From positions 38,136,001 through 38,200,000 of the forward strand of contig JARDYH010000005.1 in assembly GCA_029215795.1 (NCBI GenBank): a stretch of DNA of 64,000 nt. Direction: 5' to 3'. This stretch comes from Anniella stebbinsi (lineage: Eukaryota > Chordata > Lepidosauria > Squamata > Anniellidae). Both the position numbers and the translations under genes were made by a program. Below, one piece after another: positions 1 through 64,000 of this stretch; the first letter of the stretch is position 1; each line of letters opens with the position of its first letter. The notes under the pieces are model-generated. The model was not told the DNA's origin and ran no database searches. It saw nothing but the letters and a program-made list of their open reading frames with translations.

Positions 1-1750
1 GCCTCTCCGTCTGAATCGAGGCGGGGAACAACAACATGATAAAATACATAAAATTGATTAAAACATGACACATATTATTAAAACTGCATTAAAAATCCTA
101 AAACATCCTAAAAACATCCTTAAAACGTTCTAAAATTCCACTGGATATGCCCGCCAGAAGAGAACAGTCTTTATGGCTTTCTTAAATTCTAAAAGACTGT
201 TAAGTTGACAAGTCTCCTCCGGCAGGTCATTCCACAGTCTGAGAGGGCAGAAGAGAAGGTCCTCTGGGTAACGGTTGTCAGCCTAGACTTGGCCAACTGC
301 AGTAAGTTCTTCCCAGAGGACCTGAGCGTGCGGGGTGGATTGTATGGGAGAAGGCAATCCCGCAGGTAACCTGGACCCAAACCATGTAGGGCTTTAAAGG
401 TAATAACCAACACTTTATACTTCGCCCGGAAACTAATTGGCAGTGGAGTGATTTTAAAGCTGGTGTAATATGGTTACCCCTAGGTGTACCGGTGACCAAC
501 CTGGCTGCCATATTTTGAACTAGTTGAAGTTTCCGGACTAGGCACAGAGGTAGCCCTATGTACAACGCATTGCAGAAGTCGAGCCTCGAAGTTACCAGCA
601 CGTGCACTACCATCTTTAGGTCTTCCAACTCTAGGAAGGGGCACAGCTGGCGTATCAGCCGAAGCTGATAGTAGGCACTCCTGGCCGTCGCATCTATCTG
701 GGCTGTCATTTGGAGCGACGGATCCAGGAGTACCCCCAAGCTGCGAACCCAGTCTTTCAGGGGGAGTGTAACCCCATCCAGAACTGGTTGACACACCTAC
801 AAACCCAGGTTGCGGCCTTTGACAATAAGCACTTCCGTGTTGTCTGGATTCAGCTTCAGTTTGTTTTTCCTCATCCAGCACCTTACCGCCTCCAAGCATT
901 CATTCAGAGGAGACACACTATCCTTAGCTGACACTGTTATCAAAGGTATAGAGAAATATATTTGGGTGTCATCAGCATACTGATAGCACCCCGCCCCATG
1001 CCTCCGGATGATCTCTCCCAACGGTTTCATATAAATGTGAAACAGCATTGGGGAAAGGATGGCACCTTGTGGTACCACACAGCAGCTTCTTCTTTGTGGA
1101 GCAGCTATCCCCAAGCATCACCATCTGGAACCTGCCCGAGAGGTAGGAAGCACAGTGCCCCCGATTCCCAATCCCCTCAGGCGTTCCAGAAGGATACCAT
1201 GGTCGATGGTATCGAATGCCGCTGAGAGGTCCAGAAGTACCAACAGGGACACACTCCCCCTGTCAATACTCAGGTGTAGATCATCCACTAAGGCGACCAT
1301 AGCAGTCTCAACTCCATATCCTGCCCTGAAGCCAGTTTGAAATGGGTCTAGAAAATCAATGTCTTCCAAAACTACTTGGAGTTGAAAGACAACCGCCCTC
1401 TTGATCACCTTGCCCAAGAATGGAAGGTTTGATACCGGTCTGTAGTTATTAAAGTCCAGGGGGTCCAGGGAGGGCTTCTTTAGAAGCGGCCGTACCAACG
1501 CTTCTTTTAAACATGATGGAAAACTCCCCTCCCTGAGAAATGCATTAATAATATATTGTAATTGCGATCTAACTGCATCTCCTCCCTGGGCGACCAGCCA
1601 TGAAGGACAGGGATCAAGAGGGCAAGTCGTTCTCATCACTCGTCCAAGCAGCTTGTCCACGTCCTTGGTACAAGAATCCACTCTGCCCTCTAAAACAAAG
1701 GCCAGGGTGAGCGGTGAGCCAAAGGTGGCTCTCTTAACTTGTGTAACTCT
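1..1750 (-). pseudogene. L2-like non-LTR retrotransposon (LINE), RT and 3' end
   Basis: This is the 3' half of a LINE of the CR1/L2 superfamily, read on the minus strand. A single frame, broken by stops or small deletions near 1115 and 797, carries reverse transcriptase blocks: NNYRPVSNLPFLGKV near 1445, LLDLSAAFDTIDHG near 1220, VPQGAILSPMLF near 1075 and the catalytic YADD box near 975. A frameshift near 410-430 moves the conserved C-terminal block (TFKALHGLGPGYL, then the TQRTFSSA block) into another frame. The 3' UTR runs to the left edge, where the terminal GAGGCGGGGAACAACAA (on +) matches the end of the copy at 52715-54000. The 5' end is truncated near 1750. L2-like is inferred from RT motifs. 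The copy is dead. Confidence 0.85.
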
Positions 1751-2243
1751 GCACACTGAGTGCTACAGCCCAAGGAAGAATATGCCCATTTTCAAATCCA
1801 CCTGCTCTCAAAATGAAATGTTATGCACAACTGTGCAATATTTATGCCTCTCAAGAACAAAACTGTTCCATATTCTGGTCTGCTATTCAGCAGGAATTGA
1901 ACAAAATCTGCAGTGCAGTCGGCATATATTTGACAGGAAGCTCAAGGACCTTCATCATCCATGATGTGGAACTCTGAGGAAAAGGCCTCTGGCCTGTTCC
2001 ATTTTGCTCTGTGGGCTGCTTTGACTGACCTCACCTTTCCCACATTTTGATCTGTGGATGCCTCACCTCTGCTGAGCTCCAGGTGCCCGACTACCCATCA
2101 GGTCTGCAACAGGAAAGGTGCCCTGCTTGCCCAGCACCTCTTAGCTAAAAACTTGAGACTCCCTTGATGCCAAAGGCTGAAAATCCTCAAGGTGCAATAC
2201 CCTAAAGAAGAGGTTTGACAACCTGAGTTAGAAGGATATGGCT
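1751..2243. other. No recognised feature
   Basis: Ordinary noncoding sequence between the LINE and the tandem array. I see no repeat, inverted repeat or coding signal. Confidence 0.5.
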
Positions 2244-2555
2244 CCAGCAGTTTTTTTTAAAAAAAATTTAAAATCTCAAACTTTACAAAATCCCTAGAAA
2301 TCAATGGATGAACAGATCTGCTTCAAACTTGGCAAGGATAAAGCCCTACCTGCAATCGATCATGGTGCCAGGATTCATTTCTTCATCTTTAAAAATGACA
2401 GCTTTTTTTAAAAAAATTATTTTAAAACCTCAAACTTTAAAAAATCCCTAAAAAATCAGCAGATGAACAGATTTGCTTCAAACTTGGCAAGGCTAAAGAT
2501 CTATCCAAGAACTATCATGGTGCAAAATTTAATCTCTTTACCTTTAAAAATGACC

Positions 2556-2596
<41 letters not shown>

Positions 2597-2712
2597 AAAA
2601 TCTCAAACTTTAGAAAAATTCCTAAAAATCAACGGATGAATTGATCTGCTTCAAATTTGGCATAGCTAAAGCCTTTCCTTAAAGCTATCATGGTGCAAAG
2701 TTTAATCTCTAT
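2244..2712. repeat. Three-copy tandem repeat, about 154 bp unit
   Basis: Three diverged units begin near 2244, 2397 and 2552. Each contains a T/A-run, then CTCAAACTTTA, AAATCCCTA, GGATGAA, GATCTGCTTCAAA, TTTGGCA and ATCATGGTGC. The third unit is lengthened by a (TA)n tract. The array is cut by the MITE at 2713-3037. Its next unit start (ATCTTTAAAAATG) resumes at about 3041, so the MITE landed inside the array. Confidence 0.8.
2560..2593. repeat. (TA)n microsatellite
   Basis: About 16 uninterrupted TA dinucleotides, located at the position where the other two tandem units have a T-run/A-run. Confidence 0.95.
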
Positions 2713-3037
2713 GGGTGCCTCTACAAGAGCGATTTAAAGCGATTTACCTCCACATGAACGGAGCGCAAATCGGGGGTTGAGGAGCTTTTTCTGTCCGATA
2801 ATGCACATTATCGAATGTGAGTTAAATAGCGAGTTTTAATTTACTGTGGCAGTTAAAGTGCATTCTGACCAAGTAAACAAGCGATTCTCCGCATGGAACA
2901 ACTTTAAAATGCCTTTCATACAGCCGGTAATGCGCTTCACCACCTCACGTGTTTAGGGATTAGCCGTAAAAGCAATTGGGAGAAGATGCGCATAGTTGGC
3001 CAACCGGGTGTCAAACCGAAATCTTGTAGACGGGACC
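2713..3037 (-). mobile_element. PIF/Harbinger-like MITE, family A copy 1 (diverged)
   Basis: This is the most decayed of five copies of a roughly 355 bp family (others at 21959, 44006, 44905, 51152). Ends are GGGTGCCTCTACAAG and CTTGTAGACGGGACC. Flanks are TAT and TTT; comparison with neighbouring tandem units suggests an original 3-bp TTT duplication. Internal landmarks such as CGATAATGCACATTATCGA and GTTAAATAGCGAGTTTTA are shared with the better copies. Orientation is arbitrary (copy 2 taken as plus). Assignment to PIF/Harbinger rests on 3-bp duplications and GGnC ends. Confidence 0.75.
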
Positions 3038-3255
3038 TTTATCTTTAAAAATGGCGGAGCTGTAAGCATTTTTGTTAATTCTCATTAAAGTAGAGCTGCT
3101 CTTTGGCTGGGGAGGATGGGAAAAATTTGGATTTTTCATCAAATGTCATGATTTCCCCCCTTTCTGGATTTGTTACCAAAATCCTGATAAATCTGGGTTT
3201 TTCCTGTCATATGGTCAACCTAAACGTCAGCTAATATTATGTAACAGTATTGGCC

Positions 3256-3374
3256 AGCCTTCCCTAACCTGATGTTTGACAATAACTTCCATAATCCCCA
3301 GCCAGCATGGCCACTGAGGATTATGGGAGTTGTAGTCCAACACATCTGGAGAGCACTAGGTTGGGGAAAGCTGG
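3256..3374. repeat. Short palindromic repeat, TGTAGTCCAACACATCTGG type
   Basis: About 118 bp with inverted arms (AGCCTTCCCTAACCTGATG versus the complement of CACTAGGTTGGGGAAAGCT; TTCCATAATCCCCAGCC versus GGATTATGGGAGTTG). The same unit occurs at 24818-24932 and 63221-63352. It is a high-copy, MITE-like element of squamate genomes. Confidence 0.7.
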
Positions 3375-4180
3375 GGTAGAAAACTGATGCATTCATAGAA
3401 ACAATCTGAAGTGCATTTCTTGAAATTCTGCCTTAAAACTAATTGCAGATTCTAAAGAAGACATGTGGCTGTTAAATCCTCCTGACATTAAGTACATATA
3501 AAAACTCTCTCCATCCTACCTTCCACTGACTTCATTTTATGCTGCTTTTTAATGAGTTCTAAGTGATACTTAAGTACTATGGATGGTTGTCTTTGAGTTA
3601 AGTCATGTCATGAGAAGAGTTCATCTCTACAAAAACACCTAAAGTTTTTTTTTTGTTAAAGGATTAATCAGTTTCTACTTTGCACTTTAAAAATGTGATT
3701 TAAAAAAAACCCCACCCTTGAGTTTATATTCCAAATTGGAACAATGTAAGCATTTCTAGAATATACTTAAAGTGAAGATAACTGGGTTTTCTTAAAGCTC
3801 CTGAATCTAATTACAACCTGAAACATTGTCAGCATCAGAAACTTATCCTCCCCAAAAGTTAATACTAAAAAATAAAACTCAGAAAAATGGCAGCAAGGAT
3901 AGGGTAGAAAGCCAAATAAAGAATATCTTAATAGTCACCTTACACAAATGTTATTGTATTCAAATTACAGCAGAGCTGATGACTAAAACAACACAGGGCA
4001 ATGCACAGATCAGAAAGTTTGCTTTGATAACTATCAGGGCTGTGCAGGGAGCCTACAACCCACTTTGGAGGCCGATTCAAAGTTTTCTGGAAATGGCCCT
4101 TTACAGCCACCATAGTTTTCAACATTAGATCTAGGAAATACAGAGCTGCCATCTTCTCTAAAAATGGTGGCTATCACATC
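3375..4180. other. No recognised feature
   Basis: AT-rich noncoding DNA with short A-runs. No gene, repeat or structure recognised. Confidence 0.5.
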
Positions 4181-4752
4181 ATGAACCAGGGATGCGGAAG
4201 AGCCTAGCAGGGCCAGAAAGAATAAGTGGGCCGACTCGATGGTTTCCATGCTGACTTTCAGTAGCTGCAGTCACTTCTCAGTGGTAAATTAGGATTAGGG
4301 TTAATTCTCAGGTAAGGATTGAAGCGGCATGGCTCTCCAGGAATAAACTGAGGATGCGGAAGAGCCTTTCAGGGCCAGAAAGAACGAGATGCCCACCAGG
4401 AGATCTTGTATACTGACTTTTAGTAGTTGGGGTCACTTCTCAGTGGTAAATTAGGGTTAGGGTTAATACCCGGGTTAGAGTTGAAAAGGCATGACTTCCC
4501 AATTATGAACTGGGGATGTGAGAGAGCCTACCAGGGCCAGAAAGAATGAGACGCCCACAAGGAGATCTTATATACTGACTTGAAGTAGCTGGCGTCACGT
4601 CTAATGGTAAATTAGGGTTAGGGTTAATATCCAGGTTGGAGTTGAAGAGGCATGACTTCCCAAACATGAACTGGGGATGCGGAAGAGCCTACCAGGACCA
4701 GAAAGAATGAGTGGGCCACCAGGAGATCTTGCATACTCACTTTTAGTAGCTG
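4181..4752. repeat. Tandem 162-bp repeat with TTAGGG-like core
   Basis: About 3.5 units. The marker GATGCGGAAGAGCCT (or variants) begins at 4191, 4353, 4515 and 4676, a period of 161-162 bp. Each full unit also has GGGCCAGAAAGAA, AGATCTTGTATACTGAC and AATTAGGGTTAGGGTTAAT, which includes two telomere-like TTAGGG copies (the first unit reads AGGATTAGGGTTAA). Units look about 85-90 percent alike by eye. It is a small minisatellite or satellite fragment. Confidence 0.9.
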
Positions 4753-4910
4753 GACTGGGAAAGCATCCTCCACTGCATCTGAAGGGAGGAAGCTAACTTA
4801 GGGAAATGCAGATCAAGTCACATTGCCCACAGGCTTCTCCTCCAACACTTTGTTGCTGACATCTGAGATGATTGCTTCACTCTACCTAATGGAGCCAGCC
4901 ATGGCCCACA
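4745..4910. repeat. Dispersed repeat shared with 24345-24510
   Basis: The stretch from CATCCTCCACTGCATCTGAAG through CTCTACCTAATGGAGCCAGCC is a diverged copy of the right part of 24209-24500 (shared: GGCTAGCTTAGGGAG-like, CTCCTTCATCACC-like and CTGCCTAATG blocks). Confidence 0.5.
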
Positions 4911-5009
4911 ACCAGTTGCCAACTACTAAACTAGAAATAGAAGCAGATATATTTTGATATAGAACAAGGGTACAAATTCATTCATTGTGTACTGTATAGG
5001 ACATCATCA

Positions 5010-5710
5010 ACACAGGCGTGTGCATGGCCCGGGCACGTGGTGCCCAGGCACCACCTAATAGGGGCCAGGGTGGGCACGGCAGCGGCGCTCATAGGCTTCC
5101 TTTTCCACCCGCCCGAGTATCACATTCCTCAGCCCCAGTGTGCACCCTGCTTGGCTTCCCCAGCAGCCTCCTGCCTCTCACCTGGGCTCCAGTTGCCATG
5201 CCCAAGCTTTTGACTCGGCTGCCGTGGGAGTTTCTCCTGCCCTGGACTGCCAGCCCACAAGCCCGGCATGCATGCTGCTTGGCTGCCCCTACCCTGTCCT
5301 CCTCTCTTGTGCCTGGGCCTTATTCAGGGTGTGGAATTTCCTTGTCTGTGTAGGTAGGATGCGTTTTTAATTTTATCTTCTATTAAAAAAAAATAATCAA
5401 TGTTCTTAGAACTGTGAGACTAAGAGAACAAAAAAATGGGGGTAAATTTAAAAAAGAAGGGAGGGAAGGAGGGAGGGAGGGAGGGAGAGAGAGAAAATTG
5501 GTTGATTTGGGAGGCATGCCCAGACATGCTGTGCTCCAGCTAGCATTTCTTCAGCCACCTCACGCACACACGAGGCTTGACTTTTTAGGGTCCATGTTTG
5601 GGCTTCCTTGCTTCAGCCAGCGCAGCCCACCTTGTTGTTGTCCAGTGACTCCCAGCCACAGAGCGCCCAGGTCTCCAAAAAACAAAAAAACCCACCTCTT
5701 CAGGTAGTGG
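5010..5710. other. GC-richer unclassified stretch with purine-rich microsatellite
   Basis: From about 5013 to 5340 the base composition is clearly richer in G/C than the flanks, with an A-run near 5385-5395 and a (GGGA)n-type tract at 5461-5496. Short open frames exist on the plus strand but show no family motif. It could be an old retro-inserted or transposon segment; I cannot classify it. Confidence 0.4.
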
Positions 5711-5835
5711 CTTTAAAAGATGTTCAACTATATAAGCTTTGTGTGTGTGTGTATGTATTTTGAATTTACAGAGAAAAAACTAGGTTCCTTAAAAAACATT
5801 TCTCTGGTGTGAAGCTGAAAGATACATGGATGTAC

Positions 5836-5935
5836 ATTTCAGAACACATTTCCTTTCTGTTTTTCTACCCATTTATGATCTGTAGCTTTAATGTAAGGGG
5901 TAGAAAAACAGAAAAGGAAATGTGTTCTCAAGAAC
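5836..5935. repeat. Perfect-arm inverted repeat (about 32 bp arms)
   Basis: AGAACACATTTCCTTT with CTGTTTTTCTACCC on the left is mirrored by GGGTAGAAAAACAG with AAAAGGAAATGTGTTCT on the right, separated by roughly 30 bp. The right arm abuts the next palindromic element at 5938. Confidence 0.85.
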
Positions 5936-5937
5936 AG

Positions 5938-6070
5938 GTAGTATCCAATGTTAGTCCTACGTAAATAGACCTATTGAAAATAATGGGAGTTAAATTAGTT
6001 GTAATTAACTTAAGACTCATTCATTTCAATGGGTTTACTCTACATAGGACTGACATTGGATACTACCTAA
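5938..6070. repeat. Palindromic MITE-like element, GTATCCAATGTTAGTCC type
   Basis: About 132 bp with inverted ends GGTAGTATCCAATGTTAGTC and GACTGACATTGGATACTACC. Related full or half copies lie at 33654-33733, 47490-47585 and near 48860-48885. Confidence 0.8.
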
Positions 6071-6284
6071 CTACACTTCTTGTGGAGGGAACCACATTGT
6101 GCTCTGCCTCTATAAGGCTTACTTTTGAGTAACCCTGCATGGGATCGCTAAAAAGGGGAAGGGGAGGAATGCTTGCTAAAACAAATCTTATCTGCCCTTG
6201 TCTATTTTAGGGTGTCCAGCAAGCCATTCTTTTGGTAAACATGGTATGTGTGTATCTTGTGTCACCTTAAAAACAGAACTGCAG

Positions 6285-6375
6285 CACAATCCTAAGGCTG
6301 TCTACTTTAAAGTAAGTCCCACTGAGATCAATAGGATTTACTCTGATGTTAATGTGCATAGGATTCAGCCTGAAA
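6285..6375. repeat. Palindromic repeat, CAATCCTATGCAT type
   Basis: Inverted ends around GCACAATCCTA and GCATAGGATTCAGCC with the internal AAGTAAGTCCCACTGAG / AATAGGATTTACT pair. It is the same short, very common element as at 51027-51115, 52588-52655 and 57668-57745. Confidence 0.7.
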
Positions 6376-6477
6376 AAGAAAGGTGAAGAAAAGACAGGAC
6401 AATGGTGCTTACTCCTAAGTAAGTGTGTTCCACAGCAGAAGAAAATCCTATTTGATTCATCTATTCATGAGTTAAAG

Positions 6478-6590
6478 GCACAAACCTATGCATGTAGAAA
6501 AAGGTCCTATAACTCCTGGAATCCCCTAGCCAGCATGTCTGGCTGGGGTATGCTGAGAATGAAAAAAAAAAGTCCTTTATGCCTGTATAT
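6478..6590. repeat. Palindromic repeat, TCCTACAACTCCCAGC type (diverged)
   Basis: GTAGAAAAAGGTCCTATAACTCCTGG and the downstream GCTGGGGTATGCTGAGAAT/AAAAGTCCTTTAT block form a decayed version of the element at 15580-15690 and 49447-49553. Confidence 0.5.
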
Positions 6591-6599
6591 TCAATCAAT

Positions 6600-7194
6600 G
6601 TTTACCTTAAAAAAAATCCCTGGGGGTACCACCTAATGCAATGCACTGCACTCACCTATGATCATCAGAATTCTATTGTAGCCACACGTGAAATGCATTG
6701 CTCACTCCCAAAGTTTATCCTTGGCCAAATACTTTCCTGAATTAGCAAGACGTATGTTACTTCCCCAAACTATCGAGGGGATATATCTTATATATCTTTT
6801 GAGGAACAGAATCCCAAAGGCAGGGAAGGAGCAACCATTGAGAACATGGTTCATATGCCCTTGCCTTTTGTTTCTGATGTTCGGAGTGCCAAGAACATGT
6901 TCTTCATTTGTCTGGCTACAGAGATCATGAAAAAGGAAAGGAAGTAATCTGAAAGTTATGGAGGGCTCAAGCTGTAAAGGTCTCAATAGAATAGTGCCAG
7001 TTACCATTTTAAAAATCTTGAAAGGAATCCTTGTTTTCCAGAATAATCAGTGACTTCAGATAATCAATGTGAAAACAGGCTGACACATTATGCTAAGAAA
7101 AGCTATAGCCGTGTATGCAGAGAACAGCTGTGCAGACTGTGAATACATCCAAAGTTTACCGAACATCCCTAGGACTTTTTAGGGAAGGAATCCT
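6600..7194. other. No recognised feature
   Basis: Noncoding AT-rich DNA. Two opposite-strand open frames near 6690-7007 overlap and lack family motifs, so I treat them as chance. Confidence 0.5.
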
Positions 7195-7560
7195 ATTTAT
7201 AGACTGTATGAGCTTTTCTATGTGAGGCTGTTAATCGGCTGTAAATCCATTGAATCTACTTTTGATTTCGTTGCAGCATTAAGATCCAAACACTACATGA
7301 GTAGCTTTTCCTTTCCTGCTTTTCTACTATATAACCTCTAGGTGGCTCTGCGGTATACTGAAATAGCACAAATACACAAGAAGAAATTTCTTTCATTTTT
7401 ACAATTAAATGCAGCATTTTCCCTGCTCTAAAAAAACTCACCGAAAGTGATGGTTAGCACAGAATCAAAACTAGAGGGTCACAATGTCATCTAAAGAACC
7501 ATAAACAACCATGAGTAGGGAACGATGAGAACCCAAGAAATGCTTTGTTTAGAAATGCAC
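7195..7560. repeat. Dispersed repeat F, copy 1, with CTCF-like motif
   Basis: About 350 bp alignable by eye to 35163-35505: shared blocks GAGCTTTTCTAT, GAGGCTGTTAATC, TTCATTGCAG-like, ACTATATAACCTCTAGGTGG, TGCTCTAAAAAAAC and AACAACCATGAGTAG. The segment CCTCTAGGTGGCTC at 7335-7348 resembles the CTCF core consensus. Not assigned to a known superfamily. Confidence 0.75.
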
Positions 7561-7899
7561 TATATTGTATCAGCTGACCTAATGAGAATGGAATTGGCTA
7601 CCGCTTACAGAAGAACAAACCTTGTTGAGGGAAAGCTTGCATCACCCAGCTTTTAGAATTCATTGCATGTATCAAGAAACATGTGGATAGGAATGATCTG
7701 GAAGGAATTATATAATTTGGTTGAGATCCAAACAGCTTTTCCCCTTTGATTGGTAAAACCCCATTCTATATTATTTGGTGATTTGAAACTCACCTATTTC
7801 AAAAGCATATGACATGTTTATGTGTCCTGGAGTGCTGATATTAGAGAAATACAAGTACAAAGTCCTCTTGGGAATGCCGAATTAGTTGCATGGTTCGTT

Positions 7900-8165
7900 A
7901 GATCTATGCCTACTTAGGACTTTCAAAGGCTTTTGGCAAAGTCCCCCTCAAAGTAAAGTTAGTAGTAAAGAGATAAAAGGACAGGACCTCTTACGAATTA
8001 GTAACTCATTAAAGAACAGGAATACATGGACAGTAGGAATACATTGACAATTTTCACGTGGAGTAAAGAAGCAATGCAACCCACAGGGATCTGTTTTGGG
8101 ACCTGTGTTATTTAAATTCAGATAGATGATCTGAAGTCATATAGAGATCTATAAAACAAGTTTCT
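7900..8165 (+). pseudogene. Degraded CR1-like LINE reverse transcriptase fragment
   Basis: On the plus strand the frame through 7915-7955 reads LSKAFGKVPLK, equivalent to RT motif A (DFSKAFDKV), and 8084-8140 reads PQGSVLGPVLF followed by DDL, equivalent to the motif B region of CR1-type RT. Stops and indels lie between them. It is an old, inactive fragment. Confidence 0.65.
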
Positions 8166-11100
8166 GAATGTCTTTTAACAGGGTTTCCTAGAAAAATACT
8201 CTCCCTCTTTAATGAATTTAGGAAATGTACAGCTGAGAAAGTATGCTAACCTCTTTGCTAAATTTGACACATCAATATATTTTTCTTGAAGTGGAAACAA
8301 ACATTCTGTGCAGACATTAGTGCCCTTAAGAGCTCCGAGTACCCACTGAAATCCAATTGCTTTTAAGTTTTAGTGCTGAAAGATGTTACAGCCTTATTAA
8401 CCTGAACCACAACACCTAGCCATTAATAGCTTAGGAACTTTATTGAGATTTTATGTTTATCATGTTTAAACCAAATATAAATAAATGTGACTCTTCCAAA
8501 ACAAACAAACAAACAAAACAAGACATGACTTAAAATAAAAATCTCCTTTGGAATAGTTAAGGTAGTTTAACCGAAGATACAACCAATGGAGACTGGTGAC
8601 CCTGACTTCCACTAGACGTGTGTGTGAATCTGCTCTGGGATTCATTCAGATCCCGTCAGAACTCTAAAGAATCTTTGCACCTTGCAGAGCTCCTTTCGTG
8701 TTCCGACTGAAATTCGGGGCAGATTCACTGTCCCACTGACATCGGAGCCACCCTCCTCCACTGAAATTGAAGATTCCAATTTTGAAAACAAAATATTCGG
8801 AGAACTGGCATTCCATTTCAATAGTCAAAGTGGATAGTTTGAAACCACAGCTTCTTTTTTAGATCATTTCTGATAAAGGCAGCTTTCATATGGAAGTCCA
8901 ATATGAGTCTATTTCTAGAACCTGCAGATACAAAGGCATTTATTAATATTTGACAGGAATGACTTTCCTAAGCTTCATGACTAATGACAATTAGGTGGTC
9001 ATCCACAAGCTGATTTGCTTCAAACTATTTTTAAATCAGTATGACACATACCATATGGCCTTATATAATCTATCATGAATATGGTTGATGCCTTCCTGAA
9101 ACAGTACATTTCATGTGATTACTAAGAAGATTCCACATAGGAAATTGTAAGCTCATAAGAATCAAGAAGCTGAACACATTCTAAGAAATATATTCTTGGA
9201 TTAGTGCCCTGGTCTTCCATTTACTCGCATACTAAAATTAATTCAACCTGACCTTTGAATTTTTAATAAATCTAGGAGACAGTACTATGAGAATTCTTTC
9301 TTTACTACTCTTAATTCCACTGGAGGGCTAAGATTACAAATAAATACGGAATCAAACACATTTGGATGCTCTGTAACAATCAGATTATATTTTAGTCACT
9401 TTATTATGGCCTGATAACTAATCTAATAAAATAAAACAGACCAAGAGTCTGATTTTTTAAAAAATCATATATTGACTGGTCTCCGGGTTTATGCCTGCAG
9501 CTTCACAGATGACAATAATTGCTAGTGCATATTTGCTGGCAACTTTGAGGGAACTATTTCTTATTATGTATACACATACTGTAAAATACTATGAAATTAG
9601 AGAAGACTTGTGTTCAGCATAAAGAGAAAACAAGAACAAATTAAAACATAACCCTATAAACTAAAAGCTAATTCAGCAATCGGCTAATTCAGCAAACCCT
9701 CTACTCAGTAGGCTTCATCAGGAAAAGTTAAGATAAAGTAAGTCATTCAATTTTGCCTGGACTGTAGGGATGTCTCTTAATATTGCAGGCTGCTGGAAAC
9801 ACATCAAGCCTTTAATGAATCCAGGAACTAGAGTGGGTGGAAATTTATTACCTTCAGCTGACTTATGGAAAATCAGAACTTCAGCCAACTGAATTCTGAA
9901 GCAAGAAACCTCAAATTAATTGCAGAAGGTAATCAAAACATGTGTTTGTAGAAAATGGTGTGAGGGAAGAGATGGAGCAAATATAGTAATGAATACTAGA
10001 TATTTAACTCTGCCGGTCAAAAAGAAGAGGAGGAAACAATTGTTTCACTAAATATTTTGTCATGATGCTCTGAGTCTCTAGGGCAGTGAAAACCTGTGGG
10101 TTCAAATATACAATTTCAATACCTTAATAGAAGTGAAGATGGAAACAACATATAACAAAGGCTTAATTCTGCAGCTGACTCTATTCTGATCATGCACAAA
10201 TACAGAGGTTATCCCTCATGAACTAAGAGGCAAGAAGAGTGAACCACTAGAGATAAGTAAATAATTACAATAGGTAATGTAAATAAATAAAAATCAATAA
10301 TCACATTTAGTAGTACTAAGTAGAATCACATGGCAAGCTCAAAAACAAGGCCTTCAATTCACATGGAAAGCCATATAATGGTTATCTGGTCTATTTTGTG
10401 TTCTTAAATATGCATAATAAGGGCAGAAATTAACAACACAGGTGTATCAGCATGCAACAAGTTTGTGTTATCTCCAGAATCCGTAGGTCAGATTCATAGA
10501 AATCCAAAGCCATTGTGGATTTCTCTGACATCCCCAGATACAACCCATATATTGCTAAGGAAGAGAGCAAAGAAAACTCATCATAAATACCATCTTGTGG
10601 GCAGGGCAATATCACATGAAAAGAATAAGCTTAGCCAAATTAGACCAGTTCAGTGAACAGAGAACATGCAAAGTGGCAGTTCATTAGTGTTTTTTGATTG
10701 CAACATGGCAACTTGTATATCACTAATAAATCAGCTGACAGGCCAGACTGCATTACTCTAAAACATACAGGAACACTCATTTCATAGCTGTTCATTTATA
10801 GCACATCACTGCCACACAACGTCTTGCCATTCGAAACAGAACAGGCCCCTGCAGTTCCTAGGGTTAGTACCCTAGTAGTGGAGTCATTTTTCTTCTCTCC
10901 CTTGTGTAGCAGAGGCAGGCAGAGATGATCTGTTTCAATTAATTTATGACATGTCCCAAATGCAGGGAAGTGGGCGTAAGTAAGTGCTCTTGTTCTCAGC
11001 TAATTTTGCCTGTGGCTGCCAAGTTAAGATGATTAGGGAAAATAACTATTTTCTTGAGATGTATGGTATAGTAAATAACAGATTGTACTTATCTAAAACA

Positions 11101-13016
11101 TTCATTATCTACCAAGGCCTTAATATAAGCTTCTGCCAGATTTTATTTTCTTTAAAAGAGAGATGAATATTCTCCATGCTTTACTTTGCCACTCTTCTGA
11201 TTAGCTCTCTGGCTAATTTTGCAGAGTTATTAAAAGTCTAGTTGTATATCAACCCTCTCAGGGTGGGGAAACCAGTGGATAATCACTGGAAAACATGTTC
11301 CCAATGAATTTCTTTTAGACCTTCACTGAACTAGCATATAGAGCAGATTTAGGGATCAACTGTGCTGACTGAAGTGGAATTCTTGTCCCCCTCCTTCCCA
11401 TGGCAGCTCCTCCAGCCCCCTGAAAATGCTACACAGAATCAAAAGACTCTGCTGAATGGGGTCAGCTGTGATATGGGTAGGAGGAGGGGGGGTCTCAAAA
11501 AATTGGGCAGAGGGAACTTCCGTGAGTGGAACCCTTCCTTTTGTGAAAGACAGATCCTGGATCAAAGCTCATGATGTATTTAAAAGTAATGTGGATTTAC
11601 AAACAACGCAGTGGAAATGGGAACAGACCTTTTAAACGAAACAATTTTTTTTGAAAAACCTGCCTCCCTCATTGATTATTTGGATGACATGATGTTACCA
11701 TATCAGAACATCTCCACTGACGTTTTATCTGGTAGAGTGAAGCATACTTTAAGATGGATTTAGCAATCCACCCACTTGGAGTGACTCACAAGGCTTAGTC
11801 TCGGACCGTATAAAATAATGGAGACAATATTACATCCTTCTATGTGCATAGAATTCATAGCTTTCAAGCCTCCGCTGAGCTCTTGATTTAAGCAGGCAAT
11901 TTTCTAAGTTCCTTTCTATTACCATTTCAAAAACTACCCTCTAGACCATTTCTAAATTTGCCCACTGCATTGTGCAGTTGCTCACAACCAGCATTTTCTG
12001 ACCAAGCAAGCCGAAATCTTGTTAGATACAGAGCAGCTGCTTCCCCTTTTCCTCTTCCAACCACTGGACCGTATATAGCCTGATATAAATAGGGTCTCAG
12101 ACAAGTCAACTACACTTGCACTTCCCCTTGAAACCCTGAGCAATGATGACTGGATGCAGAATAGCTCAGTCTGGCAGATGGAGGCCTTTTTGCATTGGGA
12201 TTCTGTTTACCATGGTCCATGCTACGATTGGCTGAGTACTTCAAGCACGGTCTGGTCACCCATCAAAGATTGCACTCAGTTACACAGTCCTATTAACAGG
12301 CACGCAAAGTTATACCCAATGCAGAGGTGGGTGTGGCTAAGCCAATCCAGTTCAATGGGCCTAAGCACACCTAACTTTGCACAGGATCCGGTTGACAATA
12401 TTTTCAGGTGGCTTGGTAATGCAAAAGTGGTGGTTGGTGCTTTCCACAAACGGGGCAATGAAATCTGACCTGCTTTTAGACCCAAAATACCAGTGGTGGT
12501 ACCACTGGTGAGATGTAAACTCCGCTGCAAATGGATACCCCTGATCAGAACTGGCAGTACCATGAGGCATACTCAGGCCGCTATCAGGACACCTATCCAG
12601 GAACTCAGGGATTACCTAAAAATATTTTGGGTGTGTTACTGACACTCTGGATTGCCCCCAATGCCCTAAAGTTACATCATTCCAGAGCATTGTGGAGGTG
12701 GTGGATGTAGGCAGCTGCCCAGTGTAAACAAATATATGGAAGGTGCCATGCTTTAGTAGTGGTGGCAGTAGCCATCTCCCCCCCTCCCCCCTGCTTTTAA
12801 GTGATACTACATATAAGATATTGGGTGACAAATCAAAAATGTCTCAACGCTGAAGAAAAATAGCTATTTTAAAATTTGATTTTAAAAGGGGGCTAAGGGA
12901 AGGCAGTAGGGGGGAGGGGCCCCTGAGAGCACGTTGCTGCAGGCCCTCTCAACCCTGCTCCTGGGTGTCGTTCCAGCCTGGAAGACATCATGGCAATGGC
13001 ACTGAAAGCCACTGAG
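8166..13016. other. Long stretch without genes; minor repeats only
   Basis: Nearly 4.9 kb of AT-rich noncoding DNA. It holds an (AAAC)n tract at 8501-8520, a dispersed repeat at 11360-11560 (separate entry), a possible decayed palindromic repeat at about 12270-12385 (CGCAAAGTTATACCCAAT / CCTAACTTTGCACAGG), and C/G runs near 12780 and 12905. Nothing else recognised. Confidence 0.5.
11360..11560. repeat. Dispersed repeat shared with 39000-39260
   Basis: CTCTGCTGAATGGGGTCAGCTGTG and AAATTGGGCAGAGG...TTCCGTGAGTGGAA align with CCCTGCTGGATGGGGTGGGC and AAATTGGGCAGAAG...TTCTGTGAATGGGA at 39050-39130. Old two-copy relationship, class unknown. Confidence 0.5.
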
Positions 13017-13021
13017 AAGTC

Positions 13022-13728
13022 TGTTCTCCTTATGGTCAATGCTGGATGAGGTCCATACATACAGTTAGAGGCAGTCAGAGGTCAAAGCAACAGGATTCTG
13101 TCCAAGAGCTCAGCACCAAGCAAAGATGAGTACAAATGCAACGTCACAGAGCAATCTGCGTTTTAGGCCAGAAAGGTTCAAGTAAAAGGGATAGCACCAG
13201 GCAAGGAAGAGTCTAAATGCAAAGTCACTATAAAATTCAGGGTCTACTCATAGGATGTATGGTGGAAGGAAGACTAAGTACTCATCAGAGGCAAGGGGAT
13301 CAGGTACCAGAGTTGGTATAAAGACATTGTTCTAGCAGCCCTCCCTGCTGAGAACTGAAGCTTTCGGAGACCTACCCAGGATTCGGCTTCAAATCAGGGG
13401 CTTCTGGAAGAAGTCCTCCTTGTGAGGAGGGCCTTGCTCACAACAAGCCCTTTACTAATGAAGAGCCCTCCTCTCCAACCAGGCACTAATTCTTACAGCG
13501 AATGTTTTAGCCTGCCTCTTGAGAAGTTACTGTTCTTGGAGGCCAGGTGATCACCCAGGCTGTGTCTCAGAGGCAGAGCTCCCCTCCTATTGCAGGAATG
13601 GGCCCACGGCCATCTCCCCCAAGGGCCATCTTCCCCGGTCTACTGGCATGGGCTGCTTCTTGATGCAGTTTGTTTCTGGGAGCTCTAGCTCTTCCGCTGA
13701 AGAGGATTCTTCCAGTGGGGACATGACA
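13022..13728 (-). mobile_element. Candidate solo LTR (Gypsy-type)
   Basis: The 707-bp segment begins TGTT and ends ATGACA. Its last 30 bp (ATTCTTCCAGTGGGGACATGACA region) closely resemble the end of the candidate LTR at 36947-37596. Flanking 5-mers are AAGTC (13017-13021) and AGGTC (13729-13733), a 4/5 match for a 5-bp duplication. Minus orientation is inferred by analogy to the better LTRs. Boundaries could be off. Confidence 0.45.
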
Positions 13729-14023
13729 AGGTCCGGTAGAACCAACAGCAACGCACTCCCCCTTGTCCAGTTTCCCACACAGTGGAAAATATTCCATGGC
13801 ATTTTCCAGTGATTTATTTTTATGAGGACATTTTTCCATTTCATAAATTCATTAGCAACAATGAGTGGATGCCAAATGCAAATACAGTATTAGGCAAGTT
13901 TGACAGTGTCAAAGTTGTAGGTCAGTGGCTGTCATCAGCATATCATGCAGTACTTTGAGCTGCTAGAATTTATTTGTTTCCAGTACTTTTCAGTTCCTTT
14001 GTTTTTCCCTTAGATTTAAACAT

Positions 14024-14441
14024 TGGGCACCATCACACCTATTTCCCCCCCCCCCCCCCGGTTTGCCTCCGCATTTTTTACCTCTGTTTCATAAGTGTGT
14101 CAAGCTAATGGTCTCTTTCATGTGGGTTTGTGGTATTGTGTTGCACCATGAAACTTCCCTTTCACTTGTTTGCTCTTCCACTCCACCCTGCCCCTTCTCT
14201 CAAAGCACATGCCCCCAACAAAGGACAAAGTGAGGGGACAGTAATACACGGAGGCTTAAGGGCACATTAAATCCACTTGGGGAAAATAATCCAGGCTTTC
14301 TTTGCATCAAAATAATATGCAAACTGGAGGAAAAGAAGCAAGATGGGTGCAGGACAGGGACGATGTCATGTGAGTCCCACGCTGGAAAACCAGATACCAG
14401 GCGTGGCGATAGTGCATTAAACCACTGGTGTGATGGAGCTC
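14024..14441. mobile_element. MITE family D (CATCACACC ends), copy 1
   Basis: Ends GGGCACCATCACACC and GGTGTGATGGAGCT are inverted. The interior matches 40987-41996 and 56721-57355 (GGTTTGCCTCC, GGAAAATAATCCAG, CAGGCGTGGCGATAGTGCA). A run of 15 C lies at 14045-14059. This copy is the shortest, probably internally deleted. Confidence 0.75.
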
Positions 14442-15579
14442 AATGTACAAGCTATTGTCTTTAAACTTTTAGAAGTATTCTGATAAAAGGTCTTCTCCAT
14501 CAAATTAACAGGGCTTGGAGCTGCAATGAATTGGAATAAAATAATAAGCATCATCCAAACTTTCCTGGAGTTAAATTGCAATCACAATTAAATTAAGTGC
14601 ACAACTGTATTGTACAATGCAAATCTTGCCAAACTGGACGCAACACAGCTGCCTAATCCTCCTCATCCTTCTTTCCAAAAGCCCAGCACTTTGTACAGGA
14701 TCAGTTGCTGGTGAAAAGCACCTGGAATCATGCATGACTTTCAAAGAAAGTTTATATCTCTAATTTTAGTTATTTAATTTTGATTCCATCACATGGTCTA
14801 TTTATGCTCTCTGGGCAGTTTACAAATAGGAATAGATAATAAAGTAACAATCAGGGTAAATAAAACACCACTTTGACCATTAAAATAAGAAACCTTGATA
14901 TTATAAATGACATAGAAAGAACAGCAACAGAAAACAACCGAGTTGAACTATTAGCCTTACACCCGCTCCCCTGCCCCCTCCAATGCCTGCTGAAATGAAG
15001 AAATTCCCTGAAATGGACAGAGCTCGATTGTATGATATGCTACACTACAATTTAGAGCTGTCTGTAGTAAGTGGCTTGCGCCTAGCACTTTGTTAACAGC
15101 ACTATTGCAACGTAATCAATATTGTATTCTGGCTACTCCATCAAGGCTCCTGTTTAAAGCTATGTGTTCACATTTGGAACTAAGAAAAATGCATCCACTG
15201 CCTGTGCACAGCTGGAACTGTGTAACACAGCTGGAAGTGGAGACATTGGAAATCTTCCTTGTTTGGCCAGGCCCAATATACAATGAAATGCAGCTGGTTC
15301 CACTAACTTAACTCCAAAATGTGAAATGTTATTAATAAACTTTCTGTAGATTTTAATAGCTGTACTGTTCATATATATTACAGAATTGTTGCTGAACTCT
15401 CTTGGCCATTATACACAAGATGAAAAACAACATTTATTATGTTAACATCTATTATTTAATTAAGCAGAGACACTGTTGTGTGCATGTAAGTAGCAGCTTT
15501 CCCAGTTACTAGAGAGTTACATTTACACATTACTGTTGAAATCATAGTGACAATGAATATAAAGAAAAACAATGCTATG
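14442..15579. other. Mostly unrecognised; possible LINE 3' end at 14760-14960
   Basis: The block CTCTCTGGGCAGTTTACAAA near 14810 is typical, in reverse orientation, of 3' ends of squamate LINE/SINE families (complement TTTGTAAACTGCCCAGAGAG). The rest shows nothing I can name. Confidence 0.4.
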
Positions 15580-15690
15580 CATGTTTATACAGAAAAAAAA
15601 AGTCCCACAACTCCCAGCATTCACCAGCCAGAATGCTGGGAGTTGTAGGACTTTTCTCTGTATAAACACACATAGTATTGCACCCTTAAG
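15580..15690. repeat. Palindromic repeat, CCTACAACTCCCAGCATT type
   Basis: Arms CCACAACTCCCAGCATTC and GAATGCTGGGAGTTGTAGG surround an 8-bp centre, with outer arms TTTATACAGAAAAA / TTTTCTCTGTATAAA. The same element is at 49447-49553. Confidence 0.8.
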
Positions 15691-16637
15691 TCTGTTTGAA
15701 TATATGCTTAAAAGAACTCTGACTAAACTTTGTAGAACAGTCACATAGGGCTTCTTTAGATTAAGGGGAAATTGCATTTCCTTACTGGGGCTTTGCTTTC
15801 TGCTTCTCTTGTGCAATCGTAATGGGGCTCTATCACACGGGCAGAGAGGGGCAACCACATGATCTGTAATTGAAAACTTCCCTTCCTCTCCATTCTCATA
15901 GCACTGAATGGGACAGCATCCTCTAGTAATTACTTTGTAGTGCAACTTCCCCTATACACATAGGGAATCCTATGATATTTCAGCAGAATTGGGAACGGAA
16001 TTACCGGGAGAAGATGTGGGAGATATGCAGGAGGTTGCTGACATCATCAAAAGGACCAGCGAATGTCCATGAGTGGCCAGTTACGAGTATGCCTTAGTTT
16101 GTTTGTGGGAAGAAGGCCATAGTCACAAACCATGTGACTAACTAAAGCAAAACTAGAGAAGCTGTCTCAGGATTTTCAACTAAAGCATTTAGAAAAGGGA
16201 AATCAGACAATAACAAAATGTGCACAGGATTATTATAAGGTTGGAAACCTGCATCCCCTTTCACTGCCAGAAATATTGGTATAAATGCAGCAAAACGTAC
16301 CTGACAACAGGCTTCATTCAACCACTTTCACCAGCCACTTTCTCTTACTCTGGAAGATGCCAGGCCGCTGGGGCCCAAGAACAAGGTTGGTAAAAACAAG
16401 CACCTCCTATTCCTTTTGTCTGTGATGGGAGCAGGTTTGTACAATCCAAGATGTTTGTACAACTTTTCTAAACTGTAAACCAGGCTGAATCTATGGAATA
16501 ACATGAGCTATACGTTCAAATAAAGATTTTTATTTTAAAAAAAAGTTAGATGGCAGCAAAAATTTGCAAACAAGGAAGCAGAAGTGCCAGGTGCCCAAAA
16601 ATGCTAATTTAAAAATAAAAAAGAATGTTGCAGGGAT
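15691..16637. other. No recognised feature
   Basis: Noncoding DNA with no recognisable gene or repeat. Confidence 0.5.
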
Positions 16638-16642
16638 GAAAA

Positions 16643-17191
16643 TGTCACGTTTCCAAGCCCTCCCACTGAGATAGCAATAAAGAGGTCTGCAGTACAATCC
16701 ACAAAGCTTTATTCAGTAAAGAGTGTGAATGCTAGGGGCTATCCTCTAAACTTAATTAGCCTAACAAAGCAAGGCAGTTGCCTATTAACTAAAATGCCAC
16801 AGTGCCACCAGGCTTTTACTGAATCCTTCCTTCAGGGAGGTTTCTTCTGAGTTGAAATCTTAGGTGAGTGGCTACTCTTGTGGACCACCTCCCATCTCCT
16901 CTCAACTCTGTCACTTGAACCTGCAGTGGATTCTGGGATCTATCAACTCTAATGTCCCCGCCCCACGACAGAGACTGAGTTCCCAGAGAGGGGGAGGATG
17001 ATCTCCGAGCCTGTCTGATAAGCTCCTGGAAAGATTAATTCTTGACTCCTGAAGAGTCTTGGAGAAACTCCTCCCCTGCTTCCTGTCTTGGTTGGTGTAC
17101 TTCTGGCTCTGCTTCTTCTTCAGTCTCCAACCCTGACTCAGCCCCCAAAACCCACTCCCCCATACCAGGGAGAACGAGCCTGATCCTGACA
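16643..17191 (-). mobile_element. Solo LTR of a Gypsy-type retrotransposon
   Basis: A 549-bp segment starts TGTCA and ends TGACA, and is flanked on both sides by GAAAA (16638-16642 and 17192-17196), a perfect 5-bp duplication. On the minus strand AATAAAGCTTTGTGGATTG (about 16697-16715) resembles the poly(A) region of the LTR at 25697 (AATAAAGGATTGTA). No internal region remains, so it is a recombined solo LTR. Family relation to the chromodomain element is inferred from layout. Confidence 0.85.
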
Positions 17192-17547
17192 GAAAAGAGG
17201 GGTTGGAACAAGTCTATGAAGAGATTTGAAGGTATGAGTAAGATGGCAGGGTAACTATGCCTTTGGAGAAGATTATCCAGGGTGGTTTCAAGCATTATAG
17301 ATTTTATAAAATCTAATCTATTGATGTTGCCAGGATTAGTCACCCCACTCCTTCCTGGATAGGAATACTCTGGACACAATAATCCATGCGTTGTTAACCT
17401 CAAAGTTTACCATGAGATATGAACCTGAGAACCTGTTGTGTGTGTTTTTTCACCCTTTACAAGCCAGGATCCTAAACCAGAGTTTGTTCCTGCCTTATGG
17501 AGCCTGACTTGTTTGGGAACAACAAAGCAGGATCCTGGGTTCAAATG

Positions 17548-17865
17548 TAGGGTGACCAGATAAAATCCAGGTCAGGGCTAATGTAACTAACAGTTATAGA
17601 GAAAAGGGAATTTCAGCCAGTTTCAGTTGTATGCAATTAGTTCCTGGTGAAATTCCCTCTTCATCACAACACTTAAAGGTGCATTCACTATACTAGAATG
17701 ACCATATACAAAAGAAGGCAGGGCCCCTGCAACTTTAACAATTGTGATGAAGAGGGAATTTCACCAGTAACTAATTGCATACAAATGACACTGGCTGAAA
17801 TCCCCTTTTCTCTACAACTGTTAAAGTTACATCAGCCCTGCCCTGGATTTTATCTGGTCACCCTA
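17548..17865. mobile_element. hAT MITE (TAGGGTGACCA family), copy 1
   Basis: A nearly full-length palindrome of 318 bp with ends TAGGGTGACCAGATAAAATC and its complement, flanked by an exact 8-bp duplication TTCAAATG (17540-17547, 17866-17873). The 8-bp duplication and TAGGG ends are diagnostic of hAT. Internal arms GGTGAAATTCCCTCTTCATC / GATGAAGAGGGAATTTCACC. No transposase. Confidence 0.93.
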
Positions 17866-18029
17866 TTCAAATGCCACAGTTAGCTTTCATTTTCTGGTTA
17901 GTTTAGCTGCTCATATTAGTTGAGCAAGAGTAAATAGTTTCACATAGCTCATTCATAGTAAGCCAGGATTCACCGAAATCTAAGTTGAGCCTTACTTGAT
18001 GTGCAATTTATTTATTTAGTTTTTCAACA

Positions 18030-18190
18030 CAGAACATAGGAAGCTGCTTTATACTAAGTCAGACCCTTGGTTCATCTAGCCCTGTAGTGTTGATTCTAGC
18101 AGGACTCTTTCCCATCCTTACCTGGAGATGCTGGGAATTGAACCAAGAAACCTTCTGCATGGAAAGCACAGCCCTTTCTTTCCACATTTA
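18030..18190. repeat. Squamate dispersed repeat (AACATAGGAAGCTGC type)
   Basis: AACATAGGAAGCTGCTTTAT, CTAAGTCAGACCCTTGGTTC, ATCTAGCCCTGTA and CCTGGAGATGCTGGGAATTG recall a very common dispersed repeat of squamate genomes. Its class (SINE-like or LINE-derived) I cannot settle here. Confidence 0.5.
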
Positions 18191-18194
18191 AAAG

Positions 18195-18890
18195 TGCAGT
18201 GGTGGACTGGATGAAGGCCAATAAGATGAAGCTGAATTTCACAAGACAGAAACACTGTGGGTGGTGGTCCCGGGAATTTGGTAGATTGCCTTCTCTGGAT
18301 GGGGTTGTAGTCCCCCTGAAGGATCAAGTTAGTAGTCTGGTGGTACTCCTTGAATCATCCTTGACAATGGAGGCTTAAGTGGACTCAGTAACTAGGAGTG
18401 CCTTTTTATCAGCGTTAGTTGGTATGCCATTTACGATACTCTGGCCACAATGATCCATTTATTGGTAACCTCAAGGCTGAATTACTGCATTGTGCTCTAT
18501 GTGGGGCTTCCCTTGAGACTGGTCCAGAATTTGGCAATTAGATTGCTGAGTGGGCAGCCTAATGTGAGCATGTTACACCTTTGCTCACTGAACTGCACTA
18601 ACGGCCAATATATTAATTGGCCAGGTTCAAGGAGATGTTATGGGCATATAAACCCTAAAACAACATGGGACTGGGCTACCTGAGGGAGTGCCTTCTTCCA
18701 ATGAACCTGCCCATTCCACAGGTACATCCAACAGCAACCAGTGGGAGGCCTTTTCTGTTGTGGCACCCCACCTTCAGAATTTTCTCCCCACTGCAGCACA
18801 ACAGGTGCCATCATTGACAGAGTTGAAAAGCTATCTATATACCTAGAAATTTGCTGAGTTTAATACCTAGCTGGGTAGATATTCTTTGTT
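18195..18890 (+). pseudogene. Old L2-like LINE C-terminal fragment
   Basis: Plus-strand frames contain MIHLLVTSRLNYCIVLYVGLPLRLV (18450-18525), equivalent to VHVLVTSRLDFCNALYIGLPL of the LINE at 1-1750, preceded by WMKANKMKLNF-like and LDGVVVPLKDQVSSL blocks (18205-18335). Frameshifts, stops and a shortened C-terminus show it is much older than the copies at 1-1750 and 52715-54000. Confidence 0.7.
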
Positions 18891-19099
18891 GTTGGTTTTA
18901 GCTTTGTATTTAATTGTTGTCACATAAGAATGCAAAGTTGTTTGCATTCCCTTTATATCTCTACAGTTTGGACATTCACAGTAACATAAATACGGGGGGG
19001 AAACATCCGTGACATTTGGCTGTTTTATAGTGCTTAAGGTGCTAAGAGTGCCTCCTCTTTTAACAAAGCATTCATTCACTAGCTTGTGGACTGAACCAA

Positions 19100-19151
<52 letters not shown>
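19100..19151. repeat. (CA)n(TA)n compound microsatellite
   Basis: About 16 CA units followed directly by about 9 TA units. Confidence 0.97.
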
Positions 19152-19770
19152 GCCAAGATAGGCAAGAATTGAGCATGCAAGTTATTGGCCGCACCTCTTC
19201 AAGCACCCAGTTGTCAACACCCTTCTCAGGGTGAAATAACTGAACCTTACCCACCTAAAAGTGACTGAAAGGAGTTAAAGGAATGATTTGTACTGCGAAT
19301 TATGTGGCATAAAAGTCAGAATCAATGTGAGCAATTGCAACTGCAAGATGTTTTGTAAATACATCTGTGTGCCACCAAGGGGTCTGACAGACCAGGGAGA
19401 CACAGATGAAGATCCTTGACCACCCATTGTGCACAATGATGGCAGGTAAATAACCTCTTTTCATTTTAGAAGACACTAAAATATTTTTCTTCTCTTGTGT
19501 TCTAGCTAGTTCTTACTAGGGATGTGCACTGGATCGGACCCGATCCACGATCCGAGTCCGGTCCAGTGGGAAATCGGATAAATTATCCGATTTCCGATCC
19601 CGCAGCTGGATCGGCCGATCCAATCCGAACCGGTCCGAAAAGGCTCCGAACCGGTTCGGCGGATCGGCGGATCGGCGGGCGCCCACTGGCGCCCACCGCC
19701 GCTTCCATTGGCGGGCGCCAGCGGGCGCCCGCCGATGAAAGTGGACAGCGGGGGGGGGAGGAGGGGGGCG

Positions 19771-20910
19771 CTTACCTTCTCGGCCCGTCCGCTCCCGTCC
19801 GGCACTAGCAGCTACTACCAGCGGGCTCCGCGGCCTGCTCCAGGGTGGCGCGCCGGGTGATGTCATCACCCGGCGCGCTACTCTAGAGCAGGCCGCGGAG
19901 CCTGCTGGTAGTAGCCGCCGGCCCCGGACGGGAGCGGACGGGCCGAGAAGGTAAGCAGGGGGTGCGTGGAGGGGAGGAGGGGGCGCGCGGAGGGGGGGAG
20001 GGGGCCCTTACCTTCCCGGCCCGGCCGCTCCCGTCCGGCGCCGGCGACTACAACTACCAGCAGGCTCCGCGGCCTGCTCCAGGGTGGCGCGCCGGGTGAT
20101 GTCATCACCCGGCGCGCTACTCTAGAGCAGGCCGCGGAGCCTGCTGGTAGTAGCCGCCGGCCCCGGACGGGAGCGGACGGGCCGAGAAGGTAAGCAGGGG
20201 GTGCGTGGAGGGGAGGAGGGGGCGCGCGGAGGGGGGGAGGGGGGCCCTTACCTTCCCGGCCCGGCCGCTCCCGTCCGGCGCCGGCGACTACAACTACCAG
20301 CAGGCTCCGCGGCCTGCTCTAGGGTGGCGCGCCGGGTGATGTCATCACCCGGCGCGCTACTCTAGAGCAGGCCGCGGAGCCTGCTGGTAGTAGCCGCCGG
20401 CCCCGGACGGGAGCGGACGGGCCGAGAAGGTAAGCAGGGGGTGCGTGGAGGGGAGGAGGGGGCGCGCGGAGGGGGGGAGGGGGGCCCTTACCTTCCCGGC
20501 CCGGCCGCTCCCGTCCGGCGCCGGCGACTACAACTACCAGCAGGCTCCGCGGCCTGCTCTAGGGTGGCGCGCCGGGTGATGTCATCACCCGGCGCGCTAC
20601 TCTAGAGCAGGCCGCGGAGCCTGCTGGTAGTAGCCGCCGGCCCCGGACGGGAGCGGACGGGCCGAGAAGGTAAGCAGGGGGTGCGTGGAGGGGAGGAGGG
20701 GGCGCGCGGAGGGGGGGAGGGGGCCCTTACCTTGCCGGCCCGTCCGCTCCCGTCCGGCGCCGGCGACTACTACCAGCAGGCTCCGCGGCCTACTCCAGGG
20801 TGGCGCGCCGGGTGATGTCATCACCCGGCGCGCTACTCGAGAGTAGGCCGCGGAGCCCGCTGGTAGTAGCCGCCGGCGCCGGACGGGAGCGGACGGGCTG
20901 AGAAGGTAAG
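19771..20910. repeat. Five tandem palindromic units (about 240 bp period)
   Basis: Units at about 19771-19955, 20007-20194, 20247-20434, 20487-20674 and 20726-20910. Each starts CTTACCTT and ends GAAGGTAAG, is nearly self-complementary over roughly 185 bp, and is centred on GGGTGATGTCATCACCC (centres 19863, 20102, 20342, 20582, about 20818). Each half contains a stem-loop (AGCAGGC / GCCTGCT with a CGCGGA loop). Spacers are G-rich (GGAGGGGAGGAGGGGGCG, then GGAGGGGGGGAGGGGG). Units 2-4 are almost identical, pointing to recent duplication. Confidence 0.93.
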
Positions 20911-21051
20911 CAGTGGCGGGGCGCCAGCGGATGGAAGCGGACGGCCCCAGGGGGGGTAGGGAGCGCGGGGGAGGGGGCTTACCTGCCGGGGCCATCCACA
21001 GCGGACGGCCCCGGGGGGGGAGGGAGTTAGGCCCCCCCTCACCCACCCGCC

Positions 21052-21112
21052 GCCATTTTTTCCTCATAGACTTGCATTGCAATGCAAGTTTATGGGGGAA
21101 AAAATGGCGGCC
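21052..21112. repeat. Inverted repeat around CATAGACTTGCATTG
   Basis: GCCGCCATTTTTTCC, CATAGACTTGCATT, then AATGCAAGTTTATG, GGAAAAAATGGCGGC form a palindrome inside the hAT-like element. A sister palindrome with the same CCATAGACTTGCATTG word is at 56447-56508. Confidence 0.85.
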
Positions 21113-21264
21113 GATCCAAAAATTTACGATTTTTGGGTCGGGATCGGACTCGATCCGGTCCGGGGGGCCTCCGATTTTGTCCGAACCGGTCCGTGACAAA
21201 ATTGGAGGTCCCGATCCAGGTCCCGATCCGATCCGGGGGGTCCGTGCACACCCCTAGTTCTTAC

Positions 21265-21701
21265 TGTTTTACTGGTCCTAACTATTAACGGTTCTCAAGG
21301 AGTGAAGCATAAACATATGTGCTGAAATACAGAATTCTGAATTAAGACTCCTGCTGGTATCTTACATTTTTAATGTGCTACTTAAGTAAGAATATACTTT
21401 TTTCTAACACCCTTAGTTTTAAAACAATATGCCATCTACCTATACTACACGTTCAGCTTCATCAGACACAATTGTTAACCTTGGCAGTTAAGAATTAAAG
21501 CCTGCATCAATAGGCAATGGCAAAAGTAATCAGTTTGCAGACAAGGCCTAGGAAGGAAACAGTTATAATAATTGATGCATAATTTATTGTGATAAAAGGT
21601 ACTGATGCAGTCTATTTTGCATACAATCACAAAATGCAGCTAGATAGGAGTAAATCTTCAACATAATATTTCATTTTGTACATGAAAAACAAGTTGCATA
21701 T
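21265..21701. other. No recognised feature
   Basis: AT-rich noncoding DNA between two transposons. Confidence 0.5.
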
Positions 21702-21709
21702 CTACTATG

Positions 21710-22356
21710 TAGGGTGACCATATGAAAAGGAGGTCAGGGCTCCTGTATCTTTAACAGTTGCATAGAAAAGGGAATTTCAGCAGGTGTTATTTGTATGCAT
21801 GCAGCACCTGGTGAAATTCCCTGTGCCCTCTTTTGTATGTGGTCACTCTAGTATAGCTAGAGCAGCTATAACTGTTGTGATGAAGAGGGAATTTCACCAG
21901 GTGCTGCATGCATACAGATGATACCTGCTGAAATTCCTTTTTCTATGCAACAGTTAAAGGCCCCCTCCACAAGGATGCGCTTTTGCGCCCGGTTCGGCAA
22001 TTATGCGCATTATTGCGGAGGCGCATTTACTCCTAATCCCTCTGCACGGGAGGCGGCGAGAGGCGGCGAAGCGCATTAATTGATGTCCAAAAAGCGCTTT
22101 ACAAGAAGTTAATGTGCATAATCGCTTGTTCACACGGCGAAAATGCGCTTTAACGGCCGGAGCAAAATAAAAGTCGCTATTTAACGCGCATTCGATAATG
22201 CGCATAATCGGAGAGATAACGCGCCTCTACGCCCGTTTTGCGCTCCGCTGGTGTGGAGGTAAAATTTATAATGAGCCTTCAAAGAGCATTAAACCTCTCT
22301 TGTGGAGGTAGCCAAAGATACAGGAGCCCTGTCCTCCTTTGCATATGGTCACCCTA
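21710..22356. mobile_element. hAT MITE (TAGGGTGACCA family), copy 2, interrupted
   Basis: Ends TAGGGTGACCATATG and CATATGGTCACCCTA with exact 8-bp duplication CTACTATG (21702-21709, 22357-22364). The Harbinger-like MITE at 21959-22313 is inserted in its right arm, splitting the conserved CAACAGTTAAAG / ATACAGGAGCCC junction. Confidence 0.93.
21959..22313 (+). mobile_element. PIF/Harbinger-like MITE, family A copy 2
   Basis: 355 bp, ends GGCCCCCTCCACAAG and CTTGTGGAGGTAGCC, flanked by AAA on both sides; comparison with the uninterrupted host MITE proves a 3-bp duplication. The interior is dominated by TGCGCA-centred palindromes (CGATAATGCGCATAATCG near 22192-22209) and GCGCATT/AATGCGC words. 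An 83-codon frame on the minus strand (21954-22205) is shared with two other copies. Confidence 0.88.
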
Positions 22357-22364
22357 CTACTATG

Positions 22365-22969
22365 TAAGGGGAGATGTGAGAGTTCTAGATGAACGTATGA
22401 CTGATGTAAGATACCAAAGAGATGCACATATTGGCACTTTGGTTGCTGTGCCAGAAATGCAAGAAGTGGATGAAGGCGCACTCGTTTGTTACTGCTGCTT
22501 CTGAATAGCATCCAAAGCCGTTTTGCCCTCAAACATTTTTTTTGCCCAAATCATTTGTTAATGTATCATTCTGAAGCTATGGCTGCCCATTTGATCAGCT
22601 ACTTATGTCTCTCTAAAAAGGCTATGAAAACCTCTTGGAAATCACATGGATCTATTAGCATTAGCAATCACTGACAACAATAGCTATGTACTTCCTTAAT
22701 CTTTATAAATCAGCTGAAATTTAATTTGGGTAGTGCTATCTGGTTAGTGGAACTAGAATAAAAAGGCATGTCAACCCCAGATACTATAACATAAACCCTG
22801 TGAAGAATGTTTGAGAAATAACCTTAAAAGTGAAACACCATGGCATATTTAAAGCAATAGTTCCAACAGATTATTCATCAGACTCCTCTAAAACATTCTG
22901 AACAACTTAATTAAGCAAACAAGTTGTGCCAGTGTTATTTTAGAGGAAGGGGCTGTCTCAACATCATCT
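22365..22969. other. No recognised feature
   Basis: Noncoding DNA. Opposite-strand short frames show no motifs. Confidence 0.5.
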
Positions 22970-23335
22970 AAGTCACGTGGTGGCTGCGAATTGGCACTGC
23001 GTTGATTATACAATGCAGCTGCCAATTTGCAGCCACCGTGGGGCTTTCCCCCCAAAGCTGTTCGTAGGAAAAGTTGGGGCCTTACCCTGAATTTTTACAA
23101 AGAAGCAAGGTCATCATGGCTCTTCTGCTATGTGACCTTGCTCTGGGGTTGTTCCAAGGTGGTTTCTGGGCAAATAGCGACCAATGGTTGGTCTCCAGAA
23201 GCCATGAAGAGGGCAGGGGCAGACTCCAGTACCTGGATGGCCACTGGGAACTCTGTGCTCCCTCCTGGAATGGGGATTTCCTGCTCCCACCCCACAGCAG
23301 CGATATTGTAGGGTTTCAGGGGAGGGGGGGGGAAG
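22970..23335 (+). repeat. Dispersed repeat E, copy 1
   Basis: Alignable by eye to 39478-39800 and, in reverse, to 62455-62830: GGTGGCTGC..., GTTGATTATACAATGCAG, GGGGCTTTCCCCCCAAAG, AAAAGTTGGGGCCTTACCCTGA, AGCAAGG. Nonautonomous, class unknown. It directly abuts the Harbinger-like MITE at 23388. Confidence 0.65.
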
Positions 23336-23387
23336 AGCAGTGAAGCCGCACCATGAAGACTGGCCCAAAGGCACATGTGGAGAAATC

Positions 23388-23896
23388 GGCTCAGTTCGGA
23401 CGACACATTAGGCAACGGAGGAGGGGGGGAACAATCATCAGTTGTGTTGCTTATTGTGTCATCTGGAGGGCAGCACACAACACACACACAACTGACAGTG
23501 CGTTAATCAGGCACTTTAAATAACAGAGCGAAACAACGGGCTTGCACGTTGTTTAGCCCGAAGCCCCGTTGTTTAAAGTGTCGTCCGAATTCAGCTCCCC
23601 CTCTCTCCATGGACTATCCCGTTTCGGAATAGAGTTCTGCTGCCTAGAGTAGCCAAAAAACCCCAGCCGCTCTATGCAGCCAGCAGAACTCACGGTGCAT
23701 GCTGGGATACGGCTGGGGGACACATGGAGGAGAAGCTGCAACCAAAATGGCCGCCGCAAGTTCCTTGCAGCCGGGGCGTTTGCTGGTTCCGAGCAGTGCC
23801 GGCTGCAGCATGTTGTCTGTGGAGCTCCTCCTGCCTAACGCACGGTCAGTATGTTATTTACCCCTCTGTTGCTTAATATGTTGTCCGAACTGAGCC
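23388..23896 (+). mobile_element. Harbinger-like MITE, family B copy 1
   Basis: 509 bp with ends GGCTCAGTTCGGACGACA and TGTTGTCCGAACTGAGCC, flanked by ATC on both sides. Internal words TTAGGCAACGGAGG, GTTGTGTTGCTTATTG, AACTGACAGTGCGTTA and CATGCTGGGATACGGCTGG recur, inverted, in 54107-54617. A 3-bp duplication fits PIF/Harbinger, but no transposase is present to confirm. Confidence 0.8.
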
Positions 23897-23899
23897 ATC

Positions 23900-24208
23900 G
23901 GCTTTTACCCATATTTAATGAGTTGTTTTATCCATTATTAAGTAGGCACACATCCTGTTGTGCCAAGTTTTTATACTGGTCTTGGACACGACCTTACAAT
24001 GTATGACAATTGTACTACCTGCCACCAAGAATTACAATATGAGGTATTTTTCTCCTGTGTCTCACATGTATGCCACAAGGTCCTACGTGCATGTATGTGA
24101 AATGAAGTCCCAGTGCATTCATTCCTATATAACTGTGCACAGGATCTCAGCCATATTTGTTTTCCTTTGTCTGATTCTCATTCTGTCCAAGAAAGAGATG
24201 GAGATGCT
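23900..24208. other. No recognised feature
   Basis: Noncoding DNA; plus-strand open frame 23958-24371 has no family motif and runs into a repeat. Confidence 0.45.
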
Positions 24209-24500
24209 AGTACACCCAGGGCCAGCCCAAAACAACTTTCTACTTGAGGCAAAAGACAAAATGGTGCCCCTCCCACTCCATGTACAAAAGCCAAATGGAC
24301 TAGCAGTTAAATCCTTTTTCGACACTGGCAAGGGACAGCATCTTCTACTCCACCTTAAGGCAGCAGGCTAGCTTAGGGAGCACAAGGCAGGCAGCATGTC
24401 CCACAGCTCTCTCCTTCATCACCTTGATGCCACCTCCCAGCATCTGCCTCCTGAAGTAGTTGTCTCACTCTGCCTAATGACAGGGCCAGCCCTGACTGTT
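24209..24500. repeat. MITE-like repeat with CAGGGCCAGCCC ends
   Basis: Left end CAGGGCCAGCCC and right end GGGCCAGCCCTG are inverted. Just inside are TACTTGAGGCAAAAGAC and TGTCTCACTCTGCCTAATG. The right part is related to 4745-4910. I found no clear target duplication. Confidence 0.5.
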
Positions 24501-24817
24501 CCTCCCACCTGGTCCAGTCCTCAGCAGTTTGGGCTATCTTTGCACAGAAGCAGTTTGCCACTTGACAGCTACTGCAGCAGATAACAAACTACTTATCTGA
24601 AGCCAGACACAAGCACAGAGGATCAGCAGATGAACTGATGGAGTATGTGTGCGTGCAGCAGTATTTTCTCCTTCATTTTCCTCATTTAAAGAAAGCAAGA
24701 TAGGTAAAGGCTGGGATCCCAGGCATGGACGAACTCAACGATACCCACATCTACATCAAAATACTTTGGCCCTCCTCATGCACTACCTGTCTCTGGCTCT
24801 CTTCTATTAGGTTAATG

Positions 24818-24932
24818 CAGCCTTCCACAACCTGGTACCCTCCATATGTGTTGGACTGCAACTCCCATAATTCCCAGGCACCTGAGAATTGTTCAATACA
24901 TCTGAGGACACCAGGTTGCAGAAAACTGGGCT
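24818..24932. repeat. Short palindromic repeat, TGTAGTCCAACACATCTGG type
   Basis: CAGCCTTCCACAACCTGGTA at the left and ACACCAGGTTGCAGAAAACTG at the right are inverted, with GACTGCAACTCCCATAATTC inside. Diverged sister of 3256-3374 and 63221-63352. Confidence 0.65.
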
Positions 24933-25439
24933 AATTGCATGCTCTATTCCTGGCAAGGCTTCAACACTACGAGTGCAATAGAATATAGCGCTTTGCTGCA
25001 AGTAAATAGAGCATATACACCGTGACTGGCCATGATAGCCATTGCAAGAGGGGGAGGGAGGAGGGGAGAACATGAATGAGTCTCAGACAGCATCAGTGTG
25101 ATGCACATAATGTTGTACACACTTGTTTCTAATAGAAGTGATATACATGTGTGAAGAACATTATGCATGAAGTGGGTCTTAGACATAAGACTTCCTCTTA
25201 AGCTTGCTTTGCATAGTTGCCATGCCAATAGAGTACTGCTAAACTGAACTGTAAACAGCAATTTGCATACACAAATTAGGCAGCTGGGCTCATTATAAAA
25301 TAGAACAGAGTGTTTAAGAAGTGTATAAATGTACATTTTGCATGCTAAAAAGGAGATCCAATGTATGCAGCACCTACAGTTAAATATGTTGGCTATTTTA
25401 AAAGAAACATCTCATGCTTAGGAAAAGTTAACCATGTAA
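24933..25439. other. No recognised feature
   Basis: AT-rich noncoding DNA before the nested hAT/LTR complex. Confidence 0.5.
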
Positions 25440-25696
25440 CTAATGCCTAGGGTGACCAGATTTTGAGAACGAAAATCCCGGACCCCCCCGCCACCCCCCC
25501 CAAAACAACCCCCCCACCGCACGCCCGTGCCGCCCCCCCGCCCGCATGCCTCGCAACGCCCCCCTACCTGCCCCGCCCGCCCCCCTGCCTGCATGCCTCA
25601 CGCCGCCCGCCCCCCCGTCATCACCCGGCGCGCTACTGAGGGACAGGCCTCGAAGCCTGTTTCTCAGTAGATTCCGAGCACCGGAGGGAAGCGGAC

Positions 25697-26226
25697 TGTC
25701 GTGACTCTGTAAGTTCTAACGAAATGGTTAAGACAATAAAGAGACCCCTTAGAGGGAAAATACAATCCTTTATTATGCAAAAGACGATCCTTCTTTCTCC
25801 TCCAGCAAGTCAGAGGAAACAAGGTTAGGCAAAAGGTCCTTTTTGCCCCAAGGCTTGTTAGATAAGCAAGCGGTTCAGTTGAGTTTACTTAGAGAGAAAA
25901 AGAGAGCAGAGTCACATAATTAAGACGAATTAGCCTGTAGGGCTTTGTTTGCTAGTCTCTCTGAGCGGCAGGTGGTTTTAAGTTTGAAGTCCTTTCTCTT
26001 TGCCTTTCTTCGAGCCACTGCATTCTTTAGACCCTTTGTCTCAAAAGAGAAAGTACTCTCTGGCCGATTAAGGTCGTCTCCTTGGGAATTATCTCCCGCG
26101 TCTGCCGTGGGAAAGAGTTCTCCTCCTGGCACCAACTCCTCCGCCTGTTGCATTCCTTCTCCAGGATCAGAATTGCTGTCTGAGATTTCATCCCCTTGAA
26201 GCAGGGAATTGGACATAGACACAACA
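25697..26226 (-). repeat. 3' LTR (530 bp)
   Basis: Begins TGTCGTGAC and ends GACACAACA on the plus strand, so it is TG...CA on both strands. On the minus strand it has AATAAAGGATTGTATT near the poly(A) region and the R-start candidate CTCTAAGTAAACTCAAC. About 190 bp of U3 (25994-26180) is present here but missing in the 5' LTR. Confidence 0.93.
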
Positions 26227-26240
26227 CCATCCCCTCTCCC
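26227..26240 (-). promoter_or_regulatory. Polypurine tract
   Basis: Directly upstream of the 3' LTR in element orientation the minus strand reads GGGAGAGGGGATGG, the expected primer site for plus-strand DNA synthesis. Confidence 0.7.
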
Positions 26241-26630
26241 ATAACGCTTCCCCCCAGGAGAAATGCGCCCCGAACCTGGGGCAGGTTTATGGGGATAACG
26301 TTGGTGAAATTCACGGACTAATAGGGGGGCATGCAAATTTTCTAAAGGTTCCCAAGAACGTTCTTCAGGACCATAACCCTTCCAGTCAATTAAGTATTGA
26401 ATTTTGCCTCAGAAACAACGGGAGTCTAAAATGCCAGCTATTTCAAACTCTTCCTCTCCCTCCACCAAGACCAGAGGGGGAGGAACCAAATTTGAACGAT
26501 GAGGGTCTCCCGCTATGAGCAGAGAGAGCAAAGACCTGTGGAAAACTGGGTGAATCTTTAATGAAGGAGGAAGAGCTAACTTGAAAGCAACTGGGTTAAT
26601 CTGGGCTATAATTTGAAAGGGACCCATTCG
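26227..26630 (-). pseudogene. pol C-terminus: integrase tail and chromodomain
   Basis: In frame with the integrase core but separated from it by TGA at 26631-26633. It starts [18 protein letters not shown] and [20 protein letters not shown] text, the usual link between integrase and chromodomain. Then [10 protein letters not shown], a TGA at 26409-26411, and KIQYLIDWKGYGPEERSWEP, which carries the aromatic and acidic residues typical of a chromodomain that targets integration to modified histone H3. The frame continues into the 3' LTR. Both TGAs could be CGA to TGA changes by CpG decay; that is inference. Confidence 0.85.
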
Positions 26631-27398
26631 TCAAGGTGCAAGCTTTTTGCACAACATTCGTGAAGGAAAATGTCGAGTAGACAACCAAACCCAATCTCCA
26701 ACAGATAAAGAGGGCCCCAGGCACTGGTGACGGTCTGCCGCTATCTTGTAAGAAAGTTTAGCCTGTTCAATCTGGTCTTGAAGAATGTTGTGTAGAGTGT
26801 GTAGCTCTTCCAAGAACTTATCAGTGGCAGGAACCATAGCAGAGCCAAGGGAAGATGGGAAAGTCCTGGGGTGATAGCCGTAGTTGACAAAGAATGGGGA
26901 CTGATGTGTAGTGGAGTGGCAGGCATTGTTATAGGCAAATTCAGCTAAAGGCAAGAGATCAACCCAATTGTCTTGTTGGTAGTTAACATAGCAACGGAGG
27001 TATTGTTCTAAGGTTGCATTAGTACGTTCAGTTTGTCCATCCATCTGGGGGTGAGGAGCAGAATAAAGTTGAAGTTCTATGTGCAGCAGTTCTAACAATT
27101 CCCTCCAAAAATGGGCAGTAAACTGAACGCCACGATCGGAGAGTAATCCCTCTGGCCAACCATGTAAACGGAAAACATGCGTGACAAAGAGTTTAGCAGT
27201 GTCCTTGGCCGAGGGTAGACCCGTGCAAGGGATAAAATGAGCCATTTTAGAAAATAAATCCACAACCACCAGGATGGTGGTTTTGCCTTGTGACGAAGGC
27301 AAATCAGTAATAAAATCCAGGGAAAGTACTTTCCAGGGTCCCGCAGGCGTAGGCAATGGATGAAGTAAACCCGTGGGTTTACCTGGGACAGTTTTTGC
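26631..27398 (-). pseudogene. pol: integrase catalytic core
   Basis: The frame 26631-27356 encodes a DDE integrase core: first Asp in LSLDFITDLP, second Asp in LLSDRGVQF, Glu in DGQTERTN at the expected spacing of about 35 residues after the second Asp. YNNACHSTTHQSPFF and GDWVWLS follow as in other Gypsy integrases. The upstream zinc-binding part lies in the same frame but is cut off by TGA at 27399-27401. The core itself reads intact, so this is a recently decayed gene. Role in life: insertion of the cDNA into chromatin. Confidence 0.9.
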
Positions 27399-28142
27399 TC
27401 ATTGACAGGTATCACAAGAGGCTACATAGGAGGTGACATGATTTTGTACTTGAGGCCACCAAAAGTCTCGGGTTAAAGCCTCTAAGGTCTTGAAAATTCC
27501 AAAGTGTCCAGCTGTGCAGGAATCATGGCATTGCCGAAGGATCTTTTTTCTTAGAGTCTTTGAGGGGACATAGAGTTGGTGTCTGTGATGTAGGAGGCCA
27601 CCACGTAACGAAAACAAGGAGGATGGGGTAGCCCCTTCCTGCAATCCAAGCTGAGTCACTTTGCGGCGTACAAAGGGATCTTGAGCTTGTTCATGATGGA
27701 GTTCATCCTGCCAGGAATGTAAGTCCCCCACCGCAGCCAAAGTTTGAGGAGGAAGAATTGGCGGAGGTAGTGGTGTCTCCTCTCCCTCTGCAAAGTATTC
27801 CGGCTTATGGGAAAGCGCATCTGCTTGTTGATTTTCAGAAGCATGGACATGGCGTATTTTTAAATCAAAGCATGAGAAAAACCATGAGCATCTAGCTTGT
27901 CTTTGATTCATAGCTCGAGCTGTTTGTAAATAGACTAAATTGCGGTGATCGGTCCTAATTTCCACTGGGTGGAGGGCCCCCTCTAAGATGGGTCTCCAGG
28001 TTTCTAAAGCAGATTTTATGGCTAGAAGCTCCTTTTCCCAAATGGTGTAGTTCTTTTCTGAAGAGGTCAATTTTCGAGAATGATAAGCACAGGGCTGCAG
28101 TTCTCCTTTCTCCCCGCCCGGTTGTAAAAGGATTGCTTCCAA
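27399..28142 (-). pseudogene. pol: RNase H and integrase zinc-binding domain
   Basis: The 247-residue frame starts in the RT/RNase H linker (EAILLQPGGEKGELQPCAYH), continues through RNase H (YTIWEKELLAIKSALETW, IRTDHRNLVYL, ADALSHKP) and ends with the HHCC zinc motif of integrase (residues H..H then C..C in ASCDTCQ). It stops at a TGA immediately after CDTCQ. Joined to the RT part by a frameshift near 28145. Normal role: degradation of RNA template and binding of integrase to DNA ends. Confidence 0.9.
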
Positions 28143-28911
28143 AGCATATCGGAAGCATCAGTTTGCACAACAAAAGGGTTTTGTGGATTGGGATGGTGGA
28201 GGAGGGGTTCTGAGCTGAACAAATGTTTTAGTTTGTCAAAAGCCTCTTGAGCGGAGAGAGGCCAGTGAAAGGTAGCGCGTTTGCCCCTGAGCAAGTCAGA
28301 CAAGGGGGCAGTAAGGTTAGCATAGTTAGGCAAAAATTTTCTATAGAAATTGGCAAATCCCAGAAATTTTTGTAAATCCTTCCTGGACCTTGGGGGTTGC
28401 CAGGACAAAATTGCTTGTACTTTGGCGGGATCCATCTTAATGCCATGTGTGGAAATCTGATAACCCAAAAAGTCTAATGTAGACAAATCGAAAGCACACT
28501 TCTCCAATTTAGCAAAGAGACCAAATTATAAGCTCCCCTCAGGTCCAATTTAGTGAAAATCGAAGCTTGTCCCAAACGCTCTAACATTTCCGGGATGAGG
28601 GGGAGGGGGTACGTGTCACGGATCGTGGCCAAGTTTAACCATCTGTAGTCATGCATAAGACGGAGATCTCCAGAATTCTTCTTTACAAAAAAGGAAGGCG
28701 CCCCAGCAGGGGAGCTAGAAGGGCGGATAAAACCGCGCCTTAAATTTGTGTCCAGGAATTCCCGAAGAGCCTCCAACTCAGGGCCTGACATCAGATACAG
28801 CTTTCCCACAGGGATGGGGGCCCCCAGGATGAGATCTATAGCACAGTCATATGGTCGGGGGGGGCAGCTGATCCGCCTCTGTCTTGTCAAAAACATCACG
28901 AAAAGCGGCAT
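28067..28911 (-). pseudogene. pol: reverse transcriptase with deleted catalytic core
   Basis: The upstream piece (28535-28911) has the N-terminal RT blocks RPYDCAIDL, GFIRPSSSPAGAPSFFVKKN, LRLMHDYRWLN and FTKLDLRGAYNL (first catalytic Asp). At about 28534 the text jumps straight to LFAKLEKCAFD, so roughly 100 residues including the YxDD active-site box are gone. The downstream piece (28067-28507) carries FLGYQISTHGI, FLGFANFYRKFLPNYA and FVVQTDASD. The enzyme cannot be active. The deletion is visible at TTGGTC/TCTTTGCTAAATTG on the minus strand. Confidence 0.92.
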
Positions 28912-29491
28912 ATTTCTCTGGGAGAGCGGTAAGGGTGGAGGAGCTGAGGTGGCCGGAAGCTGCTAAAACTGGGGGCGGAAGAGTCAGATCCTGAGCAATT
29001 GGAAGGGGGGTTCCAGGAAAACAGTGCTGGCGACAATAGGGAGATGTAAAAAGTACTTGGTGATGTTCCCACGAGATTTGGGGGTTGTGTTTGGTGAGCC
29101 AGGACATGCCCAGTACAAGTGGGTACTGAGGCATCTTAGCAAGATGGAATTGTAGTTGTTCCTCGTGTCCTTGGGAACATAAGGTGATGGGAAAAGTAAT
29201 TTGGGTTATCGCTCCTGACAGGAGCGGATGGCCATCTATCGTCTCCACATGCAGGGGACGGGGCAGGGGCTGAGTAGGGACATTGTAGCGGTTGGCAAAC
29301 TGTACATCCATAAAATTTGTGGTCGCCCCTGAGTCTAGTAAGGGCAAAAAATCTCCACCTTTCCAATGAGAGGTGTGCAAACGTACAGGAAGGATGAGGT
29401 GGGGTGGGGGAGACGCGTGCGAAAGACTTACTCCAGTCGTTGCTGGGACCTCCTGATTACAAACCCCCATGAGACTTGGGGTTCGGTCTAG
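28847..29491 (-). pseudogene. pol: aspartic protease region
   Basis: In the same frame as gag, directly after its TGA. It encodes LPLLDSGATTNFMD, the retropepsin DSGA active site, then the flap region and YPLVLGMSWLTKHNPQI typical of Gypsy proteases, and ends in VFDKTEADQLPPP where a run of C (plus-strand G at 28857-28864) breaks the frame before RT. Would cleave the Gag-Pol polyprotein. Confidence 0.9.
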
Positions 29492-30407
29492 TCATGCCTG
29501 AGGAGCAGAAGCTGTCATAGGAGTTGGCTCTTTCTTCCACACTGGGGATCTGCAGGATTTCACATAATGCCCCTTCTTTCCACACTTGAAACATAATCCT
29601 TCTGCACGCCAGCAGGTCCTTTCCGCTGGGGAAATCAAGCAATGTGTGGCCCCTATTTGCATGGGAACTTCATCAGTTGCAACAGGAGGAGACCGCTGAG
29701 GAGGGGGAAAAGCTCTAGGAGGTATAGGAGGAGGTATGGGCCGGCCGACAGCTGCGTGTCTGGCATCTCTGCGACCCTCCAAGCGAGCATCTATACGTAA
29801 GCAGGAAGCGGTAAGCTCTGCCAAAGTTGCTGGGAGCGGAGACCGTGCCAACTCATCTAAGATATCTTCGTTGAGGCCTTCCATAAACTGGGCCTTATAG
29901 GCAGCATCATTCCACTGTAAGTCTTGTATAAGCAGTTGAAAATTGGTAATGTAGACAGCAGCAGAATCCTTCCCCTGGCACAGACGGCGGATTTCTCTGG
30001 TTGCAGTCTCCGTCCGAAGAGAATCTCCAAAAAAAGTTGCCATAGAAGTCACAAAATTTTGGTAATTGGTCAATAAGGGGCTATTTGCAATGAGGAGAGC
30101 TGATGCCCATCTTGCAGCCGCTCCGGAAAGCAGACTAATGAAAAATCCTACACGCACCTGGTCGGTTGGAAAATCGTCAGCTCTCAAACGCATGTAGAGC
30201 TCTGCCTGAGCGCAAAAAGCAGTAAAAAGCTTCTTGTCTCCATCAAACTTCTCTGGAAGGCTTACTGGGCATTTCCAACGTGGAGGCACCAGGGGGGGGG
30301 TGCTGCTGCGGTGCAGCTTGTAATGTAGCGATCGCCCCAACCAATTGATTCACCTGGTCCCGGAGAGCTTGGTTGTCATGGGTTAATTGATCAAGAGCCG
30401 CTTCCAT
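29492..30407 (-). pseudogene. gag, frameshifted, ends in TGA-CTA-G
   Basis: The likely start is the ATG at 30407 (MEAALDQLTHDNQALRDQVN, a short coiled-coil start). The frame breaks in a 9-10 G run at 30291-30300 and resumes as PVSLPEKFDGDKKLFTAFC, the capsid-like domain also found in domesticated sushi-derived mammalian genes (PEG10/RTL family). Near the end is one CCHC zinc knuckle, CFKCGKKGHYVKSC. It terminates at TGA (29492-29494) followed by CTAG, with the protease in the same frame downstream. Structural protein of virus-like particles. Confidence 0.9.
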
Positions 30408-30468
30408 CTTGCAGACGAAGAAAGAAAAAAAAGAAAAAACCACAAAAAGGAAAATCGAGAAAAAGGTT

Positions 30469-30486
30469 CTCTAAATAAACTCAAGC
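30469..30486 (-). promoter_or_regulatory. Primer-binding site, probably self-priming
   Basis: Just inside the 5' LTR the plus strand reads CTCTAAATAAACTCAA (30469-30484). Within the LTR the minus strand reads CTCTAAGTAAACTCAA (30669-30684), so the PBS could pair 15 of 16 bases with the presumed 5' end of the element's own RNA. No tRNA-type TGG start is present. This matches the Tf1/sushi self-priming scheme. Confidence 0.65.
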
Positions 30487-30847
30487 TGTTGTGACTCTGT
30501 AAGTTCTAACGAAATGGTGAGGACAATAAAGAGACCCCTTGGAGGGAAAATACAATCCTTTATTATGCAAAAGACGATCCTTCTTTCTCCTCCAGCAAGT
30601 CAGAGGAAACAAGGTTAGGCAAAAGGTCCTTTTTGCCCCAAGGCTTGTTAGATAAGCAAGCGGTTCAGTTGAGTTTACTTAGAGAGAAAAAGAGAGCAGA
30701 GTCACATAATTAAGACGAATTAGCCTGTAGGGCTTTGTTTGCTAGTCTCTCTGAGCGGCGGGCGGTTTTAAGTTTGAAGTCCTTTGAAGAGAGCAGAGTC
30801 ACATAATTTCATCCCCTTGAAGCAGGGAATTGGACATAGACACAACA
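30487..30847 (-). repeat. 5' LTR (361 bp, rearranged U3)
   Basis: Matches the 3' LTR from TGTTGTGAC through about 30783, then replaces some 190 bp of U3 by a 21-bp extra copy of AGAGAGCAGAGTCACATAAT, and rejoins for the last 42 bp ending GACACAACA. Confidence 0.92.
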
Positions 30848-31114
30848 CGGACGCCCCAGCAGGTAAGTGCCTCGCGCCGCCCGCCTCGCACCGCCCGCCT
30901 CCCGCCACCGCCGTGTGACCCCCCGCTGCCCCGGTTTGCCCCCGCCGCCCCCCCAGTTGGCCCGGATCGCCCCAGGGCCATCTGGTCACCCTTTTGGGGG
31001 GCTAAATTTCCAGATTTGGCCCCCCAAAACAGTTTCCCCCCCGGATGCGGATTTGCTCCCCATTTTCCGGGCATGTCCGGACAAATCCGGGCGGATGGTC
31101 ACCCTACTAATGCC

Positions 31115-31392
31115 ATTCCTATAGTTTTGGTAGAACTGCTCTGACTGAACAGAATGCAGCACATGTGTAACAAGAAACCATTCTAAAATCCAGCTGACAA
31201 AAAGGTTCAGAGATGTGCAAATCAAGCAGAAGTTTGAATCAATGTGTTTCCTGAGGCTTCAGGCCCATCTGGCCATTGTGGGAGTTTTGTGGTTGGCAAT
31301 ATATTCAAGTTAATTTACCTTTGTCAAACCAAAACAGCAATGGCCCATTTATAGGTGTGAAGCCAAAAAAAGCCAAAGGCAAAGGTGTAGTT
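31115..31392. other. No recognised feature
   Basis: Short noncoding stretch to the right of the nested complex. Confidence 0.5.
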
Positions 31393-31590
31393 CAATATTA
31401 CAACACCTCTCATGTGAGTAAAAACCTCCTGTTTTGCAACATGAGAGGTGTTGTAATATTGTACTGCCCTGAAGGACACTGTTTGTTCGAAACGCGTTGG
31501 AGATATATGTGTGTGCGTGTGTGCGTGTGTGTGTGTAATTTCATCCTCCGGTTCTACCACTTTGCCTTTTTTTGGCTTCTTTCCTGGGTT
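31360..31590. repeat. Nested inverted repeats with (GT)n
   Basis: Inner arms CAATATTACAACACCTCTCATG and CATGAGAGGTGTTGTAATATTG are perfect, separated by about 25 bp. Outer arms AAGCCAAAAAAAGCCAAAGG and CTTTGCCTTTTTTTGGCTTC enclose them and a (GT)n tract at 31508-31537. CCCATTTATAGGT occurs directly repeated outside both. Probably a MITE-like element. Confidence 0.75.
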
Positions 31591-31640
31591 TCCTTTCCTT
31601 TTTGGTTCCCATTTATAGGTACAACATATTTTCAGACATG

Positions 31641-32589
31641 AGGGAATGGAAAGGAGCTGCCTACATTGTAGCATAAATCTCAAACTGATAGCTAAATACA
31701 ACTGCCTTAATCTCATTATTACTCCAGTAGCTCATAAATGTACTACTGGACTCCTATCCACTGCACTAGGAAACCATGAATGAAAATAGCCCAAATGTAC
31801 TACAAATCAGGGGACACAAAGGGGCCAATGGGGCTTCTCTTGGTTCTATAGGGCCTCACATTCTGGCCTCACTCCTAAGGCTGTGCAACTAGTTGTTTCT
31901 TTAGTAAAGTCCAAGCTAATATCAGACTGCTGTACCAGCTTCTCTGTTGACCCCACTCACTTGCTTGACAGATTGCTTATCCAATGCTCAGTGCCTGCCC
32001 TGTTGTCTCTAATAGATAACCACTCATGTTTCATGGTTAGGTTGCTTCCATAAGAACTACAGATGCCATCATATGGCCACAGCCAAAGCATGGCACTGTG
32101 CATAAAAATGAATTGAAGCTTGAAAGTTTGCACTGCCTTATTGACACTGGCCCAATAAAACACCCTGTTACCAAGAATGGCACTCTCATTTAGCTAACTA
32201 GAAGCAATTTGGAGACCTGCTTCACCTTTTCTGCATTACTCTTCTTGAGAAAGCCTTGGAGGAACTTAATTTTTTCCCCACCTACCACAAAACATGTATG
32301 AACACTTCAAAAACCAGTGCTTAATTCAGACTCATCAGTTCATTGACAACTGAAGAGCAACAAATACCTTATGGCTTCAAAGTCAGCCCAATACTATATA
32401 GATTATGACCTACTGGCATGAAGATAAAGCAAGTGCAACTCTACTCTAGTCATCTGATAAATAGTCAGTCACCCAGCTGCTGGTGTTTAAGTATGTTTGG
32501 TGCTATTATTAGAAATTGCTAACATTAAAGAATTGTGGATAGAATGGAAGACTCAAACTTGAGACACCTACATCAAATTCCCAGATCTT
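31641..32589. other. No recognised feature
   Basis: AT-rich noncoding DNA; no repeat family recognised. Confidence 0.5.
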
Positions 32590-33010
32590 TTTTCTTTTTT
32601 ACAAATATCATATTTTATTACACAAACACTCACATCTATTGCATGCACAGACAAAAAGCATGCAGAGACAAAAAGAAAAGGAATATTTTACAATAAGGAA
32701 AATAAAGTATATGCTTGAACATTGTCCTGATATTGACTATTCTGGAATGCTAAAAATAAACTTATTGTAATAAATTTATCTGTCTGTTCCTTAACCTTCT
32801 GGAATACGTTAATTTTGATAGGATTGCTATATTCCATATTCTACCATACAAATATTGTTGGAGCAACTTTCTTCCAATTTGCCACTATACGTATTTTAGT
32901 TGTCATGAGCAGGTTTACGTCAACTTCAAGGTCAATATGATTAACCAAATCTTTAAGATAACACGAGAGTACTGCTATATTATTATTTAGGATGTTGTGG
33001 TATTGAGCAA
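32590..33010 (-). pseudogene. L1 LINE ORF2 C-terminal and 3' fragment
   Basis: The minus-strand frame around 32930-32840 reads NLLMTTKIRIVANWKKVAPTIFVW, equivalent to the conserved L1 C-terminal region (AARxLIAxxWK...PTxxxW). A T-rich start at 32590 on plus may mark the poly(A) end. Stops follow; strongly decayed. The 5' limit is unclear and may extend toward 33430. Confidence 0.55.
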
Positions 33011-33653
33011 TCAAGAGATTTCATTAACCACTTTCAAAACACTGGTCAAAAAGTGTTTTAACCCTGATCAATTCTGAAATACATGCAAAACGATTGCATG
33101 ACTTTACCTCATGGGAGCTGTAATGCAAATCTAACTTAACATATGAAGAGTCAAATACCACTGATATTGAATTTTTAAAGTTTTCTTCCAATCAGCTAAT
33201 ATGAATGTATTTGATACCTTCCTCCATATCTATTCACATTCCTTTATTGGGATCTCTTATCCCAAATCATATGTTCTTTTTTAAAAAATAAAATACAAGA
33301 CAACACTTAAATCTAATAACGAAGTTTGTGAATTATCAATACCAATCAATAATTCAAAACTATTCTCCCTCCCACGCATTCCATTATATTTTCTACATAT
33401 TTCCAGATCTTATATGACCGCTAGCAGTCACACAAGTTTCCATGAGCAAAATTAAAATAAACAGTGTTTCCTTACAGACGAATTGGAAATAAGGCAACTA
33501 CTAGGCTAATCAGGGGTACTGATATGGATAATTGTTGAGGTTTATATATAATTTTTCCGATCACCTCAGGGCCATAGAAGTGTGTATGTGTGGTTGTGGT
33601 GGGGGGCTAGCCTAACGCTTATGCAGGCTCATTCACATAGTAGGAAACCATGG
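33011..33653. other. AT-rich, possibly more decayed L1; nothing certain
   Basis: Continuation of AT-rich DNA with no frame or repeat I can name confidently. Confidence 0.4.
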
Positions 33654-33733
33654 GCCAGTATCCAATACCACTCTTAAACCTGTTGAAGTGGTTGGGCCTA
33701 GTTTATGTAGGACTACTGTTGGATACTGCCCTA
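33654..33733. repeat. Palindromic MITE-like element, CAGTATCCAAT type
   Basis: Ends CCAGTATCCAATACCACTC and GGACTACTGTTGGATACTGCC are inverted; short relative of 5938-6070. Confidence 0.65.
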
Positions 33734-35162
33734 TGTCTTCTCATTACATCTGAACGGGTTTACACCAGAGACAGAAGAGCAACTTCAAAATTACTTTTTG
33801 TAACTTTTAACAATTAAGAATTCTGGGTTGGATCTATACTTCGTCATTCTTAAGAGTAAAACCACTGAAATCAATGAGATTTAATTTAGTAATGACTGAG
33901 GTAAAAATAAAAGATAACATGGGAAGCTGCTAGAATGAGAAAGCTCTCCCTCAGTTCTTTGTGCTGACCCAGGTTATCCTGATAAATAATTCCCCTTCAG
34001 CTAATTTTGAAAACAGATGTCACAGAAAGGTAAGCAATTCAGGGTACTTCAGCTAACTGCTTCTCTCCAGTTGCCTCATGTGAGCAAGTCCCTGGAACAA
34101 AGTGAGGCGGGAGTTTACACATGCATTTCCCAACAAAGGTCTGTCAACATCCTTCATCTTACAGCTTCAGGGAAAAAGTAATCAAAAGATTGAATTAATA
34201 TTTACCCAAGGCAAAATTTCAAGTAGAGTAAAGACTCTGAAACCTGAGACACAAATCTCAAGTAACTAAAATACAGCTGAAGCTAGAGACTGACATGTGG
34301 AACTAGCAATAGTTTCAGTATGATTGGACACACAAAACTGACAATATTCTTTTCTTTCATTCACTGACAATTAATGTTCTTTTGCTTCATTCAGTCAGAG
34401 TGAATGTCAAATTCCTCTCTTGTGTCAGCAAATACTGTTTTTCCTGACTTGCTATAATTACTATTCTGAGTGTCCCCACTTTAAGAAAATGCTGACATTT
34501 GAACTGTTATGTCTTAACAATTTTGCTTTTGCAAATGACTTCAGTGGTTTTGATGTCCTAACAGAAATAGCAAAGGGGGGGGGGGGAAATTAACAGAACC
34601 AGTATACTTTAAGGAGTAAAAGTAGCTAATATACATGGAGGGGGAAAAACACCAAAGCAGCTATGGCATAATTCATACCATTTCTTGTAAAATAGTAGAG
34701 GCTTGGAAGCAGAACTGTATCAGTTTTGCAGGTTCCATGTATACATTAATTTCTGTTGTGAACCCAAGAGGAGCTCGCTAATATATAATTAGCACTTGTG
34801 TGAATGTTTCTTTTAGGTTAAACATTTTTGAAGATTTAATCCAAAAAAGTGCTTTAGAACTATAGCATTAATATAAGCTGATTATTTAGTTTGAATCAAA
34901 TTAGGGGAACCAGGACATTTCACAGAAAAAGGAGGAAATATAGCAGACATGCAGCTTTTTTTTTTTTTTTATAAACTTCAAACATTTTTTCACTCTTATT
35001 TTAGCTACAGTGACCTAATTATTCATAGAAACAGCAGCAAATTGGTGTGTGTATGTGGGGGGAACCTGAGCTCCACAATGTTCCTTCTGTCTGATCTGGC
35101 ATTTATAGTTTTTAATTCAATTCTCTTCTTCTGCCAGAGCTCAAGTACCATAGCTCTATTGC
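33734..35162. other. No recognised feature; homopolymer runs
   Basis: Noncoding DNA with a G12 run (34575-34586) and a T14-15 run near 34957-34971. Confidence 0.5.
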
Positions 35163-35505
35163 ACAAGGAGCTTTTCTATAAGAGGCTGTTAATCCACTGT
35201 ATCTACTTTCAGTTTCATTGCAGAATTAAGAGCCAAGCACTACACAAAGAGCATTTTCTTTCCTGTTTTTCCACTATATAACCTCTAGGTGGCACTGTGG
35301 TACAGCAGTATAGCAGTAACAGCAAAAAGACTGTTTGTTTCGCTTTCACAATTACATAGCACAATGTCCTTGCTCTAAAAAAACCTCACAGAAAGTGCTA
35401 GTTAGACAATGAAGCAAAATGCTGTCTAAAGAAATGTAAAACAACCATGAGTAGAGAATGATAAGCACACGATAAATTTTTGTGTAGAAAAGCCTTAGGA
35501 GGAGA
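35163..35505. repeat. Dispersed repeat F, copy 2, with CTCF-like motif
   Basis: Sister of 7195-7560 in the same orientation, with CCTCTAGGTGGCAC at 35282-35295 (one or two changes from the CTCF core consensus). Confidence 0.75.
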
Positions 35506-36941
35506 AGGATGTTATGAAACTGTTTTATGTTTCAGAAATCTTTCACATCATGAACACTAATCATACCTTGGCCCTCAGCAGATCAAATACTCATCAACTC
35601 TTTGGTGGATGTGTCAGAATATAGGCCATCTGGCCCTTGCCACCAAGCACAGATGCACAATGAGTGGCAAACCATTTCATCCCTTAAGTGCTGCCTACAT
35701 TGCTGTCCTAGGATAAAAGGAAATGATTACTCCCTTCTCATTTCTAAAATATTCTCCAGTGTCCTGATTAGATGCATGCAGGATTTCGACATGCATAGTT
35801 GGGCTGCAGCAAGCATAAAACAGATTATGTTGTAAACTGTCCGTTAACTTTTGGCACAGTGGTTGCTTTTTAACCACACAATTCTAAGAATTGCCAGTTA
35901 CTCATCTTTCTCCCCCAAACTGGTATTTTAAAAAAAATAGCTTTGGAATGAATCTTTTATAAAACTGTATCAATTGTTTCAATAAGACTTGATTGTTTTT
36001 CAATATGATTCATTATTATAAAAATAATAATGATTAATTAAGAGTCACGAATTTGCTACATCAAGGTGTCTGCTCAGTTCTTATAGCAACTTTGAAAGAA
36101 CATATGAGTGGAACTGCATTCTAGAATCACATGCTATTGCAGATTTGTTGAAGATTTTCACACTGATTTTGGCCAAATCAACTGAACGAAGCATTAATCA
36201 AGCACACAACTTTATATAAGAGAAGAAATTCACCAAAACATAATTAAATCTTGATTAATGTATCTCAGTCAATAACTTTTTAAAAAAAGCAAATTGTGGC
36301 AATTTTATGTACTTATTGACATGAAATTGCCACGTACCTTCAGAAATAGATTCTACAAGCCAGATGCTAACTCACTAAATTCTCAAGGGTAAAAGTACTT
36401 TACAAGACTAAACATCAGATGAGACACAAATAAAGAAAAGGGAGACATGAAATACAGGATAATTTTAGCAATTGGAAGAGAGAAGGAATGAGATTTGGAG
36501 CTGAGGGAGAAAAATCTTGTGGCAGACTTAGACAAAAGTTACATGCCCACTGGTAGTTGTGAATTGCATAGAGCATGAATGATGAACGAAAAGGAATTCC
36601 AGACACTTTTTTGTACAATAAATATTTGCTACTCATTTGTGGCACAATATCTACATGTCTTCTCTTGGAAGTTATGCCACCCTCACTTATCTGAGAGGGA
36701 TCGACGTGGCTTCTCTCATAGTTAACAGGACTAGATGCTCCCTCCTCTAATAACCCATCCCAGAAAAAATAACACACACCAATGTGATTTCAATTCATAT
36801 CCCCTTATTTGCATACACAAATCTCATATGGGGAAAAATAGACCAGGTGACATACACACAAGGGCAAACAGCCAAAGGTAATTCCAGGAACAACAGCAGC
36901 AGATTGTGAAGAGAATGGTTAGTGGGTATAAATTTGGGAAT
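35506..36941. other. No recognised feature
   Basis: About 1.4 kb of AT-rich noncoding DNA. Confidence 0.5.
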
Positions 36942-36946
36942 ATTAC

Positions 36947-37596
36947 TGTCCTATTTCACCACTGAGTGTTCACGTTGGGTTGGGGTCTGGTGAGTCAGTA
37001 GTTGATTACATAACAAATGAGCAAGCCAAGGCAGAGTACACAAACAGTCCTAGTCAGATCTGAAGTAGTAAGTCACAAAGCCAGGCAACAAAAGGGGTTA
37101 TGTAGAAAGAGTAGTCAAATCTGGCCAAGGTCACTTACAGAGCAGATGGCACGACCCACAGGCAAAAGCAAACTGGAGCCAAAATCAAACAGAACTTTGT
37201 TTCCACTCCAACTAGTCCTGTAAGCTTCCACTGGGCTTTTTATCCTGGAACTGACCCAAGCCCAGCTGCAGTAGTTCACTTCGATTGCAGAGCAGGGTGC
37301 TCTACTTGTGAGGAGACCCTTTCCTCCTGAGTAGACCTCTGCAGCTGCCTGGCACTTTGTGGAGGTTCTCTGAGTTAGGCCTGCCTCCTCTGGTGCTGGT
37401 GCTGGTGCTTCCTGGGACTTGGGCAGCGCTCACATTCCTTTTTTGAAGCAGGCTCCTCCTCTTCCTGAGGAGCTGAGACCTCCATAGGCTCCGGCCCCTC
37501 TCACGGCATAGGTCCTAGCATGGCCTTCGCATTGTTCCAGAGGTGGAGCCTCTAACTCTTCCTACTCTTTGGAGTCTTCCAATGGGGGGCATGACA
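36947..37596 (-). mobile_element. Candidate solo LTR (Gypsy-type)
   Basis: 650 bp starting TGTCC and ending ATGACA; flanking 5-mers ATTAC (36942-36946) and GTTAC (37597-37601) match at 4 of 5. Its right end (TCTTCCAATGGGGGGCATGACA region) resembles that of 13022-13728. More G+C-rich than its surroundings. Left boundary less certain than right. Confidence 0.5.
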
Positions 37597-37749
37597 GTTA
37601 CACACACCTATGATAGGGGAGTTATGGAGTTCACAAATGTAGAATAATATATGCTGCAGAAGGCATGGGTGTATTAGTATTTAGATGGTATAAAGAAGGA
37701 AATTGCAGATGACACACAGAGTAAGATTTGAAAAGGTTGAGTTGGTGCA

Positions 37750-38027
37750 TAAGGTGACCATATGGAAAGAAGGTCAAGGCTTCTGTTATTTTTAACAGTT
37801 GTAGAGAAAAGAGAATTTCAGCAGGTGTAATTTGTATGCATGAAGCACCTGGTGAAATTCCCTCTTCATCACAACAGTTAAAGTTGCAGGAGAACTGCCC
37901 TCTTTTGTATCTGGTCAAGAGGGCAAGGCTCCTGCACCTTTAACTGTTGTGACGGAATTTTACCAGGAGCTGAGTGCATACGAATGACACCTGCTGAAAT
38001 TCCTTTTGTACTCAACAGTTAAAGATC
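37750..38027. mobile_element. hAT MITE (TAGGGTGACCA family), copy 3, right end lost
   Basis: Starts TAAGGTGACCATATGG and keeps the GGTGAAATTCCCTCTTCATC / GACGGAATTTTACC inner arms and CAACAGTTAAAG, but the terminal CATATGGTCACCCTA is missing, so no target duplication can be read. Confidence 0.8.
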
Positions 38028-38686
38028 AGAATCCATCTCCAGCAGCTGTATTCATTCTCACTCAGTTCTCCTGCACTACTTAAAAATTATGTCAGACTTA
38101 TAGAAGCTAAAGTATAAAGACATCATTACCAAATAATCGATATGTACTGGAATACTACCTTAAATCAAAATCAAGCCGAAAATGTATTAGACAAATTCAC
38201 TTTCATGGAACCTCAGTTACAACTTCATAACTATGTAACCACCTGTTATCCCGTTATTTTGGTGCCAGTGTATCTATTTTCAGTTGCCTGTACCCCCCAA
38301 GTGTGACATGCAATGCCATGGTAACATAAACAGAGGTGCCTAGATGAAGAAGTTATAAATAGCAAGATATAGTCTATGAGATCCTAAAAGTAGCTAACCT
38401 ATAGGGCACCTGTTCTTAGGACATAACACTCCCACTAGTAGTTGTTTTGCAATTTCCAAGATCATTAAAATGTGGAATGTTTGAAAGGCGGAGTGTGAAG
38501 AAAATAGAGGGGCGGTGAAGTAAGCAGAGATGTGAAAGGCAATCTATTATTATAGTCAGGCTTCTATATGTTCAGATTCACAAAAATATCTACAAACCCA
38601 CTAGCAAATTAAGTTGTGCAGCTGCTATCAACATACAAGATTAATATTACTAATGGGAGTGATCTCATTGGAAAGAATTCTTCCCG
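38028..38686. other. No recognised feature
   Basis: Noncoding DNA between a MITE and a SINE. Confidence 0.5.
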
Positions 38687-38930
38687 TTTATTTATTTTTA
38701 CATTTATATCCCACCTTTTTTCTTCTAAGGAACCCAAGGTGGCATACATAATCCTCCTCCTCTCGATTTTATCCTCACAACAACAAGCCTGTGAGGTAGG
38801 TTGAGCTGAGAGTCTGTAACTGGCCCAAAGTCACCCAGTTGGTTTCCATGGCTGAGTGGGTCTAGAACCCAGACCTCAAAAACTCCCAGTCCAACACTTT
38901 AGCCACTACACCACACTGGCTCTCTGTTTA
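38687..38930 (-). mobile_element. tRNA-derived squamate (Sauria-type) SINE
   Basis: Read on the minus strand: GCCAGTGTGGTGTAGTGGCT (A-box region), GGTTCTAGACC (B box, 38859-38869), CACTCAGCCATGG, ACTGGGTGACTTTGGGCCAG, CCTACCTCACAGGC, TTGTGAGGATAAAAT, then ACCTTGGGTTCC and GGTGGGATATAAATGTAAAA tail. The pol III boxes are internal, so it is a SINE and not a tRNA gene. Confidence 0.88.
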
Positions 38931-38999
38931 TAAAGTTAAGAAAAATTGAGTTAGATCCAGAGAACACCACATGGAAGAGGGTGGGGGCAAAAACTGACT

Positions 39000-39260
39000 T
39001 TTTCAGCCCATCTTCACCCCACCAGTCCTCAGAACCTCCCAAGGGTTAGGGACCCTGCTGGATGGGGTGGGCTGTGGTGCAGGGGAAAGAGAGGGCTGAA
39101 AATTGGGCAGAAGTTTCTTCTGTGAATGGGACAGATGATCTGCCTGATTTTCCACTGATGTTCTTTCCTTTTTGGACCCCTCTGCCACAGCCCAGAGTAC
39201 CCTCACCCTTTGAGGAGCATTTTGGGGAGGCTCTGAGGGAGGGAAAGAGTGGGGAAAGTC
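39000..39260. repeat. Dispersed repeat shared with 11360-11560
   Basis: See 11360-11560 for matching blocks. This copy is longer and contains CCTTTTTGGACCCCTCTGCC downstream. Class unknown. Confidence 0.45.
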
Positions 39261-39477
39261 AGCTTCTGCCCATCAACCTTCAGAGGTGGATCTCTTAATC
39301 TAATCCAGACCAGTGGATTCAGTTTCTTCTACACAAAAGATGCAATAATAAAGCCTTGTCAGTTCTTAAGAACAGATACATGCATTCAAAACAGAATGCT
39401 CATTAGAGCCACATGATTTATTTCTGCATTGCAGAAATACCCGAAATTTGATTCTGGGAGCTGTCTATACAGTTTAA

Positions 39478-39800
39478 AAGCTGCTTGTTGGCTGCACGGT
39501 GGCGCTGTGTTGGTTACATGATGTAGCAGCCACTGCGGGGCTTTTCCACAAAGCTGCACGCTGGAAAAGTTGGGAACTTACCCTGACTTTTCCTACTGGA
39601 GCAAGGTCTCTTCAGCTCTTCCGCCATCTGTCTTTGCTCCGACATCGCACTGGGGGCATTCCCAGAAGTTGGGCAAGCGGCAGGCCCAGCAAGCCAAATG
39701 GCCACTGGAAAGCCTGCACTGCCACCTCCAGTGGAGACTACTTGCAGCCACCGCACAGCAGTGCTACTGCAGGGTTTGGCGGCAGGGTCCAGTTCTCAGG
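39478..39800 (+). repeat. Dispersed repeat E, copy 2
   Basis: Contains GGTTACATGATGTAGCAGCC, GCGGGGCTTTTCCACAAAGC, AAAAGTTGGGAACTTACCCTGA and GGAGCAAGGTC, aligned with 22970-23335 and the reverse of 62455-62830. Confidence 0.65.
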
Positions 39801-40986
39801 CAGAATATGGATTTATACTGTTGGCAATTGTACTTTTAATATTTTGGCTTCTATAATCTCAATATGAATAGATGTTTCTATAGATTTAGGCTGTATCCAG
39901 AACTGCTTCTGGATGCCCAAGTAACAAAGGATATGTTTTATCATCATAGGGTCAAAGTACAGGTTACTTTAAATAGGTCTTCGAATCCAATGCTTGGGAT
40001 TCCCCACTTCCACCCCATTGCCCTGCCAAAAAGCAGCTCCAGGAGTCAACAACCTAGATCTGTAGTCTAGACCCCCCAATAGTAAGTATAGAATCTTCTA
40101 ATTACAAATACTTTTAATGTTTGTTCCATATAACTACACAGCTCCACCAAGAAGTCCAATTCAGATGATCACATCTGTTCTAGTGCTCTTCCCAGTCCCA
40201 GTTCTATACATGCTTGAGTGAATCTGGCATAAAGAGTTCTGAAGAAGAAATAAGCCAGGTGTTCTCTTTCCACATTAAAGCACAGCAACATTCCAACATC
40301 CAAACTGTTATTCTAACTACCTTTCAGTAAAACAAGACAACCATAGTTCATTTCTGTGTCTTTGTATAAGCATGTATAGTAGAAGCCTTGCCTTCTTGGG
40401 CTGTTATATAGTTACTAGCTTGTAAACATCAAGGTCACTTCGAGGTCATGCACTCATGAAGGCCTTGTGATGTAAGCAGATATGAGAGATCAGATCTCTT
40501 TGTTAAAGCAAGTCTTTTTGCATTCTTGGGGGTGGGGAAGGTAAATACACACAAAATAGAGGCAAAAAGACTGCAGAACAATTAGCTTTCATTTCATACC
40601 TTTACTACCCTAACATGAAATAAAGATTTACACTATAGATATAAAAATGAATTAATTCCATGAAATGCACAAAACTTAATTGCTAATTTTCTCTTCTGTA
40701 TAAAGCCTTGCAAGTAATGAACATATATATAACTTGAACATAGTTCACATTACAACTGAGTTTATTATAAAACCATACTTTGGGCTGGTGCAGACATGCT
40801 GGCTTCCTCTTAACTACGGCTAGGAAAATCGGGAGCAATCCCCAGAAAGACATTTTTCTTCCTTCCATCACACTCGCCAAATCAGTTCACTCCTCCCACC
40901 TTAAGGGAAATGCCAGCAACAACCTTATCCACAGTTAACACCAACCAAGGTTCCTGTACTATCATGATCTGTTTAAGACGGATTTA
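39801..40986. other. No recognised feature
   Basis: Noncoding DNA without recognisable structure. Confidence 0.5.
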
Positions 40987-41996
40987 GGGCTCCATCACAC
41001 CAGCAATTTAGCACACACTTGCCATGCCTGGTGTGCGGATTTGCAGCATGGTACTCACATGACGCTGTGCCTGTCCTGCTGACATCCCGCCTCTTCTCCA
41101 GCCTTTTGCATCTTTTCCTAGAACTCCTAAAGTCTGGATTATTTTCCCTAAGCGTGTTTAATGTGCCCTTAAGCCTCCGTGTAGTGCTGTACTAGGCTAA
41201 CCATATGAAAAGGAGGACAGGGCTCATGTAACTTTAACAGTTGTAGAGAAAAGGGAATTTCAGCCAGTGTCATTTGTATGCAATTAGTCCCTGGTGAAAT
41301 TCCCTCTTCATCACAACAGTTAAAGGTGCAGGCATATACAAAAGAAGGCAGGGCCCCTGCAACTTTAACTGTTGTGATGAAGAGTTCATTTCACCAGGAA
41401 CTAATTGCATCCAAATGACACCGGCTGAAATTCCCTTTTCTCTACAACTGTTAAAGTTACATGAGCCCTGTCCTCCTTTTCATATGGTCAGCCTATGCTG
41501 TACTCTCACGTTTTCTTTTGTTGGGTGTGTGTGCTGTTGGCTTGAATGGATTGCATCAGGTCCTGGCAGGGAAAAGCGATCTCTCCCAACAGCCATCTCC
41601 AAGCCTCAATATAAAACCCAAACCTTGCATCCCAGGTTTGAAAGCATTTTTTTATAAAAATCATACAATGCCTGAATCTCTGCAGAGACAGTATTCTACT
41701 CCCTCAGTGCCCCCAAAGAGCCAGATTAAGGGTCGTTCCATTTTTGCCTGGCAGAAAGGTGGTCTGGTTGAAGCACTCATCTGATAGGACCTGCTTGTAT
41801 ATGTCTTGTTAAAAGGGGGAAGGAGAAACCAATGAACTGGAGGGAGCAAGAGAAGGGATGGAGTGGAATGGAGTGGAAGAGCAAACAAGAGAAAGAGCAG
41901 CATATTCAGGTGAAAGGGACCATAAGCTTGATGTGCTTATGCATCAGAGGTAAAAACGCAGCGACAACCAGGGGGGAATTGGGTGTGATGGAGCTC
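40987..41996. mobile_element. MITE family D, copy 2, interrupted by a hAT MITE
   Basis: Ends GGGCTCCATCACACC and GGTGTGATGGAGCTC are a 15-bp inverted repeat with one difference. Flanks TTA and ATA hint at a 3-bp duplication but do not match exactly. The hAT MITE at 41193-41495 is inserted inside. Interior matches 56721-57355 in reverse orientation (GCTTGAATGGATTGCATC, CCCAGGTTTGAAAGCA-like, CTCTGCAGAGACAG). Confidence 0.82.
41193..41495. mobile_element. hAT MITE (TAGGGTGACCA family), copy 4
   Basis: Ends TAGGCTAACCATATG and CATATGGTCAGCCTA, exact 8-bp duplication TGCTGTAC (41185-41192, 41496-41503), palindromic arms throughout. Confidence 0.93.
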
Positions 41997-43199
41997 ATAG
42001 ATCCTCAGGTAATGTGTTAAGGAAGAGTAACTCAAGAAGCTTCTATGAAAAATCTATTTATTTGTGCAAGCTCAGAAGAATCGGAGTTGGAAAGACCCAT
42101 GTAGTTACCACTACCTAGGAACTTGAGTGGTGACTAATTCATCCAATACAAGACAGTATTTCTCAACTTTGATGCCCTGGGCACAGTTGTTTCTAGGTAA
42201 AAATGGGAGGCATACTGAGACTGAAATCATTTCTTTATCAGCTCCCAGAAGAATGGACAGGCATAGTCTTTGTAAGTTAACACTGCCTCCCAGAGGGCCA
42301 TCTTTCTTTTTGCCACTTATCAAGGCTCAAGAATCCTCCATCTTTTTCTCAAGGAGCTCTCAAAGGCAGAAGATTCAACACCACCAATTTCAAGTCATTT
42401 GCAACCGGACAATATACAATGAGTTTGCTAGGCATTTTCAATTTAATTAAGGGGTGGAGCAGTGTGGATTTTGCATGCTATCAATGAGGTTGTGCTCGTT
42501 GTACTAGTTCCGAGTACATTATACCATTCTTATTAAATAAACTAGTGGATTTATTTACACTGGCTATTTGCCATGAGAAAAAAGATATTAGTTATTTTCC
42601 TCCCTGAGTCCCAAAAACATCCTGGCTCTGTACTTGTGTAAAATGCAAAACAATGCATCTAAAGGTGCATGACTTTATGTTTTGGATATAATTTGTATCC
42701 ACTGGCAGCAGACAGTGGGATTATACCATACCAACAAATATTTTAATGTAAGCAGACAGTCTTTGCAAAACATTTTCCTCATGTTTTCTACAAGCTCAAA
42801 TAAAGTCATTAAGTGTATGCTACCATTTGCACAACCACAGAACTGTGAAGTGAGGGCTGTAATAAACAGCCCTTGAAACAAAAATAAAACCATTATGGAA
42901 AAGTTAATGTGGATAATTACAATAAGAAAACATTTTCTCTGTCTAAACTAATGAGAAAAGGGCAATAACTAATATTATTTAAAGAAACTATGTCAGGAGT
43001 TTAATAAATATGTAAATTTTTCAAAGGTGTGCTTATAACAAAGAGAATGGTATACTTCAAACCCATTTGAATGTCTTTTGGAGGATTAACAGTTATTATT
43101 TCTTTAATACTTGTGATCAATGGTTTAAATGTTTTATGGATTCATAGAATGGAGATGGCTTTAAGTAGACAAGTAGGGATTATTAAACTGAAATTGCTT
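41997..43199. other. Mostly unrecognised
   Basis: At 42073-42110 the words AGAATCGGAGTTGGAAAGACC recall a reversed CR1 3' end, but too short to claim. The rest is AT-rich noncoding DNA. Confidence 0.4.
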
Positions 43200-43249
43200 T
43201 TTGATATTAATATTTACATGGTATCTGCCAATTAGATTTAGACTATATT

Positions 43250-43475
43250 TATGTTTTTGTGGACCTTGTCAATATAATAAATTCTTTTAAAATTAAATGT
43301 AACAAGAACAAAAACAGTTATATCTGATTTACTATATCTTTATGGTTTTGTTTTATTTGTTCTTTGTAACTGTATAATTTTTATGTTATTATATGATTTA
43401 TTTTGTAAGCTGCCTTGAGTTCGCCTGGTAAAAAAAGGCAGTGTAGACGTTTTATAAAATAAAAATAAGTGAAGT
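43250..43475 (+). repeat. LINE/SINE 3'-end fragment
   Basis: TTTTGTAAGCTGCCTTGAGT, then AAAAAAAGGCAGTGTAGACG and an A-rich tail (TTTATAAAATAAAAATAAG) are the usual 3' terminus of squamate L2-type LINEs and their SINEs. A similar decayed end is at 49935-49995. Confidence 0.5.
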
Positions 43476-44005
43476 AATTGGCATACCGAGAGAGAGCTAG
43501 ATCAGAAATCACTTCAGGAAGAGCAGAACCAGGATTAGTTTATATACAGAACTGTATTAGCAAACTGGCATATTGTGCTTTTGGGAATGCATTATTAATA
43601 CTGTAATTATTTCTCAGAGCATTTGCAAGGAGCTCTACCATTATAACAAAAAGTAGGAAGCCTTGACATGTTCCTCTATGCAAGTAAAGCACTGGAGAGT
43701 TTTCGATAATAACAAAAGAAGAATCTAAGGAACTACATATCTAGCTTTAATGAATTTAAACATTATTTTTAGGAAGGGGAGGGAAATGGTCAAGTGGGGA
43801 AGCTTATGCAGTTATTTAGTTGCATGTAATTCAGTATAGTTACAACAGGATATTGGGGCCTGTTCGAAATGCTTCCAGATAAAGTTATATTTTGAGGAGG
43901 GTCTTGAAGGAAGTAAGGGAGATGGTTGCACAGAGGCATTCTGGGAGGCAATGTCAAGTATTAAGGGGCATCAAGGAAAAAGGGATGGAGTCATTTAGAG
44001 AGTAA

Positions 44006-44350
44006 GGCTGCCTCTACAAGAGAGGTTTAAAGCTCTTTCAAGGCGCTTTAAAAAATTTACCTCTACAAGAACGGAGTGCAAATTAGGCGTAGAGGCGCAT
44101 TTTCTCTCCGATTATGCGCATTATCGAATGCGCGTTAAATCACGAGTTTTATTTTGCTCCGGCCGTTAAAGCGCATTTTGACTATGTGAACAAGCGCTTA
44201 TGCGCATTAACTACTTGTAAAGCGCATTTTGGTCATCTGTTAATGCGCTTCGCCGCCTCTCATGCAGAGTTATTAGGTGTAAATGCGCTTCAGCGATTAT
44301 GCGCATAATCACCTAACCGGGCGCAAAAGCGAATCCTTGTAGAGGGGACC
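44006..44350 (-). mobile_element. PIF/Harbinger-like MITE, family A copy 3
   Basis: Ends GGCTGCCTCTACAAG and CTTGTAGAGGGGACC with exact TAA duplication (44003-44005, 44351-44353). Opposite orientation to copy 2. The shared 83-codon frame is broken in this copy. Confidence 0.88.
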
Positions 44351-44904
44351 TAAGAGTTCTCCCAATGGCTTAGGTTGGTGAAGCTTGATAAACAAAGGTC
44401 ACTGGGGTTGGGATGTATCAGGATATAAGAATGGAGAGATAAGGAGGGACAAATGAATAGAGGATTTTTAAAGCAAGGATGAAACACTTGTGCAGGATTC
44501 AGTAACGGACAGGAAGGCAGTGTTGAGATTTAAGGAGGAACATCACAAGGCCAGAGTGTCAAGAGGCAAGTAATTTTAACAACAGAGTAGATGTGACTGG
44601 ATGGTAGTGAGGCAATGGAAGACTAGAGAGAAGGCTGCAGTAGTCAAGGTGAGAGATGACTAGGTCATGGACCAAAGGTTTCACTGAAGGACAGAGAGGA
44701 GGGGCTGTTTTTAAAAATAGAAGGGAAAGGTGACATGATTTAATAATCAGTTGGTTATGGTGGTGGGGAAGCAAAGGAGAGAAAAGAGTAAAAAAAGAAA
44801 ATACTTCGTGTCTGATCAACAGGGTTGATGGTATCAGTTTCATAGGTTAAGCAGAGTAAAGAAACCAAGGAGAATTTGTGGGGGAGATGAGAAGTTGCAT
44901 CTTG

Positions 44905-45259
44905 GGCCTCCTCCACACGGGGCGTTTAATGAGCCTTGAAGGCTCATTATAAATTTTACCTACACACGAGCGGAGCGCAAAACGGGCGTACAGGCGCGTT
45001 ATCTCCCCGATAATGCGCATTTTCGAACGCGCGTTAAATAGCGACTTTTATTTTGCTCCGGCCGTTAAAGCGCATTTTCGCTGTGTGAACAAGCGATTAT
45101 GCGCATTAACTACCTGGAAAGCGCTTTTTGGGCATCTTTTAATGCGCTTCGCCGCTTCTCGCCGCCTCCCGTGCAGAGGGATTGTGAGTAAATGCGCCTC
45201 CGCGATAATGCGCATAATCGCGGAACCAGGCGCAAAGGCGCATTCTTGTGGAGGGGGCC
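44905..45259 (-). mobile_element. PIF/Harbinger-like MITE, family A copy 4
   Basis: 355 bp, ends GGCCTCCTCCACACG and TTGTGGAGGGGGCC with exact TTG duplication (44902-44904, 45260-45262). Keeps the 83-codon frame starting at 45013 on the plus strand. Confidence 0.88.
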
Positions 45260-46029
45260 TTGGACATACCAAGTTTAAGACAACGATGAAGCAATCCAGC
45301 AGAAATATCAGAAAGGCACCTAAAATGCAGGATTGGACAGCAAAAGTTCTGGAGTAGAAATCAAATGATACTGAAATCCATGGTATATTATGAGGTTAGC
45401 AAGGGAAAATGTATAAGTATGGCCAAGTACAGCATCCTGAAGGACCCCAACAGAAAGAGGGAAAGCACTGGAATAACTTCACTCCGAAAGCCTGATTAGT
45501 CTGTTTAGACAGGTTTGGACAGGGGAAGCTGAGGACAGAATCACAGAAAACTAGGCTATAAAGGAACATATTGGGAGAGTGATCAGCTGTATTAAAAGCA
45601 GCAGGAAGATCACAGAGGAGGATAACTAAGTTGAACCCTTTGGAATTGGCAGTGAGAAGGACATCAGTAATTTTCATGAGGGCAGCGCAGCAGTGCCTCT
45701 GTTTAGAGGCAGTCAAAAGCAGAACTGAAGGAGAGAAAGTTAAGACAGCAGAGCAACTTGTTCCAGGAATTTGGAGGTAAAGAGGAGATGGAAATTTGGA
45801 CAGTAGCTGGAGAGGGAGAATGGGTTCAAGGATAGTTTTTTGAGAACAGTGGCAGTTTTGAATGCAGAAGAAAAGAAGCCAGAAGACAAAAATAGATTGA
45901 TAATGTGATGGAGAGAAATAATGGCAGGGGAGATGGTATCTTGAAAACTGGAGGGGAGGGGATCACGTGGGCAAATGGAAGCATTGGGACAATAGGGTAG
46001 ATAACTCAATATATTTGATGGGGGGAGCA

Positions 46030-47320
46030 AAAAACATTTGTTTTTCTAGGCCCAAAATTAATTTTTAAAAGATTGTTTGAATATAACCATTCTACATGAT
46101 CAAAGGCTCTCTCTGCATCTGAAGACAGGGCCACTTTTGGCTGCATAGATTATGTTAATAACTCTTATCGTATCAGATAATCCCTATCAAGGTATAAATT
46201 CAGTTCAGTCAGGTGTATGTATTGATTAATAATTATATTACATTTTTGAGCCTGTACAAATATACAATTTTCGAGTCCATGTTAATGAAAGAAAAAGGCC
46301 TGTGTGATGATTGTAAGAAAGGATCCTTGCTGGACTTAGGAATTAGTATAATACACATTTCAGTCCAGATTGTCCCTCTTTGAAAATTGGATTTAAAATG
46401 GACACTTGATGTGGGATTAACAAATGTCAGTTTTATTTAAATAAAATGTTCTGGTAATGTTGTCAACTCCAGAAGTTTTATTATTCTTAAGCCCTTATTA
46501 GTATTCTTAAGGGACCATTGGGAATATCCAATGCAGCCATGGTGCTAGCGGAAATGAATGTTAGCACATCAGGAAGCTGGCACTTGCTAGCACTGCTGGA
46601 AACTAGCTCCAGTTAGCACTTCTGGAATGAGACAAATCAGTTCGGCTTGTGGAAGGGAGCTCCACTCACTTGTCCCATTCCAGAAGTACTAATTTGGGCT
46701 AGTTTCCAACTGTGCTAGCAAGTGGTAGCTCCCTGTTGCATTAGCTCCTCGTTGCACTAGTACAAAGTCTTTGGTACTGGTGGATATTGCTCAGTGACTC
46801 TAAGGTTTCAATCATATCTACAGTTAGCTGGCAATAAGCCCACACTGAACAGTGGGATTTACCTCTGAGTAAATATGCATTGGATTGTGCTGCCTGTATG
46901 CCTAAACAATATGCCAGAGGGATCAACGGAGTTGTGTGTTGATATGTTTGTTGGTATGGCTCTTACAGAAATGGTAAAATCTAAGGCTCCTTTAATTGCA
47001 AAATCCTACTAGAGTTCAGTCTCAAATAACAAACAGCATTGTTTGGGATAAATAAGAGCTTTGGGGACTACAGAGGTTTCCAAAAATTCTAATTGTTTCC
47101 TGAGTTTGCTATGTTTTATATAAACTCTGAGATCTTGTATGTTAGTGCTTTTGCTCTAGTTTAGTAATGACTCAAAGCAAATCACTTCAAGGTTTCCTGT
47201 TCTTTTTTCATTTTAGTTGCCTCAGCAAGAAACTAACCTCTAACCACTGATTTGAATGCATCCCACAGGATCTATCATAACGTGCATGGTGTGGAATTTT
47301 CTTTGAAATACATAAATATT
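46030..47320 (-). pseudogene. Decayed L1 LINE ORF2 fragment
   Basis: On the minus strand 46083-46120 reads DAERAFDHVEWLY, L1 RT motif A. Upstream pieces include an ILIPKSSKDP-like block (about 46370-46320) and, near 47265-47205, WDAFKSVVRG and FLAEATKMKKEQ, which match the region between L1 endonuclease and RT. A palindromic element (46537-46765) is inserted. Many stops. Confidence 0.7.
46537..46765. mobile_element. Palindromic MITE-like insertion in L1
   Basis: CATGGTGCTAGCGG, CACTTGCTAGCACTG, GGAAACTAGC and CTTCTGGAATGAGAC are mirrored by TCCCATTCCAGAAG, GCTAGTTTCC, GTGCTAGCAAGTGG and GTTGCACTAGTAC. About 230 bp, nonautonomous. Confidence 0.75.
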
Positions 47321-47489
47321 TTATCATTATAGTGTTACATATTAGTGTTAATATGTAACACTAATAAAGTATTTTGAAGCAGAATATTCTTCAATTTCCA
47401 ATAAAATATTGCTGGTTTCTGTTCCTGGGTCTTGACACATTACAACTAATAATATCTATGTATTATCTGATTAGGTACTGTATCAAGTT

Positions 47490-47585
47490 ATATGCAATGT
47501 CAGCCCTACTTAGAAAATATCCCTTGAAACTTAAGTCCCATTCATTTGAATGTATCTACTTTAAGTAGGGCTAACACTGCATACA
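47490..47585. repeat. Palindromic MITE-like element, TGTCAGCCCTACTTA type
   Basis: Ends TGCAATGTCAGCCCTACTTA and TAAGTAGGGCTAACACTGCA are inverted; member of the 5938-6070 family. Confidence 0.75.
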
Positions 47586-49446
47586 ACCCATGAAGTCTCA
47601 ATGCTAATGAATTTGAGACCAACAGCAAGTCAATATGATGCTAAAACTCTTGGGTAATAGAATGGAAAGTATAGTCACAAACATTTCCGTTGAGTAATCC
47701 CTTAGAGTCTAGTAAATTCACTTGAGACATAGTCTGGCATTGCTACAATGTATTTCCCAATTAACAGTTACAAGAGGTCTTATCAACAGAGCTGTCAAGT
47801 GTTATGTTATATTCCCCTGTTAAGATTAATTAATCTTCACACACACACATACACACACAATATAAGAGGGGAGCTGTTCAAAACATGTACTTGATTCAGG
47901 TTAGGAGCATATATTTATCTTAGAGTAAACATTTGGTTAAAATGCATGGCCATTAAGATCTAACAAAATGTTGTAGACTTGAAATTTACAATTAGCTGCT
48001 AAAATAATTATAATTATAATTCATTTTCCCACTGCTAAAAAAAATGTTCACTAAATCAAGGTGAATTTAATAATTTTGGGGCTGGGTCAGGTTTATAAAT
48101 TTACTGGAGAAAGAGAATTTCAGGACATGTATTGACTAAAGCCTGAGTTATATGTTTAGATTTAACTGGAGAAGGAAGTGCTTATTTTAGCTATCCTTTA
48201 AGTCAAAAAATAAAAACCATAGTTGCAACATCCTAACAATAAAATAGAATACTGTCAGTAACACTGATTATTCCAGACATACAAGAATATAGACCAACAT
48301 GCGTAACATGTCAGCCATGCAAATATCTCTAGCTGGACAACAGACCAAGGACATACCAAGCCTTTCGGAAAACCCACCCACATCACCTCCCTGAATGAAC
48401 AAAAGGGGTGCTCCTTTCCGACAATAGTTTGCAGGGCCATATCCCTTTCCACCCCGGTGGAAGCAGGTCTTACAAAGAAGCTAGTGGAGGAATCACATGG
48501 AACCAAGATTCCAGTTCTTAGAGCAAGTCCAGATGGGGAAGGGGGTTGACCCAAGAAGTCTTGACTAGATGGTAAGGGAAAAGTTAAGGAATAATTTAGA
48601 AAGCGTGAAGTGAATGGGGAGACAGGGCTTCATGTCTTTTCTGTCCTTCTCCCCACCCCCTGGAAATCTTGCTATAGATATACTACCAAATAAAAGCAAC
48701 AAGTCAAAACACCATCAATAAGAGATTACACTGCGATACTCCAACAAAAGAGTTACTAATAAATGGTTTTAGTCAACGAAAAGACATTGCGTACAGTAAT
48801 ACTTTTACAGCCATAATACAGTGAAGAGATCTGAGACACACACATCCATCTACTCTGTGTAGGAGTAGCATTGGATACTGCCCTCCGATTCCTGATCCTC
48901 AAGTAGAAAGTCCTGTTTTTTTCAAAGGAGAATCTCTGGTCTTGGAACAAAGAAATGTGGCAATAAGATCTTGGGCCTTGTTACTTAGAAGGTGAAAGAC
49001 AAATTGTGCACATTTTATCTGCAATTACGGCTGGCAGTAATGGAACACAAAATACCAGCCATTTCCTGCAGAAACCATTTAGGGCCTGAATCCTCCACAC
49101 CCCTGGGATCCCTAGATCCACAGCTTATTCCTATGGAAACAGATCTCAACAGTTTTGTATCTGTGCTCATACTCCCTCTTTTCAGATGCTCTCCATTTGA
49201 AGGTAGCAACTTTTATCTTATCCGTTTGCTCAGCTTCATCAACCTGGCCTGAGACTTGAACCTTCCAAGGGTGTAATATCCTCCTGAAAAGCTTCAATTT
49301 GTTGCAGAATTTCCTCACGTTTATCAACTTGCACCCCCCACCTCCAAATCAAGTTTCCTCATGGGACTAGGACATATTATCTAATCTAGTCTGAATTGAG
49401 CAGGCACTGCACAGCCTTAGGGAATCTTTTAGCAAATCAGGGTGCA
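47586..49446. other. No recognised feature apart from small repeats
   Basis: Contains a short CA-rich tract near 47838-47858 and a half palindromic element at 48860-48885. No gene signal. Confidence 0.5.
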
Positions 49447-49553
49447 ATCCTATGCAAGTTTAGACAGAAAAAAGTCCTACAACTCTCAGCTTGCCCCAGC
49501 CAGCCATGTTGTAGGGCATTTTTCTGTCTAAACCTGCTTAAAATTGTGTCCTC
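49447..49553. repeat. Palindromic repeat, CCTACAACTCCCAGC type
   Basis: AGTTTAGACAGAAAAAAGTCC and GGGCATTTTTCTGTCTAAACC are inverted arms; same family as 15580-15690. Confidence 0.75.
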
Positions 49554-51026
49554 AGGCTTAAAAGCCAGAAAAGGATGGATGAAGGATGGGTGGTTGCTGA
49601 CAGTAGCTAATTAAGATCAATTCCATGAGTGGGTTTCAGGAGCACTTACCCCACGTAGTAATCTTGGCAGCTATATCAGTGTTCCTTGTCCAACGTATTC
49701 TGTATTTATCATTATTCCTCATTTAGGATTCTAGTTGTACACTTTGAGTAGGGAATGATGTGGAGGAACAGTGCCCAGGATTCGGCACTCCTTGCTCTGA
49801 AAAGCCAAGATGGTCCCTTCTCTTGCAATGATCTATCAATTGGTAATGATACTATGGCTTTTGGCTTGGCTCACTGAATGTTTTGCTCACTATTATTATA
49901 GTGTTTACCTTCAATTTATATTGAACTGCTTTATCAATACTATTAACTGCCTTGAAGTTTCTTTTAAATGGAAAGGGGTGGATAAAAATATTTAACAATC
50001 ATGAAATTAAGAAAACATAGTAATAAGCAACACATCTTTTCGTACATTTTGTAAGTACCAGGAACAAATACTTAGAGCAAATATATGGCTGGATGGTTCA
50101 GTAATTACCATAACAATCAATATTAAATTATGCCATAAGCCACATTTATACTGTAAACAAACATTAATGCTTCCCCCCCCCCCCCAGCTAGAGAGACATA
50201 ACACCCATTATGGCTGTATTTTTTGTACAAGGAATCAACCTCAGGCTGGGGAGACATCAGCATTAAGCAGGCTATCATGTCAACAGCCAGACATCAGAAT
50301 TGCCCCACAACACAACATTTTTGGTAAGCCATTATAAACAGACCAAATAAATGTTTTTAACAGTACTAGTTTTTTTTTGGGGGGGGGGGGAATGTTAAAT
50401 GAACATTTTACTGCAAAACCACTATGGCAGCCTGAAGCTGGGATTCTGACATTTACCCCAATATGACTCAAGTCACATGAGACTTTAAACAAATATATGA
50501 ACTGCTCAAGGAAAACGTCCCTTTTGATGATAAATGTTTAAAGGTCATATGTGCATAAAGATATTTTAAACTAAAGAAAGCAACAGGACAGCAATGGATC
50601 CAAGGAAAGCAACAGTTGGTTACTAACATTATAATCACACAATGTACTTGTACGTTTACCATTGCTTTGTGTACCAAATGACAACATTTAAAAAGATTGC
50701 AGAACATTAACAAGATTAGGCTACAGTCCCAGAAGAGGAAAATATTTCAGGGCCCTCAAAACGCAAGCATCAGGGTGAACAGATTGAAATCAAAGTTCCA
50801 GCTTTCTTTCATATATTTACTGAACAAACAAGCATACTAATTGGTTGCTATATCAAAATTGTTTGCAACTAAGTAGTCTCTGTATTACCAAGAGCATAAT
50901 CCAAAATTTCTCATTATCCAGCCCACATGTCTTTTGTACTACAGAGATAATATTTGCTTAGAGAAGCAATTGGCTCTTTCTACCTACACATGCAAGGACA
51001 CAATACAAGCTCATGTACTTGAGCAG
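49554..51026. other. Mostly unrecognised; paired C and G runs
   Basis: C13 at 50173-50185 preceded by AACATTAATGCTT and G12 at 50379-50390 followed by AATGTT may be the two ends of a small inverted-repeat element; not proven. Otherwise AT-rich noncoding DNA. Confidence 0.35.
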
Positions 51027-51115
51027 AATCCTAAGCATGTTTACTCAGAAGTAAGTCTATTGAATTCAGTGGGAGTTATCCCATAGTAAGTGTGCATAAG
51101 ATTGCAGCCAGGATA
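51027..51115. repeat. Palindromic repeat, CAATCCTATGCAT type
   Basis: CAGAATCCTAAGCATGTTTACTCAGAAGTAAG and AGTAAGTGTGCATAAGATTGCAG are the inverted halves; best copy of the family in the window. Confidence 0.8.
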
Positions 51116-51151
51116 ACCCAGAAATGTCCATGCTTTTTGTTGACAGTCTAA

Positions 51152-51506
51152 GGCCTCTTCCACACGAGACGTTTAATGAGCCTTGAAGGCTCATTAAAAA
51201 ATTTACCTCCACAAGCATGGAGCGCAAAACGGGCGTACAGGCGCGTTATCTCCCCGATAATGCGCATTTTCGAACGCGCGTTAAATAGCGACTTTTATTT
51301 TGCTCCGGCTGTTAAAGCGCATTTTCGCGGTGTGAACAAGCGATTACGCGCATTAACTGCTTGTAAAGCGCTTTTTGGACATGAATTAATGCGCTTCGCC
51401 GCCTCTCGCCGCCTCCGGTGCAGAGGGATTAGGAGTAAAAGCGCCTCCGCGATAATGCGCATAATCGCGGAACCGGGCGCAAAAGCGCATCCTTGTGGAG
51501 GGGGCC
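51152..51506 (-). mobile_element. PIF/Harbinger-like MITE, family A copy 5
   Basis: 355 bp, ends GGCCTCTTCCACACG and CTTGTGGAGGGGGCC; flanks TAA and TAC (one change). Retains the shared open frame (51260-51510, plus strand). Confidence 0.88.
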
Positions 51507-51641
51507 TACCTGTTCATAATTTGCACAATAATAGATACAATTCCTTTGGGTTACATTCATGAAGTTTCACCTGAAAGCCATAAAGTTTTACTCCTGGTTC
51601 ATTCTTTTACATAGAAAAGCAGAATTTGACTCAATGCACTG

Positions 51642-52012
51642 ATTCAGATGTAACACGAAACCATGACTTGGTGTTACATGCACAAATCTTGATTGACATT
51701 GCGTTTGTTTCCCCCCCCCCCCCCCCCCAAACACAGTGCTTCCATGCCTTCTTTTTGAGACAAACCAGCTTGGCATTTTGTCCTAACTGGAAAACTAATT
51801 TCTGCTTGCCAAGTTTCCAAACCTGTTTTGAATGCATAAACCATAGTTTGCCAGTTCAGACAAAATGTTAAACTATGGCTTGCATCAAAACAGGAAAGGA
51901 GGCACACCATGGGCAAAGAAATGAGGAAGAGAAGGTGTGGTGAGAATGTCCAAACCCAATAGCCCAGCCAGACCTGGGTACATAACACCAAATCTTTGTT
52001 TCGTGTTACAGC
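51642..52012. mobile_element. MITE-like element with TGTAACACGAAAC ends
   Basis: TTCAGATGTAACACGAAACC, then TTGGTGTTACATGCAC at left; GTACATAACACCAAATC then TTTCGTGTTACAGCC at right, a 40-bp inverted repeat with changes. A C18 run lies at 51711-51728. Ends recall the 61302-61512 element. Confidence 0.7.
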
Positions 52013-52587
52013 CAAACTACCCAAGTGTGCTTGATAAAGAGTCAAGGATTCCATTTGAAGTTATAATGTAGACTTCAATATTTTTGTTTGTATTTATTTT
52101 ATTTATAACATATTCCACCTAGTATAATGAAATCTCTAATTGATTTACACTAAAATACAGACATAACACAATATAAAAATAAGAAATAATTTTTAAATTA
52201 CATTGTATTACATTCAGAAATCTTTTTAAGCATATGATGAAGTGGTCAGTGTCCACAAATGTTTATGCATAAATAAATTTGTTAGTTTTTTTAAGTTACC
52301 ACAGGACTCCTTGCGGTTTTTGCTGCAGACGAACACTGCTACCCCTCCAGAAATTTTAAGCAAGGTTATTATTGAGAAACAATATAACAAACATTAAAGA
52401 AATAGATTTAAACTAACTATATCTATATATAAAATCAATGATCTTTTACCATGCTGGGAGGCATGCTTTTTGGATGTGATAGTATAAATATTTTCCAATG
52501 TATTGACATTCGAGTATAACTAATGATAACATTAAATACTGTGGGAGGAGTTTTCTAAGGATAATATACAGGCAGGTAGTATGCACA
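52013..52587. other. No recognised feature
   Basis: AT-rich noncoding DNA. Confidence 0.5.
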
Positions 52588-52655
52588 TTTACTTAGAAGT
52601 AAATCCCATTGAGTTCAATGGTACTTAACTGTCAAGTGTGGATAGGATTGTACCT
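52588..52655. repeat. Palindromic repeat, CAATCCTATGCAT type (partial)
   Basis: TTAGAAGTAAATCCCATTGAGTTCAATGG and GTGTGGATAGGATTGTACC mark a diverged copy. Confidence 0.6.
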
Positions 52656-52714
52656 TTAAATTGAAATTCACTGAGGCCACATCCCAGTGTATTAACATTA
52701 CTGTTTTCGTATTT

Positions 52715-53993
52715 AACAGTCATATTTCTCTATGCCTTCGACAACAGCATCAGCTAAGGATAGTATGTCTCCTCTGAATGAATGCTTGAAGGTGGTAATG
52801 GGATGGATGAGGAAAAACAAGCTGAAACTGAATCGACAAGACGGAGGTGCTTGCTGTCAAAGGCCGCAACCTGGGTTTGGAGGTGTGTCAATCAGTTCTG
52901 GATGGGGTTACACTAGGCTGACCATATGAAAAGGAGGACAGGGCTCATGTAACTTTAACAGTTGTAGAGAAAAGGGAATTTCAGCCAGCATCATTTATAT
53001 GCAATTCGTACCTGGTGAAATTCCCTCTTCATTACAACAGTTAAAGCTGCAGGGGCCCTGCCCTCTTGTGTATCTGGTCAGTCTAGTATAGTGCCTGCAC
53101 CTTTAACTGTTGTGATGAAGAGGGAATTTCACCAGGTACTAATTGCATTCAAATGACGCTGGCTGAAATTGCCTTTTCTCTACAACTGTTAAAGTTACAT
53201 GGGCCCTGTCCTCCTTTTCATATGGTCAGCCTAGGTTACACTCCCCCTGAAAGACTGTGTTTGCAGCTTGGGGGTACTCCTGGATCCGCCGCTCCAAATG
53301 ACAGCTCAGATAGATGCAACGATCAAGAGTGCCTGCTATCAGCTTCGGCGGATGCACCAGCTGCGCCCTTTCCTAGAGTTGGAAGACCTAAAGATGGTAG
53401 TGCATGCACTGGTAACTTCGAGGCTCGACTTCTGCAATGTACTGTACATAGGGCTACCTTTGTGCCTAGTCTGGAAAATTCAACTAGCTCAAAATATGGC
53501 AGCCAGGTTGGTCACCGGTACACCTAGGGGTGACCACATTACACCAGTCTTAAAATCACCCCACTGGCTGCCAATTAGTTTCCGGGTGAAGTATAAAGTG
53601 TTGGTTATTACCTTTAAAGCCCTACATGGTTTGGGTCCTGGTTACCTGCAGGATTGCCTTCTCCCATACAATCTGCCCCGCACACTCAGGTCCTCTGGGG
53701 AGAATTTATTCAATCAGCCAGAACTAGGATGACGAGTGTTACCCAGAGAACCTTTTCTTCTGCTGCTCCCAGACTGTGGAGTGGCCTGCCGGGAGAGATT
53801 CGACAACTTAGCAGTCTTCTTGAATTTAAGAGAGCTGTGAAGACTGATCTCTTCCAGCAGGCCTACCTAGTTGAACTTTAAGGTGTTTTTAATCATGTAT
53901 TAGTTTTATTTGTTTTTAATGTTTTATCTATTTTATGGTCTTTGTATTTATATTTATTGTTGTTCCCCGCCTCGATCCAGAGGGAGAGGCGGG
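52715..53993 (+). pseudogene. L2-like LINE, C-terminal part and complete 3' end
   Basis: Same subfamily as 1-1750, opposite strand. 5'-truncated just after the YADD block: it opens with ASAKDSMSPLNECLKVV and WMRKNKLKLN (52745-52830), is split by a hAT MITE (52914-53233), and resumes with GVLLDPPLQMTAQIDAT, LVTSRLDFCNVLYIGLPL, FKALHGLGPGYL and PRLWSGLPGEIRQL (53268-53830). The 3' UTR ends CCCCGCCTCGATCCAGAGG and GAGGCGGGAAATAAA. Note one frameshift around 53690. Confidence 0.88.
52914..53233. mobile_element. hAT MITE (TAGGGTGACCA family), copy 5
   Basis: Ends TAGGCTGACCATATG and CATATGGTCAGCCTA; exact 8-bp duplication GGTTACAC (52906-52913, 53234-53241) derived from the LINE coding sequence, which reads through once the insertion is subtracted. 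Confidence 0.95.
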
Positions 53994-54014
53994 AAATAAA
54001 TAAATAAATAAATA

Positions 54015-54047
<33 letters not shown>
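53994..54047. repeat. (TAAA)n(TTA)n LINE tail microsatellite
   Basis: The LINE 3' terminus grades into TAAA then TTA repeats. Confidence 0.95.
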
Positions 54048-54106
54048 GTACCGCAAGGCCTAAGGCATGTAAGTTGATGCATTAGAAATAGGTTTAGAAA
54101 GTCAAT

Positions 54107-54617
54107 GGCTGAGTTTGGACAACACTTTAAGCAACGGAGGGGGAAATAGCGTACTGACCGTGCGTTATTTTGCCGACACCGCAGCACCCGCCACACAACA
54201 TGTTGGTCCTCCCCCCGTCGCGTGGCTAAAAGTCCCAGCGTCCTTCTGGACTCTGTGTCTCCTCCCTCCCACCTCCCTCAATCCTCCAGCCATATCCCAG
54301 CATGCACTGCAAGTTCTGCCAGCTGTATCGGAGCAGCCGGGTTTTTTTCAGCTGCTTCGGCCAGCGAACTCTATGACCAAATGGAATAGTACATGGAGAT
54401 AGGGGGGTTCCCTCCATACAACACTTTAAACAACGGAATTTGGGATAAACAATGTGCAAGCCTGTTGTTTTTCTCCATTGTTTAAGTGCCCAAAATAGCA
54501 TACTGTCAGTTGTATGTGCATTGTGTGTTGCCCTCTACACAACACAATAAGCAACACAACTGACGATTGTCCCCCCCCCCCCCCCCCGGTTGATTATAGT
54601 GTCGTCCGAACCAGGCC
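54107..54617 (-). mobile_element. Harbinger-like MITE, family B copy 2
   Basis: 511 bp, ends GGCTGAGTTTGGACAACA and GTCGTCCGAACCAGGCC, exact AAT duplication (54104-54106, 54618-54620). Inverted relative to 23388-23896. Contains a C17 run (54571-54587) near one end. Confidence 0.82.
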
Positions 54618-54620
54618 AAT

Positions 54621-55575
54621 GTCTCTGGAGCTTATCGCTGTCAGAGTTTCTCACGGGAGTAGTCTCTCACTCACTTCCAGCCTTGCATCTGGAAAAGGTT
54701 TCCTTGAGAACCTGGTCATGGTGGAAAGATGGGGGCCACTCTTTGAAGCTGTCACTTAGATTGTAGCATCATAGTAGTGGGTGGAGCATTCCCACCCTGT
54801 TGGCACATGGGTATAGTTTACAGGTCAGAGAGCCTGTATGTCAAGTGGCTTTGAATAGGCCAGGCCTTAGTATATAATAGCTGAGCAAGGTTGAAGAAGC
54901 CTTGCTAGAGATCATCTTTCGACACAAGGCCTGAAACCCCTCCTGTTGGATTTCGTCTGTTTTGGGATTTTGGAAGCACTCTACACATGCTCTCTCTGGA
55001 CTCTGCATTTTTAAGGATTGTGCCATAGAAAGTACTGGGAGGCTTTTCATAGACTTGAACTTGCGTTTGCTGTGGATTGTGTGTTTGTGGCCAGACTCAG
55101 GTGGCAGGGAGTTGCCAGTCATTACCAGAAGGATGGGATTCCTGGGCCTGAGATTTTACCATCCCTGTGATCAGCTCAGCATTCGGCAGGCTGTGTTTAA
55201 TGGGGCATGATCTTTCATCTCTGCCCGGGTCTGGTGGCTCAGAGCATAAGTGTTTCCCCCTCCCTGGGATTTTGTTTAGGCTTGAGCCATGTCACTTGAG
55301 GTGCAAGCATATATGGCATCTGGAAAAGCTCAAATTGGATAGTGGCTAGCTATACCCCCCCCTTCCCCCCTTGAGTGATTGCCAGAAGAATCGTATCAGG
55401 AAAGAAGCCTAAAGCTTTCTAACTATCGTTCAGCTTTAAGTGGTGTTGTTTGGAGAATGTAACCATTACGCTTTTTACCATGTAATTTCTTCAATAAAAA
55501 GAAGTCTCACCAACATGAGCATCTCCTGTCAGTTTGCCAGCACATGTGAATGGCAGAGGGAATGGGCATGCTCAC
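54621..55575. other. No recognised feature
   Basis: Noncoding DNA, moderate G+C, short open frames without motifs. A CCCCCC-rich patch near 55355-55370. Confidence 0.5.
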
Positions 55576-55584
55576 AACATTTAC

Positions 55585-56652
55585 TAGGGATGTGTATCGT
55601 ATCGTTACGATGGCCGATAATGAACCGATAAGGTCGTTATCAGACATCTGATTAACGATAACGATACGCAGTCCCTCAGGCCCTATCTGATCCGATCCAA
55701 CATCCATATGTCCGATAACTATCAGACATATTGGATTATTGGACCTAGGGCCAGTCCTCCCTCCCCCCTCCCACTCGCACTCCTTACCTGGGCCTTGTCC
55801 GCTGCTAGAAACTATCGAGAACTAGGCTTTGCGGCCTAGTTCTCAGTACAGTGCCGGCGCACCGGGTGATGATGTCACCTGGTGCGCTGACGCTCTACTG
55901 AGAACTAGGCCGCAAAGCCTAGTTCTCAGTAGTTCCTAGCAGCGGACAAGGCCCAGGTAAGGGGGACCCTTCCCTCCTTCCCCCCTCACGCTCCTTACCT
56001 GGGCCTTGTCCGCTGCTAGAAACTACTTAGAATTAGGCTTTGCGGCCTAGTTCTCAGTAGAGCGTCGGTGCGCCAGGTGATGGCATCATCCGGTGTGCCG
56101 GCGCTCTACTGAGAACTTGGCTGCAAAGCCTAGTTCTCCATAGCTCCTAGCAGCGGATGGCAGCGGACAAGGCCCAGGTAAGGGGGACCACTCCCTCCCT
56201 CGCACTCCTTACCTGGGCCTTCCCTGCCGCCCCCGCCCCATTGTACTGCTAAACAGGCTTTCTGGCCTGTTCACCAGTACAGAGCCGTGCCGAGTGATGA
56301 CGACATCACTTGGCACTTCTCTGTAATGACGAACAGGCCAGAAAGCCTGTTTAGCAGTACTACGGGGTGGCGGTGACGGGTAAGGAGCAAGGGGGGGGGG
56401 AGGGAGCGCAAGTGGAGGGAGGGAGGGAGTGTCGGCTCAGTGTTTGTCCCCATAGACTTGCATTGGGGGAAAGCTTTCTTTCCCCCAATGCAAACCTATG
56501 GGGAAAAACACTGTTATCGTATCAGAACTTCCAATATTTATCGGATTTCCGATCCGATCAAATCTGGGTACCCCTGATATGATCGGATCCAGAATTTTTT
56601 TATGTCGGAATTTCTGATAACTATACGATAAATTTGGACGTGCACATCCCTA
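55585..56652. mobile_element. GC-rich nonautonomous hAT-like element with three palindromic units
   Basis: About 1068 bp with ends TAGGGATGTGTATCG and GACGTGCACATCCCTA. AACATTTA occurs on both sides (55576-55583 and 56653-56660), offset 1 bp on the left. Subterminal zones are rich in CGATA/TATCG. Three palindromic units lie at 55783-55961, 55994-56182 and 56208-56384, each CTTACC...GGTAAG with two stem-loops around GTGATG...CATCAC-like centres. A further inverted repeat (56447-56508) shares CCATAGACTTGCATTG with the element at 19517-21256. Confidence 0.88.
56447..56508. repeat. Inverted repeat around CCATAGACTTGCATTGGGGG
   Basis: CCCCATAGACTTGCATTGGG, GGAAAGCTTTC and CCCCCAATGCAAACCTATGG form a nearly perfect hairpin; counterpart of 21052-21112. 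Confidence 0.88.
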
Positions 56653-56720
56653 AACATTTATATTCTGTCAGTTTCGGGGAAAATATATCTCATTCCATTA
56701 ATGGACTTAAGCTCCAACTT

Positions 56721-57355
56721 GGAGCTTCATCACACCTAATCCCCCCCCACCTGGTTTGCCTCCACATTTTTTTTTAACTCTGAGACAAATGCACATCAAG
56801 CTTATGATCCCTTTCACTTGAATAGCTGCTCTTTTACTCCTAAGGTCCTTTGCTCCATTGCTTTTTCACTCCACTCCACTCCACCCCTCCCCTTCTCATT
56901 CTCCTTCCAGTCAGGTCCTGGCAGGTGAGTACGTCAACCAGACTGCCTCTCTCCCGGGCAAAATTAGAACTAACATTTAGTTTGGCTCTTTGGGGGAGTA
57001 CAATCCTGTCTTTGCAGAGATTCAAGCAATGTATGATTTTAAAAAATGCTTTGGAGCCTGGGATGCAAGATTTGGGTTTTATATAGAGGCTTGAAGCCGG
57101 CTGCTGGGTGAGATCGCTTTTCCCTGCCAGGACCCGATGCAATCCATTCAAGCCCCTGTTCCTTTAAAACTACACAGAGGTTTACTGCAGATTTAATGCA
57201 TTTAGGAAAAATAATCCAGACTTTTAGCATTCCAGGAAAGCCTGGGGAAGAGGCAGGGTATCAGCAGGACAGGCATAGCATCATGTGAGTACTATGCTGC
57301 AAATCCACACACCAGGCATGGTGAGAGTGCAGTAAATCACTAGTGTGATGGACGC
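56721..57355. mobile_element. MITE family D, copy 3
   Basis: Ends GGAGCTTCATCACACC and AGTGTGATGGA are inverted. Interior shares GGTTTGCCTCCACATTTTT with 14024-14441 and, in reverse, CCTGCCAGGACC / GATGCAATCCATTCAAGC with 40987-41996. Contains CAGGTGAGTA near 56919. Confidence 0.75.
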
Positions 57356-59543
57356 CTTGTACAAGAACACAGAGGACAACCTACCATGAGAACCTTCTAA
57401 CTCAACAAATATTCTAGCAGACAAAAGACTGTTACTCTATTTTTTATTGTTCATCATAATATATGACAAACTGAATTGGATCCTTCCTGTTTGTTTGTGT
57501 GTGTGTGTGAAAAAAATTGAATTTCCAGCAAGGCCCTCACTCACAGATTGAAGAAAAATGCCTGTATGCTATTAAAAAAAGTCAACTGTTATTCATTCAA
57601 TGTAATTGAATGAGGTAGTGAGTTCAGTGCAGCTACTGTATAAGAATGAAATCTATATTTACAATCCTATTATGTACAGGATGTGTATAATCCTATGCAT
57701 GTCTGTTTAGAAGTAAACTCCATTGTGTTCAGGTAAGTGTGTATCTACAGTATATCATAACAATATCCTGGACCAATGTAAAACTGGAAACCTCTTTGTT
57801 ACAAATGGTTTTTTATTCAACACACTTTGATGGGATTATAGCAATACTTAATTTAGAAATGTAATCAAGTATCAGAAGTCTTCAGATTAGTGCATATAAT
57901 CAGATGTTTTAATCTTTACTCCCACTGAACTATAAAGTGCATTTTAAACCAGGTTCATGATCAGCCATTTGTCTGGCCATCTATAACAAACAAGTATTGC
58001 ATCCAGGCAACATTGTGGGAAAACTTTGAAAACAGAAAGTGGGGGGGGGGAGGGGAGGAGGTCCTTTTAAGCTATCAACTTTCCATACATGGCTGATAAT
58101 GAACTAGGAGATGAGCTAATGTTGTTTGGTAAACTAGTAACTTCTGTGTAATGATTTGCAAAGCCCCTTTAAACACTTGAGTGTTGGTTGGGCTAGCAGA
58201 AAAGGGAGGTTGAAAAGCACGCCGAACTGCCAGAGGCAAAATTAACACATCATCCAAGTGCACATGTACAACATTCAGGGCATACAAAAGATTCACAATA
58301 TTTCCAGATGCATGGACTTGTGGGTAGCCCATAAGGAGATACAGATGTGAAACAGACTGCACTGGAAGATGCACATCTGCATTTCTCTTTCATCATGTTA
58401 AACAAATTAAACAGAAATGTGGTAAAATGTGGTACTGTCACATAATTTAACCTTTTTACCGAGATACCTGCAGCAAACAATCCGCTAGTGGTATTCTTAG
58501 CACCATTCCATATATTTCTGCATCAAGAACAGAGCAAAGAGAGAGAGGAAGGAGCAAAGCTCTACAGAAAAATATGTCCAAAGCTCCCCCTCGTGGACTA
58601 CAGTACATTTTCAGAAAAGAAACAGAATACATTTGAGCATTTCCAAAAATAAAGCAGAAAAACTTTCATGATAGTGATTGGATTCCCATTAAAACAACAA
58701 CCATAACTTAAAATGCTTTTAGAGTCATATTCAAAAGTTATGGAACAGACAACCTATCCACTTGCTAAACACACACACACACGATACACAGGCTGAGGTT
58801 CACTATGTGTGCAATATCCCAACTTTATTCCAATGAAATAGCTAGCTGATGAAAACTGTAGCTGATACGATACTGAAACATGTTGCATTCCGCATGTAAA
58901 AACACTATGTTCAATATACTTAATGCCATATCATCATCTTTTGCCTGTTTGTTTGCCACTTGCTCTCTACATATGTGCTTCAATTTAGATATCTAGTGTT
59001 GCAGACACATATTTAAATATGCAATGGTTTAGTAAAATATGTGAATAGACTGGCTACGTTAAAAATCTTGCTGGAAGAGAGCCAGCCCACTTACAAACAC
59101 TTGTTTACATAAGAGAAACTAAAAAATATATGATTACACGTATTTAACTTGGAGCATAAAGGAGCATATTTTGAGAAAATCTCTTTACCAAATGCTTTCC
59201 GCCCATTGCTTAGTTTTATCGTATAAATTCTTGCTCCATTAATTTCAGTCCAAATCAGTCCTGTCAAAAGTGCATGTGCATATTCATGTTTGCATGATGT
59301 ATTCTTATCTAAGCTTAGTAGCCAATCAAGACTCTGATGACACAGTAAATTAGTATCTTTACTTTCACTTACATGCACTTTCTTTCTTTCTATTGCAATA
59401 CAAATATGTATGAATAGGAAAAATACCTTTTACAATAAAATTTACCATAAAATAAAAGGGTGATTTATCACCTTCCCTCTAGTCACATTCAGGAAAGAAA
59501 TAGTTAAAACACAGCAGTGAGCATTATTAGTCATTGGACTTAC
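57356..59543 (-). other. Probable intron 1 sequence next to PITPNC1-like exon
   Basis: Noncoding DNA directly downstream (minus strand) of the exon donor. Contains a partial palindromic repeat (57668-57745), a G-rich run near 58041, and a CA tract near 58768-58783. No second exon of the gene was found here. Confidence 0.45.
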
Positions 59544-59591
59544 CTCTTCAACTGTCAAAGGCATACAGATCCGGTACTCCTTCATGAGCAT
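59544..59591 (-). CDS. PITPNC1: First coding exon of a PITPNC1-like gene (phosphatidylinositol transfer protein, cytoplasmic 1)
   Basis: The minus strand encodes MLMKEYRICMPLTVEE (16 codons), ending in phase 0 at GAG and followed immediately by the consensus donor GTAAGT (59543-59538). PITP-domain proteins begin with M-hydrophobic-hydrophobic-KEYR. The wording ICMPLTV-acidic-E points to the class II member PITPNC1 rather than PITPNA/B or PITPNM. These proteins carry phosphatidylinositol or phosphatidic acid between membranes from the cytosol. An in-frame ATG four codons upstream (after a TAA) exists, but has a weaker context; I chose the ATG matching the family start. AG at the end of TGTGTAG, 5 bases before the ATG, could be an acceptor if the leader is spliced. 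The next exons must lie beyond the left edge or were missed. Family match is from memory. Confidence 0.78.
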
Positions 59592-59999
59592 ATTCCTACA
59601 CATTTAATGTAAATCAGCAATTTAGAAGAAATGGGATCTCAGTGCACCCTGACTGTATTTAAAAAACAAATAAATAAAAATCACCGAAACCTACAGCACC
59701 CTGTAGTATATGTGCTTGACAACGTATGTAGAATTTGTCACCATCGAGAAAGCTGACCCAGCAAAAAGAAAAAAACACACAATTTCTTCTATCTTCCAGT
59801 TTTTCTGCTTCAAACTGAGATCATGTGATTTTTTTCACACACACATACACACACGCATCCACAAAGGCTTCTCAAACATCAAATGCTGTCATTGTGGATT
59901 CAAAGGCATCCGCTGGAAACGCTGTAAAATTGGAAATTTCTTTGCAGTTGTATCAAGACATTCTTAGGGCAATCGAAAAAAGAAAAGAAATCTGAAATA
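59592..59999 (-). other. 5' leader or short upstream intron of the PITPNC1-like gene
   Basis: Sequence upstream of the start codon on the minus strand, AT-rich near the ATG. It could be continuous 5' UTR or an intron. Multiple stops in all frames close to the ATG. Confidence 0.4.
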
Positions 60000-60460
60000 A
60001 AAGAAATAGCTTGAAGCAGTCCACAGCGTTAATGTCACCAGCAGCAGTTGAGATGCTGACTTCCAAGACAAAGGGTTTATAACGTTTCCTTCCCAGCTTG
60101 GTAAACAAGGTCCTCTCCGCCTTAACTGTACTAGAGCTGCTGTTATGCGTTCAGCATTACTGCACTGTGAGGGAGAGACAGGATGTGTCTTGGGTTTTCC
60201 TTCCACCTTTGATCGTCTGTGGGGGCTGGGTTTCCCCCACCAGAGCCGTGTGTGTACGTATGGGTCGTCTCTGATCGTGCTGAGACGTCTCTGCAGTAGC
60301 AGCAGCAACCTTAGAAAGGGTGTGAGAGGCTGTCTGACATCAGCAGCCACAGCAGGAAGGATGGCCCCATCCGGCCAATAGGGAAATGGCAGAGCAAAGA
60401 ATGTGAGCGTTTTAAACAAGACAGCATGTCTCGGCGCAAGTGCCAAAAAGCAATTTGCAA
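60000..60460 (-). promoter_or_regulatory. Candidate promoter/first noncoding exon region
   Basis: CpG dinucleotides are clearly more frequent here (roughly 14 in 450 bp by eye) than in the flanks, and GGCCAAT on the plus strand at 60374-60380 is an NF-Y-type CCAAT box. It lies 0.4-0.9 kb upstream of the PITPNC1-like start. A 160-codon open frame on the minus strand (59964-60446) crosses it but shows no known family. No TATA box is evident. Promoter assignment is inference. Confidence 0.4.
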
Positions 60461-60476
60461 GTGAATTGGGCCAGCC

Positions 60477-60479
<3 letters not shown>

Positions 60480-60519
<40 letters not shown>
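60480..60519. repeat. (TA)n microsatellite
   Basis: About 20 uninterrupted TA units just upstream of the candidate promoter. Confidence 0.97.
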
Positions 60520-60523
<4 letters not shown>

Positions 60524-61196
60524 ATGGCCTTTTGTTTTTGTGGCAGGATCATCAGATCCTTTGGAAAGACGCAACTAGGAGCAGTTGGGGGAAATATATG
60601 AGAAATGAAGTATGAGTGCTATTAAGCTATGAAATGCATCCCCGGCCGGGGCTCTAGATAGTCTTATTTACTGGGTATGTTTAGAAATCTATGTAAATAT
60701 TAGAAGTAAGTAAAGGAAAACACTGCAATGGCAGCCGCAGCACTTACTTGTAAAGTATTTTATGCCTGGCATTTTTTAATTTCTATATTGTCAACCCAGT
60801 AGTTTTGTCCTGATGCAACCCACCCTTCCAAGCAGCCAGCTGAACTCCCAACCTAATAGTCTAGGGCCCCATTCCCTGCTAATTCCACACACTGGCCATT
60901 TGTGGAGTCCTTGGAGTAAGATATATTTCATACCCTTGCTGCAATTGTCCTAGAGTGTTTAGTAATAGTGAAGGGGTTTCTCATGGCCTTTGTGATTCCT
61001 GACATTTCAATTAAATTGGTGCTTTGAAATCTAATCCCTAGAAGCACTCAAACAAAAGCAAATGAGCCACGAAAAAAAGGAACTTTTGAAAAGCATATAT
61101 GAAGCAACAACAAAAGAACTAGAATTTTAAAGTATCAATTCTCACCAGAAAAAAATGATCTTCAAAACTCTCCGTGGTTTGCCCTTATATCCCAAC
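60520..61196. other. No recognised feature
   Basis: Noncoding 5' flanking DNA. Confidence 0.5.
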
Positions 61197-61660
61197 ACAG
61201 CCACTAGTGTAGTGGTTAAGAGTGTTGGACCAGGACTCCTACCTAGGTTCTAGTCCCCTTGGTCATGAAGCTCACTGGGCGACATTGAGCCAGTCACTGA
61301 CCCGGTTCAGATGTCACGTTAAGCCATAGTGCTTAAGCATTTTGAGCTAAACATTATGGCTTAGTGTGTCGTGTGAACCATGACTCAGCATGTCGTCTGA
61401 ACCATTCCATACCATGTTGGCTACATAACCATGGATTAAGCACGCTCACTTACTATTGCCTGCAAAAGAGTTAGAGGTCTAACCATAGCTTAGTGTGTTG
61501 TCTGAACAGGCCCACTGACTTGCAGTGTAATCTACCTCACAGGTTGTTGTGAGGATCAAAATGGGAGAGGGCGACCATGAAGAGGAAGAGAACCATGTAA
61601 GCTGCCTTAGGTTCCTTACCAGAGGGAAAAAATAGGTGGGATATAAATGTAATAAAAATA
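61197..61660 (+). mobile_element. tRNA-derived squamate (Sauria-type) SINE, interrupted
   Basis: AGTGTAGTGGTTAAGAGTGT (A-box region), GGTTCTAGTCC (B box 61246-61256), GAAGCTCACTGGGCGAC, then after the insertion at 61302-61512, CTACCTCACAGG, TTGTTGTGAGGAT, AGAACCATGTAAGCTGCC and GGTGGGATATAAATGTAATA. Same family as 38687-38930. Confidence 0.88.
61302..61512. mobile_element. MITE inside the SINE
   Basis: Ends CCGGTTCAGATGTCACGTTA and the complement of GTGTGTTGTCTGAACAGGCC; flanked by CACTGAC on both sides (61295-61301, 61513-61519). The sister SINE lacks the insertion. Seven exact flanking bases (8 with one change) favour hAT over Harbinger, but the superfamily is uncertain. Confidence 0.78.
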
Positions 61661-61989
61661 ATATGATCTTTCCTTATCCGCTTCCACCAACTCAAACGTT
61701 GGAAGGTCTCTTGCTCTCAAAAAGGATTCCAACCTTTCTTCCTTGATGCCCCTTATTGCTTGGAACTGCTTCTCAGAATGCCTCCGCGTCGCCTCCTCTG
61801 TAATAGAAAGAGTGAGTGAAGAGAATGATTGACAGCTGAGACCAGAATGGAATCTTGGGTGGAGATCATGGCAGTTGTGGAAAGTTGGTTAGAAGGAAGA
61901 TAGGGCAGTTAGAAAGGTCAGGGGAGAGTAGAGTTAGGATTAGCCTATGGCCCAACAGTCTTGCACTGCGAGCCCCCAAAACCCCACAG

Positions 61990-62424
61990 TTTCACTCCTG
62001 TGTGGTTGCACCAGGTTATCCCTATGAGGAGAGATTGAAAGAACTAGGCATGTTTAACCTGGAGAAGAGAAGATTGAGGGGAGACATGATAGCACTCTTC
62101 AAATACTTGAAAGGTTGTCACACAGAGGAGGGCCAGGATCTCTTCTTGATCAACCCAGAATGCTGGACACGGAATAATGGGCTCAAGTTACAGGAAGCCA
62201 GATTCCGGCTGGACATCAGGAAAAACTTCCTGACTGTTAAAGCAATATGACAATGGAACCAATTACCTAGGGAGGTGGCGGGCTCTCCCACATTAGAGGA
62301 ATTCAAGAGGTAGCTGGACAACCACCTGTCAGGTATGCTTTAAGGTAGATTCCTGCATTGAACAGGGGGTTGGAGTCGATAGCCTTATAGACCCCTTCCA
62401 ACTCTACTATTCTATGATCCCCAC
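61990..62424 (+). pseudogene. CR1 LINE 3' end
   Basis: The plus-strand frame reads [20 protein letters not shown], then [32 protein letters not shown] and, past a stop, LPREVAGSPTLEEFK, the conserved CR1 C-terminus. The 3' UTR ends with GGGTTGGAGTCGATAGCCTT, CCCCTTCCAACTCTACTATT and CTATGATCC, the hallmark CR1 terminus. 5'-truncated like most CR1 copies. Confidence 0.92.
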
Positions 62425-62454
62425 ATTCAGGAGCGAGCACCAGGTTTATATGGA

Positions 62455-62830
62455 TCATCATGGGGTGGGGGAGCCGCCGCCTGTCCCTCCCTGGCTTTGT
62501 TGAGAACTTTCCTCCAGTAAAAGGGAGTCTCTTCTCCCCACTCCAGAGGCAGCACAGGAGTACTTGGGCAGCCATTCAGCTCACCGCCCCCCCTTGCCCT
62601 GGTGAATGGCGACCAATCAGGGGCAGTCATTCACCTGGCCATGCCTCCACTGCGACCCCGGAGCATGGTGACAGGTGGCAATGCACCATCCTTGCTGCGA
62701 TCTGGACAAAAAAGTCAGGGTAAGTCCACAACTTTTTTGCTTCGGAGTTTGGGGGGAAGCCCTGGGATACCTGCGTGGTGGCTTCTGCATCATATAATCA
62801 ACAGCATGCCACCACACAGCCCCTCTATTG
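62455..62830 (-). repeat. Dispersed repeat E, copy 3
   Basis: Reverse orientation of 22970-23335: complement contains GTTGATTATATGATGCAGAAG, GGGCTTCCCCCCAAAC, AAAAAGTTGTGGACTTACCCTGA and GCAGCAAGGATGG. Confidence 0.6.
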
Positions 62831-63220
62831 ATAGCATTGCTTCCTAAGTTAGTCAGCAAATCGAAGTAGAGATAGGAGAGAATCTATTGAAAGTAGAGAT
62901 GTGTTGTTTTGAAACTATTATTACTATTTGTTATTGGTTGTTCTGAATGTTGATCTGTTAAATAAATTTATGTTTATATGTTTAAATATCGGGTGGATTT
63001 GGAGATTGGCATTTCTCACCCCACATACTAAGGATATGAAGACTGCTCTCTATAAATCAGTAGGAGGTGGCAGCTGGTATTTTGGGAAGTCCTGACTTAG
63101 TGACCCCTAGGTCCAAGGCCTTATAGGGGGGCCCTAGTTTATGTCACATTCCCTTAATTCTCCCTTCAAATTCACCTTAGGAAGCCTTTGGAAAAACACC
63201 TAGTCCCAATATCCAATTGC
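62831..63220. other. No recognised feature
   Basis: Noncoding DNA. Confidence 0.5.
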
Positions 63221-63352
63221 AGCTTACCCAAACCTGGTACCTTCCTGATGGTTTAGACTCTCATCAGCCCCAGCTGGCATAGCCAATGGTCAGTAATGTT
63301 GGGAGTTGTAGTCCAAAATAACTAGAGAGCATCAGTTTGGGAAGGCTGCCCT
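63221..63352. repeat. Short palindromic repeat, TGTAGTCCAACACATCTGG type
   Basis: CCAAACCTGGTACCTTCC... and GGGAGTTGTAGTCCAAAATA, CATCAGTTTGGGAAGGCTGC identify a diverged copy of 3256-3374. Confidence 0.65.
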
Positions 63353-64000
63353 AGTTAACTAAGTTGAAGTGTAATTGATATAACTGCATATTCTTCTGCT
63401 ATTTATGCCTGTCTCTGTTCCCCTTGTTTTGTTTTTTTCCTATGTATCTATTTTTAGACTGCAAGTTTTCAAGACAGAACCTGTCAAACTTGTTCTTTGT
63501 GAAGTGTCATGTGCACAGATAGTAAGATTTATATAAAATCTTACCTTGCATTGGGTTGGCTCCAAAGACCCATGACTAGAAGGAAAATGGCCACTAGTGT
63601 TAGCCTGCAAAAGCTTGTATAAGAACTGAAGCAGTGCTAAAACAGGTAGATTCTACAGCTGTTCTTGTGCCTGCAGTAGTGCAAACTCTTGAACAAGTGG
63701 AGCAGCAACTTTGGATTTGTTTCCACCTTTTTCAACACAACATTCCAACACAATGTATTAAAATAGGTTTTCCATGAGCAGAACATGACTATGAACCCAT
63801 TATTTAATGTAAGCCATTTTGAGAAAAACAAAAGGTGTTTTTTTTTAAAAAAAATGTCCCACTGCTATGTTGAAACAAGGCAGATTTTTCTAAACCTCTG
63901 AAAGAAACTAGAAGCAAGTGATGCAAGATGATCACATCATAAAATCCTTTTTCCCCATAAATCCTCAGAAGCAGTTGGAATAGGCCAGTCTGAGTCAGGA
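63353..64000. other. No recognised feature
   Basis: AT-rich noncoding DNA to the right edge. Confidence 0.5.

Follow-up and report, generated by a model that had tools for sequence, protein, structure and literature searches.

Palindromic units with outward-facing 5' splice-site motifs in nonautonomous hAT-type transposons: a candidate splice-signal cassette

We found that nonautonomous hAT-type transposons of diverged subfamilies contain the same internal palindromic module, in which the 5' splice-site consensus faces outward at both ends. We read this module, with a probability of about one half, as a palindromic splice-signal cassette. In this reading, sequence statistics underlie the 5' splice site; use of the sites and the mini-exon described below are inferred. 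A transposon of this kind may offer cells the same splicing signal whichever way it is inserted. The window, the whole stretch of 64,000 nucleotides that was analysed (C5:38136001-38200000), contains three carriers of the module, named e1, e2, and e3. The genome searched comprised 1.89 Gb in 91 contigs. The features of the window are as follows.

19517-21256, plus strand: e1, nonautonomous hAT-type element with termini TAGGGATGTGCAC / GTGCACACCCCTA and five palindromic units
19771-19955, unstranded: e1 unit 1, CTTACC...GTGATGTCATCAC...GGTAAG
20007-20194, unstranded: e1 unit 2
20247-20434, unstranded: e1 unit 3
20487-20674, unstranded: e1 unit 4
20726-20910, unstranded: e1 unit 5
20978-20984, minus strand: additional donor-like AGGTAAG in e1, closing a possible acceptor-exon-donor stretch that begins at the palindrome near 21094
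21065-21094, unstranded: second palindrome of e1, CATAGACTTGCATTG...CAATGCAAGTTTATG, with a polypyrimidine tract outside it on each strand; acceptor-like and inward-facing
25448-31106, plus strand: e2, hAT-type element interrupted by an LTR element; its termini (TAGGGTGACCAG...TGGTCACCCTA) differ from those of e1 and e3
25619-25696, plus strand: half module of e2, consisting of CATCACCCGGCGCGC, the hairpin CTACTGAGGGACAGGCCTCGAAGCCTGTTTCTCAGTAG, and the arm as far as AGCGGAC
25697-30847, unstranded: LTR element (TG...CA ends) within the e2 module, with the 5-bp repeat CGGAC at 25692-25696 and 30848-30852
30853-30869, plus strand: end of the e2 module, donor-like GCCCCAGCAG|GTAAGTG
55585-56652, plus strand: e3, hAT-type element with terminal TAGGGATGTG, CGATA-type subterminal repeats, and three palindromic units
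55783-55961, unstranded: e3 unit 1, hairpin centres at 55830 and 55913
55994-56182, unstranded: e3 unit 2, hairpin centres at 56041 and 56124
56208-56384, unstranded: e3 unit 3, hairpin centres at 56261 and 56341, right end GGGTAAG
56451-56500, unstranded: copy of the second palindrome in e3 (CATAGACTTGCATTGGGGGAAAGC...CAATGCAAACCTATG)

The first-pass annotation had described a layout that recurs in e1, e2, and e3, and both the layout and its coordinates were confirmed. The e1 units follow each other with a period of about 240 bp (TRF array at 19748-20913, 4.9 copies). The spacers of this copy are purine-rich on one strand. All eight full units of the window have outward GGTAAG at both ends, as had been claimed; seven of them have AGGTAAG twice, and the right end of e3 unit 3 is GGGTAAG. 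The split element e2 does read CAGGTAAGTG at 30860-30869. The window contains 23 AGGTAAG motifs vs 10.2 expected (100 shuffles, largest 19). The sequence AGCGGAC, which had been taken as a constant part of the module, is replaced by AGCCGCC at locus L015. The termini had been said to differ among the three elements, which is true of e2 only; e1 and e3 have the terminal TAGGGATGTG in common and differ in their subterminal repeats (GATCGG vs CGATA types).

Transposons of the hAT superfamily typically end in short inverted repeats of the TAGGG/CAGGG type. The carriers have terminal repeats of this type, either TAGGGATGTGCA / TGCACA[CT]CCCTA or TAGGGTGACCAG / CTGGTCACCCTA, and they are flanked by the 8-bp target site duplications of hAT elements. 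The duplication of the window e1 is GTTCTTAC on both sides (19509-19516 and 21257-21264), and among 21 e1 copies, 18 duplications are perfect, two have one mismatch, and one has three. The e2 duplication CTAATGCC is perfect on both sides, and the left copy of the 8-bp AACATTTA repeat of e3 is shifted by one base. A second element of the e2 terminal type is present at locus L055 (605-1444) with the duplication CACTGCCT/CACTGCAT. These features class the carriers as nonautonomous hAT-type elements. Among them, at least two kinds of terminal repeat occur (TAGGGATGTGCA and TAGGGTGACCAG), with closely related units inside. The earlier view that nonautonomous hAT-type carriers each contain the same module, and keep its outward 5' splice-site consensus in diverged subfamilies, is supported. 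A 2.9-kb element at L037 (6928-9825) was considered as an autonomous partner and rejected, as it has no open frame longer than 131 aa and its giant palindrome is of another kind. This hAT-type element, with the duplication ATCAAGAT, consists of a single long, imperfect palindrome that contains internal repeats and is GC-rich at its centre; it does not have the donor module. Another palindromic hAT-type element without the module was observed at L051 (501-1168; TAGGGATGAGCA, CGATA-type ends).

The module is present genome-wide. The core 22-mer pattern GTGATGNCATCACCCGGCGCGC gave 36,850 matches on the plus strand and 36,886 on the minus strand, counts in which a perfectly symmetric unit scores twice, and the reversed control gave none. 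The left end of e1 (30 nt, up to 2 mismatches) matched 13,199 places in the genome, with 0 matches for the control. The e1 sample consisted of 21 copies, namely 20 elements at places of core matches (L014-L033) and the window copy, with 1-10 units per element. Their 5' end (first 235 bp) has a mean non-CpG divergence from the consensus of 0.6%, and their 3' end diverges by 4.7% because L014, L017, and L030 have a different 3' end. At the divergence of its 5' end, the e1 subfamily is young and was recently active. Twenty 10-kb regions were placed systematically, and a half-module profile built from 11 window halves (E up to 0.01) found matches in six of them; sorted by eye, the matches belong to seven elements, one of e1 type (L049) and the others diverged. 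About ten diverged elements were inspected, all in one genome, and a single young subfamily makes up most of the e1 statistics. Beside a young e1 element at L018, a diverged copy (about 50-510) contains several hairpins of the L045/L054 kind. The 21-mer of the core also has an exact match in five IMG/VR contigs (L009-L013).

The outward motif was assessed in a hairpin-anchored test, where the donor was not used in choosing sides. A 38-column profile from 17 hairpins (E < 0.05) gave 36 distinct hairpins, none of them in e1 elements, and after one side too close to a locus end was dropped, 71 sides were available. MAGGTRAG ([AC]AGGT[AG]AG) was found within 95 nt on 36 of the 71 sides, vs a mean of 0.98 and a maximum of 4 in Markov shuffles (300 runs). 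These 36 sides have 32 distinct donors, four of which are reached from two neighbouring hairpins. Sorted by eye, the other 35 sides include 22 that face the core, 10 with a visibly altered donor (for example, GGTTATG, GGTAAA, GGGAAGG, and GGTACAT), one that is cut by an LTR element, and two that are neither. With the core-facing and LTR-cut sides set aside in this sorting by eye, MAGGTRAG is present on 36 of 48 sides. The splice-breaking forms MAGGTYAG, MAGGCRAG, and KAGGTRAG are absent from the same sides, MAGATRAG and MAGGTRGG occur once each, and MAGGTRAA occurs twice. Position -3 is A or C (CAGGTAAG 29 times, CAGGTGAG once, and AAGGTRAG six times) and position +3 is a purine; T at +6 is rare and not favoured. 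By these bases the motif is the MAG|GTRAG 5' splice-site consensus, with M at -3 and R at +3 included. A CAGGTA-type E-box (ZEB-type site) was rejected; AAGGTAAG misfits such a site, and the A or C at -3 means that it does not explain the donor motif.

The donors are concentrated in the elements, with a density of 3.81/kb inside (28 in 7,340 bp) vs 0.192/kb outside (37 in 192,590 bp). Nine elements chosen by hand as diverged, two of which (L037 and L051 501-1168) are without the module, contain 27 donors vs 1.2 expected and at most 4 in 100 shuffles. Among halves picked by the exact core CATCACCCGGCGCGC, GGTAAG is located 76-90 nt away in 168 of 171, a retention that says little on selection because nearly all of these halves are young e1 copies. 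For 38 donors, the exon side held the matching arm in 17 cases and the intron side in 13, with 8 ties, in a test that is crude and in which array neighbours match on both sides.

A basic unit consists of one palindrome, in which mirrored arms surround a central hairpin and MAG|GTRAG faces outward at both ends. The double unit of the earlier description is made of two of these back to back. Units occur singly or as back-to-back pairs. In a pair, the core arises from the two inner ends and has, in several subfamilies, the sequence CCAGGTGATG...CATCACCTGG or one of its variants. The closest hairpin form is CTACTGAGAAACAGGC-TKCGMA-GCCTGTTTCTCAGTAG, and the arms are subfamily-specific in sequence with their mirroring retained. 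The simplest unit is found in L054 (terminal TAGGGATGTGCA) and L055 (terminal TAGGGTGACCAG, like e2), where it reads CTTACCTGC, arm, hairpin, mirrored arm, GCAGGTAAG. The hairpin CTACTGAGAAACAGGCTTCGAAGCCTGTTTCTCAGTAG (up to 2 mismatches) occurs at 94 places, three of which, L054-L056, were picked by hand. In L034, L035, L045, L051, L052, and L054-L056, the subterminal repeats vary (GATCGG, GATACGA, and GATGCGA types), and the interior consists of the same kinds of palindrome.

The e2 unit and L054 unit 1 are alike despite their different termini (identity 0.94 in the hairpin arm and 0.85 in the middle), indicating that the module moved between families or that both retained an ancestral copy. 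Between the two arms of one palindrome, the middle identity is 0.91 in L055 and 0.79 in L054 unit 2. Over 36 pairs of half units, the middle has a mean identity of 0.66 (lowest 0.44) vs 0.84 for the hairpin arm, and the perfect donor identity in this comparison is a product of the selection made. A nested transposon bounded by CTTACC/GGTAAG was also considered and rejected; the palindrome of L055 extends beyond both donors (GGTAAGGAGCGCG), and no target duplication was seen there.

The first-pass annotation had proposed that pairing in the hairpins is kept while their sequence changes. We compared 17 distinct hairpins with 500 shuffles, through which relatedness persists. Pairing cells amount to 85.5% vs 81.4% in shuffles (0/500 reach this value) and 27-50% in slid structures, 13 cells are changed on both sides vs 7.3 in shuffles (2/500), and the covariation score is 0.195 vs 0.135 (0/500). 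The proposal is supported only in part, by these three measures; in the same 17 hairpins, four pairs have double changes and 14 pair types occur, both at the shuffle level (343 and 261 of 500). The covariation is modest, and palindrome copying could be its source. In the e1 sample, 12 of the 21 copies have multiple units (69 units), in which the halves of the same unit are 0.901 alike vs 0.876 for left and right halves of different units. Copying between palindrome arms is probably ongoing, since the halves of one unit are the more alike. Among tandem units, left halves are 0.961 alike and right halves 0.928. Palindrome copying and tandem duplication both fit the data, so pairing alone does not prove an RNA function. 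Searches in four sources gave no Rfam match for the module, and a known RNA family was ruled out on this basis.

The acceptor side is less uniform. In many of the copies inspected, the outward hairpin arm ends in CCTGTTTCTCAG|TAG, and in 22 donor-oriented hairpins, 7-9 of 10 positions in this arm are pyrimidines. The e1 hairpins have a poor tract (GCCTGCTGGTAG), and none of them passes the hairpin profile at E < 0.05. A second palindrome (GCCATTTTTTCCCCATAG|ACTTGCATTG), common to e1, e3, and diverged elements, has a strong acceptor score with human frequencies. At many loci, this palindrome appears as CATAGACTTGCATTG...CAATGCAAGTCTATG, flanked on either side by a polypyrimidine tract. It gives rise to possible acceptor-exon-donor stretches, 108-169 nt long, in L022, L035, L045 (two elements), and L052, and that of the window e1 is 107 nt long with an acceptor reading CATAA. 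Such stretches are not conserved. Of 18 e1 copies with the second palindrome (sorted by eye), 9 have a donor 106-108 nt from it, and a donor is located within 260 nt of 13 of 53 acceptor-like sites, which are mostly both strands of one palindrome and include two outside such elements. As a class, the acceptors of 10 scored elements show no excess over shuffles. Mismatches in the 22 donor-oriented hairpins are 31 G.T vs 9 A.C, a pattern that would arise if pyrimidines were retained in the outward arm or wobble pairs in the outward RNA. This asymmetry is only a hint because counting each kind of change once leaves 9 vs 5. The acceptor-like tracts suggest bidirectional mini-exons, a part of the reading that is weaker than the donor part.

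We hypothesize that the outward ends of the cassette would be recognised by U1 snRNP as 5' splice sites when the element sits in transcribed DNA. The pyrimidine-rich outward hairpin arm (CCTGTTTCTCAG|TAG) may act as a weak 3' splice site, in which case the two halves would each form a mini-exon of about 25-55 nt. The palindrome would give an identical signal in either insertion orientation. Most likely, the cassette arose from part of an older hAT gene, comprising noncoding exonic and splice-site sequence, and palindrome copying and tandem duplication would account for its spread and multiplication. A bolder version, which we consider rather unlikely, is a 'reversible mini-exon', an acceptor-exon-donor arrangement on both strands that is carried, exchanged between families, and multiplied by nonautonomous hAT transposons. 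Orientation-independent U1 recruitment and exon definition would aid the survival of such elements in transcribed DNA, for example by protection from premature termination or chimaeric transcripts, and the cassette rather than the transposon ends would be under selection.

The splice-like ends and hairpins may instead be inherited from an ancestral hAT gene without a present role, persisting through the youth of the subfamily at its expansion, palindrome copying, and tandem duplication. This explanation is possible, and we hold it doubtful. The youth of e1 (0.6% non-CpG divergence of the 5' end) is consistent with it, as are the greater likeness of arms within a unit than between units and the 0.961 likeness of left halves in tandem units. 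It also agrees with the loss of the donor of the acceptor-exon stretch in half of the e1 copies with a second palindrome (9/18 retain it) and with the frame from the core ATG, which meets a stop ahead of the donor in 131 of 177 halves. The divergence of the half-unit middle (mean 0.66, down to 0.44) beyond that of the hairpin arm (0.84) argues against it, as MAGGTRAG is nevertheless kept on 36/71 sides and 36/48 eligible ones, and so does the difference in subterminal repeats between carriers. A coding first exon was rejected from the same frames. The e1 core has an ATG on both strands, from which peptides start with MSSPGALL/MTSPGAPP; the frame stays open to the donor in 46/177 halves, and the commonest peptides end at codon 9.

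A DNA site for a dimeric protein is unlikely, although a transposase using internal copies of the subterminal repeats, or a host factor, could bind palindromic ends and centres. The palindromic form, the 1-10 units per element in 21 e1 copies, and the GC-rich sequence with a CpG o/e of 0.94 in the window e1 vs 0.36 in 20 systematic regions would suit such a site. However, the A or C at -3 and the purine at +3 resemble 5' splice sites, AAGGTAAG is not an E-box, and the presence of the unit in carriers with different termini and subterminal repeats does not fit recognition by a single transposase. The symmetry, outward donors, and high CpG of the window e1 would also agree with the bidirectional promoter proposed in the first-pass annotation, in which transcription starts at the centre and first exons leave at both donors. 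We judge this very unlikely, since the CRE/AP-1-type centre is not conserved; TGATGTCA is present in 5 of 13 cores and TGACGTCA in 0 of 13, and this centre was rejected as a conserved feature. The 13-mer GTGATGNCATCAC is found in the e1 core only among the 13 cores. Single units have the hairpin alone at their middle, and those at L054 1211 and L055 1170 are one palindrome around the hairpin without a CRE-like centre. In the 5' end of the 21 e1 copies, CpG positions also depart from the consensus at about five times the rate of other positions (0.028 vs 0.006), suggesting methylation; the 3' end, with its three divergent copies included, shows no difference (0.043 at CpG vs 0.047 at other positions). 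Hairpins that function as RNA, for example as small-RNA precursors, are highly improbable. The hairpin is retained in the subfamilies inspected, the double-change cells and covariation score exceed shuffles, and the outward strand has a G.U excess, but the hairpin sequence is conserved as well, double-change pairs and pair types remain at the shuffle level, and the four sources gave no Rfam match.

If the splice-signal cassette is used, one genome would have gained mirrored donor sites in the tens of thousands through the recent burst, whatever the orientation of each copy. It would serve as a natural large-scale test of the effects of intronic U1 sites on splicing, premature polyadenylation, and silencing, and as a case of an internal cassette common to transposon families with different ends. 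If it is not used, palindrome copying alone can maintain a near-perfect splice consensus in transposons, which would be a trap for exon annotation. U1 sites may be of benefit to the transposon. According to the cited passages, intronic transposons are a known source of RNA-processing and splicing signals and are suppressed by the host (SAFB/HUSH work, PMC10901741), and introns shield transgenes from HUSH even without splicing (PMC8770142). In the latter work, stuffers that had 5' and 3' splice sites and were effectively spliced failed to counteract HUSH (PMC8770142), which disfavours a simple escape from HUSH via splice sites and weakens one possible benefit. These passages deal with L1, Tigger, and LTR elements and transgenes, and palindromic donor cassettes do not occur in them (PMC10901741, PMC8770142).

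A description of a palindromic donor cassette was not found in searches of open-licence papers, and the papers matching the terminal repeat and core strings as text were, by title, not on transposons. Galileo is a fold-back, tandem-repeat-rich nonautonomous transposon. Fold-back transposons of this kind resemble the carriers in their long inverted repeats, internal tandem arrays, and variable unit number, whereas the terminals here are short hAT-type repeats and not the palindrome. We know of no conserved outward splice consensus in such elements. Introners are DNA transposons carrying splice signals that are excised whole as introns, with the sites at their ends. The carriers are likewise DNA transposons with splice signals, but their donors are located in internal units and point outward on both strands.

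The most similar known elements are Ds and Ds1 of maize. They too are nonautonomous hAT transposons with splice donors and 8-bp target duplications, and they are reported to supply host transcripts with donors and, in the case of Ds1, with acceptors (PMC5432752). In the cited passages, Ds has one donor in the forward and four in the reverse orientation, and Ds1 has three donors and two acceptors (PMC5432752). The Ds1 donors described there are within 35 nt of the end (PMC5432752), whereas the donors here bound internal palindromic units in mirrored pairs, with up to ten units per element. In e1, e3, and L054-L056, the outermost unit donors lie some 190 bases or more inside the element, unlike the near-terminal donors of Ds/Ds1. 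Use in splicing is reported for the Ds1 sites in the same passages (PMC5432752), and for the units here it is a prediction. Closely related units are found here in elements with different termini.
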